Position numbers and translations under genes: made by a program. Shown here piece after piece: positions 1 through 64,000 of a stretch of 64,000 nt of DNA. This DNA comes from Paraescarpia echinospica (Eukaryota > Annelida > Polychaeta > Sabellida > Siboglinidae). The DNA is taken from the NCBI GenBank assembly GCA_020002185.1, contig CM034534.1, positions 66,937,821 to 67,001,820 of the forward strand, given 5' to 3'. Numbering within the stretch: the first letter of the stretch is position 1; each line of letters starts with the position of its first letter. The notes beneath the pieces were generated by a model that was not told the DNA's origin, ran no database searches, and saw only the letters and a program-made list of their open reading frames with translations.

Positions 1-205
1 AGATGTCAGGCTGCGCCCTCTTGAAGCCGCCGGTAGGGACAACTCTGTGACTGAACCTTCTGGTTCGTGCTACTTGTCGGCCATTCATGAAGATGTACAG
101 CCCCCTGGAAGCTGTCCAGGAGAATGACAGATGGAGCCAGCGACGGAATCTCAACCGGCGACGCACAGACACGGCCCACTCAAACTTCCTGGTCCGCACG
201 ATGAA
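1..205 (-). CDS. Exon C4b: second half of LamG-like domain (cut by window edge)
   Basis: This exon begins at 205 in phase 0 after acceptor GTGATCAG and runs off the left edge. It encodes FIVRTRKFEWAVSVRRRLRF, then WLHLSFSWTASRGLYIFMNG and QVARTRRFSHRV. W-LHLSFSW ... GLYIFMNG is the LamG continuation expected after C4a. If the total equals 642 nt, about 90 nt lie beyond the window. The segment is unusually Arg-rich. Confidence 0.85.
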
Positions 206-683
206 CTGATCACAAATAATGAGTTCTTTCAGACATGAAGTTATGTGAAAATATAAATAAAGTACATAATAAAAATAATTATGTTTATACATATATACAC
301 ATATATATATATGTATATATATATATATCCATAATATGTATATATATATGTATTACATATATATAAACATATATCTATATATGTATATATACACTGTATA
401 TATCCTTTATGAAAAGAGTGTAGTTTGGTCTGCCTTATTTCAACTTAATCTTAGCTAACAAATGACAAAATTTGTATATGATTTTGGCCAAAATCACATC
501 AACACATGTATAAGATTTAAACGTTTTAATAATTAATTGGATCAAACTATATTGTGCAGTGTGATAATAATTATGGACAATAAACAACTTTCTGTAGAAA
601 AATCATAACGAATGTCTCCAAAACTGATTCCTGCATATGATCATAACAACATTACTAGAACATCATGCATAGAGTTAGAAAGA
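206..683. other. Intronic AT-rich spacer
   Basis: This stretch is the end of the C4a-C4b intron. It holds a TA-rich block at about 286-400 and no coding signal. Confidence 0.7.
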
Positions 684-3600
684 CAATATGGACAAATAAA
701 CATAGCCACCAAGAGACTGTTTCACTGACATTCTTACGAGCTCATAATCGAAATAAACACAGCCACCAGGAGACTGTTTCACTGACATTTTTATGAGCTC
801 ATAATCCAAATAAACACAGCCACCAGGAGCCTGTTTCACTGACATTTTTATGAGCTCATAATCCAAATAAACACAGCCACCAGGAGAGTGTTTCACTGAC
901 ATTTTTATGAGCTCATCATCCAAATAAAAACGGACACCAGAAGACTGTTTCACTGACATTCTTACGAGCTCATAATCCAAATAAACACAGCTACCAGGAG
1001 ACTGTTTCACTGACATTCTTATCAGCTCATCATCCAAATAAACACAGCCACCAGGAGATTGTTTCACTGACATTCTTATCAGCTCATATTCCAAATAAAC
1101 ACAGCCACCGGGAGCCTGTTTCACTGACATTTTTATGAGCTCATAATCCAAATAAACACAGCCACCAGGAGACTGTTTCACTGACATTCTTACGAGCTCA
1201 TAATCCAAATAAACACAGCCACCAAGAGACTGTTTCACTGACATTCTTACGAGCTCATAATCCAAATAAACACAGCCACCAGGAGACTGTTTCACTGACA
1301 TTCTTACTAGCTCATAATCCAAATAAACACAGCCACTAGGAGACAGTTTCACTGACATTCTTATCAGCTCATAATCCAAATAAACACAGCCACCAAGAGA
1401 CTGTTTCACTGACATTCTTATCAGCTCATAATCCAAATAAACACAGCCACCAGGAGACTGTTTCACCATATTCTTATCAGCTCATAATCCAAATAAACAC
1501 AGCCACCAGGGGACTGTTTCACTGACATTCTTATCAGCTCATAATCCAAATAAACACAGCTACCAGGAGACTGTTTCACTGACATTCTTACGAGCTCATA
1601 ATCCAAATAAACACAGCCACCAGGAGACAGTTTCACTAACATTCTTACAAGCTCATAATCCAAATAAACACAGCCACTAGGAGACAGTTTCACTGACATT
1701 CTTATCAGCTCATAATCCAAATAAACACAGCCACTAGGAGACAGTTTCACTGACATTCTTATCAGCTCATAATCCAAATAAACACAGCCACTAGGAGACA
1801 GTTTCACTGACATTCTTATCAGCTCGTAATCCAAATAAACACAGCCACCAGGAGACTGTTTCACTGACATTCTTATCAGCTCGTAATCCAAATAAACACA
1901 GCCACCAGGCGACTGTTTCACTGACATTCTTATCAGCTCGTAATCCAAATAAACACAGCCACTAGGAGACAGTTTCACTGACATTCTTATCAGCTCATAA
2001 TCCAAATAAACACAGCCACTAGGAGACAGTTTCACTGACATTCTTATCAGCTCATAATCCAAATAAACACACACTAGGAGACTGTTTCACTGACATTCTT
2101 ATCAGCTCTTAATCCAAATAAACACAGCCACCAGGAGACTGTTTCACTGACATTCTTACGAGCTCATAATCCAAATAAACACAGCCACCAGGAGACTGTT
2201 TCACTGACATTCTTACTAGCTCATAATCCAAATAAACACAGCCACTAGGAGACAGTTTCACTGACATTCTTATCAGCTCATAATCCAAATAAACACAGCC
2301 ACCAAGAGACTGTTTCACTGACATTCTTATCAGCTCATAATCCAAATAAACACAGCCACCAGGAAACTGTTTCACTGATATTCTTATCAGCTCATAATCC
2401 AAATAAACACAGCCACCAGGGGACTGTTTCACTGACATTCTTACGAGCTCATAATCCAAATAAACACAGCCACCAGGAGACAGTTTCACTAACATTCTTA
2501 CAAGCTCATAATCCAAATAAACACAGCCACTAGGAGACAGTTTCACTGACATTCTTATCAGCTCATAATCCAAATAAACACAGCCACTAGGAGATTGTTT
2601 CACTGACATTCTTATCAGCTCATAATCCAAATAAACACAGCCACTAGGAGACAGTTTCACTGACATTCTTATCAGCTCATAATCCAAATAAACACAGCCA
2701 CTAGGAGACAGTTTCACTGACATTCTTATCAGCTCATAATCCAAATAAACACAGCCACTAGGAGACAGTTTCACTGACATTCTTATCAGCTCATAATCCA
2801 AATAAACACAGCCACTAGGAGACAGTTTCACTGACATTCTTATCAGCTCATAATCCAAATAAACACAGCCACTAGGAGACAGTTTCACTGACATTCGTAT
2901 CTGCTCATAATCCAAATAAACACAGCCACCAGGAGACAGTTTCACTAACATTCTTACAAGCTCATAATCCAAATAAACACAGCCACTAGGAGACAGTTTC
3001 ACTGACATTCTTATCAGCTCGTAATCCAAATAAACACAGCCACCAGGAGACTGTTTCACTGACATTCTTATCAGCTCGTAATCCAAATAAACACAGCCAC
3101 TAGGAGACAGTTTCACTGACATTCTTATCAGCTCATCATCCAAATAAAAACACACTAGGAGACTGTTTCACTGACATTCTTATCAGCTCTTAATCCAAAT
3201 AAACACAGCCACCAGGAGACTGTTTCACTGACATTCTTATCAGCTCATAATCCAAATAAACACAGCCACCAGGAGATAGTTTCATTGACATTCTTATCAG
3301 CTCATAATCCAAATAAACACAGCCACCAGGAGCCTGTTTCACTGACATTTTTATGAGCTCATAATCCAAATAAACACAGCCACCAGGAGACTGTTTCACT
3401 GACATTTTTATGAGCTCATCATCCAAATAAAAACGGACACCAGAAGACTGTTTCACTGACATTCTTACGAGCTCATAATCCAAATAAATACAGCCACCAG
3501 GAGACTGTTTCACTGACATTCTTACGAGCTCATAATCCAAATAAACACAGCCACCAGGAGACTGTTTCACTGACATTCTTACTAGCTCATAATCCAAATA

Positions 3601-6501
3601 AACACAGCCACTAGGAGACAGTTTCACTGACATTCTTATCAGCTCATAATCCAAATAAACACAGCCACCAAGAGACTGTTTCACTGACATTCTTATCAGC
3701 TCATAATCCAAATAAACACAGCCACCAGGAGACTGTTTCACTGATATTCTTATCAGCTCATAATTCAAATAAACACAGCCACCAGGGGACTGTTTCACTG
3801 ACATTCTTATCAGCTCATAATCCAAATAAACACAGCTACCAGGAGACTGTTTTACTGACATTCTTACGAGCTCATAATCCAAATAAACACAGCTACCAGG
3901 AGACTGTTTCACTGACATTCTTACGAGCTCATAATCCAAATAAACACAGCCACCAGGAGACAGTTTCACTGACATTCTTACAAGCTCATAATCCAAATAA
4001 ACACAGCCACCAGGAGACAGTTTCACTGACATTCTTACCAGCTCATCATCCAAATAAACACAGCCACTAGGAGACTGTTTCACTGACATTCTTATCAGCT
4101 CATAATCCAAATAAACACAGCCACTAGGAGACAGTTTCACTGACATTCTTATCAGCTCATAATCCAAATAAACACAGCCACTAGGAGACAGTTTCACTGA
4201 CATTCTTATCAGCTCGTAATCCAAATAAACACAGCCACTAGGAGACAGTTTCACTGACATTCTTATCAGCTCGTAATCCAAATAAACACAGCCACCAGGA
4301 GACTGTTTCACTGACATTCTTATCAGCTCGTAATCCAAATAAACACAGCCACTAGGAGACAGTTTCACTGACATTCTTATCAGCTCATAATCCAAATAAA
4401 CACAGCCACTAGGAGACAGTTTCACTGACATTCTTATCAGCTCATAATCCAAATAAACACACACTAGGAGACAGTTTCACTGACATTCTTATCAGCTCTT
4501 AATCCAAATAAACACAGCCACCAGGAGACTGTTTCACTGACATTCTTATCAGCTCATAATCCAAATAAACACAGCCACCAGGAGACTGTTTCACTGACAT
4601 TCTTACGAGCTCATAATCCAAATAAACACAGCCACCAGGAGACTGTTTCACTGACATTCTTATCAGCTCATAATCCAAATAAACACAGCCACCAGGAGAC
4701 AGTTTCACTGACATTCTTATCAGCTCATAATCCAAATAAACACAGCCACCAGGAGACTGTTTCACTGACATTCTTATCAGCTCATAATCCAAATAAACAC
4801 AGCCACCAGGAGACAGTTTCACTGACATTCTTATCAGTTCTTAATCGAAATAAACACAGCCACCAGGAGACTGTTTCACTGACACTCTTATCAGCTCATA
4901 ATCCAAATAAACACAGCCACCAGGAGACAGTTTCACTGACATTCTTATCAGCTCTTAATCCAAATAAACACAGCCACCAGGAGACAGTTTCACTGACATT
5001 CTTATCAGCTCTTAATCCAAATAAACACAGCCACCAGGAGACTGTTTCACTGACATTCTTATCAGCTCATAATCCAAATAAACACAGCCACCAGGAGACA
5101 GTTTCACTGACATTCTTATCAGCTCTTAATCCAAATAAACACAGCCACCAGGAGACTGTTTCACTGACATTCTTATCAGCTCATAATCCAAATAAACACA
5201 GCCACCAGGGGACTGTTTCACTGACATTCTTATCAGCTCTTAATCCAAATAAACACAGCCACCAGGAGACTGTTTCACTGACATTCTTATTAGCTCATAA
5301 TCCAAATAAACACAGCCACCAGGAGACTGTTTCACTGACATTCTTATCAGCTCATAATCCAAATAAACACAGCCACCAGGGGACAGTTTCACTGACATTC
5401 TTATCAGCTCTTAATCCAAATAAACACAGCCACCAGGAGACTGTTTCACTGACATTCTTATTAGCTCATAATCCAAATAAACACAGCCACCAGGAGACTG
5501 TTTCACTGACATTCTTATCAGCTCTTAATCGAAATAAACACAGCCACCAGGAGACTGTTTCACTGACATTCTTATCAGCTCATAATCCAAATAAACACAG
5601 CCACTAGGAGACAGTTTCACTGACATTCTTACTAGCTCATAATCCAAATAAACACAGCCACCAGGAGACTGTTTCACTGACATTCTTATCAGCTCATAAT
5701 CCAAATAAACACAGCCACCAGGAGACAGTTTCACTGACATTCTTATCAGCTCATAATCCAAATAAACACAGCCACTAGGAGACAGTTTCACTGACATTCT
5801 TATCAGCTCATAATCCAAATAAACACAGCCACCAGGAGACTGTTTCACTGACATTCTTATCAGCTCATAATCCAAATAAACACAGCCACCAGGAGACTGT
5901 TTCACTGACATTCTTATCAGCTCATAATCCAAATAAACACAGCCACCAGGAGAGTTTCACTGACATTCTTATCAGCTCATAATCCAAATAAACACAGCCA
6001 CCAGGAAACTGTTTCACTGATATTCTTATTAGCTCATAATCCAAATAAACACAGCCACCAGGAGACAGTTTCACTGACATTCTTATCAGCTCATAATCCA
6101 AATAAACACAGCCACCAGGAAACTGTTTCACTGATATTCTTATCAGCTCATAATCCAAATAAACACAGCCACCAGGAGACAGTTTCACTGACATTCTTAT
6201 CAACTTATAATCCAAATAAACACAGCCACCAGGAGACTGTTTCACTGACATTCTTATTAGCTCATAATCCAAATAAACACAGCCACCAGGAGACTGTTTC
6301 ACTGACATTCTTATTAGCTCATAATCCAAATAAACACAGCCACCAGGAGACAGTTTCACTGACATTCTTATCAACTTATAATCCAAATAAACACAGCCAC
6401 CAGGAGACTGTTTCACTGACATTCTTATCAGCTCATAATCCAAATAAACACAGCCACTAGGAGACTGTTTCACTCACATTCTTATCAGCTCATAATCCAA
6501 A
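684..6501. repeat. 57-bp minisatellite, about 100 copies
   Basis: The unit is 57 bp (contains aaataaacacagccaccagg and tttcactgacattcttatca). It fills most of the C4a-C4b intron. Because 57 is a multiple of three, it gives long minus-strand ORFs of a 19-residue repeat, but several units carry an in-frame TAA (variant gctcttaatcc) and others have small deletions (near 1466, 2071, 3150, 4461). It is not coding. Variants such as tcatcatcc and ctaggagacag recur in blocks, showing higher-order duplication. Confidence 0.95.
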
Positions 6502-6750
6502 TTTACTTCTTTAAAATTGAGTTCCTTAACAGTGTATGTATACCGAAAAGTGTCAACACCAGGGTCCGCAACCAGAACGCTTTCACTGGTGTGTCATAGA
6601 AATAGTGTCCTTTGTGATATGGCAGCAGTTTTTTACATTTTGAAAATGCTCCTTAAATTTAAAAAGAAATCTTGTTCAATATGATGGATTTTCCTTATGA
6701 GCTTGGTACCTTAGTGAAGTGGTCCCCAGAAGCAATAGAGATATACCAAC

Positions 6751-7097
6751 CTGCAGAGCTCCGAATCTGTACATAATAGCCCAGCCAAAGGACCTCGCAC
6801 TATGACCACCAGAGGTCATCAAACAGGCGCCTTCCTTCAGCGATCGGATCTTAATACGGAAGCCTGCAGTCAGGCCTCGGGCACATCTCCCAATGTCGCT
6901 GAGACAGCTGTCTCCCCTGGGGGCGATTCTAAGGAAGTGCCCCGCACCAAGGAATCTTGCCACTGCGCCAAAACTGTATCGCTTCAAAGTGGCGCCACCT
7001 GCCAGGGTCATGTGGAACTTCGAGGTCTTCAGAGTCTTTCCGGTGAACTGGGAGAAGTCTACTTCGGCGCCTTCGATGGCACCGATGCTAGCGGCTC
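6751..7097 (-). CDS. Exon C4a: first half of LamG-like domain
   Basis: A 347-nt exon, phase 1 to 0. It encodes GAIEGAEVDFSQFTGKTLKT, then LSDIGRCARGLTAGFRIKIR, LMTSGGHSARSFGWAIMYRF. GLT-x-F-x-I and the SGG turn are typical of LamG-like jelly rolls. In A4 and B4 the domain is a single 642-nt exon; here a 6.5-kb intron interrupts it after codon GCTCTGCAG. Donor GTTGGT. Confidence 0.88.
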
Positions 7098-8514
7098 CTG
7101 GAAAACATCATTTCCAGCCAGTGCATAACTGTCAAGGTGTCATAATGACGTGTTTGGATTACCTGTAACTCTTGTCTGTAAATACCGTCTTGGGGTCATC
7201 CACAACTGTTGGTGTTTACGTATTCACATAAGGTGTACTAATTCTTAATCCACCTCCAGCTCACTAAACAAATTACCACTTTAAAATGTTGATAATTGTC
7301 CAGATTAAAATTCAGCTGTAGGTATCTATGAGTACATCCAAAGGAGATATAGTAACAACCATTACAAATATTATTATGTTTACAAACATTTGTTTACAGT
7401 CATTTTTATTATTATTATTATCATTATTATTTACCATATATTTGGGACGAGCCTGTTCATAGGTGCACACACATAAAACGTACATGGAATCATAAGAACT
7501 TTTCAGAAATAAATGTATATATATATGCTGATAAATATAACATTAGATTAAGATGAAAAAGGATAGTTATATTTTGTAATTAAAATACATGACATAGTTT
7601 CTAAAATATAAAGATAATTAAATACAGTTATAATGTATTAAAAAAATCTATAATTAAATAAAAAGATAAATAAATTAAATTACCACAGTTACACAGGCGA
7701 CCAACGTTTTATCAATTGGTACATGGGCCTTGACCCTCTCTCGCTATGCTTTGTATGAACAGGCAAATCTTGACAACTGTAAATCACATGCAGGCTGTAC
7801 ATACCTGAATCACTCCAGGTGCTCGTAGACTTGCTTGGACTACAAGCCTCATCCTCATTGGTTGGGTTACGTTGATTCGGTGTGTAGCACTTGGCGTCAA
7901 TAACACAAACGTCGCTCTGAAACCATCAGTAAGCAGTCAAGTTTATGGATTGCAGTAAACTGGGAACGTGCAATTTTTTACAATTCATACTCAAGTTAAA
8001 AAAGTACACCAGTTCAAGAGAAATGAAATGTTGAACAATTACAAGGTATAGCTATTAAATGATGTGTTCCACATGTGTCTAGCAAACGTATTTCCTTTGA
8101 TTCTTGTTAATTTTTAAACTTATGGTAACAACAAAAGGTTGACCAAATGTGTATATCCAGTTCAGATCTAGACATAGATGTCATTTTTGCATACATAAGT
8201 GATGAATGGCTCCACCATGTGAATGGCTCCACCATGTGAATGAAAATTAAAGTATGTCATCTATCGTGAAACAGCAAATTGTTGTATACACTTATCAGAA
8301 CTGATTTTGTCACATATTTTCACATCTGAAATATTCTAAAAACATACTTAGTATGCTTATTAGTGCAAATACTGTAATTATAAATATACTATATACACAC
8401 ATGCAGAAAATCTAAGAGAGTAACATAATAACATTATTCAAATTATTTTTTATCAAATCTGTGAACACTAACGGGTTTATTTATGTAATTTTAATGTCTA
8501 ATAAAAATTCCTAC
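7098..8514. other. Introns around C3, no arrays
   Basis: Apart from exon C3, this stretch is AT-rich intron. There is an AT-rich block at 7370-7690 and a small 17-bp direct duplication (gaatggctccaccatgt) at 8206-8240. I see no gene. Confidence 0.6.
7805..7916 (-). CDS. Exon C3: Cys-rich IDG-CY motif
   Basis: A 112-nt exon, phase 0 to 1, the same length as A3. It encodes SDVCVIDAKCYTPNQRNPTN, then EACSPSKSTSTWSD. NP-N ... C-x-P-x5-W makes this the most typical copy of the motif. Confidence 0.88.
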
Positions 8515-8733
8515 CTTGACAGTGCACTTAAGTCCTTCGTTACACTTTATATAGCAGAAGCTGTTGTAGACAAGGAACAAGATTTCTTTGCTGAAAATCT
8601 TCTGGTCATAAGTGACACTGATCTCGTAGGTGCTGAAGCGGCTTGGCAGCTTGCAGATCACTTGGTTTGGTGTCACGACCTTAGCTGGTCTGTAAACTGC
8701 ATTCTCGGGTGAGCCAAAGCTGTGGTTTTTTAT
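8515..8733 (-). CDS. Exon C2: second half of IPT/TIG-like domain
   Basis: A 219-nt phase 0 exon (A2 and B2: 222 nt). It encodes NQVICKLPSRFSTYEISVTY, then a hydrophobic strand and a C-x3-C-x6-C end. The conserved SNNG turn of B2 is changed here to YDQ. Acceptor TTTCAG, donor GTAGGA. Confidence 0.88.
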
Positions 8734-8829
8734 CTGAAACATTGAATGTCACTTGCAGTTAAAACATGGTGTGAACAGAATTGGAAGTCCTAGAGGATTG
8801 TTCCTATATAGCATTATGGTATTATGACG

Positions 8830-8975
8830 TTATAGTCTTGGAACTGTTCAGAGCATTTTATGCTTCACCACCTGAGCGATCTGCTCATTCAAAGATCACG
8901 ACTGCTCGGGTAAGCATTCAGCCACATTGCAATTACTGCACAAAGACTAATGGGTTGAATGAATTTGCCCAGGCT
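8830..8975. repeat. Dispersed repeat, copy 1
   Basis: The segment with gcattcagccacattgcaat and cacaaagactaat resembles 26620-26755, which has gcattcagcaacactgcagt and cacaaagacta. Both lie in introns of this gene. The family is unknown. Confidence 0.45.
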
Positions 8976-9399
8976 TTGCAATGGCAACAAAAGGTTTCGA
9001 GTGTTGTAATCTGCAGAGAATATAGTTCCGTGACAGAAGTACGCCTATGCTTATGGTGCATGTCATCAACTTGATCCTCCCTTTGAACTATGACCTGACC
9101 TTAACCACAATGTGTGCTACCATGTTAGAAGTGGCTAGCTCTAATTTGTGTGTTTTTCTTCTTGTTTTCAAATTGTTTTCCTTCAAATAATTGCACAAGG
9201 TATTATTATTACACTTATATATTCAAAAAAATTTGCTTAAATGTATTACTAGCAAAAAGAGCAACACCTACTTCTCATGCAGTCTTACTGGGCACCTACT
9301 TTAGCACAGCACTAATCTCAGCCTGTTACAATGAATTCTCTCAACTGAAAGTCTGGTGCCATTTTTTTATTCTATAAAATTCTACAAATCGTTTATGGT

Positions 9400-10440
9400 C
9401 ATTTCCATTTTAAATAGAATTCTATAGAATATTCTATATAAATCTATAGCCACTTTTCTTTCAAATAAATTCTGTGGACTATTCTATGGAATTCCATAGA
9501 ATATTGCAAAAAAACCTATAGAATTGTCCTGTAGTATATACTCTATAGATATTAATTCTATAGAATTTTCCTATAGTATATTATCCTCTATAGATATTCA
9601 CTCTATAGAATTTTCCTATAGTATATATTCTAGATATTCATTCTATAGAATTTTCCTATAGTATATTATACTCTATAGATATTCATTCTATAGAATTTTC
9701 CTATAGTATATTATACTCTATAGATATTCATTCTATAGAATGTTCCTATAGTATATTATACTCTATAGATATTCATTCTATAGAATTTTCCTATAGTATA
9801 TTATACTCTATAGATATTCATTCTATATAATGTTACTATAGTATATATTCTAGATATTCATTCTATAGAATTTTCCTATAGTATATTATACTCTATAGAT
9901 ATTTATTCTATAGAATTTTCCTATAGTATATTATACTCTATAGATATTTATTCTATAGAATTTTCCTATAGTATATTATACTTTATAGATATTCATTCTA
10001 TATATTGTTCCTATAGTATATATTCTAGATATTCATTCTATAGAATTTTCCTATAGTATATTATACTCTATAGATATTCATTTTATATAATTGTTCTATA
10101 GTATATACTCTATAGATATTCATTCTATATAATTGTTCTATAGTATATACTCTATAGATATTCATTCTATGTAATTGTTCTATAGTATATACTCTATAGA
10201 TATTCATTCTGTAGAATTTTCCTATAGTATATTATACTCTATAGATATTCATTATATAGAATTTCCCTATAGTATATTATACTCTATAGATATTCATTCT
10301 ATATAATTTTCCTATAGTATATTATACTCTATAGATATTCATTCTATATAATTTTCCTATAGTATATTATACTCTATAGATATTCATTCTATATAATTTT
10401 CCTATAGTATACATTCTATAGATATTCATTCTACAGAATT
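9400..10440. repeat. 45-bp AT-rich minisatellite
   Basis: The unit is about 45 bp (ctctatagatattcattcta + tagaattttcctatagtata + ttata), about 22 copies with shortened variants. It is rich in self-complementary ctatag and tctaga-like motifs, so single strands would fold readily. It lies in the C1-C2 intron. Confidence 0.9.
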
Positions 10441-10649
10441 TTTTGCTAGGGGTGATCTTCTTCGTCGTTCACTTAAACGGAAACACTTGTCGCCCTCATG
10501 AATGATGCCATCGTCCTCAAAGCCTTGATATCACCAAATAGTTTCTCATTTAGGGTGAGGTGATCTAACCACGATGATACATCAAATGTGACACTGTAAT
10601 TCATGAACTGCTGCAAATAGTACACTTAGAAGTGGAAGACTGCGACTGG

Positions 10650-11478
10650 GAGAACTGTGTAAAGAGAGATTTGGAGAGAGTAAAGAGCAAAGTGGAGACT
10701 GAGGAGAGACAGATGGAAGTGGAGAGACTGGGAGCAAAGTGGAGACTGAGGAGAGACTGATGGAAGTGGAGAGACTGGGAGCAAAGTGGAGACTGAGGAG
10801 AGGCAGATGGAAGTGGAGAGACTGGGAACAAAATGGAGACTGAGGAGAGACAGATGGAAGTGGAGAGACTGGGAGCAAAGTGGAGACTGAGGAGAGACAG
10901 ATGGAAGTGGAGAGACTGGAAGCAAAGTGGAGACTGAGGAGAGACAGATGGAAGTGGAGAGACTGGGAGTAAAGTGGAGACTGGGGAGAGACAGATGGAA
11001 GTGGAGAGACTGGGAGCAAAGTGGAGACTGGGGAGAGACAGTTGGAAGTGGAGAGACTGGGAGCAAAGTAGAGACTGAGGAGAGACAGATGGAAGTGGAG
11101 AGACTGGAAGCAAAGTGGAGACTGAGGAGAGACAGATGGAAGTGGAGAGACTGGAAGCAAAGTGGAGACTGAGGAGAGACAGATGGAAGTGGAGACACTG
11201 GGAGCAAAATGGAGACTGAGGAGAGACAGATGGAAGTGGAGAGACTGGGAGCAAAATGGAGACTGAGGAGAGACAGATGGAAGTGGAGAGACTGGAAGCA
11301 AAGTGGAGACTGAGGAGAGACAGATGGAAGTGGAGAGACTGGAAGCAAAGTGGAGACTGAGGAGAGACAGATGGAAGTGGAGAGACTGGGAGTAAAGTGG
11401 ACTGAGGAGAGACAGGTGGAAGTGGAGAGACTGGAAGCAAAGTGGAGACTGAGGAGAGACAGATGGAAGTGGAGATGG
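10650..11478. repeat. 47-bp purine-rich minisatellite
   Basis: The unit is 47 bp (gagactgaggagagacagat + ggaagtggagagactgggag + caaagtg), about 17 copies. The plus strand is almost pure purine with G and A. The three overlapping minus-strand ORFs of Ser/Leu/Pro-rich sequence are artefacts of this strand bias. It lies in the C1-C2 intron. Confidence 0.92.
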
Positions 11479-11760
11479 GTGGTGGATTTCGATTGTACGT
11501 TTTCAGACACCTAAAATTAATTAAATTCTCAGCTGTCCTAAAATATACAGTACAAAAAATATTTTTTTATCCAAAAACATACAGTGACTAATACAAATAA
11601 TGTAAGTATTCGGATTTCGAACACCTAAAAATAATAGTGTCCGAAAATAAACAGTACAAATTAAAAAAAATTATTGTCATAGATTTTAGGGTGTCCAAAA
11701 ACATACCGGGGTAGTCATACGGAAGAAGGAAAGCAGATATTATACTTTATTATAACGTAC

Positions 11761-11954
11761 CTTCCTTTCTCTGAATCTACATTCCAATGATGGGTCATCA
11801 ACAAATGTTCCAGTGATGCGGACAGTGCTGCACGCGGTGGCGCCACTGACGGGGTCACAGGTCAGTGCTTTCGTTGGCAGAACAACCTGAGGTCGTTCAG
11901 TCTTGTTCCCGGAGCAGTCCGCACCAAACATTCCCTCCTCGCACTGGCATGTCC
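11761..11954 (-). CDS. Exon C1: second half of EGF plus first half of IPT/TIG-like domain
   Basis: A 194-nt exon, phase 1 to 0. It encodes TCQCEEGMFGADC to finish an EGF, then QVVLPTKALTCDPVSGATAC, STVRITGTFVDDPSLECRF. It is 18 nt longer than A1 and B1. Acceptor TTACTCAG, donor GTACGT. Confidence 0.9.
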
Positions 11955-12189
11955 CTGAGTAAGAACAATAACGCTATTTATGCAAGCAACAACACACACC
12001 AATATAAATAAGAAAAGGCCAAATAGATGCTGTTTGTGTCTTACGGGAAACTAGTGTATAAGCCTTTTTCAGCACACTATTAACTAAGTGAGAGAAATAT
12101 GGACTCTACAACCCAATGCCAGGACTGTGACTGAACCCAATACTATACATACCCTCTTAAACATCTGGCTGTTAGAGTCCACTTTCCAA

Positions 12190-15100
12190 CAGATAAAGCA
12201 GCAGCGGCATTCTTAGAACAATTGTAAGCGGTATTCTTAGAACAATTGTAAGCGGTATTCTTAGAACTGTAAGCGGCATTCTTAGAACAACTGTAAGCAG
12301 TATTCTTAGAACAACTGTAAGCGGCATTCTTAAAACAATTGTAAGCGGCATTCTTAGAACAATTGTAAGCGGCATTCTTAGAACAATTGTAAGCAGTATT
12401 CTTAGAACAATTGTAAGCGGCATTCTTAGAACAATTGTAAGCAGTATTCTTAGAACAATTGTAAGCGGCATTCTTAGAACAATTGTAAGCAGTATTCTTA
12501 GAACAATTGTAAGCGGCATTCTTACAACAATTGTAAGCAGTATTCTTAGAACAACTGTAAGCGGCATTCTTAGAACAACTGTAATCGGCATTCTTAGAAC
12601 AACTATAAGCGGCATTCTTAGAACAATTGTAAGCGGTATTCTTAGAACTGTAAGCGGTATTCTTAGAACAATAGTAAGCGGCATTCTTAGAACAATTGTA
12701 AGCAGCATTCTTAGAACAATTGTAAGCAGTATTCTTAGAACAATTGTAAGCGGCATTCTTAGAACAATTGTAAGCAGTATTCTTAGAACAATTGTAAGCG
12801 GCATTCTTAGAACAATTGTACGCAGTATTCTTAGAACAACTGTAAGCGGCATTCTTAGAACAATTGTAAGCAGTATTCTTAGAACAATTGTAAGCGGCAT
12901 TCTTAGAACAATTTTAAGCAGTATTCTTAGAACAACTGTAAGCGGTATTCTTAGAACAATTGTAAGCGGCATTCTTAGAACAACTGTAAGCGGCATTCTT
13001 AGAACAATTGTAAGCAGTATTCTTAGAACAATTGTAAGCAGCATTCTTAGAACAATTGTAAGCAGTATTCTTAGAACAACTGTAAGCGGCATTCTTAGAA
13101 CAACTGTAATCGGCATTCTTAGAACAACTATAAGCGGCATTCTTAGAACAATTGTAAGCGGTATTCTTAGAACAACTGTAAGCGGCATTCTTAGAACAAC
13201 TATAAGCGGCATTCTTAGAACAATTGTAAGCGGTATTCTTAGAACAACTGTAAGCGGCATTCTTAGAACAATTGTAAGCGGCATTCTTAGAACAATTGTA
13301 AGCAGTATTCTTAGAACAATTGTAAGCAGTATTCTTAGAACAACTATAAGCGGCATTCTTAGAACAACTATAAGTGGCATTCTTAGAACAATTGTAAGCA
13401 GTATTCTTAGAACAGCTGTAAGCGGCATTCTTAGAACAACTATAAGTGGCATTCTTAGAACAACTGTAAGCAGCATTCTTAGAACAACTGTAAGCAGCAT
13501 TCTTAGAACAATTGTAAGCAGTATTCTTAGAACAACTGTAAGCAGTATTCTTAGAACAATTGTAAGCAGCATTCTTAGAACAATTGTAAGCGGCATTCTT
13601 AGAACAATTGTAAGCAGTATTCTTAGAACAATTGTAAGCAGCATTCTTAGAACAATTGTAAGCAGTATTCTTAGAACAACTGTAAGCGGCATTCTTAGAA
13701 CAACTGTAAGCGACATTCTTAGAACAATTGTAAGCAGTATTCTTAGAACAATTGTAAGCGGCATTCTTAGAACAATTGTAAGCGGCATTCTTAGAACAAT
13801 TGTAAGCGGTATTCTTAGAACAACTGTAAGCGGCATTCTTAGAACAATTGTAAGCGGTATTCTTAGAACAACTGTAAGCAGTATTCTTAGAACAATTGTA
13901 AGCAGCATTCTTAGAACAATTGTAAGCGGCATTCTTTGAACAATTGTAAGCAGTATTCTTAGAACAATTGTAAGCAGTATTCTTAGAACAACTGTAAGCG
14001 GCATTCTTAGAACAATTGTAAGCAGCAATCTTAGAACAATTGTAAGCAGTATTCTTAGAACAATTGTAAGCAGCATTCTTAGAACAATTGTAAGCAGTAT
14101 TCTTAGAACAATTGTAAGCGGCATTCTTAGAACAACTGTAAGCAGTATTCTTAGAACAATTGTAAGCAGTATTCTTAGAACAATTGTAAGCGGTATTCTT
14201 AGAACAATTGTAAGCGGCATTCTTAGAACAATTGTAAGCAGTATTCTTAGAACAATTGTAAGCAGTATTCTTAGAACAATTGTAAGCAGCATTCTTAGAA
14301 CAATTGTAAGCAGTATTCTTAGAACAACTGTAAGCGGCATTCTTAGAACAATTGTAAGCGGTATTCTTAGAACAACTGTAAGCGGCATTCTTAGAACAAC
14401 TGTAAGCGGCATTCTTAGAACAATTGTAAGTGGCATTCTTAGAACAATTGTAAGCGGCATTCTTAGAACAATTGTAAGCAGTATTCTTAGAACAACTGTA
14501 AGCGGCATTCTTAGAACAATTGTAAGCGGTATTCTTAGAACAACTGTAAGCGGCATTCTTAGAACAACTGTAAGCGGCATTCTTAGAACAATTGTAAGCG
14601 GTATTCTTAGAACAACTGTAAGCGGCATTCTTAGAACAACTGTAAGCGGCATTCTTAGAACAACTGTAAGCAGCATTCTTAGAACAATTGTAAGCAGTAT
14701 TCTTAGAACAACTGTAAGCGGCATTCTTAGAACAATTGTAAGCGGTATTCTTAGAACAACTGTAAGCGGCATTCTTAGAACCACTGTAAGCGGCATTCTT
14801 AGAACAATTGTAAGCGGCATTCTTAGAACAATTGTAAGCGGCATTCTTAGAACAATTGTAAGCAGTATTCTTAGAACAACTGTAAGCGGCATTCTTAGAA
14901 CAATTGTAAGCGGTATTCTTAGAACAACTGTAAGCATTCTTAGTACAACTGTAAGCGGCATTCTTAGAACAATTGTAAGCGGTATTCTTAGAACAACTGT
15001 AAGCGGCATTCTTAGAACAACTGTAAGCGGCATTCTTAGAACAACTGTAAGCAGCATTCTTAGAACAATTGTAAGCAGTATTCTTAGAACAACTGTAAGC

Positions 15101-15430
15101 GGCATTCTTAGAACAATTGTAAGCGGTATTCTTAGAACAACTGTAAGCGGCATTCTTAGAACAACTGTAAGCGGCATTCTTAGAACAATTGTAAGCGGTA
15201 TTCTTAGAACAACTGTAAGCGGCATTCTTAGAACAACTGTAAGCGGCATTCTTAGAACAACTGTAAGCGGCATTCTTAGAACAACTGTAAGCAGCATTCT
15301 TAGAACAATTGTAAGCGGCATTCTTAGAACAACTGTAAGCGGCATTCTTAGAACAATTGTAAGCGGCATTCTTAGAACAACTGTAAGCGGCATTCTTAGA
15401 ACAACTGTAAGCAGCATTCTTAGAACAATT
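12190..15430. repeat. 24-bp minisatellite, about 135 copies
   Basis: The unit is 24 bp (tgtaagcggcattcttagaa + caat), with alternation of gcggcatt, gcagtatt, gcggtatt. It fills the PAN-C1 intron. The unit length is a multiple of eight codons, so the minus strand stays open for 1,081 codons of a repeated M/I-P/L-LT-V/I-VLR octapeptide. No start context, splice or composition evidence supports translation. Confidence 0.95.
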
Positions 15431-15489
15431 ACTTGACCACCCTATCTGCTGCCAAATACACTATCTGCTGCCAACTACACTAAATCTAA

Positions 15490-15782
15490 AATTCAGGACA
15501 AACAGGACGTTGACTCCACAACAATTTAATGAATGCCTAGCAACAAATAGGGCCTTGACTCCAAAACAACATACTCACAGCTTAGAGACAAACACGGCCT
15601 TGTCTCTCCACAACAACATAATGAATGGCTTGATTTCAAAACAACATACTCACTAACTAGTGACAAACAGGACCTTGACTCCACAACGACGTAATGAATG
15701 GGTAGAGACAAACACAGCCTTGATTTCAAAACAACATACTCACCGCCGGTGATTTCAAAACAACATACTCACCGCCAGTGAT
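15490..15782. repeat. Irregular repeat carrying copies of the PAN exon donor
   Basis: Blocks with acaaacacggccttgactcc and acaacatactcac recur about four to five times. The last two (actcac at 15738-15743 and 15767-15772) are 29 bp apart and each follows a copy of the PAN exon end. Further actcac copies lie near 15573 and 15647. Confidence 0.8.
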
Positions 15783-16024
15783 TTTGTAATCAAAATATTT
15801 CACAGTTGTGAAGCGAGATCTCCAGTAGCGAATCATCGACGCCTTCGTTGCTGTTGCTAGATGGCACCTCTTCTTTCCAGCAATGTACTCGATGGAACGA
15901 CACTCAAACTTTGTTTCTTTCTCGCAGAGATCCTTGCACGCATTTTCACTTTCACACTTATTCACGATACGGTTGTTACGGGAGATGATTCCGCCCGTAA
16001 TCCCTGCGTTCCACTTGTATGACT
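15773..16024 (-). CDS. PAN/apple-domain cassette exon inside the EGF
   Basis: A 252-nt exon, symmetrical phase 1-1, coding for 84 residues. It encodes NNRIVNKCESENACKDLCEK, then FECRSIEYIAGKKRCHLATA and FDYKITGG. The C-x3-C ... F-x-C-x-S-I-x-Y ... C-x-L pattern is that of PAN/apple domains, which bind proteins or carbohydrates. It lies between B15 (EGF cysteines 1-3) and C1 (cysteines 4-6). Module A-B has no such exon. Skipping it keeps the frame and gives an intact EGF. Confidence 0.85.
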
Positions 16025-16680
16025 CTACAATTAACATCCACAGAAACTGAAGCATTTCTCAATGCAATAAATCACAGATTCCATTGTTGTTAAAGAGATG
16101 TAGTTTGTCTACCCGGAATTAGTGGATGTATTAATTTCTAGCTGAAAGTCTGCTGTGTTGCCCGTGAGAAAATGAGCATTGTTTAACATCAAAGGGTGTA
16201 GCAGTTAACTCAGCCCAACTTGGCCGTATTGCCAAAAAAGCTAGTTTTGAAACTGGATGTTTTGTTTACTATTTGAACATGCTCCGGGGTCGTGCCTTCA
16301 AATTGCTACCATTGTTACGGGCTTACTAAACACAATTTGGCAGGCAGTATATCTTCAACATAGTTAGTAATCTTAAGACCATTATATTAATTAATACATG
16401 AAAAACTAGGAACATACTATGTCCTTTTAAAGGTAGTTTATACAATGATTGACAGCAATGATAATCACCAATTGTGTATTTTCTTTTATAAATAATCAGA
16501 GAATGAATGAGTCAAATTCACGTTGTCGTTGTATGACTTGATTAATATGCATTTACGTGCACAGCGTTTATATTTTATGTTCAATTTTTAGATAATATGG
16601 AATATGTTTTACTGTGAAATGTCAATACTAACTTGTCTCACTGACAAGCTACTTTACTGAAACCAACAATTTATAACACT
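16025..16680. other. B15-PAN intron, unique part with dispersed repeat
   Basis: No gene is seen. The segment 16290-16440 (aatttggcaggcagtatatc, ttcaacatagttagta, aagaccattatattaattaa) resembles 31625-31775, so a dispersed repeat is likely. Confidence 0.5.
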
Positions 16681-16682
16681 GA

Positions 16683-17356
16683 TGATTGACTTAACTGACA
16701 CTGACAATTCACTTGACTGAAAATTACTTGACCGACACTGACAATTTACTTGACCGACACTAATAACTTACTTGACTGACACTGACAACTTAATTGACCA
16801 ACACCGACAACTTACTGGACCGACACTGACTACTTACTTGACTGACACTGACAACTTACTTAACCGATTAAGACAACTTACTTGATTGACATCGACAACT
16901 CACTTTGACCGACACTGACAACTTACTTGACCAACACCGACAATTTACTTGATTGACACCGACAACTTACTTGACTGACACTGACAATTTACTTGACTGA
17001 CACTGACAACTTACTTGACTGACACTGACAACTTACTTGACTGACACTGACCACTTACTTGACTGACACTGACAACTTACTTGACTGATTCTGACAACTT
17101 ACTTGATTGACACCGACAACTTACTTGACCGACACTGACAGCTTACTTGACCCGACACCGACAATTTACTTGACTGACACCGACAACTTACTTGACCGAC
17201 ACCGACAGCTTACTTAACCGAAACCGACAACTTACTTGACCGACACTGACAACTTACTTGACTGACACTGACAACTTACTTGACAGATTCTGACAATTTA
17301 TTTAACTGACACCGACAACTTACTTGACTGACACTGACAACTTACTTGACTGACAC
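16683..17356. repeat. 22-bp minisatellite spanning the B15 donor
   Basis: The unit is 22 bp (gacaacttacttgactgaca + ct), about 30 copies. On the minus strand each unit reads TGTCAGTCAA-GTAAGT, which is the B15 exon end and donor. The array enters the exon by about 11 bases. Confidence 0.92.
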
Positions 17357-17529
17357 CGGCCATGTCCACTACACATAGATGGACAGAGACTTCCGTCCAC
17401 CTCAGGGTCAGGGCCTGGGATACCGTCAGGTCCTGTCTTCCAGTTGTCTGTGTCGAGCAGTGCGTGGACAGCACACTTCTGAGTGACAGCTGCCACTGCA
17501 GCCGACGCCCATGACAACAGTCCTGTCAC
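17346..17529 (-). CDS. Exon B15: linker plus first half of EGF
   Basis: A 184-nt exon, phase 0 to 1. It encodes VTGLLSWASAAVAAVTQKCA, a Gly/Pro/Asp-rich stretch, and LCPSMCSGHGRCQS, the first three EGF cysteines. It corresponds to A15. The donor GTAAGT and the last ~11 exon bases are the 22-bp repeat that continues for ~0.65 kb into the intron. Confidence 0.9.
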
Positions 17530-18300
17530 CTGTCAACAACGTCGTAGCGTGTCACTGGCGATTTTACAATACTGTAACTGGTTGACATTGACACAGTTCC
17601 AACGACTGAGACAGTGACACGTCATGACAGTTCCTACCATACAGACAGTAATGTTTTATTACACAGATACAGTGATTACCATAGACAGTGACTCTGCTTA
17701 AAACTCACTTATTTAAGCTAGCTTACTTCCACTGACGAACTGTGACGTACGACACTTTTTATGAACATGTATTTTATTAATTGATTTATTTTATTTATTT
17801 ACTTTTTATTATATAATTTCATTAATTTAAATATATAACAATTTATGTAATTATCTTAACATTTTAGAAAGTATGTCACATATTTTAATTACTTGATATA
17901 CACACTTTTTTATTTTAATATAATGTAATTTTTACCAAGATATATATATTTCATAAACATTTCTTATAATTCCATGCATGTTTTATAATGTGTGTATGCA
18001 CCTATGTACATATTGGTTCCTTGTATACAGCGCTATAGTAATGTTGGCAATAATAACAAATATGACACTACAGAGGTGGATTATGACAGTTCCTACCATA
18101 GCAAGACATGTCATGACAGTTCCTGCCATATCGACAGTGACACCGAGTTCTTTCCTGTCTCACAATACTCACCCTGTTGTGATATTTGTGCACATTTTAT
18201 CAATGCAAGGATTTATCCAAATCACAAAAATAACACTATTTTGAAATGGCCTCTACAGTTATTTCTTGTACACCAAGAAAATTTCTTGATTTAGCCTTAT
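17530..18300. other. B14-B15 intron, unique part
   Basis: An AT-rich block lies at 17755-17960. Short overlapping plus-strand ORFs at 17978-18294 show no recognisable motif. Confidence 0.5.
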
Positions 18301-18309
18301 ACAATCATC

Positions 18310-18484
18310 TGCAGTACACTCTTCCCCCAACCACACTCCCCCGACCACCCTTCTCCCGACCACCCTCGCTCGACCACCCTCCCTCGACCACCCTTCCCCC
18401 GACCACCCTCCCTCGACCACCCTTTCCCCGACCACCCTCCCTCAACCACCCTTCCCCCAACTATCCTCCCCTATCAGCCCCACT
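18310..18484. repeat. C-rich imperfect repeat
   Basis: A C/T-rich run built on cgaccaccct units with irregular spacing. It lies in the B14-B15 intron before the 38-bp array. Confidence 0.8.
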
Positions 18485-18584
18485 TTGACGCAAAATTATA
18501 TTTTTATTCTAACAAACCAAATGCCCAATCTTGTGCTTAAATGTCTAACTTGAAGTGAGTGTATTTTGTACTCCCCACTCTAAT

Positions 18585-19346
18585 AATCTCTCATCTGTAT
18601 ATCCATGATACAGCCTTACCCCACCCTCTCACATGTATATCCATGATACACCCTTACCCCACCTTCTCACCTGTACATCCATGATACACCCTTACTCCAC
18701 CCTCTCACCTGTACATCCATGATACAGCCATACCCCACCCTCTCACCTGTACATCCATGATACACCCTTACCCCACCCTCTCACCTGTATATCCATGATA
18801 CAGCCTTACCCCACCCTCTCACATGTATATTCATGATACACCCTTACCCCACCCTCTCACCTGTATATCCATGATACACCCTTACCCCACCCTCTCACCT
18901 GTATATCCATGATACACCCTTACCCCACCCTCTCACCTGTATGTCCATGATACACCCCTACCCTATCCTTCTCACCATGATACATCCCTACCCTACCCCT
19001 CTCACCTGTATATCCATGATACACCCCAACACTACCCCCCTCTTACCTGTATATCCATGACACACCCCTACCCTACCCCTCTCACCTGTATATCCATGAC
19101 ACACCCCTACCATACCCCTCTCACCTGTATATCCATGATACACCCCTACCCTACATACCTTGCACCTGTATATCCATGATACACCCCTACCCTACCCCTT
19201 CTCACCTGTATGTCCATGATACACCCCTACCCTACATCCCTCGCACCTGTATATCCATGATACACCCCTACCCTACATCCCTCGCACCTGTATATCCATG
19301 ATACACCCCTACCCTACCCCTTCTCACCTGTATGTCCATGACACAT
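18585..19346. repeat. 38-bp minisatellite spanning the B14 donor
   Basis: The unit is 38 bp (ctcacctgtatatccatgat + acacccttaccccaccct), about 20 copies. On the minus strand each unit contains ATGGATATACAG-GTGAGA, the B14 exon end and donor. The array runs into the exon by about 18 bases. Units next to the exon have cctaccctacccc instead of ccttaccccaccc. Confidence 0.93.
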
Positions 19347-19489
19347 CCCGCTAGTTCCATGTTGGCTGTGATGTTGATGAGACCTTTGCAGGTCTTTGAT
19401 GCAAGAGTTGCCGTGATCTTTGCTGTGCAGTGAGCGGTCACCTCTGCCTCAGTACGACCGTGGGCTGGCCACTTGAGGTTAGCATCGCC
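19328..19489 (-). CDS. Exon B14: linker, W-P and paired-Cys segment
   Basis: A 162-nt phase 0 exon. It encodes GDANLKWPAHGRTEAEVTAH, then CTAKITATLASKTCKG and CVMDIQ. W-P-x3-TEAEVTxxC ... C-x2-DI matches A14 (159 nt). Both ends lie in tandem arrays: 62-bp units copy its first ~20 bases with the acceptor, and 38-bp units copy its last ~18 bases with the donor. Confidence 0.88.
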
Positions 19490-22140
19490 CTAGACACAGC
19501 CAAATGTGACAATTACAAACAAAGAGAAGGTCACTTGAGGTTAGCATCGCCCTAGACACAGCCAAATGTGACTATTACAAACAAAGTGAAGGTCAATTGA
19601 GGTTAGCATCGCCCTAGACACAGCCAAATGTGACTATTACAAACAAAGAGAAGGTCACTTGAGGTTAGCATCGCCCTAGACACAGCCAAATGTGACTATT
19701 ACAAACAAAGAGAAGGTCACTTGAGGTTAGCATCGCCCTCAGACACAGCCAAATGTGACTATTACAAACAAAGAGAAGGTCACTTGAGGTTAGCATCGCC
19801 CTAGACACAGCCAAATGTGACTATTACAAACAAAGAGAAGGTCACTTGAGGTTAGCATCGCCCTAGACACAGCCAAATGTGACTATTACAAACAAAGAGA
19901 AGGTCACTTGAGGTTAGCATCGCCCTAGACACAGCCAAATGTGACTATTACAAACAAAGTGAAGGTCAATTGAGGTTAGCATCGCCCTAGACACAGCCAA
20001 ATGTGACTATTACAAACAAAGAGAAGGTCACTTGAGGTTAGCATCGCCCTAGACACAGCCAAATGTGACTATTACAAACAAAGAGAAGGTCACTTGAGGT
20101 TAGCATCGCCCTAGACACAGCCAAATGTGACTATTACAAACAAAGAGAAGGTCACTTGAGGTTAGCATCGCCCTAGACACAGCCAAATGTGACTATTACA
20201 AACAAAGAGAAGGTCACTTGAGGTTAGCATCGCCCTAGACACAGCCAAATGTGACTATTACAAACAAAGAGAAGGTCACTTGAGGTTAGCATCGCCCTAG
20301 ACACAGCCAAATGTGACTATTACAAACAAAGAGAAGGTCACTTGAGGTTAGCATCGCCCTAGACACAGCCAAATGTGACTATTACAAACAAAGAGAAGGT
20401 CACTTGAGGTTAGCATCGCCCTAGACACAGCCAAATGTGACTATTACAAACAAAGAGAAGGTCACTTGAGGTTAGCATCGCCCTCAGACACAGCCAAATG
20501 TGACTATTACAAACAAAGTGAAGGTCACTTGAGGTTAGCATCGCCCTCAGACACAGCCAAATGTGACTATTACAAACAAAGAGAAGGTCACTTGAGGTTA
20601 GCATCGCCCTAGACACAGCCAAATGTGACTATTACAAACAAAGAGAAGGTCACTTGAGGTTAGCATCGCCCTAGACACAGCCAAATGTGACTATTACAAA
20701 CAAAGAGAAGGTCACTTGAGGTTAGCATCGCCCTAGACACAGCCAAATGTGACTATTACAAACAAAGAGAAGGTCACTTGAGGTTAGCATCGCCCTAGAC
20801 ACAGCCAAATGTGACTATTACAAACAAAGAGAAGGTCACTTGAGGTTAGCATCGCCCTAGACACAGCCAAATGTGACTATTACAAACAAAGAGAAGGTCA
20901 CTTGAGGTTAGCATCGCCCTAGACACAGCCAAATGTGACTATTACAAACAAAGAGAAGGTCACTTGAGGTTAGCATCGCCCTAGACACAGCCAAATGTGA
21001 CTATTACAAACAAAGAGAAGGTCACTTGAGGTTAGCATCGCCCTAGACACAGCCAAATGTGACTATTACAAACAAAGTGAAGGTCACTTGAGGTTAGCAT
21101 CGCCCTAGACACAGCCAAATGTGACTATTACAAACAAAGAGAAGGTCACTTGAGGTTAGCATCGCCCTAGACACAGCCAAATGTGAGCGAGCTATTACAA
21201 AACAAAGAAGGATCACTTGAGGTTAAGCATCGCCCTAGATTTTACAGCCAAATGTGACTATTACAAAACAAAGGAAAGATTACTTGAGGAGGTTAGCATG
21301 CAGCCCTAGACACAGCCAGATGTGGCTAGCCACAGGCTCTAAAGAGAAGGTCACTTGAGGTTAGCATAGCCCTAGACACAGCCGAGATGTGACTATTACA
21401 AACAAAGAGAAAGGTCACTTGGTCAGCATCGCCTAGACACAGCCGAATGCTGACTATACAAACAAAGAAAGATCACTTGAGGTTAGCATCGCCCTAGACA
21501 CAGCCAAATGTGACTATTACAAACAAAGAGAAGGTCACTTGAGGTTAGCATCGCCCTAGACACAGCCAAATGTGACTATTACAAACAAAGAGAAGGTCAC
21601 TTGAGGTTAGCATCGCCCTAGACACAGCCGAATGTGACTATTACAAACAAAGAGAAGGTCACTTGAGGTTAGCATCGCCCTAGACACAGCCGAATGTGAC
21701 TATTACAAACAAAGAGAAGGTCACTTGAGGTTAGCATCGCCCTAGACACAGCCAAATGTGACTATTACAAACAAAGAGAAGGTCACTTGAGGTTAGCATC
21801 GCCCTAGACACAGCCAAATGTGACTATTACAAACAAAGAGAAGGTCACTTGAGGTTAGCATCGCCCTAGACACAGCCAAATGTGACTATTACAAACAAAG
21901 AGAAGGTCACTTGAGGTTAGCATCGCCCTAGACACAGCCAAATGTGACTATTACAAACAAAGAGGTCACTTGAGGTTAGCATCGCCCTAGACACAGCCAA
22001 ATGTGACTATTACAAACAAAGAGAAGGTCACTTGAGGTTAGCATCGCCCTAGACACAGCCAAATGTGACTATTATTTAAACCTTTTGGCCATTTGAGTTT
22101 AGCATCGCTTTAAACACAGCCAAATATGACTATTACAAAT
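19470..22140. repeat. 62-bp minisatellite spanning the B14 acceptor
   Basis: The unit is 62 bp (agacacagccaaatgtgact + attacaaacaaagagaaggt + cacttgaggttagcatcgcc + ct), about 42 copies. Each unit includes the acceptor CTAG and the first 20 bases of exon B14. Most copies are nearly identical. Units at 21183-21480 carry many small indels. A diverged last unit ends at 22140. Confidence 0.95.
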
Positions 22141-22349
22141 AATGTCTACTGCCAGTAACATTAGTAGATATTGTCAAAATAGTTGCTCAATATAAAAATC
22201 TAATCATGTCTTAGTTTAAAATACATTTATCAAATAAGTCTTGCAGCCTAAATGTATTTCCTGTACAACAAATTGTGTTCAGCCAAGTGTAATTTCAACA
22301 AATTTGGATGGTAGAATTGTAGGTTGTAAAATAATGGTATGGCCTTTTC

Positions 22350-22622
22350 CAGTAAGCAGTTACATGAGAGAGGTTCTGTGATACGTACAAACGTGCGAGT
22401 CAGGTCAATACTCATATGAGAGAGGTTATGTGATACATACGAACGTGCGAGTCGGGTCAAGTACTCGTATGAGAGAGGTTCTGTGATACGTACGAACGTG
22501 CGAGTCAGGTCAAGTACTCGTATGAGAGGTTCTGTGATACGTACGAACGTGTGAGTCAGGTCAAGTACTCGTATGAGAGAGGTTCTGTGATACGTACAAA
22601 CGTGTGAGTCAGGTCTGCCTCA
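22350..22622. repeat. 53-bp repeat spanning the B13 donor
   Basis: Five units of about 53 bp (gtatgagagaggttctgtga + tacgtacaaacgtgcgagtc + aggtcaagtactc). Each contains the B13 exon end with donor GTACGTATCACAG on the minus strand. The right-most unit is the exon itself. Confidence 0.92.
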
Positions 22623-22704
22623 TACAGTTCGTCTTGTTTAAGTGGTGTCTGGCAACCTCGGGGTGGCTTCGCTGTCTTGATCAACTCCTGGGTGATGTCT
22701 TTCA
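22598..22704 (-). CDS. Exon B13: linker with RGC motif
   Basis: A 107-nt exon, phase 1 to 0. It encodes KDITQELIKTAKPPRGCQTP and a charged tail ending LTHTF. DIT plus PP-RGC aligns with A13. The donor GTACGTA and the last ~25 exon bases recur in five 53-bp tandem units. Confidence 0.85.
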
Positions 22705-22779
22705 CTGTGTCAACAGTATATATGTACATGTATATATATATATATATATATTATTTACATAATATATATATTAATAGGG

Positions 22780-22885
22780 AAATAGAGTCTGGTCGAAAAC
22801 ACGCGTTATGAATGCATGCGTCTAGTACAGCTCCTACAGTGCTCCCATCTCGCCGCGCCTGGATAATCGAGGTTAGTGCTTCTCG
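22780..22885. repeat. Dispersed repeat with cctggataatcgagg end, copy 1
   Basis: The segment ends in gtgctcccatctcgccgcgc then ctggataatcgagg. A related one at 23100-23228 has ggttctcccatcacgcggtg then cctggataatcgaggg. These look like two diverged copies of one mobile-element family. Confidence 0.5.
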
Positions 22886-23099
22886 AGAATCCATTTTGCA
22901 TAAACTGCAAGCAGCAAATGTTTTGAGCGAGCAGCCAATCACCGTCATTATCGAGATTCTTAATCCAAAAATAAATTAGGATGTAACTTTTCTGTTTATC
23001 ACTTGTGTCAATGTAACCAATGTTTCCAATGCATAGCATAAACTTATAAGTTGATTCTTATTTAACTTTTAGTTTTATTATTAGCCTGACACCAATCAT

Positions 23100-23228
23100 C
23101 GTCTCTACCTGGATTCAGGGTAAACCGGGATCAGTGTCATACAGTGAAAACCTGTGTTATCTTCCAGGCAGTAGTACGGGAGACCTACGGTTCTCCCATC
23201 ACGCGGTGCCTGGATAATCGAGGGTAAT
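23100..23228. repeat. Dispersed repeat with cctggataatcgagg end, copy 2
   Basis: This is the second copy of the family at 22780-22885; both lie in the B12-B13 intron in the same orientation. A start like tctacctggattcagggtaa is seen only here. Confidence 0.5.
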
Positions 23229-23523
23229 ATAACATGCATTGTATGTAACGCTATATCAATGACAGTTTTCATGGCTGTAAAAAAAGTTAATACATACATA
23301 CATCCAGTAGTACAAATAAAACATTTAAATATATGAATAAATAAATAAATATATTATCTTAAAAAAACAATACTTTGTCAAGATCACAAACATGCAGCAC
23401 TATACATGTGCATATGTCATGAATTATAACCATGTGAAGATTTCTACAACCACATCACGAGAGCCACAAAATGTCTATCAACAAATGAAATAAGAAGGAT
23501 ATGTCAAAAACTGATCAACTTAC

Positions 23524-23669
23524 GTTTTCGCCGGCTGGACGAACAGGAAGTGCCATCAAGATTTGGGGCGCACCGACCTGGTGAGCCTAACTGGCACTCA
23601 CAGAAGATGGCGCCACTAGTCGCGGGGTCGGGACAGGCACCGTAGAACAACGTCTCAGTCTGGCCAACT
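23524..23669 (-). CDS. Exon B12: Cys-rich exon after vWD
   Basis: A 146-nt exon, phase 2 to 1. It encodes VGQTETLFYGACPDPATSGA, then IFCECQLGSPGRC and CSSSRRK. It corresponds to A12 (170 nt, same phases). The genomic sequence reads on as RRKR, but splicing replaces the final R with L from B13. Confidence 0.85.
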
Positions 23670-23704
23670 CTGCGACAATCAACGTTCACATATTTCACAT
23701 CTAC

Positions 23705-23899
23705 ACACACAATGGGACCTCTCAATAACGGTCACCTTGAGACTGGGTCAAGATGATCTAAATAACAAGGTGTCCGTATTAACAGGACTCACTTCCTATG
23801 CTATCTGTTACAGGAGTAATTTGGGGCTGTACTAGAGTGACCTTAATTGTGAGGTGGCTGTATTATCGAGGTGACTAAAAAAAACAAGGTTTGCCTGTA
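23705..23899 (-). mobile_element. Pogo/Tigger-like MITE, copy 4 (inverted)
   Basis: The left end (aatgggacctctcaataacg) matches the right-end form of the other copies, and the right end (caaggtttgcctgta) matches their left end in reverse complement. It contains the shared internal words ggtcacctt and ccttaattgtgaggtggctg. It is the most diverged of four copies and lies in the B11b-B12 intron. Confidence 0.7.
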
Positions 23900-24082
23900 C
23901 TATATACTGGTGAATGTCAATTCTGCTGGGTATAACACAAAATGCTGTGAAAAAAACGGTCTTGCATTAAGGAGATCCCTAATCTAAATCTCAACATTTA
24001 TTTAATTGATTTTGTGCAAAACCATTGTTAGAAAATTTCTTTTGAAGTAAATACAATTATAGTATGAGGAAAATCTGGAATC

Positions 24083-24275
24083 GTTAAGCATGATATCAAT
24101 AACGTTAAGCAGGATATCAATAACATTAAGCAGGATATCAATAACGTTAAGCATGATATCAATAACGTTAAGCATGATATCAATAACGTTAAGCATGATA
24201 TCAATAACGTTAAGCATGATATCAATAACGTTAAGCAGGATATCAATAACGTTAAGCATGATATCAATAACGTAC
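24083..24275. repeat. 21-bp minisatellite
   Basis: About nine units of 21 bp (gttaagcatgatatcaataa + c). The length is a multiple of three, so short ORFs appear on both strands. It lies in the B11b-B12 intron, 70 bases from exon B11b. Confidence 0.92.
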
Positions 24276-24342
24276 ACATGCAAAAGTCGTTGAGTGCATG
24301 CTTCAAGAACTGCTGATTGTTATGATTGTATGAAAGGTTTAC

Positions 24343-24451
24343 CTCCAACTGCCTGAGAACTGGTTTGGGAATCTTCCTGTATCTCCCGATACTCCTCCAG
24401 ACCTCATGGTCAGGTCGTTGCTGCTGTCACCGTCGTACAGACCACACAGAC
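24343..24451 (-). CDS. Exon B11b: vWD C-terminal part, second piece
   Basis: A 109-nt exon, phase 1 to 2. It encodes LCGLYDGDSSNDLTMRSGGV, then NQFSGSWR, the closing vWD signature. With B11a it totals 209 nt against 212 for A11. Its first 27 bases and its acceptor form part of the 71-bp repeat unit that fills the upstream intron. Confidence 0.88.
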
Positions 24452-25270
24452 CTACGACAGAACACACACTATCAGACGGACTCTTTCACTCATTCTGTCA
24501 CCGTCGTACAGACCACACAGACCTACGACAGAACACACACAATCAGACGGACTCTTTCACTCATTCTGTCACCATCATACAGACCACACAGACCTACGAC
24601 AGAACACACACTATCAGACGGACTCTTTCACTCATTCTGTCACCATCGTACAGACCACACAGACCTACGACAGAACACACACAATCAGACGGACTCTTTC
24701 ACTCATTCTGTCACCATCATAGAGACCACACAGACCTACGACAGAACACACATAATCAGACGGACTCTTTCACTCATTCTGTCACCATCGTACAGACCAC
24801 ACAGACCTACGACAGAACACACATAATCAGACGGACTCTTTCACTCATTCTGTCACCATCATACAGACCACACAGACCTACGACAGAACACACACAATCA
24901 GACGGACTCTTTCACTCATTCTGTCACCATCGTACAGACCACACAGACCTACGACAGAACACACACAATCAGACGGACTCTTTCACTCATTCTGTCACCA
25001 TCGTACAGATCACATAGACCTACGACAGAACACACACTATCAGACGGACTCTTTCACTCATTCTGTCACCATCGTACAGATCACATAGACCTACGACAGA
25101 ACACACACAATCAGACGGACTCTTTCACTCATTCTGTCACCATCGTACAGATCACATAGACCTACGACAGAACACACACAATCAGCAGACTCATTCTGAC
25201 ACCACTGTAGAGACCATACAGACCTACGACAGAACACTTCACTCATTCTGTCATAGAGACCACACAGACC
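24425..25270. repeat. 71-bp minisatellite spanning the B11b acceptor
   Basis: About 11.5 units of 71 bp (ctacgacagaacacacacaa + tcagacggactctttcactc + attctgtcaccatcgtacag + accacacagac). Every unit includes the acceptor (minus strand CTGTCGTAG) and about 27 bases of exon B11b, so about eleven ghost copies of the exon start lie in the intron. The 25200-25270 end is degenerate. Confidence 0.94.
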
Positions 25271-25287
25271 TATGACAGAACACACTT

Positions 25288-25460
25288 CATCAGTCTTTCC
25301 CTCTCTCTTGCCCCCCTCTCTCCACTCTCTCCCTCTCTTGTCCCCTCTCACCCTCCCTCTCTCTTTCTCCCATCTCTCTCCCCCTTTCTTTCCCCCTCTT
25401 GCCCCCTTTCTCTCGCCATCACTTTCACCCCCCCTCTTCCCCTCTCTCCCCTCTCTCACT
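25288..25460. repeat. CT-rich low-complexity tract
   Basis: A pyrimidine-rich run (ctctctccc-like) that ends about 20 bases from exon B11a. On the gene's own strand it is GA-rich, so it is not a polypyrimidine tract for splicing. Confidence 0.9.
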
Positions 25461-25482
25461 TAGACGACTAGACCTGGCTTAC

Positions 25483-25582
25483 CTTCAGTCTGCTTGTAGT
25501 CAACAGTAGATGCTGTCATTTGCACATTCAAGTAGTAGCTGATGGCTTCCACCGTAACCACGGCCCCTGTTGGCAAGTACAC
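25483..25582 (-). CDS. Exon B11a: vWD C-terminal part, first piece
   Basis: A 100-nt exon, phase 0 to 1, encoding VYLPTGAVVTVEAISYYLNV, then TASTVDYKQTE. It matches the first half of A11. The following intron interrupts the codon of the glycine in GLCG and is not present in A11. That intron contains a 71-bp tandem array. Confidence 0.88.
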
Positions 25583-25618
25583 CTGTACACAAGTAACAAC
25601 CATTGTCACATGTCAGTA

Positions 25619-25809
25619 TACAGTCAAACCCCACTTTACGGCCACCTCGGTATTACAGCCACCTCGTAATTAAGGTCACCTTAGGATAGTCCTAAATTAT
25701 TTATGTAGCAGTAAAGTATAGAAAATTAGACCCGCTAATACGGCCACCTGTCTATTCGGGTCACTTATGCCCAGTGCAGAGGCTGACCTTAATAGGGAGG
25801 TCCACTGTA
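25619..25809 (+). mobile_element. Pogo/Tigger-like MITE, copy 1
   Basis: A 191-bp element. The left end tacagtcaaaccccacttta and right end ggtccactgta form terminal inverted repeats (tacagt-g/c-aacc). It has internal gccacctcggtattacagcc and lies in the B10-B11a intron. TA ends fit the Tc1/mariner-pogo superfamily. Confidence 0.75.
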
Positions 25810-25819
25810 CTTAAACAAA

Positions 25820-26332
25820 CTGTCAGTCCAATGCATTCCCATGTGACGGTGTACACTTACAAACCATAAAAACTCACCATATTGGGCCTGAGTAGTATGT
25901 TCATTAGGAACAGATTTAAATTTGCATTATGGTTATGTTTCACTGTGAAGAAATAAATACGTATATGTAAATATATATTTAGCCATACACCTGTTTGTAT
26001 ATCAGTGTTTTATAAGTCATTCTGGAATTAAGAATAAATGGAATGATCTTCAATGGATCCAAAAGGCAAGAGTACCACACAATACAGTAATAACTAAAGT
26101 AAATAAAATAAATTAACAACTACAGTTAGTACAATTAATAAAATTGCATTTTATAAAATCATATATTTCAAATCAAATAATTAAATGAATTAAGAGTTTA
26201 ATTAATTATTAAAATAGTAGTTTTTGCAACCTAGAAAATCCCCCAACAAATTTGATACAAAAAACTGGGTCATAGTGTGTACAACAACTGGTCCTAAATA
26301 GTTAGTTCAGGAGCAAATTGGTGGAAACGTAC
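25820..26332. other. B10-B11a intron, unique AT-rich part
   Basis: No gene or array is seen. Confidence 0.6.
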
Positions 26333-26545
26333 ATCAAACTTCTTGCCACCTCGGTGCTGGACAATCTTAGTGCCCGGTGTCAACTCTCCATTGAGGTACA
26401 AGTCAATGGTGAGACCTCGCTTTGCCACCACTTTAGGTCCACCCCCATCAATCAGGATCACATCATCACCAGACTTGATCGCCACAGCCGAGTTGCAAGC
26501 GGCACCAGGGTTCCTTGGGTTACACCTTCGTTGGAATGTGTGCAC
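26333..26545 (-). CDS. Exon B10: vWD domain core
   Basis: A 213-nt phase 0 exon, same length as A10. It encodes VHTFQRRCNPRNPGAACNSA, then VAIKSGDDVILIDGGG, LYLNGELTPGTKIVQ and KKFD. SGDDVILI is the vWD core strand. Donor GTACGT. Confidence 0.93.
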
Positions 26546-26619
26546 CTAAATGAGAGCATGCACGCATGATAATAGTATATAAATAAAGTAAAAAAGGTAA
26601 GTTCTTATACAGTACAGTA

Positions 26620-26755
26620 TCCAGTCCTTAGTCTGCTCAAAGCACTCTACACTTTACTCCCTGGCAAACCTGTTCAATCGAACACCACCTCAATTTATCT
26701 GGGAAGCATTCAGCAACACTGCAGTTATGGCACAAAGACTATTCAAGTATAATAT
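26620..26755. repeat. Dispersed repeat, copy 2
   Basis: It is related to 8830-8975 through gcattcagc-acactgcagt and gcacaaagacta. It lies in the B9-B10 intron; the rest of that intron to 27216 is AT-rich without recognisable features. Confidence 0.45.
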
Positions 26756-27216
26756 TTCTATAGTGATTAGTTTTTTATTATATTATTAATTATTATTAGT
26801 TGTTTGGTATAACGTTAAGACCAGATAAAGAAAAAAAAATTAATTGGATCAATATATATATCTATATATAAATGTATGTATGCATTGTTAAAAAAATTGA
26901 ATGGCCACACTGAAACTTAATATAAATTATATATCAAACATATTTTGTTCTTATAATTTGTTTAATGCAATAAGAAACATTTCCATAAACATTGTAAAAT
27001 GGTAGATTAACATAAAACAAAGGTATCACTTTTGGTAAATAAAAAAATCACTGAATTCACATACAAACATTAAACATGCACATAACTGTAAAAAATTGGT
27101 ATAACAGCCAATGTTTTGGAATATAATTTGTTTAACCAGATAACGTTAATTATTGTTAACGTAATATATACATGCTTTTTATAGACTTAACCACAACCGA
27201 CTCCAGCATAACTTAC

Positions 27217-27280
27217 AGCATATGGCAGAGTCTTATGGCGGTAGAAAATGAATTCACCTTCCAGGAAAACATCAAACTTC
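27217..27280 (-). CDS. Exon B9: vWD domain, second exon
   Basis: A 64-nt exon, phase 2 to 0, encoding KFDVFLEGEFIFYRHKTLPY. It has the same length, phase and LEGE/YRH/LP residues as A9. Acceptor TTTTTCAG, donor GTAAGT. Confidence 0.88.
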
Positions 27281-28390
27281 CTGAAAAACACAGTGATCAC
27301 ATGAAAACATGGAATTGCAACAAAACATGATGACAAACAGCTTTCTCAGGGAATCTGAGAATACGAGTACCAAGTTTGTTTTACAAAAATTTACTTTAGT
27401 CTTCTTCATCATTTAGTCACCTGTACATAAACAATACCAACTGCCTCCAAATAATGGCTACTGCCGCTCGTGAAAAACCATGGTTTTATTCTGGACATCT
27501 CAGACTTCCAGAAATCATCCTGCATAAAAAAGTAAGCACGAGGTGCTTGCATTGTTTAATGATGAATGTTCACGTACCAGTATAACTCCCAAGACAAACA
27601 ATGCAACTGCTGTTATGTCATTACAAAACAGAAAAACTACAAAAAATTCAATGGTAAAATATGTTACATTAAAAATTATGCTGCGGATATTTATTAATTT
27701 GATTTTTTTCAGTGCAGGGCCCCCGTATACCCATAAACCACAAGCCAGTAATCACTGCACAATGTTATTACTCACTTCTTGTCAAATGAGTCAAAGTGCG
27801 GATCAGATACACCTGAACAAATGGCCAATTTGCCCTCAGAATCTTTGATATTCACCTGTTGACAAATAATTAAACATTTCATGGTGAATTGTTACATACT
27901 GTTGTAATCTTTTATAACTATAATAATGTAAATGATACTAAATCAAAGTAAACACAATAACTAATTACACATTGTAACATCTTTGTAAACCTATGTAAAT
28001 AACTGTAACAAATGTGTGTGTAGATGCAAATACAAATTTGCGGGGACCAGTAAATAAAAATTAGCTATGCATATAATTGTGTACTGTCAGTGTAAATTGA
28101 AACATAACAATGATTGATATTATTGGCACAACTGGTAGTGAAACAAATCAAATGGATCAGCATTAATGAAATAAATGATTTAAATGACACAGGCATGTCA
28201 TTGAAAAAACGCTAAACAATGGCTGTGATTGACATGAATGGCTTCCACGCACGCCGTTCGCGCGCAAAAATGCATACGTTGGAAAAATTCAAGAGCGGCA
28301 ACAAATTATTTCTGGCTAGGGGCCTGGTGTATTAATATATATGTAGGTTACAATCAGATCACCTGTGCATGAATAAGACGTAATACTGAC
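27281..28390. other. Introns around B8, no arrays
   Basis: Apart from exon B8, this is AT-rich intron. A plus-strand ORF at 27543-27848 runs antisense across B8 and has no recognisable motif. Confidence 0.6.
27776..27855 (-). CDS. Exon B8: start of vWD domain
   Basis: An 80-nt exon, phase 0 to 2, encoding VNIKDSEGKLAICSGVSDPH, then FDSFDKK. It is the counterpart of A8 with the vWD DPH signature. Acceptor CAACAG, donor GTGAGT. Confidence 0.9.
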
Positions 28391-28801
28391 CGTGGCAGTC
28401 ACCAGCTGTTTCTCGTACTTGAGCTCCTGTGCGACGTAGTGGCGCTGGAACAGCCTGAGGGTTCTCACAACCGACCTACTCTCTCGCCTCATGTCCACCT
28501 TCGCATGCACCGGGATCCTCAGGGTCTCCCCTAACCCCTTCACCGTGATCGGGACCCCGCAGAACGCCCCAACAGCTGCGCCCTCCCAGCCAAGCACCCC
28601 TTGAGGGAGCTTGTACTTTGTGTCGTCGCTGTGGCAGGTAAAGTCGGACTTCGACGGGGTGAAGTACCCCTCGACCCTAACGTCGCAGTCAGGGCCCAGG
28701 TCACTCAGGGAGCAGAGGAGGGAAGGGGGCAGACCGGAGTAGACGGAGATGTAGCGGGGGTCACCACCCTCTCTCACGGTGAACTCTGACTCGGTGATCA
28801 C
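28391..28801 (-). CDS. Exon B7: EGG-type beta domain before vWD
   Basis: A 411-nt phase 0 exon corresponding to A7. It encodes VITESEFTVREGGDPRYISV, GLPPSLLC, CDVRVEGYFTPSKSDFTCHS, AFCGVPITVKG, LRIPVHAKVDMRRESR and LVTATV. The EGG-x3-Y-x-V start is clearer than in A7. This exon is strikingly GC-rich against its AT-rich introns. The donor is GTCAGT. Confidence 0.9.
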
Positions 28802-28990
28802 CTGAATGCAGAAGTAACAGGGTTTGTTTGGGGGAATTCTGAGACAGTCTCAAGCAACCAATCAGTCATGATCCTGAATCGCCTGAGAGATAAGCTGAAC
28901 TTTAGCAACTCATGTGGTGTCATCAATATTGTGTTTCGTGACGTTTTAAAGCGTGTGTTTTTTCTGTACACTAGGGGTATTTGTTGTATG

Positions 28991-29788
28991 CAGACCTGCC
29001 TACCCCAAAAACTTCCTGTTAGTAATCCATGCTCCCATTTACACTGATTTTCAGGAATATAGGCTTCCTGTCAGTAATTGTTCAGAACCATGTCAGATAT
29101 TGTCACGGGGGGGTAGGGACGGCAAAACCATTATGTTACGCTAGTCATCGACATCGCCTAGACTCTAGTGACAGTGACTAGTCTACTCAACTCTAGTATA
29201 TAAGCCTATCCCTGTATTATAGGCTGTAAATGATAGACGGGGGGGGGGTAGGGAGGGCAAAACCATTACGTTACGCTAGTCATCAACATCGCCTAGACTC
29301 TGTCTCTAGTGACTGTATGATAGGCTGTAAATGATAGACTAAACTCAATAAATACACTAACTTAGTCTTAGTACAGTCAGTTGGCCTAACACTACAAGTA
29401 CAACACTCACAAAATTTTTGCATTACACGTTTATTTTTGGTTGGCGGTGGCGTCGTTTCGCTGTCAGGAAGCTGGAAGCTCGACATCATTGCCCTATTTC
29501 GTGCCGCGTGACTTCATTTTGTTTGATCGCGGAAATGTGAATTTGTCATAACGCTGTTTCCTATTGGTTAGATTACGACCAGAGTCAGCGAATGAAAAAC
29601 CATGTCACAACATGCTGCATACATATGCTGCCACCTGTTGAATATAGTGGAACCTAAATTTGAGGAGCACGGAAGTGATTGGCGAACATGGTGACAGTCC
29701 GTAATATTTTCATCCCTCGCCGTAATACCGTAATTTGAGGTGACTTTCCGGAATGATTCCGGACAATCCGGAATGGTAGGCAGGTCTG
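28991..29788. mobile_element. Non-autonomous DNA element with 14-bp TIR
   Basis: The left end cagacctgcctacc and right end ggtaggcaggtctg are perfect inverted repeats. The flanking hexamer tgtatg is present on both sides, an apparent 6-bp target-site duplication. Inside, a ~95-130-bp segment is duplicated in tandem (29105-29237 and 29243-29335: gggtagggacggcaaaacca, cgctagtcatc, cgcctagactc). No transposase ORF is visible. It lies in the B6-B7 intron. The superfamily is undetermined; 6-bp duplications are reported for IS3EU and Dada types. Confidence 0.75.
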
Positions 29789-29885
29789 TGTATGGCTAAA
29801 TAGTGGAAGTTTTTCAGTTACAGCAGTTTGAAAACATACCTGAGTGCATTTTAGGAGTGCATTTGGGGGGTTGGGTTGGGCTTAA

Positions 29886-31425
29886 CTATGGTAGTAACAA
29901 TGGCAGTAACAATGGTAGTAACAATGGTAGTAACAATGGTAGTAACTATGGTAGTAACAATGGTAGTAACAATGGCAGTAACAATGGTAGCAACAATGGT
30001 AGTAACTATGGTAGTAACTATGGTAGTAACAATGGCAGTAACAATGGCAGTAACAATGGTAGTAACTATGGTTGTAACAATGGTAGTAACAATGGTAGTA
30101 ACAATGGTAGCAACAATGGTAGCAACAATGGTAGTAACTATGGTAGTAACAATGGCAGTAACAATGGCAGTAACAATGGTAGTAACTATGGTAGTAACAA
30201 TGGTAGTATCAATGGCAGTAACAATGGTAGTAACAACGGTAGTAACAACGGTAGTAACAATGGTAGTAACAATGGTAGTAACAATGGCAGTAACAATGGC
30301 AGTAACAATGGTAGTAACAATAGCAGTAACAATGGCAGTAACAATGGCAGTAACTATGGTAGTAACTATGGTAATAACAATGGTAGTAACAATGGTAGTA
30401 ACAATAGCAGTAACAATGATAATAACTATGGTAGTAACAATGGCAGTAACAATGGTAGCAACAATGGTAGTAACTATGGTACTAACAATGGTAGTAACAA
30501 TGGCAGTAACAATGGTAGTAACTATGGTAGTAACAATGGTAGTAACTATGGTAGTAACAACGGTAGTAACAACGGTAGTAACAATGGTAGTAACAACGGT
30601 AGTAACTATGGTAGTAACAATGGCAGTAGCAATGGTAGTAACAATGGCAGTAACAATGGTAGTAACTATGGTAGTAACAATGGCAGTAACAATGGTAGCA
30701 ACAATGGTAGTAACTATGGCAGTAACAATGGCAGTAACAATGGCAGTAACAATGGTAGTAACTATGTTAGTAACAATGGTAGTAACAATGGCAGTAACAA
30801 TGGTAGCAACAATGGTAGTAACTATGGTAGTAACAACGGTATTAACAATGGTAGTAACAATGGTAGTAACAATGGCAGTAACAATGGTAGTAACAATGGT
30901 AGTAACAATGGCAGTAACAATGGTAGTAACAATGGTAGTAACAATGGTAGTAACAATGGCAGTAACTATGGTAGTAACTATGGTAGTAACAATGGTAGTA
31001 ACAATAGCAGTAACAATGGTAATAACTATGGTAGTAACAATGGTAGTAACAATGGCAGTAACAATGGCAGTAACAATGGCAGTAACAATGGTAGTAGCTA
31101 TGGTAGTAACAATGGTAGTAACAATGGTAGTAACAATGGCAGTAACTATGGTAGTAACTATGGTAGTAACAATGGTAGTAACAATAGCAGTAACAATGGT
31201 AATAACTATGGTAGTAACAATGGTAGTAACAATGGCAGTAACAATGGTAGTAACAATGGTAGTAACAATAGCAGTAACAATGGCAGTAACAATGGTAGTA
31301 ACTATGGTAGTAACAATGGTAGTAACAATGGCAGTAACAATGGTAGCAACAATGGTAGTAACTATGGTAGTAACAACGGTAGTAACAACGGTAGTAAGAA
31401 TGGCAGTAACAATGGTAGTAACAAT
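29886..31425. repeat. 12-bp minisatellite, about 128 copies
   Basis: The unit is ggtagtaacaat with ggcagtaacaat, ggtagtaactat and ggtagtaacaac variants. The unit length is a multiple of three, so two plus-strand frames stay open for over 500 codons (a GSNN repeat and an MVVT repeat). It lies in the B6-B7 intron, antisense to the gene, and is not coding. Confidence 0.95.
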
Positions 31426-31440
31426 GACATCAAGTATTAA

Positions 31441-31775
31441 TATTCTGTGATCACTATTAAAGGGAGGTTGTCTGTTCCATTATTAGCAGGAAGTTAACAG
31501 AATTGGTTGTACTTCACTTAACTTGTGGTCTGGTATGTGGGAACCAGGAACTTTAAAGGTATTTTTGGGTAAGATACAGTCAATTATGGGAAATAATTGC
31601 TCTTCGGTACTTCAATGTTGTGTTTACATCTCGTGCGCACTACTTCCAAATTGAAAACACTATTTCAGGCTTGTTACATTTGACAGGCAGTACACCTTCA
31701 ACACATGTATTCTAGTATTAAGAACATTATATAAATAAATGATGATAAATGAGGAACATGTACCTTTAATGCATG
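31441..31775. repeat. Dispersed repeats shared with 38.2 and 16.3 kb
   Basis: 31481-31565 (attattagcaggaagttaac, gtgggaaccaggaactttaa) resembles 38278-38395 (attattagcaggaagttgac, gtgggaaccagccaacttta). 31625-31775 resembles 16290-16440. These may be parts of one or two mobile families. Confidence 0.55.
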
Positions 31776-31779
31776 CTAC

Positions 31780-31935
31780 CTGATTCCAAATAACAACCAC
31801 CAACAAAGCCTCATGCTACCTGATTCCAAATAACAACCACCAACAAAGCCTCATGCTACCTGATTCCAAATAACAACCACCAACAAAGCCTCATGCTACC
31901 TGATTCCAAATAACAACCACCAACAAAGCCTCATA
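31780..31935. repeat. 40-bp repeat, four copies
   Basis: Four nearly identical 40-bp units (catgctacctgattccaaat + aacaaccaccaacaaagcct). Confidence 0.93.
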
Positions 31936-32111
31936 GTTTTATTCCTTAGCAGGGTCAATATACAGTACACATCTAATGAGAAACGCAAATTATATTTCAA
32001 AGACAAAGTTAATTTATCCTTTATAAAATGAATATAACTGCAATTCTGTTTCAATAGTTTTCAGCAAGTTCAAAAAACAATTAAAATGTTGATTTTGCCA
32101 CTGACCAGCTA

Positions 32112-32187
32112 ACCGTGACGTCCGACCTGACAATGTCATGTGATACCTACCGTGACCTCCGACCTGACAATGTAACTTGGCTTGCCA
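32112..32187. repeat. 37-bp duplication spanning the B6 donor
   Basis: Two units starting ccgtgacgtccgacctgaca and ccgtgacctccgacctgaca. The right unit is the 3' end of exon B6 with its donor; the left unit is an intronic copy whose donor equivalent reads GGTTAG. Confidence 0.85.
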
Positions 32188-32243
32188 CATCCCATGTTCG
32201 TGTCACATTTGCCTTTCTCACATACGGCAACTTCACAGGAAAT
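32151..32243 (-). CDS. Exon B6: small Cys-rich link
   Basis: A 93-nt phase 0 exon, not visible as a long ORF. It encodes ISCEVAVCEKGKCDTNMGCG and a short tail. The Cys spacing parallels A6. Acceptor GTTGTAG, donor GTAGGT. The last ~25 exon bases and the donor G are repeated 37 bp further into the intron (32112-32148). Confidence 0.85.
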
Positions 32244-32843
32244 CTACAACGAACGTACAACACTTAACAACAAAGTTCCCTATGGCCCTTACTTAGTTCC
32301 ACAAAGGAACACATCTGAAGGGGAATGAAAAATAAAAAAAAAAATGATCTACTGATATCTTATATAATATGATAGGTGAAAAATAGATCAATATTTATTA
32401 GGATGTGTAAAAAATTGTAGAAAAACTACTAAAGTACCTGTGTTTAAATAGGCACTCAACTGCTATTCAACTTTTTTTACATTTGTATGTGTACATCAAT
32501 CCCATTTCATTCAAAATAAATGTGTTTCAACTATGAAGTTAGTTAAATAATTTAGCTAATACTTTAGTTAAATCAGTTAAAGTTAAATAACTTATAATAA
32601 GTTAAATCATCTCTCAAATCACAAATCATCTCAGCTTCCCTCAGGGTCAGACTGGCAGAGAAGACTGACAAAGATGGAAGGAATGACGAACAGCTAATCA
32701 TTCAGTAGTATAATGGACGAGACATTACAAACAACAAATCCATTAAAATCCACTTACTTATAAGTCAACACTTTTGAGTGATCAAAGCATACATATATAT
32801 ATAAAATATTTTCACCTTATTAGAAACAGGTTCATTAACTCAC
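32244..32843. other. B5-B6 intron
   Basis: AT-rich intron with a run of ttaaataa/gttaaat words at 32530-32620. No gene or array. Confidence 0.6.
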
Positions 32844-33061
32844 CCCGTTCTTAATTCCCTCCAAGTCGACTGTCCAACTAGCCGAGGCAGTGTCGTTGGT
32901 GATGACCGCATCTGATTGGGCAACAATGTCTCCAGCATGCCATGTGACCTTGTACTCAAGATCTGATTCGTTCCTTACAGCGAAGTCACAAGTGAAGACA
33001 TGTTTGTCAAGGACCGACTCTTTATATAGGACCTTTGGTTTCGCTGTCAGTGTTTTGTAGG
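32844..33061 (-). CDS. Exon B5: beta-sandwich exon following LamG
   Basis: A 218-nt exon, phase 1 to 0. It encodes AKPKVLYKESVLDKHVFTCD, then EYKVTWHAGDIVAQSDAVIT and SWTVDLEGIKNG. It is 51 nt shorter than A5 but keeps the phases, the F-x-C-x-F core and the Y-V-W strand. Confidence 0.88.
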
Positions 33062-33527
33062 CTACGACAAGACAAATATATAACATTATACTCTTAACAT
33101 TTCAATCAGAAATTATATTTTAATTGTAGATACATTCATTACAATGTATGTTAATCTTTATCTAGAAGAGGAATGTTCATGTATGGCTATATATATACCT
33201 TAAGACATCACCAAACCTGGCAAGCAAATCTTGTCTGTGAATATTATTAGACAATTTAAAACCAAGTAAATTTTGATGTAAACAAAGTTTGTCACAAAAT
33301 GTAAACGTCAGTTGCAAATGTAGCTTTTCTTCTTAAGTAATTCCCATTATTATTTTTGTTATTATATAAGTAAACACAAGTAAAAAAGACCAACATTTTA
33401 GCTTGAAAGAAAGTGTGAAGCAATATCTTGAAGACCGAGAATGATGTCGAGAAAAGGTAAAGTAGGCAGAAAGGACCAAGTTACGTGGACACAAAGACTA
33501 CAAGTAAACACTGCACTTGACACTCAC
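33062..33527. other. B4-B5 intron
   Basis: AT-rich intron without recognisable repeat or gene. The short plus-strand ORF at 33441-33626 overlaps exon B4 in antisense. Confidence 0.6.
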
Positions 33528-34169
33528 ACAGGCTGCAGCTGGCCTTGCTGTCAACCTCAGACTGCACCAGAGCGTTGTGATGTATCTGTAGACACGCCAT
33601 GTCGCCATTGTACACATAATTCCTGAAGCCGCCAAGACGCACATTTCCTGCCGTCCCGAGAGGTTTGAGTTTCAGAGACGTTTCCTCCTTCTCGAGTTTC
33701 TTATTCACGTAAACTTGGGCTTTGCTGAATGCGTCCGAGTAGACCACCGCAACGTAGCTCCACTTTCCAACTTCCAGCGCCCCCGCGTTCGCTCGAATCT
33801 TAGTGACACGTGAAAACTTCCCACGCTGCACCAGGTGAAATTCGATAAGATTCGACTTAGTGATATAGATGGCGACACCACCCGCCAGAGACATGTATCG
33901 CAGTAGGCACTGCGTCTTTCCGAGTGCGACCGGTCGAACGTGCATCAGAATACTCAGATTGATTCCCGTGTCCAGGGCAGAATCGGCGTTCTTCAACTCT
34001 GCATAGCTATACTTTGACCCAGAGAAGTAGATGGCACCACCATCGCCGCCGTCCATCCCGGTGACGAAGCTCGTCTTCTTGAGTGTTGCGGAGATGCGTG
34101 GTGTACTTCCGATGGTGTTGCTTCCGCCGTGACAGTCGTCCAATGGGAATGTGTACTCAAATGTGGTCA
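33528..34169 (-). CDS. Exon B4: LamG-like domain
   Basis: A 642-nt exon, phase 1 to 1, exactly the length of A4. It encodes GAIYFSGSKYSYAELKNADS, NLSILMHVRP, GKWSYVAVVYSDAFSKAQVY, LGTAGNVRLGGF and NGDMACLQIHHNALVQSEVD, ending in a C-S-L tail. W-SYVAVVY and MACLQIHHNAL align with the A4 landmarks. Confidence 0.95.
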
Positions 34170-34510
34170 CTGAAACACACAATGTTAACTGAATTGGGGT
34201 GGTTCGTAGACTGATTTTTTTATTCATCCACAGCAGTGAGGATCTCAGGGGAGTGATATACATGACATTTTTCCTGGGCCATGCCAGTTAACTCGGCTAG
34301 TATAACATAAAATCACCGTTGTGCAATTAAGTTACAGCGCTAAAACTTGTTATGGTAATTCAAGAATCACATATATAGCTGTTGTTTTCCTGGCTGTGAT
34401 GAAATCTTACCGGTACAGATGGACCAATTCAATAGAGAACATCAAATTTGCCCAGCAAATGAATGATGTGTGTAAACCCTAGAGATAAATACAAGTGAAT
34501 GTGACCCGAC

Positions 34511-34625
34511 CTGTTCTGACAGACCAGGCTGTAGTGCTCTTCTTTGGGATGCACCAGTCGTCACTGTTGTTAGCGCTCATGATATATGCCGGGTAGCACA
34601 TGCCATCAATGACACACGCGTCACT
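34511..34625 (-). CDS. Exon B3: Cys-rich IDG-CY motif
   Basis: A 115-nt exon, phase 0 to 1, encoding SDACVIDGMCYPAYIMSANN, then DDWCIPKKSTTAWSVRTG. It corresponds to A3 and C3. The donor is GTCGGG, which is weak. The acceptor and the first ~22 exon bases are duplicated 35 bp upstream in the gene (34639-34670). Confidence 0.85.
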
Positions 34626-34670
34626 CTGTAACACACGCCATCAATGACACACGCGTCACTCTATAACGTT
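34604..34670. repeat. 35-bp duplication spanning the B3 acceptor
   Basis: catcaatgacacacgcgtca-ctct occurs at 34604 and again at 34639. The left copy is the start of exon B3 with acceptor GTTACAG; the right copy reads GTTATAG. Confidence 0.88.
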
Positions 34671-35357
34671 CCAACAGCAACACTTTTAGCAATCGAAACA
34701 GAACAATTCTATTTGTCCCTAACACAAAAGCTACGAATCAGAAGTGACACATCAACTTTCATACATTTAGCAGAGGGAACATTTGCCAGGAAACAGAGGT
34801 AAATTAATATCAACAGAATAACCTACTTTATCTGTGGAGTTATATTCACCAGAATGAATTATGGACAGACACAGGTATTTCTTGGCTATAAACATATGTC
34901 ATTGTCTCAGCTTGGGAACAAAGTTAGAAGCCAAAGTTAGGCTGGAACTATTAATTTATGTCTGACAAAGACAGATTCTGCCAAACTTAAACTGGACCAG
35001 ACACATCATTTACGCTGCTAGAACAATTCTTTAAAACAAACACTTTTGACTAACCTGCATAATAATATCATAACAACTGTGTTTATTAGGATAATCTATG
35101 TTTTCAGACCCTAAAAAGATACAAAAATAATTATTTTCTGTATCGTATGTTTTCAGACAGCTGAGAATTTAATAATTTTTAGATGTCCAAACACATACGA
35201 TCATTACAATACTCAATTTTGTTTAATCTCCATTGATATTGTAATAATAATAGTATATATTTTATTTCAGACAATCAAACAGTACATCCACATAACATGC
35301 ACAAATGCACATGGTTTTCATCGACTCGACAAAACTGAACATAGACATTCTACATAC
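34671..35357. other. B2-B3 intron
   Basis: AT-rich intron. The two phrases with gttttcagac at about 35100 and 35150 are weakly repeated. No gene. Confidence 0.55.
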
Positions 35358-35579
35358 CCGCGGCGCACATGTTCCAGTGGTGAAATTACATGCGACACAG
35401 ACTGGGTCATAGTTCAAGAGGAGGATCTCGGCGGTCGAGTAGTCGACTCCATTGTTGGAAATAGAGATTGCGTAGCTCTGATTCGTGTCTGGCAGCACAC
35501 ACTTTATCTGGCTAATGCCGAGGAAAACAGCAGCGACTTGAATTTCTGTAGTTTGTCGAGTCCATTTTGTTTCGGTCAT
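35358..35579 (-). CDS. Exon B2: second half of IPT/TIG-like domain
   Basis: A 222-nt phase 0 exon matching A2. It encodes TTEIQVAAVFLGISQIKCVL, SYAISISNNGVDYSTAEIL and CVACNFTTGTC. The SNNGxxYS strand is characteristic of this TIG-like type. Confidence 0.92.
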
Positions 35580-35865
35580 CTGAAATTGTCCAGGCATCAC
35601 TAGTTACATTCTATCTCACTTATCTGTGGCTCATGAATATCTGGCATTCAAGAAATATTGATTTGTTGTTATACCAAATTGATACGATGTTTCGTCTCTA
35701 TAAAATAACTTCTGAGTGTTCTCTGTACAGTTTACAATAAGTAATATAATAAATACAAAACTACATTACTAATGTAGAGATCAATGTTAAACATTAACTA
35801 GTTGATGTAAATGTTCATGAATTAATTATTGTGTGTACCTGCAGTCATGTGTGCATACGTGCATG

Positions 35866-35878
35866 AGTGTGTGTGTGT

Positions 35879-35938
<60 letters not shown>

Positions 35939-36045
35939 TGTGCATGTGCGAATGTGCGTGTGTGTATTGTGTGTGCGTGCGTGCGCGTGCGTGCATGCAT
36001 GCGTGCGTGCGTGCTTGTGTAAGTGTGAGCTTGCATGCATGTATG
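35866..36045. repeat. GT microsatellite and derived GTGC tract
   Basis: A pure (gt) run at about 35881-35935 grades into tgcgtgcgtgc and tgcatgcat words. Z-DNA-prone alternating purine-pyrimidine sequence. All ORFs across it are artefacts. Confidence 0.95.
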
Positions 36046-36147
36046 TTACACATATACATGGGTGCACAACTTTACAGCAAAGGAATTTAGTACTGAAACA
36101 ATGAACAAAAACTACAATAAACCTGAGTGTTTGAGTGATGTACTTAC

Positions 36148-36323
36148 AGTGATCAAGACGAATTTACACACGGCACCTTCTATGAAGTTAGAGCCAATGA
36201 TTGTGACACTCTGACAACTCCCTGTACACACCAACCGGGTAGAGCTGGGGTCAATAACCGGGGGAATAACAGGGTTGAGGGAACAGTCAAATCCCTTGAA
36301 ACCCCCGACACACCCACACACAC
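36148..36323 (-). CDS. Exon B1: second half of EGF plus first half of IPT/TIG-like domain
   Basis: The exon is 176 nt, identical in length and phases to A1. It encodes VCGCVGGFKGFDC to finish the EGF, PVIPPVIDPSSTRL, C-x3-C and SVTIIGSNFIEGAVCKF, an IPT/TIG signature. The donor is GTAAGT. Confidence 0.92.
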
Positions 36324-36424
36324 CTGGAAGAAACAGAACACAACTTTAAGATGAAAAAAGTCATTTCATTAGTGAATCAGTAATGTTTGTTACTGTATTA
36401 CTAAATTAGAAATGTTTACGTTTG

Positions 36425-36611
36425 TACAATCGAAACTTGCTTTACGGTCACCTCGGTAATACAACCACCTCACAATTAGGGTCACCCTGGGATAGTCCAA
36501 AATGTGTTCCATATACATTAAATATAGGAAATTCGTCCCACTAATACGGTCACCTTGCTAATTAGGTCACTTTTTGCCCAGTCCTCACCTTAATAGTGAG
36601 GTTCCACTGTA
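36425..36611 (+). mobile_element. Pogo/Tigger-like MITE, copy 2
   Basis: A 187-bp element with left end tacaatcgaaacttgcttta and right end gaggttccactgta. It shares cctcggtaatac, aattagggtcacc and gggatagtcc with copy 1. It lies in the A15-B1 intron. Confidence 0.75.
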
Positions 36612-37066
36612 ATTAAAAGTGATATAATGTTTTCTTCATGTTAATTTTATTTTGTCTAACTCTGTTTTAATAGACGTAACTCTTTACGCAGATTTACACA
36701 CAAATACATGCATACATAATTGTTGTCTAGTCACCAGAAACTAAATCCGAGTCAGACTTACAATAAGGGTCAGAATAGCATATAACAACTTTCTTCAATA
36801 TGTGTTGGTAGAAATCAAATGATGTCCCTGTTGAGCTAAGTGGTTTATCAGTTTAAACAGAAACGAATTAAAATTATAAAAAAATTGTAATTATTTAAAA
36901 AAATCAATTATTAATTAGTTTTTACATATTCATAAAACACATCAAACTGTACCTATTTCACGTTGCTTTCACTGACAAAAATCTTTTTTCCATAAGTGCA
37001 ACAATAAATAACGACGGAAATGTTAACGTTTTTACGTGTCCCTCGGTAGATGGCGCCACTGCTTAC
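36612..37066. other. A15-B1 intron, remaining part
   Basis: AT-rich intron, no gene seen. Confidence 0.55.
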
Positions 37067-37259
37067 CTCTGGTGCACATGCCATGGCCACTGCACATCTT
37101 ATTTTCGGACTCCGGACAAAGCGTGTTGGTGAGATCTGGCAACTCATTCTCCCCAGTTCCACCCGGCACCCACAGACCTGGGTTACCCTCCAGTCTGGAG
37201 ATACACTGCTGCAGTAGGGCGGTCAGAGAGGGCTCCACCCACTTCAGGTTCCCGGAGAT
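37067..37259 (-). CDS. Exon A15: linker plus first half of EGF
   Basis: A 193-nt exon, phase 0 to 1. It encodes ISGNLKWVEPSLTALLQQCI, then a Gly/Pro-rich stretch and CPESENKMCSGHGMCTR, the first three EGF cysteines. The EGF is completed by B1 across a phase 1 intron, so the module boundary falls inside an EGF domain. Confidence 0.9.
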
Positions 37260-38012
37260 CTGTGCAGAGAGCATTGTATTAAAACATACAGAGCTGCCAA
37301 GTTGTGTGGGGAAATATGCATGAGGTCCAGTTCTCCAAAAGGACACCAGACGGCGGCACAGCAGTTTCCCTGCAGAACACTAGGTGGCAGCACTCTTAGT
37401 TATAATTTTTTTTGGAAAAACAATTTCATACACGTCACCGATGATGATAAGAATAATCACGCAAAAACTACGGACGTTCTACGTTGACCACCCATGCATA
37501 TGAATAAATATAACAACACATGCATGAAAAAAATTGGTTTGCATTAATATAAATTGTGTGATTTTGGTAGAAATGCATACTTAATAACCTCATCTTTTAC
37601 TGTCCAGTTTATTTTCCTCGACAAATAATCCAAAAATAAGAAAATGCGTACATTTATGAACCCACATAATAAGAAACCATTTTGCAAAAGAATAACAAAC
37701 ACAGATCAAACTGTAAACAAACAATTAATTCGCCCGCATAAAACTAAAAGCAATGTGATGGGACTCTCCAATAAGAACAAGGATCAGCATTGAAAGTGTC
37801 TTTATAAGAAAACCTTTGCCACTGTCATAAAATCCAAGGTGTTAACTCTGCACAAGCGACACATAAAACAAATATGCTGTAATTATTTAAAATTCTTCTT
37901 CTCAGTAGCAGTATTTTTTTTTAACGTTTCAATTGAACTCATAATTCTACTATTTTATGTATTGTAATATGTTGTGAAGCAAATTTATTATTATTATATT
38001 ATTACAAATTAC
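37260..38012. other. A14-A15 intron
   Basis: AT-rich intron. A CTCF-like word (cactaggtggcagcac) lies at 37378-37393. No array. Confidence 0.55.
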
Positions 38013-38171
38013 CTTGATGTCTTCAATGCAAGACTTCACTTCACTCTCAAAGTCGATCCCAGCAACGCCGTCACACGCCTTTCCAATGGTACCTGACTTG
38101 ATTCGTGTGTTGCAGTAGCCCGTAACAGTCACCTCGGTTAACTTATTCTTACCCGCGGGCCACCTGGCCAT
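38013..38171 (-). CDS. Exon A14: linker, W-P and paired-Cys segment
   Basis: A 159-nt phase 0 exon encoding MARWPAGKNKLTEVTVTGYC, then IGKACDGVAG and VKSCIEDIK. W-P-x5-T-E-V-x4-C ... C-x(15-20)-C-x2-DI is shared with B14 and is common next to vWD in VWDE-like proteins. A longer ORF extends upstream; I chose the acceptor CACCAG because it gives the same phase and nearly the same length as B14 (162 nt). Confidence 0.85.
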
Positions 38172-38277
38172 CTGGTGGTGAATCACATGACCATTTGTCA
38201 GAATTCATCCAATTAATTGTGATCACTTTTAAACAGTGAGGTTCTCCGTTTCATTACCCAGAATCATCCTCGGGTGG

Positions 38278-38395
38278 CAATTATTAGCAGGAAGTTGACA
38301 ATTATTAGCAGGAAGTCTGCTAAAGTAGTTGTAGTCCATCTCACTTTGTATTTAGGAGTGTGGGAACCAGCCAACTTTAAAAGTATTTGCCTCCC
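38278..38395. repeat. Dispersed repeat related to 31.48 kb
   Basis: The segment contains two short tandem copies of attattagcaggaagt and gtgggaaccag, shared with 31481-31565. It lies in the A13-A14 intron. Confidence 0.55.
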
Positions 38396-38572
38396 AAATA
38401 AGGGCCAATTAATTGCAACATTGATTCTAGTGTTATTACATTACAGAGGGAAATGCAGTTTCAGTTTACATAAATTCAGCACTTTTGGAGAAAAAAAAAA
38501 TTTCCAACGGGCTTTTACTATCTGAGAATCGTTCCTTTAATTCTATTTTGAACTGACCCCTTATCCACTCAC

Positions 38573-38688
38573 CGGGGGGTTGAAATCAGGGTCGTGTTCA
38601 AACTTTTGCTCCAAGGGAATATCATCAGGGTTGTCACAACCACGTGGTGCATGGGCGTCAGACTTCAACGTTGTGGTGATGTCTACTT
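38573..38688 (-). CDS. Exon A13: linker with RGC motif
   Basis: A 116-nt exon, phase 1 to 0, too short to show as an ORF. It encodes VDITTTLKSDAHAPRGCDNP followed by an acidic, proline-ending stretch. DIT plus P-RGC matches exon B13. The acceptor is TTTGTAG and the donor GTGAGT. Confidence 0.85.
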
Positions 38689-38984
38689 CTACAAAGGTAG
38701 TGACGAGTACTTGTAATTATCTATACATCAGTACGCTGGAGGCACAGTAAGTGCATCACCTCTGAAGTGACGACGCCTACCAACCTCTTTCTTTTTATGT
38801 TAATTTGCTTTGTTGCACTTTTGGCTTCTGATCTACCAATTCGTGACATATCACACAAAATACAATGATATTTAGACTTACTGACGTGTCTTTGCTATGC
38901 TATCCTTTTCTAGAGAGCTTGTCTTCTACCTTGAGAATTGAGTTACGATTAATCGTCATACAGTGCCAACGTAAATATTTATAC

Positions 38985-39097
38985 ATACATACATACATAC
39001 ATAAAATACATACATACATACATACATAAAATACATACATACATAAAATACATACATACATACATACATACATACATACATACATACGTACATACAT
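38985..39097. repeat. CATA microsatellite
   Basis: (catacata)n with aaaatacatacat interruptions. It ends 14 bases from the donor of exon A12 and does not include exon sequence. Confidence 0.95.
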
Positions 39098-39110
39098 GTA
39101 CAAGACGTAC

Positions 39111-39280
39111 CTTTAGCGGAGACCTTGGTGACAGCGCAGGACGGAACGAGGGACTTGAGGTCACACGAGGTCACGTCCTTGTCCATGCAGCTGCAGAAGT
39201 GGGCCCCAGAAGTGGCCTGGATGTCGGACAAGGTCACCGTCTCGCAGAATCCATTGAAGATTGAGTCTTCTTCAGCGACT
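39111..39280 (-). CDS. Exon A12: Cys-rich exon after vWD
   Basis: A 170-nt exon, phase 2 to 1. It encodes VAEEDSIFNGFCETVTLSDI, then SGAHFCSCMDKDVTSC and LVPSCAVTKVSAKG. The ATSGAHFCSC segment aligns with ATSGAIFCEC of B12. A CATA microsatellite starts 14 bases beyond its donor (GTACGT). Confidence 0.9.
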
Positions 39281-40132
39281 CTGTAGGTGAACAAGAAACA
39301 CAAACACATTTACACAAGCGTGTCTCAGCCTGCATTCTTTTACAGCTGTAATGACAAACGTGCTTGGCAATTAAATAACTCCAAAAGTGCAACCCGAAAA
39401 TAATTATTTTGTTTCTGAAATTAAACATTATGTGTCTCTATTATACACCTAGCTTCACTGTAGGGGCAATTTCCGGATAACTGTATAGAAATCCATTCAA
39501 TATTGCATCTCCTGTCCTATTTCATGTAGTATCTTCGTCAAACGTCAAACAGCATCTCCTCGGTTTCAATCTACTCACACATTTGGGGCTACTGCATTGA
39601 TATGGACAAAAGAAATCAGCAATATTTGTAATTTTTAATGGTAACAAAAACATTGTTAATGACATAACTTGGTAATAGCTGTAATCATATATTGTTACAA
39701 GTGTAAACAAATTGTAATTATTATATTTTCATAAGACAAATGTCACATGAACAGTACAACACACACACAAAGCAACGGAGAAAGCAGTTATGTTCATGTT
39801 TAATCTTGCAGCCAACTTTATCAGATACAGAAATTAACAAAACTGCATTTGCGGCTTTAACTGAATTTCGGAAATCATCATCAAAATAATATTCTGGACA
39901 GTGCAATATGTACCGATAATGCAAATGTGTTCAGCTGCAGTAACTGAAACAGTAACTGAAACACCGTTTTTAAACAAACTGACTCACCACTTCAATGCAA
40001 ACAATTAACAGAGAATGTTTTGTGTTAAATAAAATTACACAGTAGACCAATTTTTAAAAGAATTATGCCAATAAATATCTAACTTCAGAGAAACAGTGCT
40101 GAACTCTAGGTGCTTAGAACGGTATATCTTAC
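39281..40132. other. A11-A12 intron
   Basis: AT-rich intron; no gene or array seen. There is a short direct repeat cagtaactgaaacagtaact near 39940. Confidence 0.6.
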
Positions 40133-40344
40133 CTCCAGCTTGCAATGAAGTTGTCTGGCCGTCGTCCACCGGAATTGTCAATAGAACCGTCGCTCTTTGT
40201 AAATTCGTTGTCGATGTCTCCATCAAATGTGCCACAGAGGCCTTCCGTGGAGCTTTCATCCATCACTGAGGCCGTCACGTAGACATTCATAAAGTTCTCC
40301 CATCCTTTCTCCACCTTCACCACTGTCCCCGTTGGCAGAATCAC
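40133..40344 (-). CDS. Exon A11: C-terminal part of vWD domain
   Basis: A 212-nt exon, phase 0 to 2. It encodes VILPTGTVVKVEKGWENFMN, VYVTASVMD, the hallmark EGLCGTFDGDIDNEFTKSDG and FIASWR. The GLCGxxDGDxxNE motif closes vWD domains. In module B this exon is split in two (B11a and B11b). Confidence 0.95.
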
Positions 40345-40569
40345 CTGTACGAGAAAGACAACATCAGCCGGATGCAGGTCCTTAGCCAGACATAATTTTT
40401 TGCCAGTCTTCATTTGTTAATAAAAAGTGTGGCTTTCAGCACGTGAACAGCGTGCATGGAAAGCATTCATGTCAATCACAGCCAGTTTAGTTTTATTTTT
40501 ACTTTTTTACAGTCAGTTTACGTGATATCCCTTGACGTTTCGACTGCTCTCAGTTTCAGCCATCTGCAT

Positions 40570-40765
40570 CAGACTGCTAAATGGCAACATGGTCATCATT
40601 CTGCCCAGACATATCACTCACATATGTGTACCCCTGGTGGTGGCCTGGGTGGCTGTTCAGGAGATTATTATAGATGTTAGAGTCACCCAGGCCCCAGCCA
40701 GGGGGGGACACACCAGAGTGATACATCTGCACAGAATGACTACTGTGTCGCCATCTAGCTGTGAG
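40570..40765. repeat. Fold-back (inverted) repeat, ~85-bp arms
   Basis: The left arm 40570-40656 (ctgctaaatggcaacatggt, cattctgcccagacatatca) is matched by the reverse complement of 40677-40763 (cagctagatggcgacacagt, cattctgtgcagatgtatca), with a ~20-base loop. Arms are about 75-80% identical. It lies in the A10-A11 intron and may be two opposed copies of one SINE/MITE end, or a fold-back element. Confidence 0.7.
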
Positions 40766-41029
40766 TTCGGCAGAAATGCAGATCTTTTCCTGACAAATAA
40801 TCCAAAACAACTACAGTACTGAATGTGTGGTTGCTGTGGGCATACGTACACGTAGCCCAATTTTAAACCTATTTTCTCAACACGCTGTTGTTTAAATTTG
40901 CAGCAACAAATCAAAAACTACTTAATACATTTCAACAAATGAGGTATCATTTTAAAGCTTATAATACGTGCAATTCAAAAATGTACAAAACTCTATTTGA
41001 CAATTTGGCAATTTTGCTGTGACGGGTCA

Positions 41030-41078
41030 CTCATATATATATATATACATATGTTTCCACACATATATATATATATAA
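41030..41078. repeat. TA microsatellites
   Basis: Two short (ta) runs separated by catatgtttccacac. Confidence 0.85.
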
Positions 41079-41152
41079 TTATACATGTGGCGCTTAAGAA
41101 GTCATTCCATTATTGTTAGTGTTATTCTATTATTGGCCTGTTTCCTACAGAC

Positions 41153-41365
41153 CTTGTATCCATTGCCGTTGTTAACTCGGAGTATCTGTGTGTTGGGCGT
41201 GAGGTTCCCGTTGAGGACCAGTCTCAGCGTAATGGTCCCCGGTCTCCGCCCGGAGTCCCGCCTTGCTCCACAGCTGTCAATCACGATGACGTCATCACCG
41301 GAGCGGATGGCAACGGCGCAGTGACACGCAGCGTGACCGTTGCACCGTCTCAGGAACGTGTGCAC
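41153..41365 (-). CDS. Exon A10: vWD domain core
   Basis: A 213-nt phase 0 exon. It encodes VHTFLRRCNGHAACHCAVAI, then SGDDVIVIDSCG, a TLRLVLNGNLTP strand and GNGYK. C-x-CAVAIRSGDDVIVI is the typical vWD core. Exon B10 has the same length and phase. The donor is GTCTGT, a weaker form also seen in other exons of this gene. Confidence 0.93.
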
Positions 41366-41497
41366 CTGGAGACAGAATGTTGACTTGAGCTTTGTAAAGA
41401 TTAAAACTCTCCTCAAAGGACTTTTTTAAAATCAGGTTAATTGAGGTTCAAATAGAAATATCAATGTTTTGAAACAGCTGACAAAAGATCACACAGG

Positions 41498-41688
41498 ATG
41501 GTGAAAATGAGAGAGGGAGGGAGAGAGAGACAGACAGACACACGGACAGAGACAGAGAGAGACAGAGCGACAGAGAGAGAGAGAGAAAGAGAGGGAGAGA
41601 GAGAGAAAGAGAGAGGAGAAAGGAAAGAGTAGAGAGAGTGACAACAGAGTGACAAAGTGACCGAGAGAGAGACAGAAAGAGAGTCTTT
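41498..41688. repeat. GA-rich low-complexity tract
   Basis: A purine-rich gagagagaca-like run. The Ser/Leu-rich minus-strand ORFs across it are artefacts. It lies in the A9-A10 intron. Confidence 0.93.
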
Positions 41689-41699
41689 CCCATTTTAGC

Positions 41700-42717
41700 C
41701 AGATTTTAAACACCCCCAGTAAAGTTATTCAATTGTTTATTGAAAGATTCCATCAAAACTAAATAACAAATCTGTACAAGGGCGCTATCTGTTGTAGTAG
41801 ATAGTAGATAGGTTCAATCCTTTGTGAAATGGTTCTTCCCCAGATTGTTATTACATCGATGCCTGGACAGGGATTTAAAAGTTACTCCATTTAAGTTCTT
41901 TAGACCTCAGCAGATTTGTGAAGAATCCCCGTGTCCCAGTTTACTTCATTTACTTACTAATAAAACAACACAACACAGAGTCATTACGCCTTTAGTACCC
42001 CAGAATTGGATGACGCATGAAGTTGGAACAAGAAATTATACATTTATGTCATGTAAATCATAGATACTGACAAATTATAAAACATACTAATCTGACACAA
42101 TAAGGCATGCCACTATTTTCATATTATTGTAATATTATAGTAAGGACATGAAGCGCAGGGCAATCTAGATTTACCAAACACAAAAATGTATCGTTCGTAC
42201 GTTCAACCAGCATTTCTGTCTTTGAAACTATCCACTAGGTGGTACCACTGTACAATAGAGCATTATGCAGAACTTTATTTTGCGTGGGTTTGAAGTGTCA
42301 GTCTACGGGCGGGTTTGGCTGACACACTGTATTCACGTCCGGAATCCAGAGGTCAACATTAAGCATTAAGCAGAGATCAAAGGTCAATAAATACTTTAAA
42401 TATTAAATATTGAACATGCGTATCTTCCCTACATGATATCAATTATGACTCCTAGAATAGAAGATAGCAAGTGTAGATTAACCGTTATGTTGTTGTTGTT
42501 GTTGCAAAACAAATGTGATTTGATTTGCATGTTAGGAGTAAACTTACATGCAAGTCAATGACTTCCTGTTTACCCCCTTCAAACACAGTATTGTGTACAT
42601 TCTCACTCGTATTATAGTTAAAGTTGTTTGTCTTGTACATTGTGTTGTTGCCAATGCTTTGAATAAACGTTCATTCATTTATTAATTAATTCAATATAGA
42701 GTCAAGCTACAACTCAC
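41700..42717. other. A9-A10 intron, remaining part
   Basis: No gene seen. 42227-42290 (ccactaggtggtaccactgt) resembles 46967-47035 (caataggtggcatcactgtt), a dispersed repeat with a CTCF-like core. Confidence 0.5.
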
Positions 42718-42781
42718 GGCAAACGGCAGCGTTGTGTGTCGGTAGAGAACCTGTTCTCCCTCCAGGTAATTGTCATAGTAT
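42718..42781 (-). CDS. Exon A9: vWD domain, second exon
   Basis: A 64-nt exon, phase 2 to 0, encoding YYDNYLEGEQVLYRHTTLPF. The Y-x-LEGE-x2-LYRH sequence continues the TFDKK of A8 as the second and third vWD strands. Exon B9 has the identical length and the same LEGE/YRH residues. Confidence 0.9.
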
Positions 42782-42879
42782 CTAAAAGAGGACACACACA
42801 CGTCATTCACAAATAAGATAATTATTAATTGTAATATGTATGTACAGTGGAACCTCATTATTAACTCTTTACTGTGAGG

Positions 42880-43322
42880 GCAGCCAAAAGCGCCCACCCC
42901 CTCGTAGGCGCAGGGCAGCCAAGAGCGCCCACCCCCTCGTAGGTGCAGGCCATCCAAAAGCGCCCACCCTCTCATAGGCGCAGGCCATCCAAAAGCGCCC
43001 ACCCCCTCGTAGATGCAGGCCATCCAAAAGCGCCCACCCCTCGTAGGCGCAGGCCATCCAAAAGCGCCCACCCCCTCGTAGGTGCAGGCCATCCAAAAGC
43101 GCCCACCCCCTCGTAGGCACAGGCCATCCAAAAGTGCCCACTCCCTCGTACGCGCAGGCCATCCAAAAGCGCCCACCCCCTCGTAGGCGCAGGCCATCCA
43201 AAAGCGCCCACTCCCTCGTACGCGCAGGCCATCCAAATGTGCCCAGCCCCTCGTAGGCGCAGGCCATCCAAAAGCGCCCACTCCCTCGTACGCGCAGGCC
43301 ATCCAAATGTGCCCAGCCCCTT
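42880..43322. repeat. 35-bp minisatellite
   Basis: About 12 units of 35 bp (gcccaccccctcgtaggcgc + aggccatccaaaagc). Unit variants alternate (ccaccccctcgtagg, ccactccctcgtacg), and the last pair is a duplicated two-unit block. It lies in the A8-A9 intron about 100 bases from A9 and contains no exon sequence. Confidence 0.93.
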
Positions 43323-43329
43323 TCTTTGC

Positions 43330-44500
43330 TACTCCTAGGCCTTTTGTTTACCGCAATCAGATCCTTCTTTTACAATAACTAGCCAGGTCAAATTGGTGAC
43401 CTAGATTCTATAAAGGTCAAAAATACATGTGCTTTTGCCATCTTGCAAAAGCAGTTTGCGTATGTGAATTAAGAGTTTATTTGGAAGGAAGTTGAGTTGT
43501 GTTCGTCAAAATTAATTCCGACATTGTGGGGCATTTGGAGGATTTGATTGAAATCATTTTCCGTTAATTTTGCGTCAGAAATTTATGAATTCAACATCAG
43601 TAGTGTTGGCAATGATCACATAGTTCTATTATCGCCCAACTACAATGTTAATGCGACTTTTAGACAGAGATATCCAGCAAATGACCTGTCGTCGACGTCT
43701 TCATTTCGCAGTATATATGCAGCCATCTTGTTGATCGTGGCACTGTTCACACCTTGTTTAATTTGTTTATTTTTGCTGTATTTTGCTACCTTGATCACAT
43801 TGATTACGCTAAGGGAACACATATTTGTGAAAGAGGTTGCTGTCTTTCGACATTTTGGATGTTGATTTTATAATTATATTGGAACAGAATATTCCATTCA
43901 ATAATATGATCGGTAGATGGTGGCCATTTTGCGAATTATTATTTTTACGTTTTCATGCACGTTGATGTCGTTTACGAAATAATGCAAAATTGGATGTTTT
44001 ACTAGGGCAAAACTAACATGCATGGCTATATTTTGTTTCACTGGAGCACTTGTGGTAGGTTCTGTTAATTTTTTTAATATATCTAATTCAAACATTCACA
44101 ATTGGGCGCCATCTTCAAAATAAGAAGGCTGTCTACCCAGTAGAGCGTTAAAGTCAGCCATGGGACTGGTCAAAAGTGACCTGAATAGCGATGGCGTGTT
44201 TTCTACCTTGTACATACATTTCTATTTACAAATGGTCAAAATTTAAAGCACATAGTTTTTAAGTAAACAGGACGCAATGCAACTTTCCAGATTTCAATCA
44301 TTTATCATACATTATTACTCAAATGTGTAAAGCCTGTTCATACGGGTACCTACATTGTAAAACAGGCATATACAGTCATAACTGCACTTGCAAAACAAGA
44401 CGGTGTTCGAATGAACAGGTCTGCAAGGGGGTGAAGTGCTTAAGCTCTTTGAGCTGCCCTACGGACTGGATACTGCACATATTTGACATAGTTAATAATA
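43330..44500 (+). other. Unclassified insert-like segment with two plus-strand ORFs
   Basis: The segment is in the A8-A9 intron. An ORF at 43548-43865 (105 codons) has a hydrophobic stretch around residues 55-90 (AAILLIVALFTPCLICLFLL). A second ORF at 44323-44559 starts with a Cys-rich piece (CKACSYGYLHC, CKTRRC, CKGVKC). This could be the remains of a transposon, but I recognise no transposase motif. Confidence 0.35.
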
Positions 44501-44504
44501 AATA

Positions 44505-44687
44505 TACAGTCAAACCTTGCTTTATAGTCACCTCTGTAATACAGCCACCTTGCAATTAAGGACACCATGGGACCGTCCCGGATTATTTTTTGTGACAGTA
44601 ATGCACAAGAAATTAGTCCCATGAATAAGGTCCAGGTCCTTTTGCCCAGTCGCGAGGCTGACCTGAATATTATGATGTTCCACTGCA
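44505..44687 (+). mobile_element. Pogo/Tigger-like MITE, copy 3
   Basis: A 183-bp element with left end tacagtcaaaccttgcttta and right end gatgttccactgca. It shares cacctctgtaatacagccac and gcccagtcgcgaggctgacc with copy 1. It lies in the A8-A9 intron. Confidence 0.75.
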
Positions 44688-44829
44688 TTCAAATAAATTA
44701 TATTACAATGAATAAATAAATGCAAGTAACTAAAAATGCAGCAAAATATTAGCACCAGACTGATTTCAATAAACAGACTCTAATGGCTGTTGGACCATGG
44801 TCCATATGGTCCATAGGGTCCTCACTTAC

Positions 44830-44906
44830 TTCTTGTCGAATGTGATAAAGTGTGGGTCCGCTGTGGACTGGCACTGTACGTTGCGGTCCTGGTCTTTGAC
44901 TTCCAA
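44830..44906 (-). CDS. Exon A8: start of vWD domain
   Basis: A 77-nt exon, phase 0 to 2, encoding LEVKDQDRNVQCQSTADPHF then ITFDKK. C-x4-DPH-x2-TFD is the start signature of a vWD domain (calcium-loop region in mucin and von Willebrand proteins). The donor GTAAGT follows. Exon B8 is the equivalent. Confidence 0.9.
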
Positions 44907-45950
44907 CTGAAAAACATCACCAAGAAGATGGGGTGAGAATACATTCGATTTTACATAGGCGGCCATTATGACCTATACTCTGCTGGATCCATAGATTAAA
45001 TTACAGATTTTCTTTAGTTTTCTCAGCACACGAAACATTAATTAACTGACCGATCTCGTGTGGAAAATTTATGAAATTCTCATATCTCGTTTTTCGGAAA
45101 TCCACCTAAACTTCATACCCCTCAATTTTGCCCCAATCCGGTGACAGATTTTGAAATATTCTGCAAAGTAGCCACTGTGCGAATACGCAAGCAACTAGAG
45201 CATATTTATTGCTACCTCGTGAAGGATCTCATGCAGTAGTACTTTCAGTACTCACTGGACCTTCGTGTCCCATGGAAATGTGCTCTATCCACACATCACA
45301 CCAACACACTATTTTCAACAGCACTCTTCACTGGGTAATGGCTGACGGATCATTAATAATATAATAATAATAATACAGTGTTTCTTTAGCGCTAATTCCC
45401 GCATGGAGGATCGATGCGCTGTACGAGCGATAAAATAAATGTATATTAATATCTTAAAAACTAAACACTGGTTTTAAGACATATAATACTAATTATTAAA
45501 CTAGAAACACTAATTTTACCAAATAATACCAAAAATATAAACTTAATAATAAAGTAATGTCTGTCACGACAAAACAAATCCTTAATGTCGTCTTACGCCA
45601 TATGCTCAGTTACAATTTACGTATAACCTTAGACCACGGTGGGTTTGTGAAAAGTCCATTTCCCCACCAATTTGACAAGAAACAAGAGAATCCAAGGTTA
45701 TTCATTCGGACATCATTTCTAATGTTTTTTCAAAACTATCCACTGGATGGCGCAACAACAATGTACAACATTACAGTTACTTTAGACTTTGTCTCGCTGA
45801 TAGATGTTTGGCTGGCTTGAGGCATTAGCCGATTTTAAAGAGCAAACTGGACTCATACACAATTTTGTGAGAAAGTCCCAAGACCTATTGCTGCAGTCAC
45901 ATGACCTAGTGAAATACGAAACAACATTGATTAACGTCTTCAGTACTTAC
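44907..45950. other. A7-A8 intron
   Basis: AT-rich intron. A plus-strand ORF at 45557-45820 (87 codons) shows no recognisable motif. No array. Confidence 0.5.
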
Positions 45951-46367
45951 CTCCACAATCTTGATGACAGTGCTTGAAATCACCTGAGATCCGACCACAA
46001 GAGTTTGGTGCACGTACAGCTTACGGGTCTGATCCCCGTCAATCAGTCGGTCGATTGTAGCGCCCACGGGGATCATGAGAGTGCGATACCAGTTGCTGTG
46101 GTCTACCACAAGACCACATGACACGCGTAGACGGGGCTCGTAGTCCGCGTAGAACCCGACCATTGCTTGCGGGACTCGGTTCGCCCAAGCGTTATTCCGG
46201 TAACATTTCACGTCCTTGTTTGTTGTTTCGACGGAGACCTCGATGCGAAGACTGCAGGCGCTGGTGTCAGACTCGTTGCACATGAGACGAGGGGGGAGGG
46301 CAGAGTTGAAGTTGATGAACCCTGTGTCGGCGCCCTCGATAAGTTCAAGGTCGTCGCCAGACACCAC
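45951..46367 (-). CDS. Exon A7: EGG-type beta domain before vWD
   Basis: A 417-nt exon, phase 0 to 0. It encodes VVSGDDLELIEGADTGFINF, then ALPPRLMC, RIEVSVETTNKDVKCY, LRVSCGLVVDH, RTLMIPVGATIDRLIDGDQT and KLYVHQTLVVGSQVISSTV. The L-x-EGG-x-F/Y-x-V-x3-LP start recalls Calx-beta-like or cadherin-like sandwiches, but the family is not certain. Exon B7 (411 nt) is the equivalent. Confidence 0.9.
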
Positions 46368-47450
46368 CTGGTGAGAGGGTGACACAATATGAGGGGTGGT
46401 ATCATAAGTCCAATTGTACAAATATTGTTAATGGCCCTGTAGTCTAAGGTGGGTGAAAGCACTGTAATGTATAGATTTTATACGCTATGTATTCATTGTA
46501 ATTTTTTTAAACATATTTATATACATGGTATATATTTATTTTAACAGATTTGCATTTTAAAGACACATACTGTTTCAGGTCACAACCCACTCCTAACAAT
46601 ATGTGGTGTTGAAGTCACGATTTGGAGCAAATCAGAATGGCTTCCTAAACCACAGCCAATACCCACTGGATCCCACTGGAGATTTGACCCGACATGTATT
46701 GTCCGGTTCTGAATGTCATAGTGGCGCCACCCATTGTGGCCACTGTGGCTATCAGAATTTGGCAGTGTGGTGGACGGTCTTGGTAACCATGTCACATCAG
46801 CTGAATTCAGCAGCTATTTGCTATTGATTTATTTTATTTGAAACATAGTAAGGACCAACCATCACCCATCCTTGCATGATGCTACACGTTTTCTGGGATT
46901 TCGCAAACCAACGAGATCACCTCTAATCAGCACAGGCAATGGAAATACTTTCACTTTTAATTCAGGTGAATATCTGCCCAATAGGTGGCATCACTGTTCA
47001 AAAATAGGCATTAAAAATAAATTTTAGAAATGTAAACTAGTTAAAATGTAAATCTGTTTACAGAATAATAAATACAAATAGGTTTTAAAAATTACAATAT
47101 ATGAATATTTAGGATCACCATAGTGCTTTTTACCCCATCGTAGAACAAGCAGGTCCATTAACAATATTTGTACAATTCGACATACATGACGTTACCAAAT
47201 TATTTACGATATCATATACACATTTTCTAAAACCGTAAATATTCTTACAAAAGAGGGCATCAAATGTGTTGATAGCATATCTTACAAACTTACTATTTCA
47301 AATACATTTGTACATTTTATCCAAATAGGAAGAATTTTTATAGGGGGAACTTCAGGTGGTGGATTGGTTTGAATTTGGTGCAGCAAACTTGCGAAAATAT
47401 AAGGATATTTGATCAAGATAAGTGATATTATTGAGTGTATAGCATAATTA
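46368..47450. other. A6-A7 intron, part before the LINE
   Basis: No gene is seen. It includes a CTCF-like word within a dispersed repeat at 46967-47035. Confidence 0.5.
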
Positions 47451-47909
47451 TAGATATATACTAAGCACTATTTTTTGTTAAAAGTTAGCTAGAGGGAGTA
47501 ATCTAGGGTAGATTAAAAGTAGGCGATTTGCAAGCGATAATTGGGGACGTTAATGTAATCGGAACGTTGTTTACAAAGTAGGTCACTGGCGAAGTTAACG
47601 TAACGTGAACGACAATAGAATATCGTTATTTGACATAATCGATGTAGTTAGATGAGTAATTAAAACTTGAAATAACAACCTTTTAAAGTGTACATTAGTA
47701 CACAGGAAACAGCCTTTGTAAAGACTACCTTGTATCTAAGCCTAACTTAAATACATTGTCATCGACATCGTAACTAGGTAAGGCACGGTGTGTCACTGTG
47801 TGTTAACAAATATAACTAACTATAACCTAAACAATCTGGTGTAAACTGTACACAGAAAAGTCTTTTCAAAGACTATATAAAACTATTTTGAACATAAATA
47901 AATTCTGAT

Positions 47910-48701
47910 ATGGCACCTTGCAAGCGGCAACTCAGGGCAAAACGACACTTAGTTTGCAACGACTGCCAGAGCTGGGTGGATTTTGCGTTGTCTGGCTGTC
48001 CAAAATCATGGGCAGAGACCAAAGATGACGGATTCACCTTTCGGTGTATGGGGTGTTTGAGGGTGGAATGTCTGATGAAGGAGGTGTGTAAGTTGACGGA
48101 TATAGTGAAGGATATGGAGGCGAGACTCAACATAGAAATAGATGGAGCAGAGAGGGATGACGCGGAGAGAGTTGAGAATTCTACAACACAGAAGGAGGAG
48201 AGTTGTGACACGGAGACTGAAGAAAGGAGACTGAGAGGAAGGAAGGTGACCGGTGTGAAGGAACAAGACATTGAGAAAACAGAGGGACGGAGGAAAAGTG
48301 TTCGGCAGAGGAAAAGAAAACGCGTCAGTGGGGATAAATCAACAGTTAGTCAGACTGTAGCGAACAAGGAGAGACGCGACAGCGATACAGGTTCAGCAAA
48401 AAACAGAAAACATGACAGGCGTGAAGGTGACAGGGGAGAAAGTGACCGTAGTGAAGGAGGTAGCCGGGGAAAAGAGACGGGAGAGGAGAGAAGAGAATGT
48501 GATGGGAGGAAAGATGAAGGGACAAAAGGAAGTGAGAGTAAATGTGCTAGAAGAAAAGATGACAGGAGGAAAGGGGACAAGGGAAAACGCGACAGGAAAG
48601 AAGGGAATGGAAGAGAATGTGACAGGAGAGAAGACGACAAGAGGAAAAGACAACAACCAGACATATGCAAACTGGAGCAGCTACTCCGAGGCAGTGATTG
48701 A
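47910..48701 (+). CDS. LINE ORF1, N-terminal part with Cys-rich finger
   Basis: An ORF of 263 codons. Residues 15-50 hold C-x2-C-x2-W ... C-x(9-13)-F-x-C-x2-C, a PHD-like zinc finger, as in CR1-type ORF1 proteins that bind nucleic acid. The rest is a charged E/K/R/D/G-rich tail, probably disordered. It ends at a TGA at 48699-48701, just where the esterase part opens in another frame. Start ATG at 47910 is the first in frame. Confidence 0.75.
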   Translation: MAPCKRQLRAKRHLVCNDCQSWVDFALSGCPKSWAETKDDGFTFRCMGCLRVECLMKEVCKLTDIVKDMEARLNIEIDGAERDDAERVENSTTQKEESCDTETEERRLRGRKVTGVKEQDIEKTEGRRKSVRQRKRKRVSGDKSTVSQTVANKERRDSDTGSAKNRKHDRREGDRGESDRSEGGSRGKETGEERRECDGRKDEGTKGSESKCARRKDDRRKGDKGKRDRKEGNGRECDRREDDKRKRQQPDICKLEQLLRGSD

Positions 48702-49144
48702 GGGGGCAAGGAGAAAAGATAGAGCATGTGACCGAAAGGGTAGAGAAAGTATTGGGGCATGGCAAGGGAGGGTCTATACCAGTACACATAGGGACAAACA
48801 ATGCAGACAAGGAGGGAACAACTGGGATAGTTCAGAAGTACAGACATCTAGTGAGGAAGCTAAAGAAGACAAGAGTGGAACAGGTTGTTCTCTCAGGAAT
48901 TTTGCCAGTAATGGGAGGAAGGGGGGCAAGATACAGAAACTGTAAGAGGATGGCGATCAACGCACTAGTTGAGCAGATGTGTGAAGAGGGCGTGGGATTC
49001 ATAGATTTATGGGGGTACTTTGTTGGGAGAGAAGATATGTACATGAGAGATGGCCTCCATCTAAGTGGAAAGGGGGCAGCAGTATTTTCAGAGAATCTGC
49101 TGCGATTTGTTGACAGTGGGACAGGTTGCATCTATTTAAACTAA
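48698..49144 (+). pseudogene. LINE ORF1, SGNH-esterase-like part
   Basis: A second frame, shifted by one base at 48,698, encodes an SGNH-hydrolase-like region: VHIGTNNAD near residue 32 (the GTND-type block), LSGILPV, and MRDGLHLSGKG (the catalytic D-x2-H block). The esterase is typical of CR1-group ORF1. There is no ATG at its beginning, so ORF1 was probably one ORF now broken by a frameshift. Confidence 0.75.
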
Positions 49145-49239
49145 ATTCGCAGGGGGGACACGCAGAGAAGCCTGAAACTGGAGGCATAGATAGACAGCAA
49201 AAATAATTCAGCAAAGAACAGTCTCGAAAACTGTTCTGA

Positions 49240-49702
49240 AGCTGGATATAAATGTGTTTGTTTAAATGCAAGGAGTATAGTAAACAAAAGAAATGAACTA
49301 AACATTATGGTAGAAGATATTGACCCTCACATAATAGGTATAACCGAATCATGGGCAACCACCGATATATCATATACCGAATTGGGACTGACAGGATATG
49401 TAATGTTTAGGAAAGATAGAATAGGAAGAAGGGGAGGTGGAGTTATTTTATATATTAAAGAATCTATCCAGGTTTATGAAATAAAATTAGACAGAGAAGC
49501 AGATTGCGAAGAAGCTGTTTGGTGTAACATAGTTACAGGAAACTCAACGTTAACGGTTGGATTAGTTTATCGAAGTCCAAACATAAGCAAAGAAAATGAA
49601 AAAATACAAAACGCTATAAGGGAAGTGAGCAAACGGGACTGTGTTATTATGGGGGATTTTAACCATGGGCATATAAAATGGAAATCTCTAGAGTATGGGT
49701 AG
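49240..49702 (+). pseudogene. LINE ORF2, endonuclease part
   Basis: An APE-type endonuclease: LNARSIVNKRNEL, IIGITESW (the ITE catalytic block), GGGVILYIKE, GLVYRSPN and DCVIMGDFNHGHIKW (the GDFN block). It ends at a premature TAG at 49700-49702; downstream to 50,140 the homologous region is broken by several stops. Confidence 0.82.
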
Positions 49703-50142
49703 TGAGGACCACAAGTTTTTAGTTTTAGTACAAGATAGTTTCCTTTCTCAGCATGTGCTAGAACCAACCAGGGGAGAGAATGTGTTAGACATAGTTTTGT
49801 CCTAACAGAATGAATTAGTTGACAATGTCAGGATATGTGAGCCACTGGGGAATAGTGATCACAACCAGATACATTTTACCATCAAAATAAAATCAGAAAG
49901 GAATAGTAAAAAGCAGTACAGGAGAAATTTCCAGAAAGGAAAATATAAGGACATAAGGATATATTTAGCAAAGATAGACTGGAATAACACACTGAAGAAT
50001 AAGACAGCAACAGAATGCTGGAATATCTTAGAGTGAAATTGAATGCATCATCATCAAATTTGTTCCCTTAAAAAAACACGGGAAACGGTCCAAAAAGAAA
50101 CACTTATCGAAAGAAGCCATTAGAAAAATTAAGTATAAACAA

Positions 50143-52008
50143 ATGATGTGGAAGTCATATAGACGTACTAGAAATGACGAAGACTACAACATTTATAAAG
50201 AAGCACTAAACCAAGCTACATCTGAAATTAGAAATTCAAAGAGAAGCTATGAACATAAATTAGCTTGTAATATAAAACATGACAGCAAGAGTTTTTATGC
50301 GTATGTTCGAAGCAAACAGAAAGTTCAGGATAAGGTCGGTCCTCTAGAAGATAGTGCTGGAAATATAATATCAGAAGGATTCTTAATGGCAGAAGACCTG
50401 AATGAGTATTTTAGTTCTGTGTTAATTACCAGAGAAGACACTAGTTCACTGCCAGTACCAGAGGCTAAGTTCAAGGGGGCAGAATCAGACTATTTAAGAG
50501 AGTTAATTGTAACCCCAGAAATGGTAGCAAGAAAATTAGGGCTATGAAGGATAATAAATCACCTGGAGTGGATGGTATTCCACCCAAACTACTATTGGAA
50601 ATTGTAGAACAAATTAGCATACCGCTTGCAACAGTTTTCAACTTGTCATTAGAAGAGGGAGTGGTTCCTTTAGAATGGAAAGAAGCAAACATTATACCGT
50701 TATTTAAAAAAGGTTCGAGAAACAAGTCAAATAATTATAGACCAGTTAGTTTAACATCGGTGATTTGTAAATTATTAGAAAAATTAAAGATCACATGGTG
50801 GATTTTCTAGTTAAACATTACTTGATAAACCCATCTCAACACGGGTTTCTGAAAGCGAAGTCATGCTTAACAACTATGTTGTTTTTTGGAAGATATCACT
50901 AAGTGGGTAGATGATGTATCACCAGTAGATATCATCTACTTAGATTTTCAAAAAGCTTTCGACAAATGCCACATCAAAGATTACTGCTTAAACTAAAGGC
51001 CCATGGCATAGGAAATGGTATAATTAACTGGATAGAAAATTGGCTGATTGACAGAAGACAATGGGTAGTTGTTGATGGGGAGGCTTCAAACTGGAAATCA
51101 GTTTTGAGTGGGGTTCCACAGGGATCAGTACTGGGACCTATATTATTCTTAATATATATAAACGATTTGGATGATGATATAGCTAGCAACGTGTTGAAAT
51201 TTGCAGATGATACAAAAGTGTTTAGAAGGATTAAAAGTGATGGAGATAGACAGCATTTACAAGATGATCTTGACAGGTTGATCAAATGGTCTGAAAAGTG
51301 GCAAATGTTGTTCAATTTTGGGAAATGTAAATGCCTTCATACAGGACATGGGAACGAATATGTAGAATATACAATGGGGGGAACTGTACTAAGTACTACT
51401 GTAAAAGAAAAAGACTTAGGGCTGACAATTAGTGCTGACATGAAGGTTTCAGAGCAGTGTGGAATTGCAGCTTCAAAGGGAAATCAAATCCTTGGATTGA
51501 TTAGGCGAAATATAGCATATAAAAAAAAGAACTAATAATACCGCTGTACAAAACAATAGTTACGCCTCATTTAGAATATTGTATACAAGCGTGGAGGCCA
51601 TACCGCAAGAAGGACATAGATATGCTAGAAAGAGTACAGAGGAGAGCGACTAAAATGATACCAAAACTGAGGGATCTTAGTTATGAAAAACGCCTAAAAG
51701 AATGTGGTTTAACAACACTAGAGACCAGGAGATTGAGAGGAGATCAGATAGAAGTGTTTAAAATATTGAATGGTTATGAAAATATTGATAGAAATATGTT
51801 TTTTTCAGTTAAGAAAGATAGAAAGACTAGAGGACATGAAGTAACATTAGTAAAGGAGCAGTGTAGATTAGACGTAAGAAAGTTCTCATTTTCACAAAGG
51901 ACTGTGAATGAATGGAACATATTATTTGATGATTGTGTGGGTGCTAGTAGTGTGAATATGTTTAAAAATAAAATCGACACACACCTCAGAAGGGCTGGAT
52001 ATATGTAG
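50143..52008 (+). pseudogene. LINE ORF2, reverse transcriptase part (frame-broken)
   Basis: The region is spread over at least four frames. 50143-50547: linker; 50544-50810: NKSPGVDGIPPKLL, EWKEANIIPLFKKG and NYRPVSLTSV; 50966-51535: GVPQGSVLGPILFLIYINDL and LKFADDTKVF (catalytic FADD); 51622-52008: CR1-type C-terminus, QRRATKMIPKLRDLSYEKRL. The frame is lost near 50,545, 50,800-50,960 and 51,535. Confidence 0.85.
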
Positions 52009-52109
52009 ATAAAAGGGTTGGACTCTCGATAAGCCAAAGGGCTTCCTTGTCCACCTGCCATCTAGAGTTAATTCTCTGGATGGCAATCTTGTTAAATCTT
52101 ACTAAATAG

Positions 52110-52561
52110 TCTTTTTTTCCAGCATTATCAAAGTAACGTGTCATAATGATATATCTTTCAGAAGAAAACAGTCACCATATTCATGCCCTAATTGACATTC
52201 ACCCCCCTTTATAGTAGCATCTTGCACTCTGACAGTGATCTCCAGTGCCAACCTTCACTGCTGAATCCATCATTGCAATTAAATTTCTACCAATGTCACA
52301 CAAGATTAACAACTCAATGATGAAAAATATCGAACAGCCCATCTAAATCATCAGACTTTACAGCGTTCTGGTATCCTGTGGCTCATACGTGAGATGCATG
52401 AATCGCTTGCCAGTCACGTCTGCTGCAATGGCTGTACTCAGGAACCCCAGAACTTGGGTGTACACCCCTGTACGTTTATTGGGGCGCAAAATTTTGCATG
52501 TTTCCGAGTCAAATATTTGTTAAGCGAACTGTACGCTGGACAGACGGAATACAGTAATTAC
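52110..52561. other. A6-A7 intron, part after the LINE
   Basis: No gene or array recognised. Confidence 0.5.
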
Positions 52562-52651
52562 CTTGACACCAGTCTCTAGTGGTTCTGACTCGAGAGGGCA
52601 CTTCACGCTCTTGCAATGTTCTTTGAAACAACTGTGAACACGGCAGAGGAT
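52562..52651 (-). CDS. Exon A6: small Cys-rich link
   Basis: A 90-nt, phase 0 exon missing from any long ORF because it is so short. It encodes ILCRVHSCFKEHCKSVKCPL and a charged tail. The C-x-V-x2-C-x4-C-x4-C spacing matches exon B6 (93 nt). The acceptor is ATTTCAG and the donor GTAATT. It is separated from A7 by a 6.2-kb intron holding a LINE. Confidence 0.85.
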
Positions 52652-53306
52652 CTGAAATATGTCCAATCAATAAATATTCATGAGCTGCTGCATAATATAT
52701 AACAGCAAAAAAACACCCACCACCAGATGCCGTTACATACAAAGAAAATTGTCCCCAACTGATGGAAGTCCTCAGATCAATCACAGAATACATCTAATAA
52801 TGTTATGAACAATCGATTTACGTTAACATATATCATTATCTCCATATATCTCCACACCTGCATACATTCGCTAGCTTGATCATAGTTAGATTCTACCAGT
52901 TGTCATACATAAGTATGCAACTTGTAAAATCATAAACTTATTATTATACAACATTATGAAGAAAATATTGTAATTGTTTACATATATTGGGAAGCTGGTT
53001 TGTGTGATAGCTAATGTTAGTTTATAATTTGAATAAAAGTGTGCCAGATGTCAACCATTGTTCCCTCTATAATGATATTGTCACATCTAGAAATGTATAA
53101 ATAATAATGACTTCACAAATCCTATTACCAATACTAATGTTGGTAATAGTATTAATGTTAAATAATGATTAGTAAGCATATTAAAGGCTTACATAAAATG
53201 TTTGTTTTGTAGTAATACATTTGTTATTATCTTAATAATAGTAATACTATGTTTACTACAACACCTAAATCTTTGTACATGTTATAATGTAAAATCATGA
53301 CCGTAC
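52652..53306. other. A5-A6 intron
   Basis: AT-rich intron; no gene or array. Words like aatactaatgttggtaatag are locally repetitive near 53140. Confidence 0.55.
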
Positions 53307-53575
53307 CTTTTCCACATTGGAGGCGTTCGACAATAAATCAGATCCCGTCAAAGTCACATTGACAACAGTGCTTTCCATGACACTGTTAAATGTGTCTGTT
53401 TTAAGGACAACTCCGTCAATAACCCAGTCGACATCATACAATGCATCTGATCGGTTGATCGCCTTGAAGCTACACTCAAGATCGAAACCACTGTACCCCT
53501 GCTGGGCAGTCTCATTGTCAAAGTGTTTGACAACAACAATCGATGGCACTTCTGGTAGCAGTGGATATGCAGCGC
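53307..53575 (-). CDS. Exon A5: beta-sandwich exon following LamG
   Basis: A 269-nt exon, phase 1 to 0. It encodes PSIVVVKHFDNE, then FDLECSFKAINRSDALYDVD, a W-x-IDG-VV strand and TVVNVTLTGSDLLSNAS. The F-x-C-x-F, Y-V-W and DG landmarks match exon B5 and resemble the segment preceding the vWD part of VWDE-like proteins. I cannot name the fold with certainty. Its first ~60 nt recur, altered, at 62853-62916. Confidence 0.88.
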
Positions 53576-53935
53576 CTGCAAAAAATGCACCTTTGTAAGT
53601 TACAATTTTATATATGTTGCCTTTGTTAAATTTATTTCAATAACAGTCTATGTGGTAGTTTGTTCTTGGCCAGTTGTTAACATAGAATTAACAAATATCT
53701 GTTTAACAACAAGTAATCAGTAACGACTATGACGTGGTTGGTGTAAAGAAAGGATTAAGTATATGTCTACGGTGTAATGATAGTCAAAAGACAATACAGA
53801 CAGTTGTAAGTGGCGCGCTACCAGTTACCAAGTGTTCCTTTACTTTTGATGTCATGAGTAATCTTGTGGTGATTGATATGTAAAATATTAAAATGTCAAC
53901 ATCTATACACAGGTCTACAAAATTCCTTCAAATAA
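53516..53935. repeat. Source copy of a segmental duplication (A5 start plus intron)
   Basis: The segment holds the first 60 bases of A5 and ~360 bases of the A4-A5 intron. Its diverged copy is at 62853-63280. Shared words include gtttgacaacaacaatcga, tgttcttggccagttg, ttcctttacttttgat and aatattaaaatgtcaac. Confidence 0.85.
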
Positions 53936-54251
53936 CAAATTTTTTCTTGATAAGACAACAATATATTTCAGAATTGACTACATACTTTAATCGTTACATG
54001 GGCTACCATACAACTATAACAAAGGATAAGCTCATTCATCCCCTCAGCAAAACAAATGAACGACAGTGACAAAGTATATAAATTATATATAGAAACACAT
54101 GATAAATACAGATGCTCAACTGCAAAATATAACAACTATGAGTAAACAACCAGCAAAATAATACATCTGTAAAGAAAACTGATAGTGAGACGGGAGACTC
54201 CTATTTAAGACCAAAAGTGGTCGCTATCGTATGTGAATAAAGGTCTCTTAC
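53936..54251. other. A4-A5 intron, remaining part
   Basis: AT-rich intron, nothing recognised. Confidence 0.5.
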
Positions 54252-54893
54252 CAGGTAGATCGACACCAACACCAGTTGGACAGTCGATGCCTTCGTGAAT
54301 CTGCACTGGGGTGAGGGGGCGATCAAACACTTGGATACAGGAGATCCTTCCACTGAAGTAGTTCTTCTTATCAGGGTCTGTGCCAACCCACACATTTCCG
54401 GCTGTATTCAGCTTGAACACATCATTCACCGTTAGGTCACTTTTAAGCTTTTCATCAACGTACAACATCATTTTTCCAATGTTGCTGTTGTAAACGGCAG
54501 CGACGTAGTACCACTGGTTCATTGTACCGAGGTCAAAGGTGACTTTCTCAGACCTTTTGCCATCACGACTGACGGCTATGAAGGTCAGCACCTTGCCTTC
54601 CAAAGTGAGACTGCAGCCTCCATTTGAGTACATCAGCACAGTGCCACCTGGTGTCTCGGGATAGACGTGCATTAATACCGCCAGTGAGTGGAGGGTGTCG
54701 AGAGATCCGGTGTTGTTGATTAGAATGTAGCTGTCTTTTGATTGGCCGCTGAAGCTTGTGGCCTTGGCATAGTTGCCCTTCGGTCCGTGGAACTTGGGAT
54801 CAACATTGAATGCTTCACCAATGTTCTTGTGCCCAGACAGGTCAATGGCGCCAGTGCAGCCATCCAGGGCAAATACACCAGGACCCTTCTGAC
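54252..54893 (-). CDS. Exon A4: LamG-like (concanavalin A fold) domain
   Basis: A 642-nt exon, phase 1 to 1, codes for about 213 residues. Landmarks are ATSFSGQSKDSYILI near residue 45, SLAVLMHVYPE, NQWYYVAAVYNSNIGKMMLY, LNTAGNVWVG and FSGRISCIQVFDRPLTPVQI. The W-YYVAAVY and GRISCIQVFDRPLT motifs are typical of Laminin_G_3-type jelly-roll domains that bind glycans or protein ligands. Exon B4 has exactly the same length. The intron towards A5 is the source of a segmental copy at 62.85-63.28 kb. Confidence 0.95.
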
Positions 54894-55131
54894 CTAGCAA
54901 TAATAATAAGCATTTATTTCAGGTACATAACTATGTACATTAATTCCATCGTAAAGTAAATTAAACACGACTACAAAATATTACGCAATGCATCTATCCA
55001 TGTTCTGTGCAATGCAGAGGTGGTATATACATAATTGTTAAGAGTGTAATGTATAATTAAATTAGTAGAAGTTGGTAATCTACTAAACACATTTTCTAAG
55101 ACGAGTATTGCCACTGTCAACACCCGCCGTG

Positions 55132-55318
55132 GCAAGCATCAGACTTGCACTGCATCTCATCAGCAGGTCAAGCATCAGACTTGCCCTGCATCTCATCAGC
55201 AGGTCAAACATCAGACTTGCACTGCATCTCATCAACAGGTCAAGCATCAGACTTGCACTGCATCTCATCAGCAGGTCAAGCATCAGACTTGCACTGCATC
55301 TCATCAGCAGGTCAGGCA
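55132..55318. repeat. 36-bp repeat, five copies
   Basis: Five units of 36 bp (catcagacttgcactgcatc + tcatcagcaggtcaag). It lies in the A3-A4 intron. The length is a multiple of three, so both strands show short ORFs. Confidence 0.93.
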
Positions 55319-55329
55319 GAATTCTGAAT

Positions 55330-56047
55330 TAATTATTATACAATGCAATGAAATGTTGCAAAGAAAACTGTTTATATTTAACCCATAAAGAACACAGATA
55401 CACATTGCTACAGTAACAGGGGAACAACTTATTTTTCACTCGCTCACTAGATAGTTTAGTAGGTGACACACCGAGGTAATTTATATACACATCAAACAAC
55501 AACGGGGACAGCATACCACCCTGTCTTACACCATTGTTGACAGAACAGAAGTTAGAGAATACTGAACCCCATCTTACACACAATGACTGACTGCAATACC
55601 ACTGACATTACATCAATAACAACGTCAGGTCAATATCCTGCTGAACTATCAGTAGACGATGAAGGATTGCATAAACAACAACAAATGTGTTATTCCTACT
55701 GTGAAGATTTTCTGCAGCTAAAGCAAGAAATCTGTCACAACATAAAAATATATAATATCTAGGTATGGGTTAAAATATATAGAAATAAAACATATACTAT
55801 AATGTACATTTATAAACAAACACGGACACATATTAACATGTATAAACAAACACGGACACATATGTAACAAGACATAACGATATTGTGACTCCATATGTAG
55901 GTGGACAAGAAAGCCTGTGGCTTATCAAGAGAACGCACATGTACAGGCACACATGTACACACTGACACGTAAACATGAATGTACATGTGTGCATATGTGT
56001 AGATGCATGTGGCATGTGTATTTTGACTCAAGTTAGAATGAACCTAC
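55330..56047. other. A3-A4 intron, remaining part
   Basis: A short minus-strand piece at 55445-55575 reads VNNGVRQGGMLSPLLFDVYI, which resembles the RQG-x2-LSPxLF-x-IY block of a reverse transcriptase. It is probably a small non-LTR fragment (a different lineage from the 50-kb LINE). The tract near 55820-55860 has two copies of aacatgtataaacaaacacggacaca-like words. Confidence 0.5.
55440..55580 (-). pseudogene. Reverse transcriptase fragment
   Basis: The minus-strand reading frame shows GVRQGGMLSPLLFDVYINYL followed by a decayed tail. This is the RT motif 4 region (RQG-x2-LSP-x-LF-x-xY). No other RT motifs are present, so it is a truncated copy only. Confidence 0.65.
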
Positions 56048-56159
56048 TTCCTACGACTGTCCACTTGTCCTTGCTGACTGCCATACACGCCAGACGGGTG
56101 TCATTTGTGTTATGATCATTGACAGCATAACACGTTCCATCAATCAGACACGTCCCGTC
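56048..56159 (-). CDS. Exon A3: Cys-rich IDG-CY motif
   Basis: This 112-nt exon runs from phase 0 to phase 1. It encodes DGTCLIDGTCYAVNDHN, then CMAVSKDKW. The pattern C-[VL]-I-D-x2-CY-x(9-13)-C-x6-W recurs in exons B3 and C3 and is familiar from invertebrate VWDE-like proteins, where it lies between a TIG-like domain and the next module. The acceptor is TTGCAG and the donor GTAGGT. Confidence 0.9.
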
Positions 56160-56165
56160 CTGCAA

Positions 56166-56590
56166 TGCAATGTACAACACCATGTACAACAACATGTACA
56201 ACACCATGTACAACAACATGTACAACAACATGTACGACACCATGTACAACACCATGTACAACAATATATACACCATGTACAACAACATGTACAACATCAT
56301 GTACAACACAATGTACAACACAATGTACAACAATATATACACCATGTACAACAACATGTACAACACAATGTACAACACCATGTACAACACAATGTACAAC
56401 ACCATGTACAACAATGTGTACAACACCATGTACAACATAATGCACAACATGTACAACACCATGTACAACACACACAACTCAATGTACACCACAATGTACA
56501 ACATAATGTACAATATCATGTACAACACCATGCACAGCATCAGGTACACCACAAAATACAATGTCATGCACAATACCATGTACAACAAAA
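56166..56590. repeat. 12-bp minisatellite (gtacaacaccat)
   Basis: Units of gtacaacaccat, gtacaacaacat and gtacaacacaat, about 34 copies with interruptions. It starts about five bases from the acceptor of A3 and takes up the first third of the A2-A3 intron. All frames in it are artefacts. Confidence 0.93.
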
Positions 56591-56625
56591 TTTCCAAAAA
56601 AATACAACACCACAGCTCTAGAGGA

Positions 56626-57432
56626 CCATGCACCACTGCCACACCATGCACCACTGCCACACCACGCACCATTGCCACACCACGCACCACAGCCACATCA
56701 CGCACCACTGCCACACCATGCACCACTGCCACACCATGCACCACCGCCACACCATGCACCACCGCCACACCATGCACCACCGCCACACCATGCACCACCG
56801 CCACACCATGCACCACTGCCACACCATGCTCAACCGCCACACCATGCACCACAGCCACACCACGCACCACTGCCACACCATGCACCGCTGCCACACCATG
56901 CACCACAGCCACACCATGCACCACTGCCACACCACGCTCCACCGCCACACCATGCACCACTGCCACACCATGCTCAACCACCACACCATGCTCAACCACC
57001 ACACCATGCTCCACCGCCACATCTCGCACCACAGCCACACCATGCTCAACCACCACACCATGCTCAACCACCACACCATGCTCCACCGCCACACCATGCT
57101 CCACTGCCACACCATGCTCCACTGCCCCACCATGCTCCACTGCCACACCATGCTCAACCACCACACCATGCTCCACCACCACACCATGCTCCACCGCCCC
57201 ACCATGCTTCACAGCCACACCATGCTCCACTGCCACACCATGCTCCATAGCCACACCATGCACCGCTGCCACACCATGCACCATTACAACACCATGCACC
57301 ACTGCCATACCATGCACCATTGCCATATCATGCACCACTGCCACACCATGCACTAATGCCATACCATGCACCACTGCCATACCATGCACTACTATGCACC
57401 ATGTAGCACCATGCACTACAGTAACACCATGA
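56626..57432. repeat. 18-bp minisatellite (ccacaccatgcaccactg)
   Basis: About 44 units of 18 bp. It fills the rest of the A2-A3 intron and ends about 12 bases from the A2 donor. Half-units (caccatg) are also shared with the neighbouring 12-bp array, so the two may have a common origin. His/Thr/Pro-rich ORFs here are artefacts. Confidence 0.93.
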
Positions 57433-57444
57433 TGACATCCTCAC

Positions 57445-57666
57445 CTTTGGTTTACATTTACGATCATTGCCAAAACTGCAGGTGAGGCACGTGTCATCAA
57501 AGTTGAGCAGTGTCACCCTGGCTGACCACAGCACACCTGTGTTCTTCACACGTATGACATAGCTGCCCCTGGGATCAGGCAGAGTGCACATCATCTGATT
57601 GGTTCCCATGTACAGTGCTTTAACAGTCATTGTTGTACCCAACACCTTCCAAGACGTGAAGCTCAG
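57445..57666 (-). CDS. Exon A2: second half of IPT/TIG-like domain
   Basis: The exon is 222 nt, phase 0 to 0, with acceptor TTTTTCAG and donor GTGAGG. It encodes LSFTSWKV, then MMCTLPDPRGSYVIRVKNTG, and ends in a C-x2-C cluster (CLTCSFGNDRKC). Exon B2 is also 222 nt, with the same C-x-LP, SY-I and C-x2-C landmarks. The intron on its 3' side is almost wholly minisatellite. Confidence 0.9.
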
Positions 57667-58015
57667 CTGAAAAACAAAGATTGTGCACGTGTATATACCA
57701 ATATGGAGACTGTGGTCAGAAATATAACAATGATGTGATCAGATACAAAGCCTGTATCACTGTAGACTAGACACACATGGCACTCAGGCCCTTAGCCAGA
57801 GACTCGTTGGCCTGTTATTGGAATGGGTTTTTAGAAAATCGCAACAGATTTTTCTTTTTTAAATAACAGGTCTTTTGGTCTTTGGATAGTGGGATTTTTA
57901 TTTTTCAGATACCATAATCTTGTGAGGTTTTATTTTCTGAATAACTAGGTCAAAACAGTGTTTGCCTTGTCATAAAATGGGCCTTGTACTAAGTGTGAAA
58001 GTTTGAAGTTGAGTA
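57667..58015. other. A1-A2 intron, part next to A2
   Basis: No gene is seen. Confidence 0.5.
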
Positions 58016-58019
58016 TTTT

Positions 58020-60172
58020 GCGAGGTGCAGTTGGAAGAGTTTGGAGAGCCCTCAACAGGGGATGCAGATGGAGGTTTTCAGAGAACCCTCAAGAGGGTTG
58101 CAGTTGGAGGTTTTCAGAGAGCCTCATGGCAGTGCAGTTGGAGGTTTTCAGGGAGCCTCATGGCAGTGTAGCTGAAGGTTTTCAGAGAGCCTCATGGCAG
58201 TGCAGCTGGAGGTTTTCAGAGAGCCTCATGGCAGTGCAGCTGAAGGTTTTCAGAGAGCCTCATGGCGATGCAGCTGAAAGTTTTCAGAGAGCCTCATGGC
58301 AGTGCAGTTGGAGGTTTTCAGAGAGCCTCATGGCAGTGCAGCTGAAGGTTTTCAGAAAGTCTCATGGCAGTGCAGCTGGAGGTTTTCAGAGAGCCTCATG
58401 GCAGTGCAGTTGGAGGTTTTCCAGAGAGCCTCATGGCAATGCAGCTGAAGGTTTTCAGAGAGCCTCATGGCAGTGCAGCTGGAGGTTTTCAGAGAGCCTC
58501 ATGGCAGTGCAGTTGGAGGTTTTCAGAGAGCCTCATGGCTGTGCAGCTGAAGGTTTTCAGAGAGCCTCACGGCAGTGCACCTGGAGGTTTTCAGAGAGCC
58601 TCATGGCAGTGCAGCTGAAGGTTTTCAGAGAGCCTCATGGCAGTGCAGCTGAAGGTTTTCAGAGAGCCTCATGGCAGTGCAGCTGAAGGTTTTCAGAAAG
58701 CCTCATGGCAGTGTAGCTGAAGGTTTTCAGAAAGCCTCATGACAGTGCAGCTGAAGGTTTTCAGAGAGCCTCATGGCAGTGCAGCTGAAGGTTTTCAGAA
58801 AGCCTCATGGCAGTGCAGATGAAGGTTTTCAGAAAGCCTCATGGCAGTGCAGCTGTAGGTTTTCAGAAAGCCTCATGGCAGTGCAGCTGAAGGTTTTCAG
58901 AGAGCCTCATGGCAGTGCAGCTGAAGGTTTTCAGAGAGCCTCATGGCTGTGCAGCTGAAGGTTTTCAGAGAGCCTCATGGCAGTGCAGCTGAAGGTTTTC
59001 AGAAAGCCTCATGGCAGTGCAGCTGTAGGTTTTCAGAAAGCCTCATGGCAGTGCAGCTGAAGGTTTTCAGAGAGCCTCATGGCAGTGCAGCTGAAGGTTT
59101 TCAGAGAGCCTCATGGCAGTGCAGCTGAAGGTTTTCAGAGAGCCTCATGGCAGTGCAGCTGAAGGTTTTCAGAAAGCTTCATGGCAGTGCAGCTGTAGGT
59201 TTTCAGAGAGCCTCATGGCAGTGCAGCTGAAGGTTTTCAGAGAGCCTCATGACAGTGCAGCTGATGGTTTTCAGAGAGCCTCATGGCAGTGCAGCTGAAG
59301 GTTTTCAGAAAGCCTTATGGCAGTGCAGCTGAAGGTTTTCAGAAAGCCTCATGGCAGTGCAGCTGAAGGTTTTCAGAGAGCCTCATGGCAGTGCAGCTGA
59401 AGGTTTTCAGAAAGCCTCATGGCAGTGCAGCTGAAGGTTTCCGGAAAGCCTCATGGCAGTGCAGCTGAAGGTTTTCAGAAAGCCTCATGGCAGTGCAGCT
59501 GTAGGTTTTCAGAAAGCCTCATGGCAGTGCAGCTGAAGGTTTTCAGAGAGCCTCATGGTAATGCAGCTGAAGGTTTTCAGAGAGCCTCATGGCAGTGCAG
59601 CTGAAGGTTTTCTGAGAGCCTCATGGCAGTGCAGCTGAAGGTTTTCAGAGAGCCTCAAGGCAGTGCAGCTGAAGGTTTTCAGAAAGCCTCATGGCAGTGC
59701 AGCTGAAGGTTTTCAGAAAGCCTCATGGCAGTGCAGCTGAAGGTTTTCAGAGAGCCTCATGGCAGTGCAGCTGAAGGTTTTCAGAAAGCCTCATGGCAGT
59801 GCAGCTGAAGGTTTTCAGAAAGCCTCATGGCAGTGCAGCTGAAGGTTTTCAGAAAGCCTCATGGCAGTGCAGCTGAAGGTTTTCAGAAAGCCTCATGGTA
59901 GTGCAGCTGAAGGTTTTCAGAAAGCCTCATGGCAGTGCAGCTGTAGGTTTTCAGAAAGCCTCATGGCAGTGCAGCTGTAGGTTTTCAGAAAGCCTCATGG
60001 TAGTGCAGCTGAAGGTTTTCAGAAAGCCTCATGGCAGTGCAGCTGAAGGTTTTCAGAAAGCCTCATGGCAGTGCAGCTGTAGGTTTTCAGAAAGCCTCAT
60101 GGTAGTGCAGCTGAAGGTTTTCAGAAAGCCTCATGGCGATGCAGCTGAAGGTTTTCAGACAGCCTCAGCCTT
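58020..60172. repeat. 34-bp minisatellite, about 63 copies
   Basis: The unit is 34 bp (agctgaaggttttcagagag + cctcatggcagtgc). Variants agagag/agaaag and gctgaagg/gctgtagg/gttggagg recur in blocks of five units (170 bp), showing higher-order structure between 58.77 and 59.6 kb. It lies in the A1-A2 intron. Confidence 0.95.
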
Positions 60173-60174
60173 CT

Positions 60175-60800
60175 GAATATTCACCCCATTCTGACACCAA
60201 TGCATGTAGTGGGGTTGTAGTGGGGGTTTTAATGAGTATACATTGGAAAATGTCACAATCCTGGCTAAGAGTGCTTACTCTACTCTTACACTACCAGAAC
60301 AAGTGTTTTGGCAGCAGCTAATGCGTCACCCATATGGGCTTGTGTAGGTTAGGAACGTAGGCTCTGTGAGTCCATCACAGATCCTTTCTATTTCCCCGTG
60401 TTGGATATTGAACTACCCCTAGCATTGACACCAAGGGAGACTGTTTCACCAAGATTTCTTGTTGTTGATGTTGTTGTTGTTGTTGTCTTTGTTCTCTGTA
60501 TGTCCGGGGTTAGTTTGGCCTCAATATTTGTCCTTCATTTGTAATAATGATCTCATAAGGAAAATAAATCATTAGACTGTTACTAAATGTAAGGCTTTTT
60601 TCAAAATGTAACAAGCCGCTGACATATGACCGGACACTATTTCCAGAACACACCAGCAGAAGTGTCACATTGGCAAATCCTGGTGTTGACAGTTTTCAGT
60701 ACATTAGATCACTTTTAAAGAGCAAAACTGATTTTAAAGATCAAAATCATGTTTATGAGCTCATAAGAATGTTAACCTCACAATGGCAGATTTTAACCAT
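60175..60800. other. A1-A2 intron between two arrays
   Basis: No gene is seen. A ttgttgttgttgtt tract lies at 60460-60486. Two short segments (60424-60455 and 60752-60775) resemble the 57-bp unit of the left end of the window. Confidence 0.5.
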
Positions 60801-60801
60801 T

Positions 60802-62392
60802 TCAGTACGACAGGCCGGATTACAGGCTGCGTAGTATGTGATACTACAGTACGGCAGGCTGGATTACAGGCTGCGTAGTATGTGATACTACAGTACGGCA
60901 GGCTGGATTACAGGCTGCGTAGTATGTGATACTACAGTACGGCAGGCTGGATTACAGGCTGCGTAGTATGTGATACTACAGTACGGCAGGCCGGATTACA
61001 GGCTGCGTAGTATGTGATACTACAGTACGGCAGGCTGGATTACAGGCTGCGTAGTATGTGATACTACAGTACGGCAGGCTGGATTACAGGCTGCGTAGTA
61101 TGTGATACTACAGTACGGCAGGCCGGATTACAGGCTGCGTAGTATGTGATACTACAGTACGGCAGGCTGGATTACAGGCTGCGTAGTATGTGATACTACA
61201 GTACGGCAGGCTGGATTACAGGCTGCGTAGTATGTGATACTACAGTACGGCAGGCTGGATTACAGGCCACGTAGTATGTGATACTACAGTACGGCAGGCT
61301 GGATTACAGGCCGCGTAGTATGTGATACTACAGTACGGCAGGCCGGATTACCGGCCACGCGGTCTGTGACGCTACAGTACCCCAGGCCAGATTACTGGCC
61401 ACGCAGTCTGTGACGCTACAGTACCTCAGGCCAGATTACCGGCCACGCGGTCTGTGACGCTACAGTATGACAGTCCAGATTACCGGCCACGCAGTCTGTG
61501 ACGTTACAGTACAACAGGCCAGATTACTGGCCACGCAGTCTGTGACACTACAGTACCCCAGACCAGATTACCGGCCACGCGGTCTGTGATGCTACAGTAC
61601 GGCAGGCGGGATTACAGGCCACGCGGTCTGTGACACTACAATACGACAGGCCGGACTACAGGCCACGCAGTCTGCGACACTACAGTACGACAGGCTGGAT
61701 TACAGGCCGCGTGGTCTGTGACACTACATTACGACAGGCCGGATTACAGGCCGCGTGGTCTATGACACTACAGTACGGCAGGCCGGATTACATGCCGCGC
61801 AGTCTGTGATGCCTCAGTAGCAGACAGGATTACAGGCTGCGCGGTCTGTGACGCCTCAGTACGACAGGTCGGATTACAGGTCACGCGGTCTTTGATGCTA
61901 CATTACGACACGCCGGATTACAGGCCGCGCGGTCTGTGACGCTACAGTACGACAGGCCGGATTACAGGCCGCGCGGTCTGTGACACTACAGTACGACAGG
62001 CCGGATTACCGTCTGTGCGGTCTGTGACACTACAGTACCCCAGGCCGGATTACCGGCCACGCGGTCTGTGACACTACACTATGACAGGCCGGATTACCGG
62101 CCATGCAGTCTGTGACACTACAGTACGACAGGCCGGATTACAGGCCGCGCGGTCTGTGACACTACAGTACGGCAGGCCAGATTACCGGCCATGCGGTCTG
62201 TGACGCTACAGTACGACAGGCCGGATTACAGACCGCGTGGTCTGTGACACTACAATACGACAGGCCGGTAATCTCTCGGACTGTGACACTACAGTACATG
62301 CCGGATTACTGGCCTCTCGGACTGTGACACAACAGTACGACAGACCAGATTACCGGTCATGCGGTCTGTGACACTACAGTACGACAGGCCGA
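60802..62392. repeat. 44-bp minisatellite, about 36 copies, with a homogeneity gradient
   Basis: The unit is 44 bp (tacagtacggcaggctggat + tacaggctgcgtagtatgtg + atac). The first dozen units (to ~61,340) are almost identical; the rest are GC-richer and diverged (ggccacgcggtctgtgacgc). It lies in the A1-A2 intron. Confidence 0.95.
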
Positions 62393-62852
62393 TTCTTCGG
62401 CATTTACGATGTCTGTCAAATCGGTTTTACTCACAATTATCTGGTATGTGGAGGTACATTTTATAAAGCGTCTTTAAGGCTGATGCCTTAGCATTTCAAC
62501 AGCAGTAATTGTGGATTATCGTTCAGTCAATTTTTTTGAAATTTTTCGGTTTTTATATAACTCTGGAAAAATCTTCTACAGAGGTAATGGCAGACAATGT
62601 TAGCTATGATAGTGATGGTGATTTACCATGTAATAGCTTACTTAGACAGATTGTTTTATAATTTTAGGAATGTGTTTTGTTGGATGTTGCCAGTGACAAT
62701 CGGGATAACGTTTTACAGACGTTACCTATGGTGGCAAACCTGAAACTAACAGCAGCAGTATATTTGATCAATACGCTAATGATGAATGACGTAATTATCA
62801 GATTCTGGTTATCACAACTACACTACAATGACCGTGGCATTCAAACATATGA
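62393..62852 (+). other. Unclassified segment after the 44-bp array
   Basis: A short plus-strand ORF at 62677-62895 has no recognisable motif. A preceding piece reads MADNVSYDSDGDLPC. It might be the edge of a mobile element, but this is not certain. Confidence 0.3.
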
Positions 62853-63280
62853 TGTCAAAGTGTTTGACAACAACAATCGACAGTACTTCTGGTAGCACTC
62901 GATATGCAGCCTCTAAAAATTTACCTTCATAAGTTACATTCTATTTTATATACACTGCCTTTGTTAAATTCATTATTAATAACGTTCTATGAGGTAGTCT
63001 GTTCTTGGCCAGTTGCTAACGTAAAATTCACCAAAATCTGTTTAACAACAAATAATCAGTAAAAGCTATGATTTGGTTGTTTTAAAGAGAAATTTTAATA
63101 TTTCCACACTGTAGTAATCATCAAACACAATACACACAACTGAAAGTAGTGCATTACTAGTTACTAAGTGCATTACTAGTTACTAGGTGTTCCTTTACTT
63201 TTGATATCATAATGAGTAATCTTGAGATGATGGACATGTAAAATATTAAAATGTCAACTTCTATTCACAGATCTAAAAAA
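62853..63280. repeat. Segmental duplicate of A5 start and adjoining intron
   Basis: A diverged copy of 53516-53935 in the same orientation. The exon part (62853-62916) retains the reading of the A5 start, including an AG at the acceptor position, but has no second half or donor. It ends directly next to the 77-bp array. Confidence 0.85.
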
Positions 63281-63282
63281 AA

Positions 63283-63830
63283 TTTTAAGATGTCATAAAC
63301 ATCAGCACTCACCTCAATCTTAGTGAACTCACACTCCATACCATCAGACTCAAAGAACTCTTTAAGATATCATAAACATCAGCACTCACCTCAATCTTAA
63401 TGAACTCACACTCCATCGCATCAGTCTCAAAGAACTCTTTAAGATATCATAAACATCAGCACTCACCTCAATCTTAGTGAACTCACACTCCATACCATCA
63501 GACTCAAAGAACTCTTTAAGATATCATAAACATCAGCACTCACCTCAATCTTAGTGAACTCACACTCCATACCATCAGACTCAAAGAACTCTTTAAGATA
63601 TCATAAACATCAGCACTCACCTCAATCTTTGTGAACTCACACTCCTTCGCATCAGACTCAAAGAACTCTTTAAGATATCATAAACATCAGCACTCACCTC
63701 AATCTTAATGAACTCACACTCCATCGCATCAGTCTCAAAGAACTCTTTAAGATAATAAACATCAGCACTCACCTCAATCTTTGTGAACTCACACTCCATT
63801 GCATCAGACTCAAAGAACCCTGTGCCAGTT
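63283..63830. repeat. 77-bp repeat spanning the A1 donor
   Basis: Seven copies starting atcagcactcacctcaatct at 63301, 63378, 63455, 63532, 63609, 63686 and 63761 (spacing 77 five times, then 75). Each contains the last ~55 bases of exon A1, donor GTGAGT and ~20 intron bases. The right-most copy is the exon itself. Confidence 0.95.
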
Positions 63831-63948
63831 ATCACAACTGTTTTGCAGAAGCCGTTGCAATTCAGTTCGTTCACCACATTCGAAGGAGGTTTCCCACCCT
63901 CAAAGGAACAGTCTGGACCTCGGAATTGTGCGTTACATTTGCACACAC
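63773..63948 (-). CDS. Exon A1: second half of EGF plus first half of IPT/TIG-like domain
   Basis: This 176-nt exon enters in phase 1 and leaves in phase 0. It encodes the last three EGF cysteines (CKCNAQFRGPDC), a proline-rich link, then C-x3-C and VVITGTGFF, typical of the first strands of an IPT/TIG fold, ending in ECEFTKIE. Exon B1 has the same length and phases. The first EGF half must lie on an exon to the right of the window. The donor GTGAGT is at 63767-63772 and sits in a tandem array that repeats this exon end. Confidence 0.9.
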
Positions 63949-64000
63949 CTACGGACACCAATGTATCTCATTAAGGATCTGATTTACATTTACATAACAT

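Follow-up and report, generated by a model that had tools for sequence, protein, structure and literature searches.

Minisatellites whose repeat unit spans an exon-intron boundary, termed mirages, have so far been reported, in the accounts drawn on here, from a handful of amphioxus genes: units of 10-72 bp are given for Adh3 and of 150-160 bp for BflGb6 (PMC3087553), and units of 60 and 108 bp for PGBD5, in a report which also cites TnC and Adh (PMC3902484). In human segmental-duplication genes, variable internal tandem repeats at exon-intron boundaries are described as able to alter splicing (PMC2812944), and annelid intronic minisatellites are on record from earthworm metallothionein genes, where they occupy the first intron (PMC12783039). 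Mirages are thus a kind of array already described in amphioxus, to which the siboglinid worm Paraescarpia echinospica adds cases, in several unrelated genes.

Arrays across the junctions of a giant gene

The window (the whole stretch of 64,000 nucleotides analysed, within which positions are counted) contains on its minus strand, at 7805-63948, a giant gene with 34 modelled exons in three blocks (A, B and C), delineated by tblastn, phase and open frames, which we take to be VWDE-like; more of its blocks lie beyond both window ends. The blocks comprise EGF/TIG-like, LamG, VWD and PAN modules: in a profile search VWD (PF00094) and LamG (PF13385) scored above the cut-off in blocks A and B, the VWD profile being complete (1-155 of 156), and the EGF module (PF07974) scored below the cut-off only. 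Exon borders are based on paralogy between blocks, on splice phase and on open frames, the reading frame being open through 14 exons in block A and 16 in block B; a protein homologue search returned one metagenomic protein, uninformative on exon borders. The model of block C stops at C3, and a LamG-like frame was seen past it, at 7107-6679.

An earlier sequence-only reading had placed six junctions of this gene, from B11b to the PAN exon, inside tandem arrays with units of 71, 53, 62, 38, 22 and 29 bp, and all six do lie in arrays detected by TRF. These are, all on the minus strand, the B11b acceptor at 24451 (array 24424-25196, 71-bp unit, 10.9 copies, 28 exonic bases), the B13 donor at 22598, a weak site reading TTT|GTACGT (22364-22615, 53 bp, 4.8 copies, 18 exonic bases), the B14 acceptor at 19489 (19470-22139, 62 bp, about 43 copies, 20 exonic bases), the B14 donor at 19328 (18588-19349, 38 bp, about 20 copies, 22 exonic bases), the B15 donor at 17346 (16676-17356, 22 bp, about 31 copies, 11 exonic bases) and the PAN donor at 15773 (15498-15784, with 2.2 copies of the 29-bp unit at 15721-15784, 12 exonic bases, and related 45/75-bp repeats in the intron past them). 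The exonic part at these six measures 11-28 bases, where 11-27 had been given. Two further junctions named by that reading are likewise in TRF arrays on the same strand, the A1 donor at 63773 (63284-63818, 77-bp unit, 7 copies, 46 exonic bases) and the B3 acceptor at 34625 (34593-34667, 35 bp, 2.1 copies, 33 exonic bases), but its B6 donor, the B5b donor of our model (32151, minus strand), carries only a two-copy 37-bp duplication (32107-32173), visible in the sequence and below the TRF threshold. A TRF array at 31772-31934 was rejected as the case in question, being intronic. In total, 8 of the 68 window junctions are inside TRF arrays, with 11-46 exonic bases per unit, and the count of at least nine of about 72 is reached, as nine, only with the B5b duplication included.

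Seven of the nine array-borne window junctions fall within the open reads of blocks A and B. The B15 and PAN donors are placed by signal and phase only, and the acceptor of the PAN exon (16024-15773, minus strand; PF00024; donor CTGGCG|GTGAGT) by phase only. Exon B14 (19328-19489, minus strand, 162 bp; tblastn, phases and open frame) has both junctions in arrays; its paralogue by tblastn is A13 (38171-38013), and the B13, B14 and B15 introns have counterparts in block A, where none was found for exon B5b. The units are private: among the ten mirages of this gene, eight in the window and two in its flanks, they show no mutual similarity and no recurrence in the other DNA compared, in agreement with the independent origin proposed earlier, and the only genome-wide match of the 62-bp unit, in a search skipping very common words, was its own array. 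Nor does any junction paralogous to the ten, where placeable in other blocks, lie in an array, so that each array is either younger than the blocks or was lost elsewhere.

Judged by their sequence, these arrays are mirages: the unit spans the boundary in eight window, two flank and four other-gene arrays, and over the nine window cases AG or GT is retained in 110 of the 116 copies read (AG in 35/38 at the B14 acceptor and 10/10 at the B11b acceptor; GT in 28/30 at the B15 donor and 18/19 at the B14 donor), the A1 donor being identical in 7/7 copies. The splice core was more conserved than the rest of the unit in eight of nine arrays when compared without gaps, and slightly above the unit's mean in six of seven gapped alignments, of which that of the B14 acceptor is poor in the intron part. 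Since in none of the seven gapped alignments did the core rank among the best-conserved 5% of windows, apparent selection on the splice core of the copies is not established. The next copy would add a length not divisible by three in 8/9 arrays, and a stop lies within the first added copy in 5/9. A strong donor (score of at least 8.5) is present in 4 of 11 mirage units and in none from 63 further arrays of the gene or from 39 random-region arrays, the latter being too few to yield a rate from such an annotation-free scan.

Array frequency in the window, its flanks and other genes

Ten random 10-kb regions hold 35.6 kb of tandem DNA in 100 kb (about 36%), which is as rich as the gene and its surroundings, with 58.7 kb in 164 kb. 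In the 100 kb that flank the window, arrays contain 2 of 66 junctions, matching the 1.57 expected under uniform seeding; the flank array count is 48 or 50 depending on merging. The flank model omits the tblastn rows 133940, 47503, 42918, 42096, 41421, 41196 and 19403 (coordinates being window +50000), of which the last four, flagged by script as junctions in arrays, were taken as chance repeat matches, and retains by exon order two weak rows, 154751 (E 0.01) and 142714 (E 0.04). Exon-facing array ends in the flanks cross junctions twice, against 3, 5, 5, 0, 1 and 4 ends per 50-bp intron bin, and their density just inside exons is about that just outside, giving no support to the suggestion that borders attract arrays. 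Several arrays also stop short of a junction by less than 50 bp (for example at the A3 acceptor, L049 and L057). A further 40 kb upstream contributes 0 of 19 junctions, to be given little weight since only 7% of that stretch is array; only rows with E up to 0.005 were kept there, apart from an exon-11-type row (705-586, E 0.1) retained for its position and counted among the 19.

Arrays also contain 4 of 118 exon ends in other genes: one belongs to a VWD gene and three to myosin exons, together spread over three other contigs (C1, C2 and C12); all were confirmed by reading the sequence, and some of the arrays are short (L035, L079). These places were picked by hand, blind to their sequence (24 of 57 VWD, 28 of 76 myosin and 7 of 128 kinesin hits); the control exons are few, their borders were set mechanically by script, some wrongly (as the L071 donor), and the overlaps were judged partly by eye. 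The TRF threshold was 30 here instead of 50, all four control mirages scoring above 50; a 12-bp array scoring 33, which holds a predicted L032 donor, was left out of the count. Altogether 6 of 203 sampled junctions outside the window (about 3%) are in arrays. The claim that this locus is special therefore finds no support in the flanks, in the random regions or in the unrelated genes, which carry the same structures.

Within the window a junction excess is nevertheless real but unexplained, and to this extent the earlier statement that chance placement would rarely produce the pattern holds. Of the 32 window arrays 8 cross a junction, where the seed model expects 1.46 (P 0.0001), and 8/68 junctions contrast with 6/201 elsewhere (Fisher p 0.009; 66 + 19 + 116, the VWD hits having later been recounted as 24 exons to give 203). 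The size of the excess depends on the null model chosen: re-placing the arrays while capping their exonic bases at 35, 50 or 150 yields means of 2.3, 2.9 or 8.1 and p values of 0.0005, 0.0075 or 0.61 (in this run donor ends were one base off, which moved no junction in or out and left the count at 8). The window p-value is moreover ascertained, the sequence-only reading having singled out the densest 10-kb part of a single window.

Possible origins of the mirages

Mirages in this worm probably result from a frequent birth of arrays that has no preference for junctions and is tolerated across them. A local duplication of about 20-85 bp, arising by replication slippage or unequal exchange, would by chance straddle an exon-intron border and expand later, such arrays presumably arising often and widely in the genome. 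A duplication crossing a junction would leave exon, splice site and intron undamaged on its exon side and be tolerated, since splicing would go on undisturbed from the exon-side copy; the exon-adjacent copy would be the one spliced, and surplus copies would turn into intron. One confined to an exon would in most cases disrupt the reading frame and be lost to selection, so that junctions would be neither favoured nor barred as sites of array birth. The dense run at 15.5-25.3 kb would then most plausibly be the upper tail of the general process. Uniform seeding predicts neither the window excess nor the centred exonic share of the units, which is 0.28-0.60 in 13 of 14 mirages (taking the L074 unit as 25 instead of 44 bp) and on average 0.13 away from 0.5 (p 0.0008 post hoc; KS p 0.07).

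Both observations speak for a seeding directed to junctions, through co-transcriptional structures, R-loops, nucleosome edges or recombination at exon borders, and more strongly in some genes or blocks; with flanks free of any excess and a centring spotted post hoc, we regard this as doubtful. A stronger form, which appears rather unlikely, would make junctions in this genome preferred minisatellite birthplaces: the splice site would lie at the centre of the duplicated segment, as though a lesion linked to transcription or splicing had set its limits, and rates would differ strongly between parts of a gene, block B being a hot spot in this one. That the copies function in splicing, many equivalent sites buffering or tuning it and selection retaining the arrays, might be suggested by the retained AG and GT, by the slightly raised conservation of the core and by exon B14, flanked by copies on both sides; it is very unlikely given the core's absence from the best-conserved windows, the frame shifts and early stops that a further copy would bring, and the lack of arrays at placeable paralogous junctions.

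Long arrays are difficult to assemble, yet assembly error or misplaced exons would have to repeat the pattern at ten junctions of one gene and at four exons on three other contigs, in short arrays too and with frames open across most of the array-borne window junctions, which makes this highly improbable. Duplication of an AG|GT proto-splice site has been proposed as an intron origin for amphioxus globins, and the arrays could accordingly mark newborn introns: the B11a/B11b intron, whose acceptor sits in an array, is missing from A10. However, the upstream blocks Y, Z and X have the exon divided at this point too, so that A10 most likely lost the intron and a gain here is rejected; with the B13, B14 and B15 introns shared by block A, such an origin is improbable in the extreme. 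Of the original interpretation there stand the reality of the arrays, their independence and their excess within the window, but neither a locus-specific seeding nor an attraction by junctions.

Comparison with described systems

Should the rate of about 3% hold for the junctions of an annelid genome as a whole, thousands of natural tests of spliceosome choice among many near-identical sites, and of intron growth, would be available. An extreme case is exon B14, flanked by about 43 copies of its acceptor and about 20 of its donor. Tandem genomic duplication of AG|GT as a route to intron gain (PMC4974935) likewise involves duplicated DNA with splice signals, as far as it is described there, whereas the worm introns checked predate their arrays, with no gain found among them. 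The human repeats (PMC2812944) are described from recent paralogues, with a mean of about 4 copies of 30-bp units and often with alternative transcripts and novel introns, while those of the worm sit in old introns and often in many copies. The earthworm metallothionein genes (PMC12783039) share minisatellite arrays inside annelid introns, spanning of a splice junction not being among the features described for them, in contrast to the arrays reported here. Closest are the amphioxus mirages of Adh, BflGb6, BflGb9, TnC and PGBD5, which, in the accounts drawn on, share a unit spanning the exon-intron boundary at a donor or an acceptor, AG or GT in many copies, and units that differ between loci. 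Those cases come from single genes of cephalochordates, for which RT-PCR and length instability are reported, whereas the worm mirages are known from genome sequence; they occur in an annelid, reach about 43 copies, affect several junctions of one gene as well as unrelated genes, and come with a rate estimate set against a null model.

Splice junctions held in tandem arrays

The gene under study, a VWDE-like gene which reads on the minus strand of the window (contig positions 66937821-67001820) in a eukaryotic genome of 1.08 Gb, was modelled by all-frame translation and by matching exons across its repeated blocks, with splice sites picked by phase and signal. Joined in this way, 14 exons of block A give 994 aa and 16 exons of block B up to B15 give 995 aa, both without a stop, so that seven of the nine array-borne window junctions lie within open reads. 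The acceptor of the PAN exon (16024) was placed by phase, and the B15 and PAN donors are based on signal and phase common to other blocks. The spliced proteins contain a VWD domain complete across exons as well as LamG and PAN domains, and the paralogous blocks run on in the same strand for more than 160 kb, where they may belong to a single gene or to successive ones.

TRF (period of at least 10) finds 32 merged arrays amounting to 24.8 kb of the window, eight of which hold one of the 68 junctions. These eight are among the nine junctions listed in the sequence-only reading, whereas the ninth (its B6 donor) is a two-copy duplication under the TRF threshold. In the nine cases AG or GT is retained in 110 of the 116 copies read; the next copy outward would add a length that is not a multiple of three in eight cases and bring a stop within this first added copy in five. 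Arrays whose unit spans the exon-intron border, with the splice site and some exonic bases, are known as mirages. Exon B14 carries arrays at both ends, of about 43 units at the acceptor and about 20 at the donor.

Several other features were observed in the gene region. In upstream block Z (127767-127491, window position plus 50,000) exons 8 and 9 are uninterrupted (TLPYA-VHTFQ), likely a second intron loss, and in upstream block Y the LamG exon is in two parts (157256-156750 and 156262-156155, same numbering). A stretch of about 400 bp is repeated at 53.5-53.9 kb and 62.85-63.26 kb of the window, and one copy extends into the start of exon A5, whose acceptor may be element-derived. On the plus strand at 48698-52005, intronic and antisense to the gene, lies a retroelement of non-LTR type, in which an endonuclease domain (PF03372) and a reverse transcriptase domain (PF00078) are recognised. 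The LamG exon by itself (54891-54277) barely reaches the cut-off of PF07953 (Toxin_R_bind_N) and the spliced protein falls below it; this probably reflects a shared lectin fold and not a toxin.

Chance and the origin of the arrays

Three nulls were applied to the junction overlap of arrays, one of which, the random re-placement of whole arrays, is strongly sensitive to the allowed exon depth: in the window its mean is 2.3, 2.9 or 8.1 at limits of 35, 50 or 150 bases (8 observed), and over the 164 kb that comprise the gene and its surroundings 3.8, 5.0, 10.5 or 20.3 at 35, 50 and 100 bases and no limit (10 observed), with 7, 85, 1944 and 3000 of 3000 shuffles, respectively, reaching 10. The seed model sets down a duplication one unit in length with uniform probability and tolerates it when it crosses one junction; it expects 1.46 against 8 observed in the window (P 0.0001), and 1.57 against 2 in the 100-kb flanks (P 0.46). 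Array ends facing exons cross junctions eight times in the window, where the 50-bp bins of intron hold 2, 4, 0, 2, 3 and 3 such ends, and twice in the flanks, where the bins hold 3, 5, 5, 0, 1 and 4. The earlier statement that chance placement would rarely give this pattern holds for the window under the seed model, and under re-placement it depends on the depth limit; as neither the seed model nor the array ends show an excess in the flanks, the excess shows up only in the window given to the reader.

We favour frequent, junction-blind birth of arrays combined with loss of the exon-breaking ones: arrays would arise often, irrespective of junctions, and those that break exons would then be lost. 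This is favoured because the ten same-gene mirage units resemble neither one another nor other DNA examined, because none of the paralogous junctions placeable in other blocks lies in an array, and because the splice core falls in the best-conserved 5% of windows in none of seven gapped alignments, although its conservation exceeds the unit mean in six of them. A genome search with the 62-bp unit of the B14 acceptor matched solely its own array. A lead against junction-blind birth is the central exonic share of the unit, which falls at 0.28-0.60 for 13 of the 14 mirages (p 0.0008 for its mean distance from 0.5, post hoc; KS p 0.07).

Mirages elsewhere in the genome and in other organisms

The sequence-only reading had proposed a process seeding duplications in this particular locus; array density and the flank, upstream and other-gene comparisons give no sign that the locus is special. 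Tandem arrays make up 58.7 kb of the 164 kb, and ten random 10-kb regions contain 35.6 kb per 100 kb (period of at least 10), very unevenly distributed (0 to 10 kb each). Two of these regions, L022 and L024, are nearly all one minisatellite, with units of 106 bp and 38 bp. In the flanks 2 of 66 junctions lie in arrays, and none of 19 in the further 40 kb upstream, a zero which is weakly informative since that array-poor stretch holds only 3.0 kb of arrays.

For other genes, places were taken from Pfam searches of the genome and 59 exons (118 exon ends) were read, namely 24 of 57 places listed for VWD, 28 of 76 for myosin and 7 of 128 for kinesin. Four of the 118 ends are mirages (VWD 1/48, myosin 3/56, kinesin 0/14): a donor in a VWD gene (L035, unit 63 bp) and, in myosin, an acceptor (L071, 20 bp), a donor (L074, 25 or 44 bp) and the donor of a P-loop exon (L079, 52 bp). 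Outside the window, 6 of 203 junctions or exon ends thus lie in arrays. The mirage unit of the P-loop exon contains telomere-like CCCTAA repeats (L079, 6-170).

The genome is probably that of an annelid: PF16915 (Eryth_link_C), the linker domain of annelid erythrocruorins, matches it six times (best E 6e-22) and matches none of 14 control genomes, a weak control given that the single one named is bacterial. Its fourteen contigs of 56-97 Mb suggest 14 chromosomes, and nereid worms have n = 14. A search covering part of the literature gave no published report of annelid mirages among the matches listed. Mirage minisatellites as such are known (PMC3087553, PMC3902484) and have a human analogue (PMC2812944), intronic minisatellites are described from annelids (PMC12783039) and abalone (PMC6905558), and tandem-repeat genes with dual-specific splice sites have been reported (PMC10809524).
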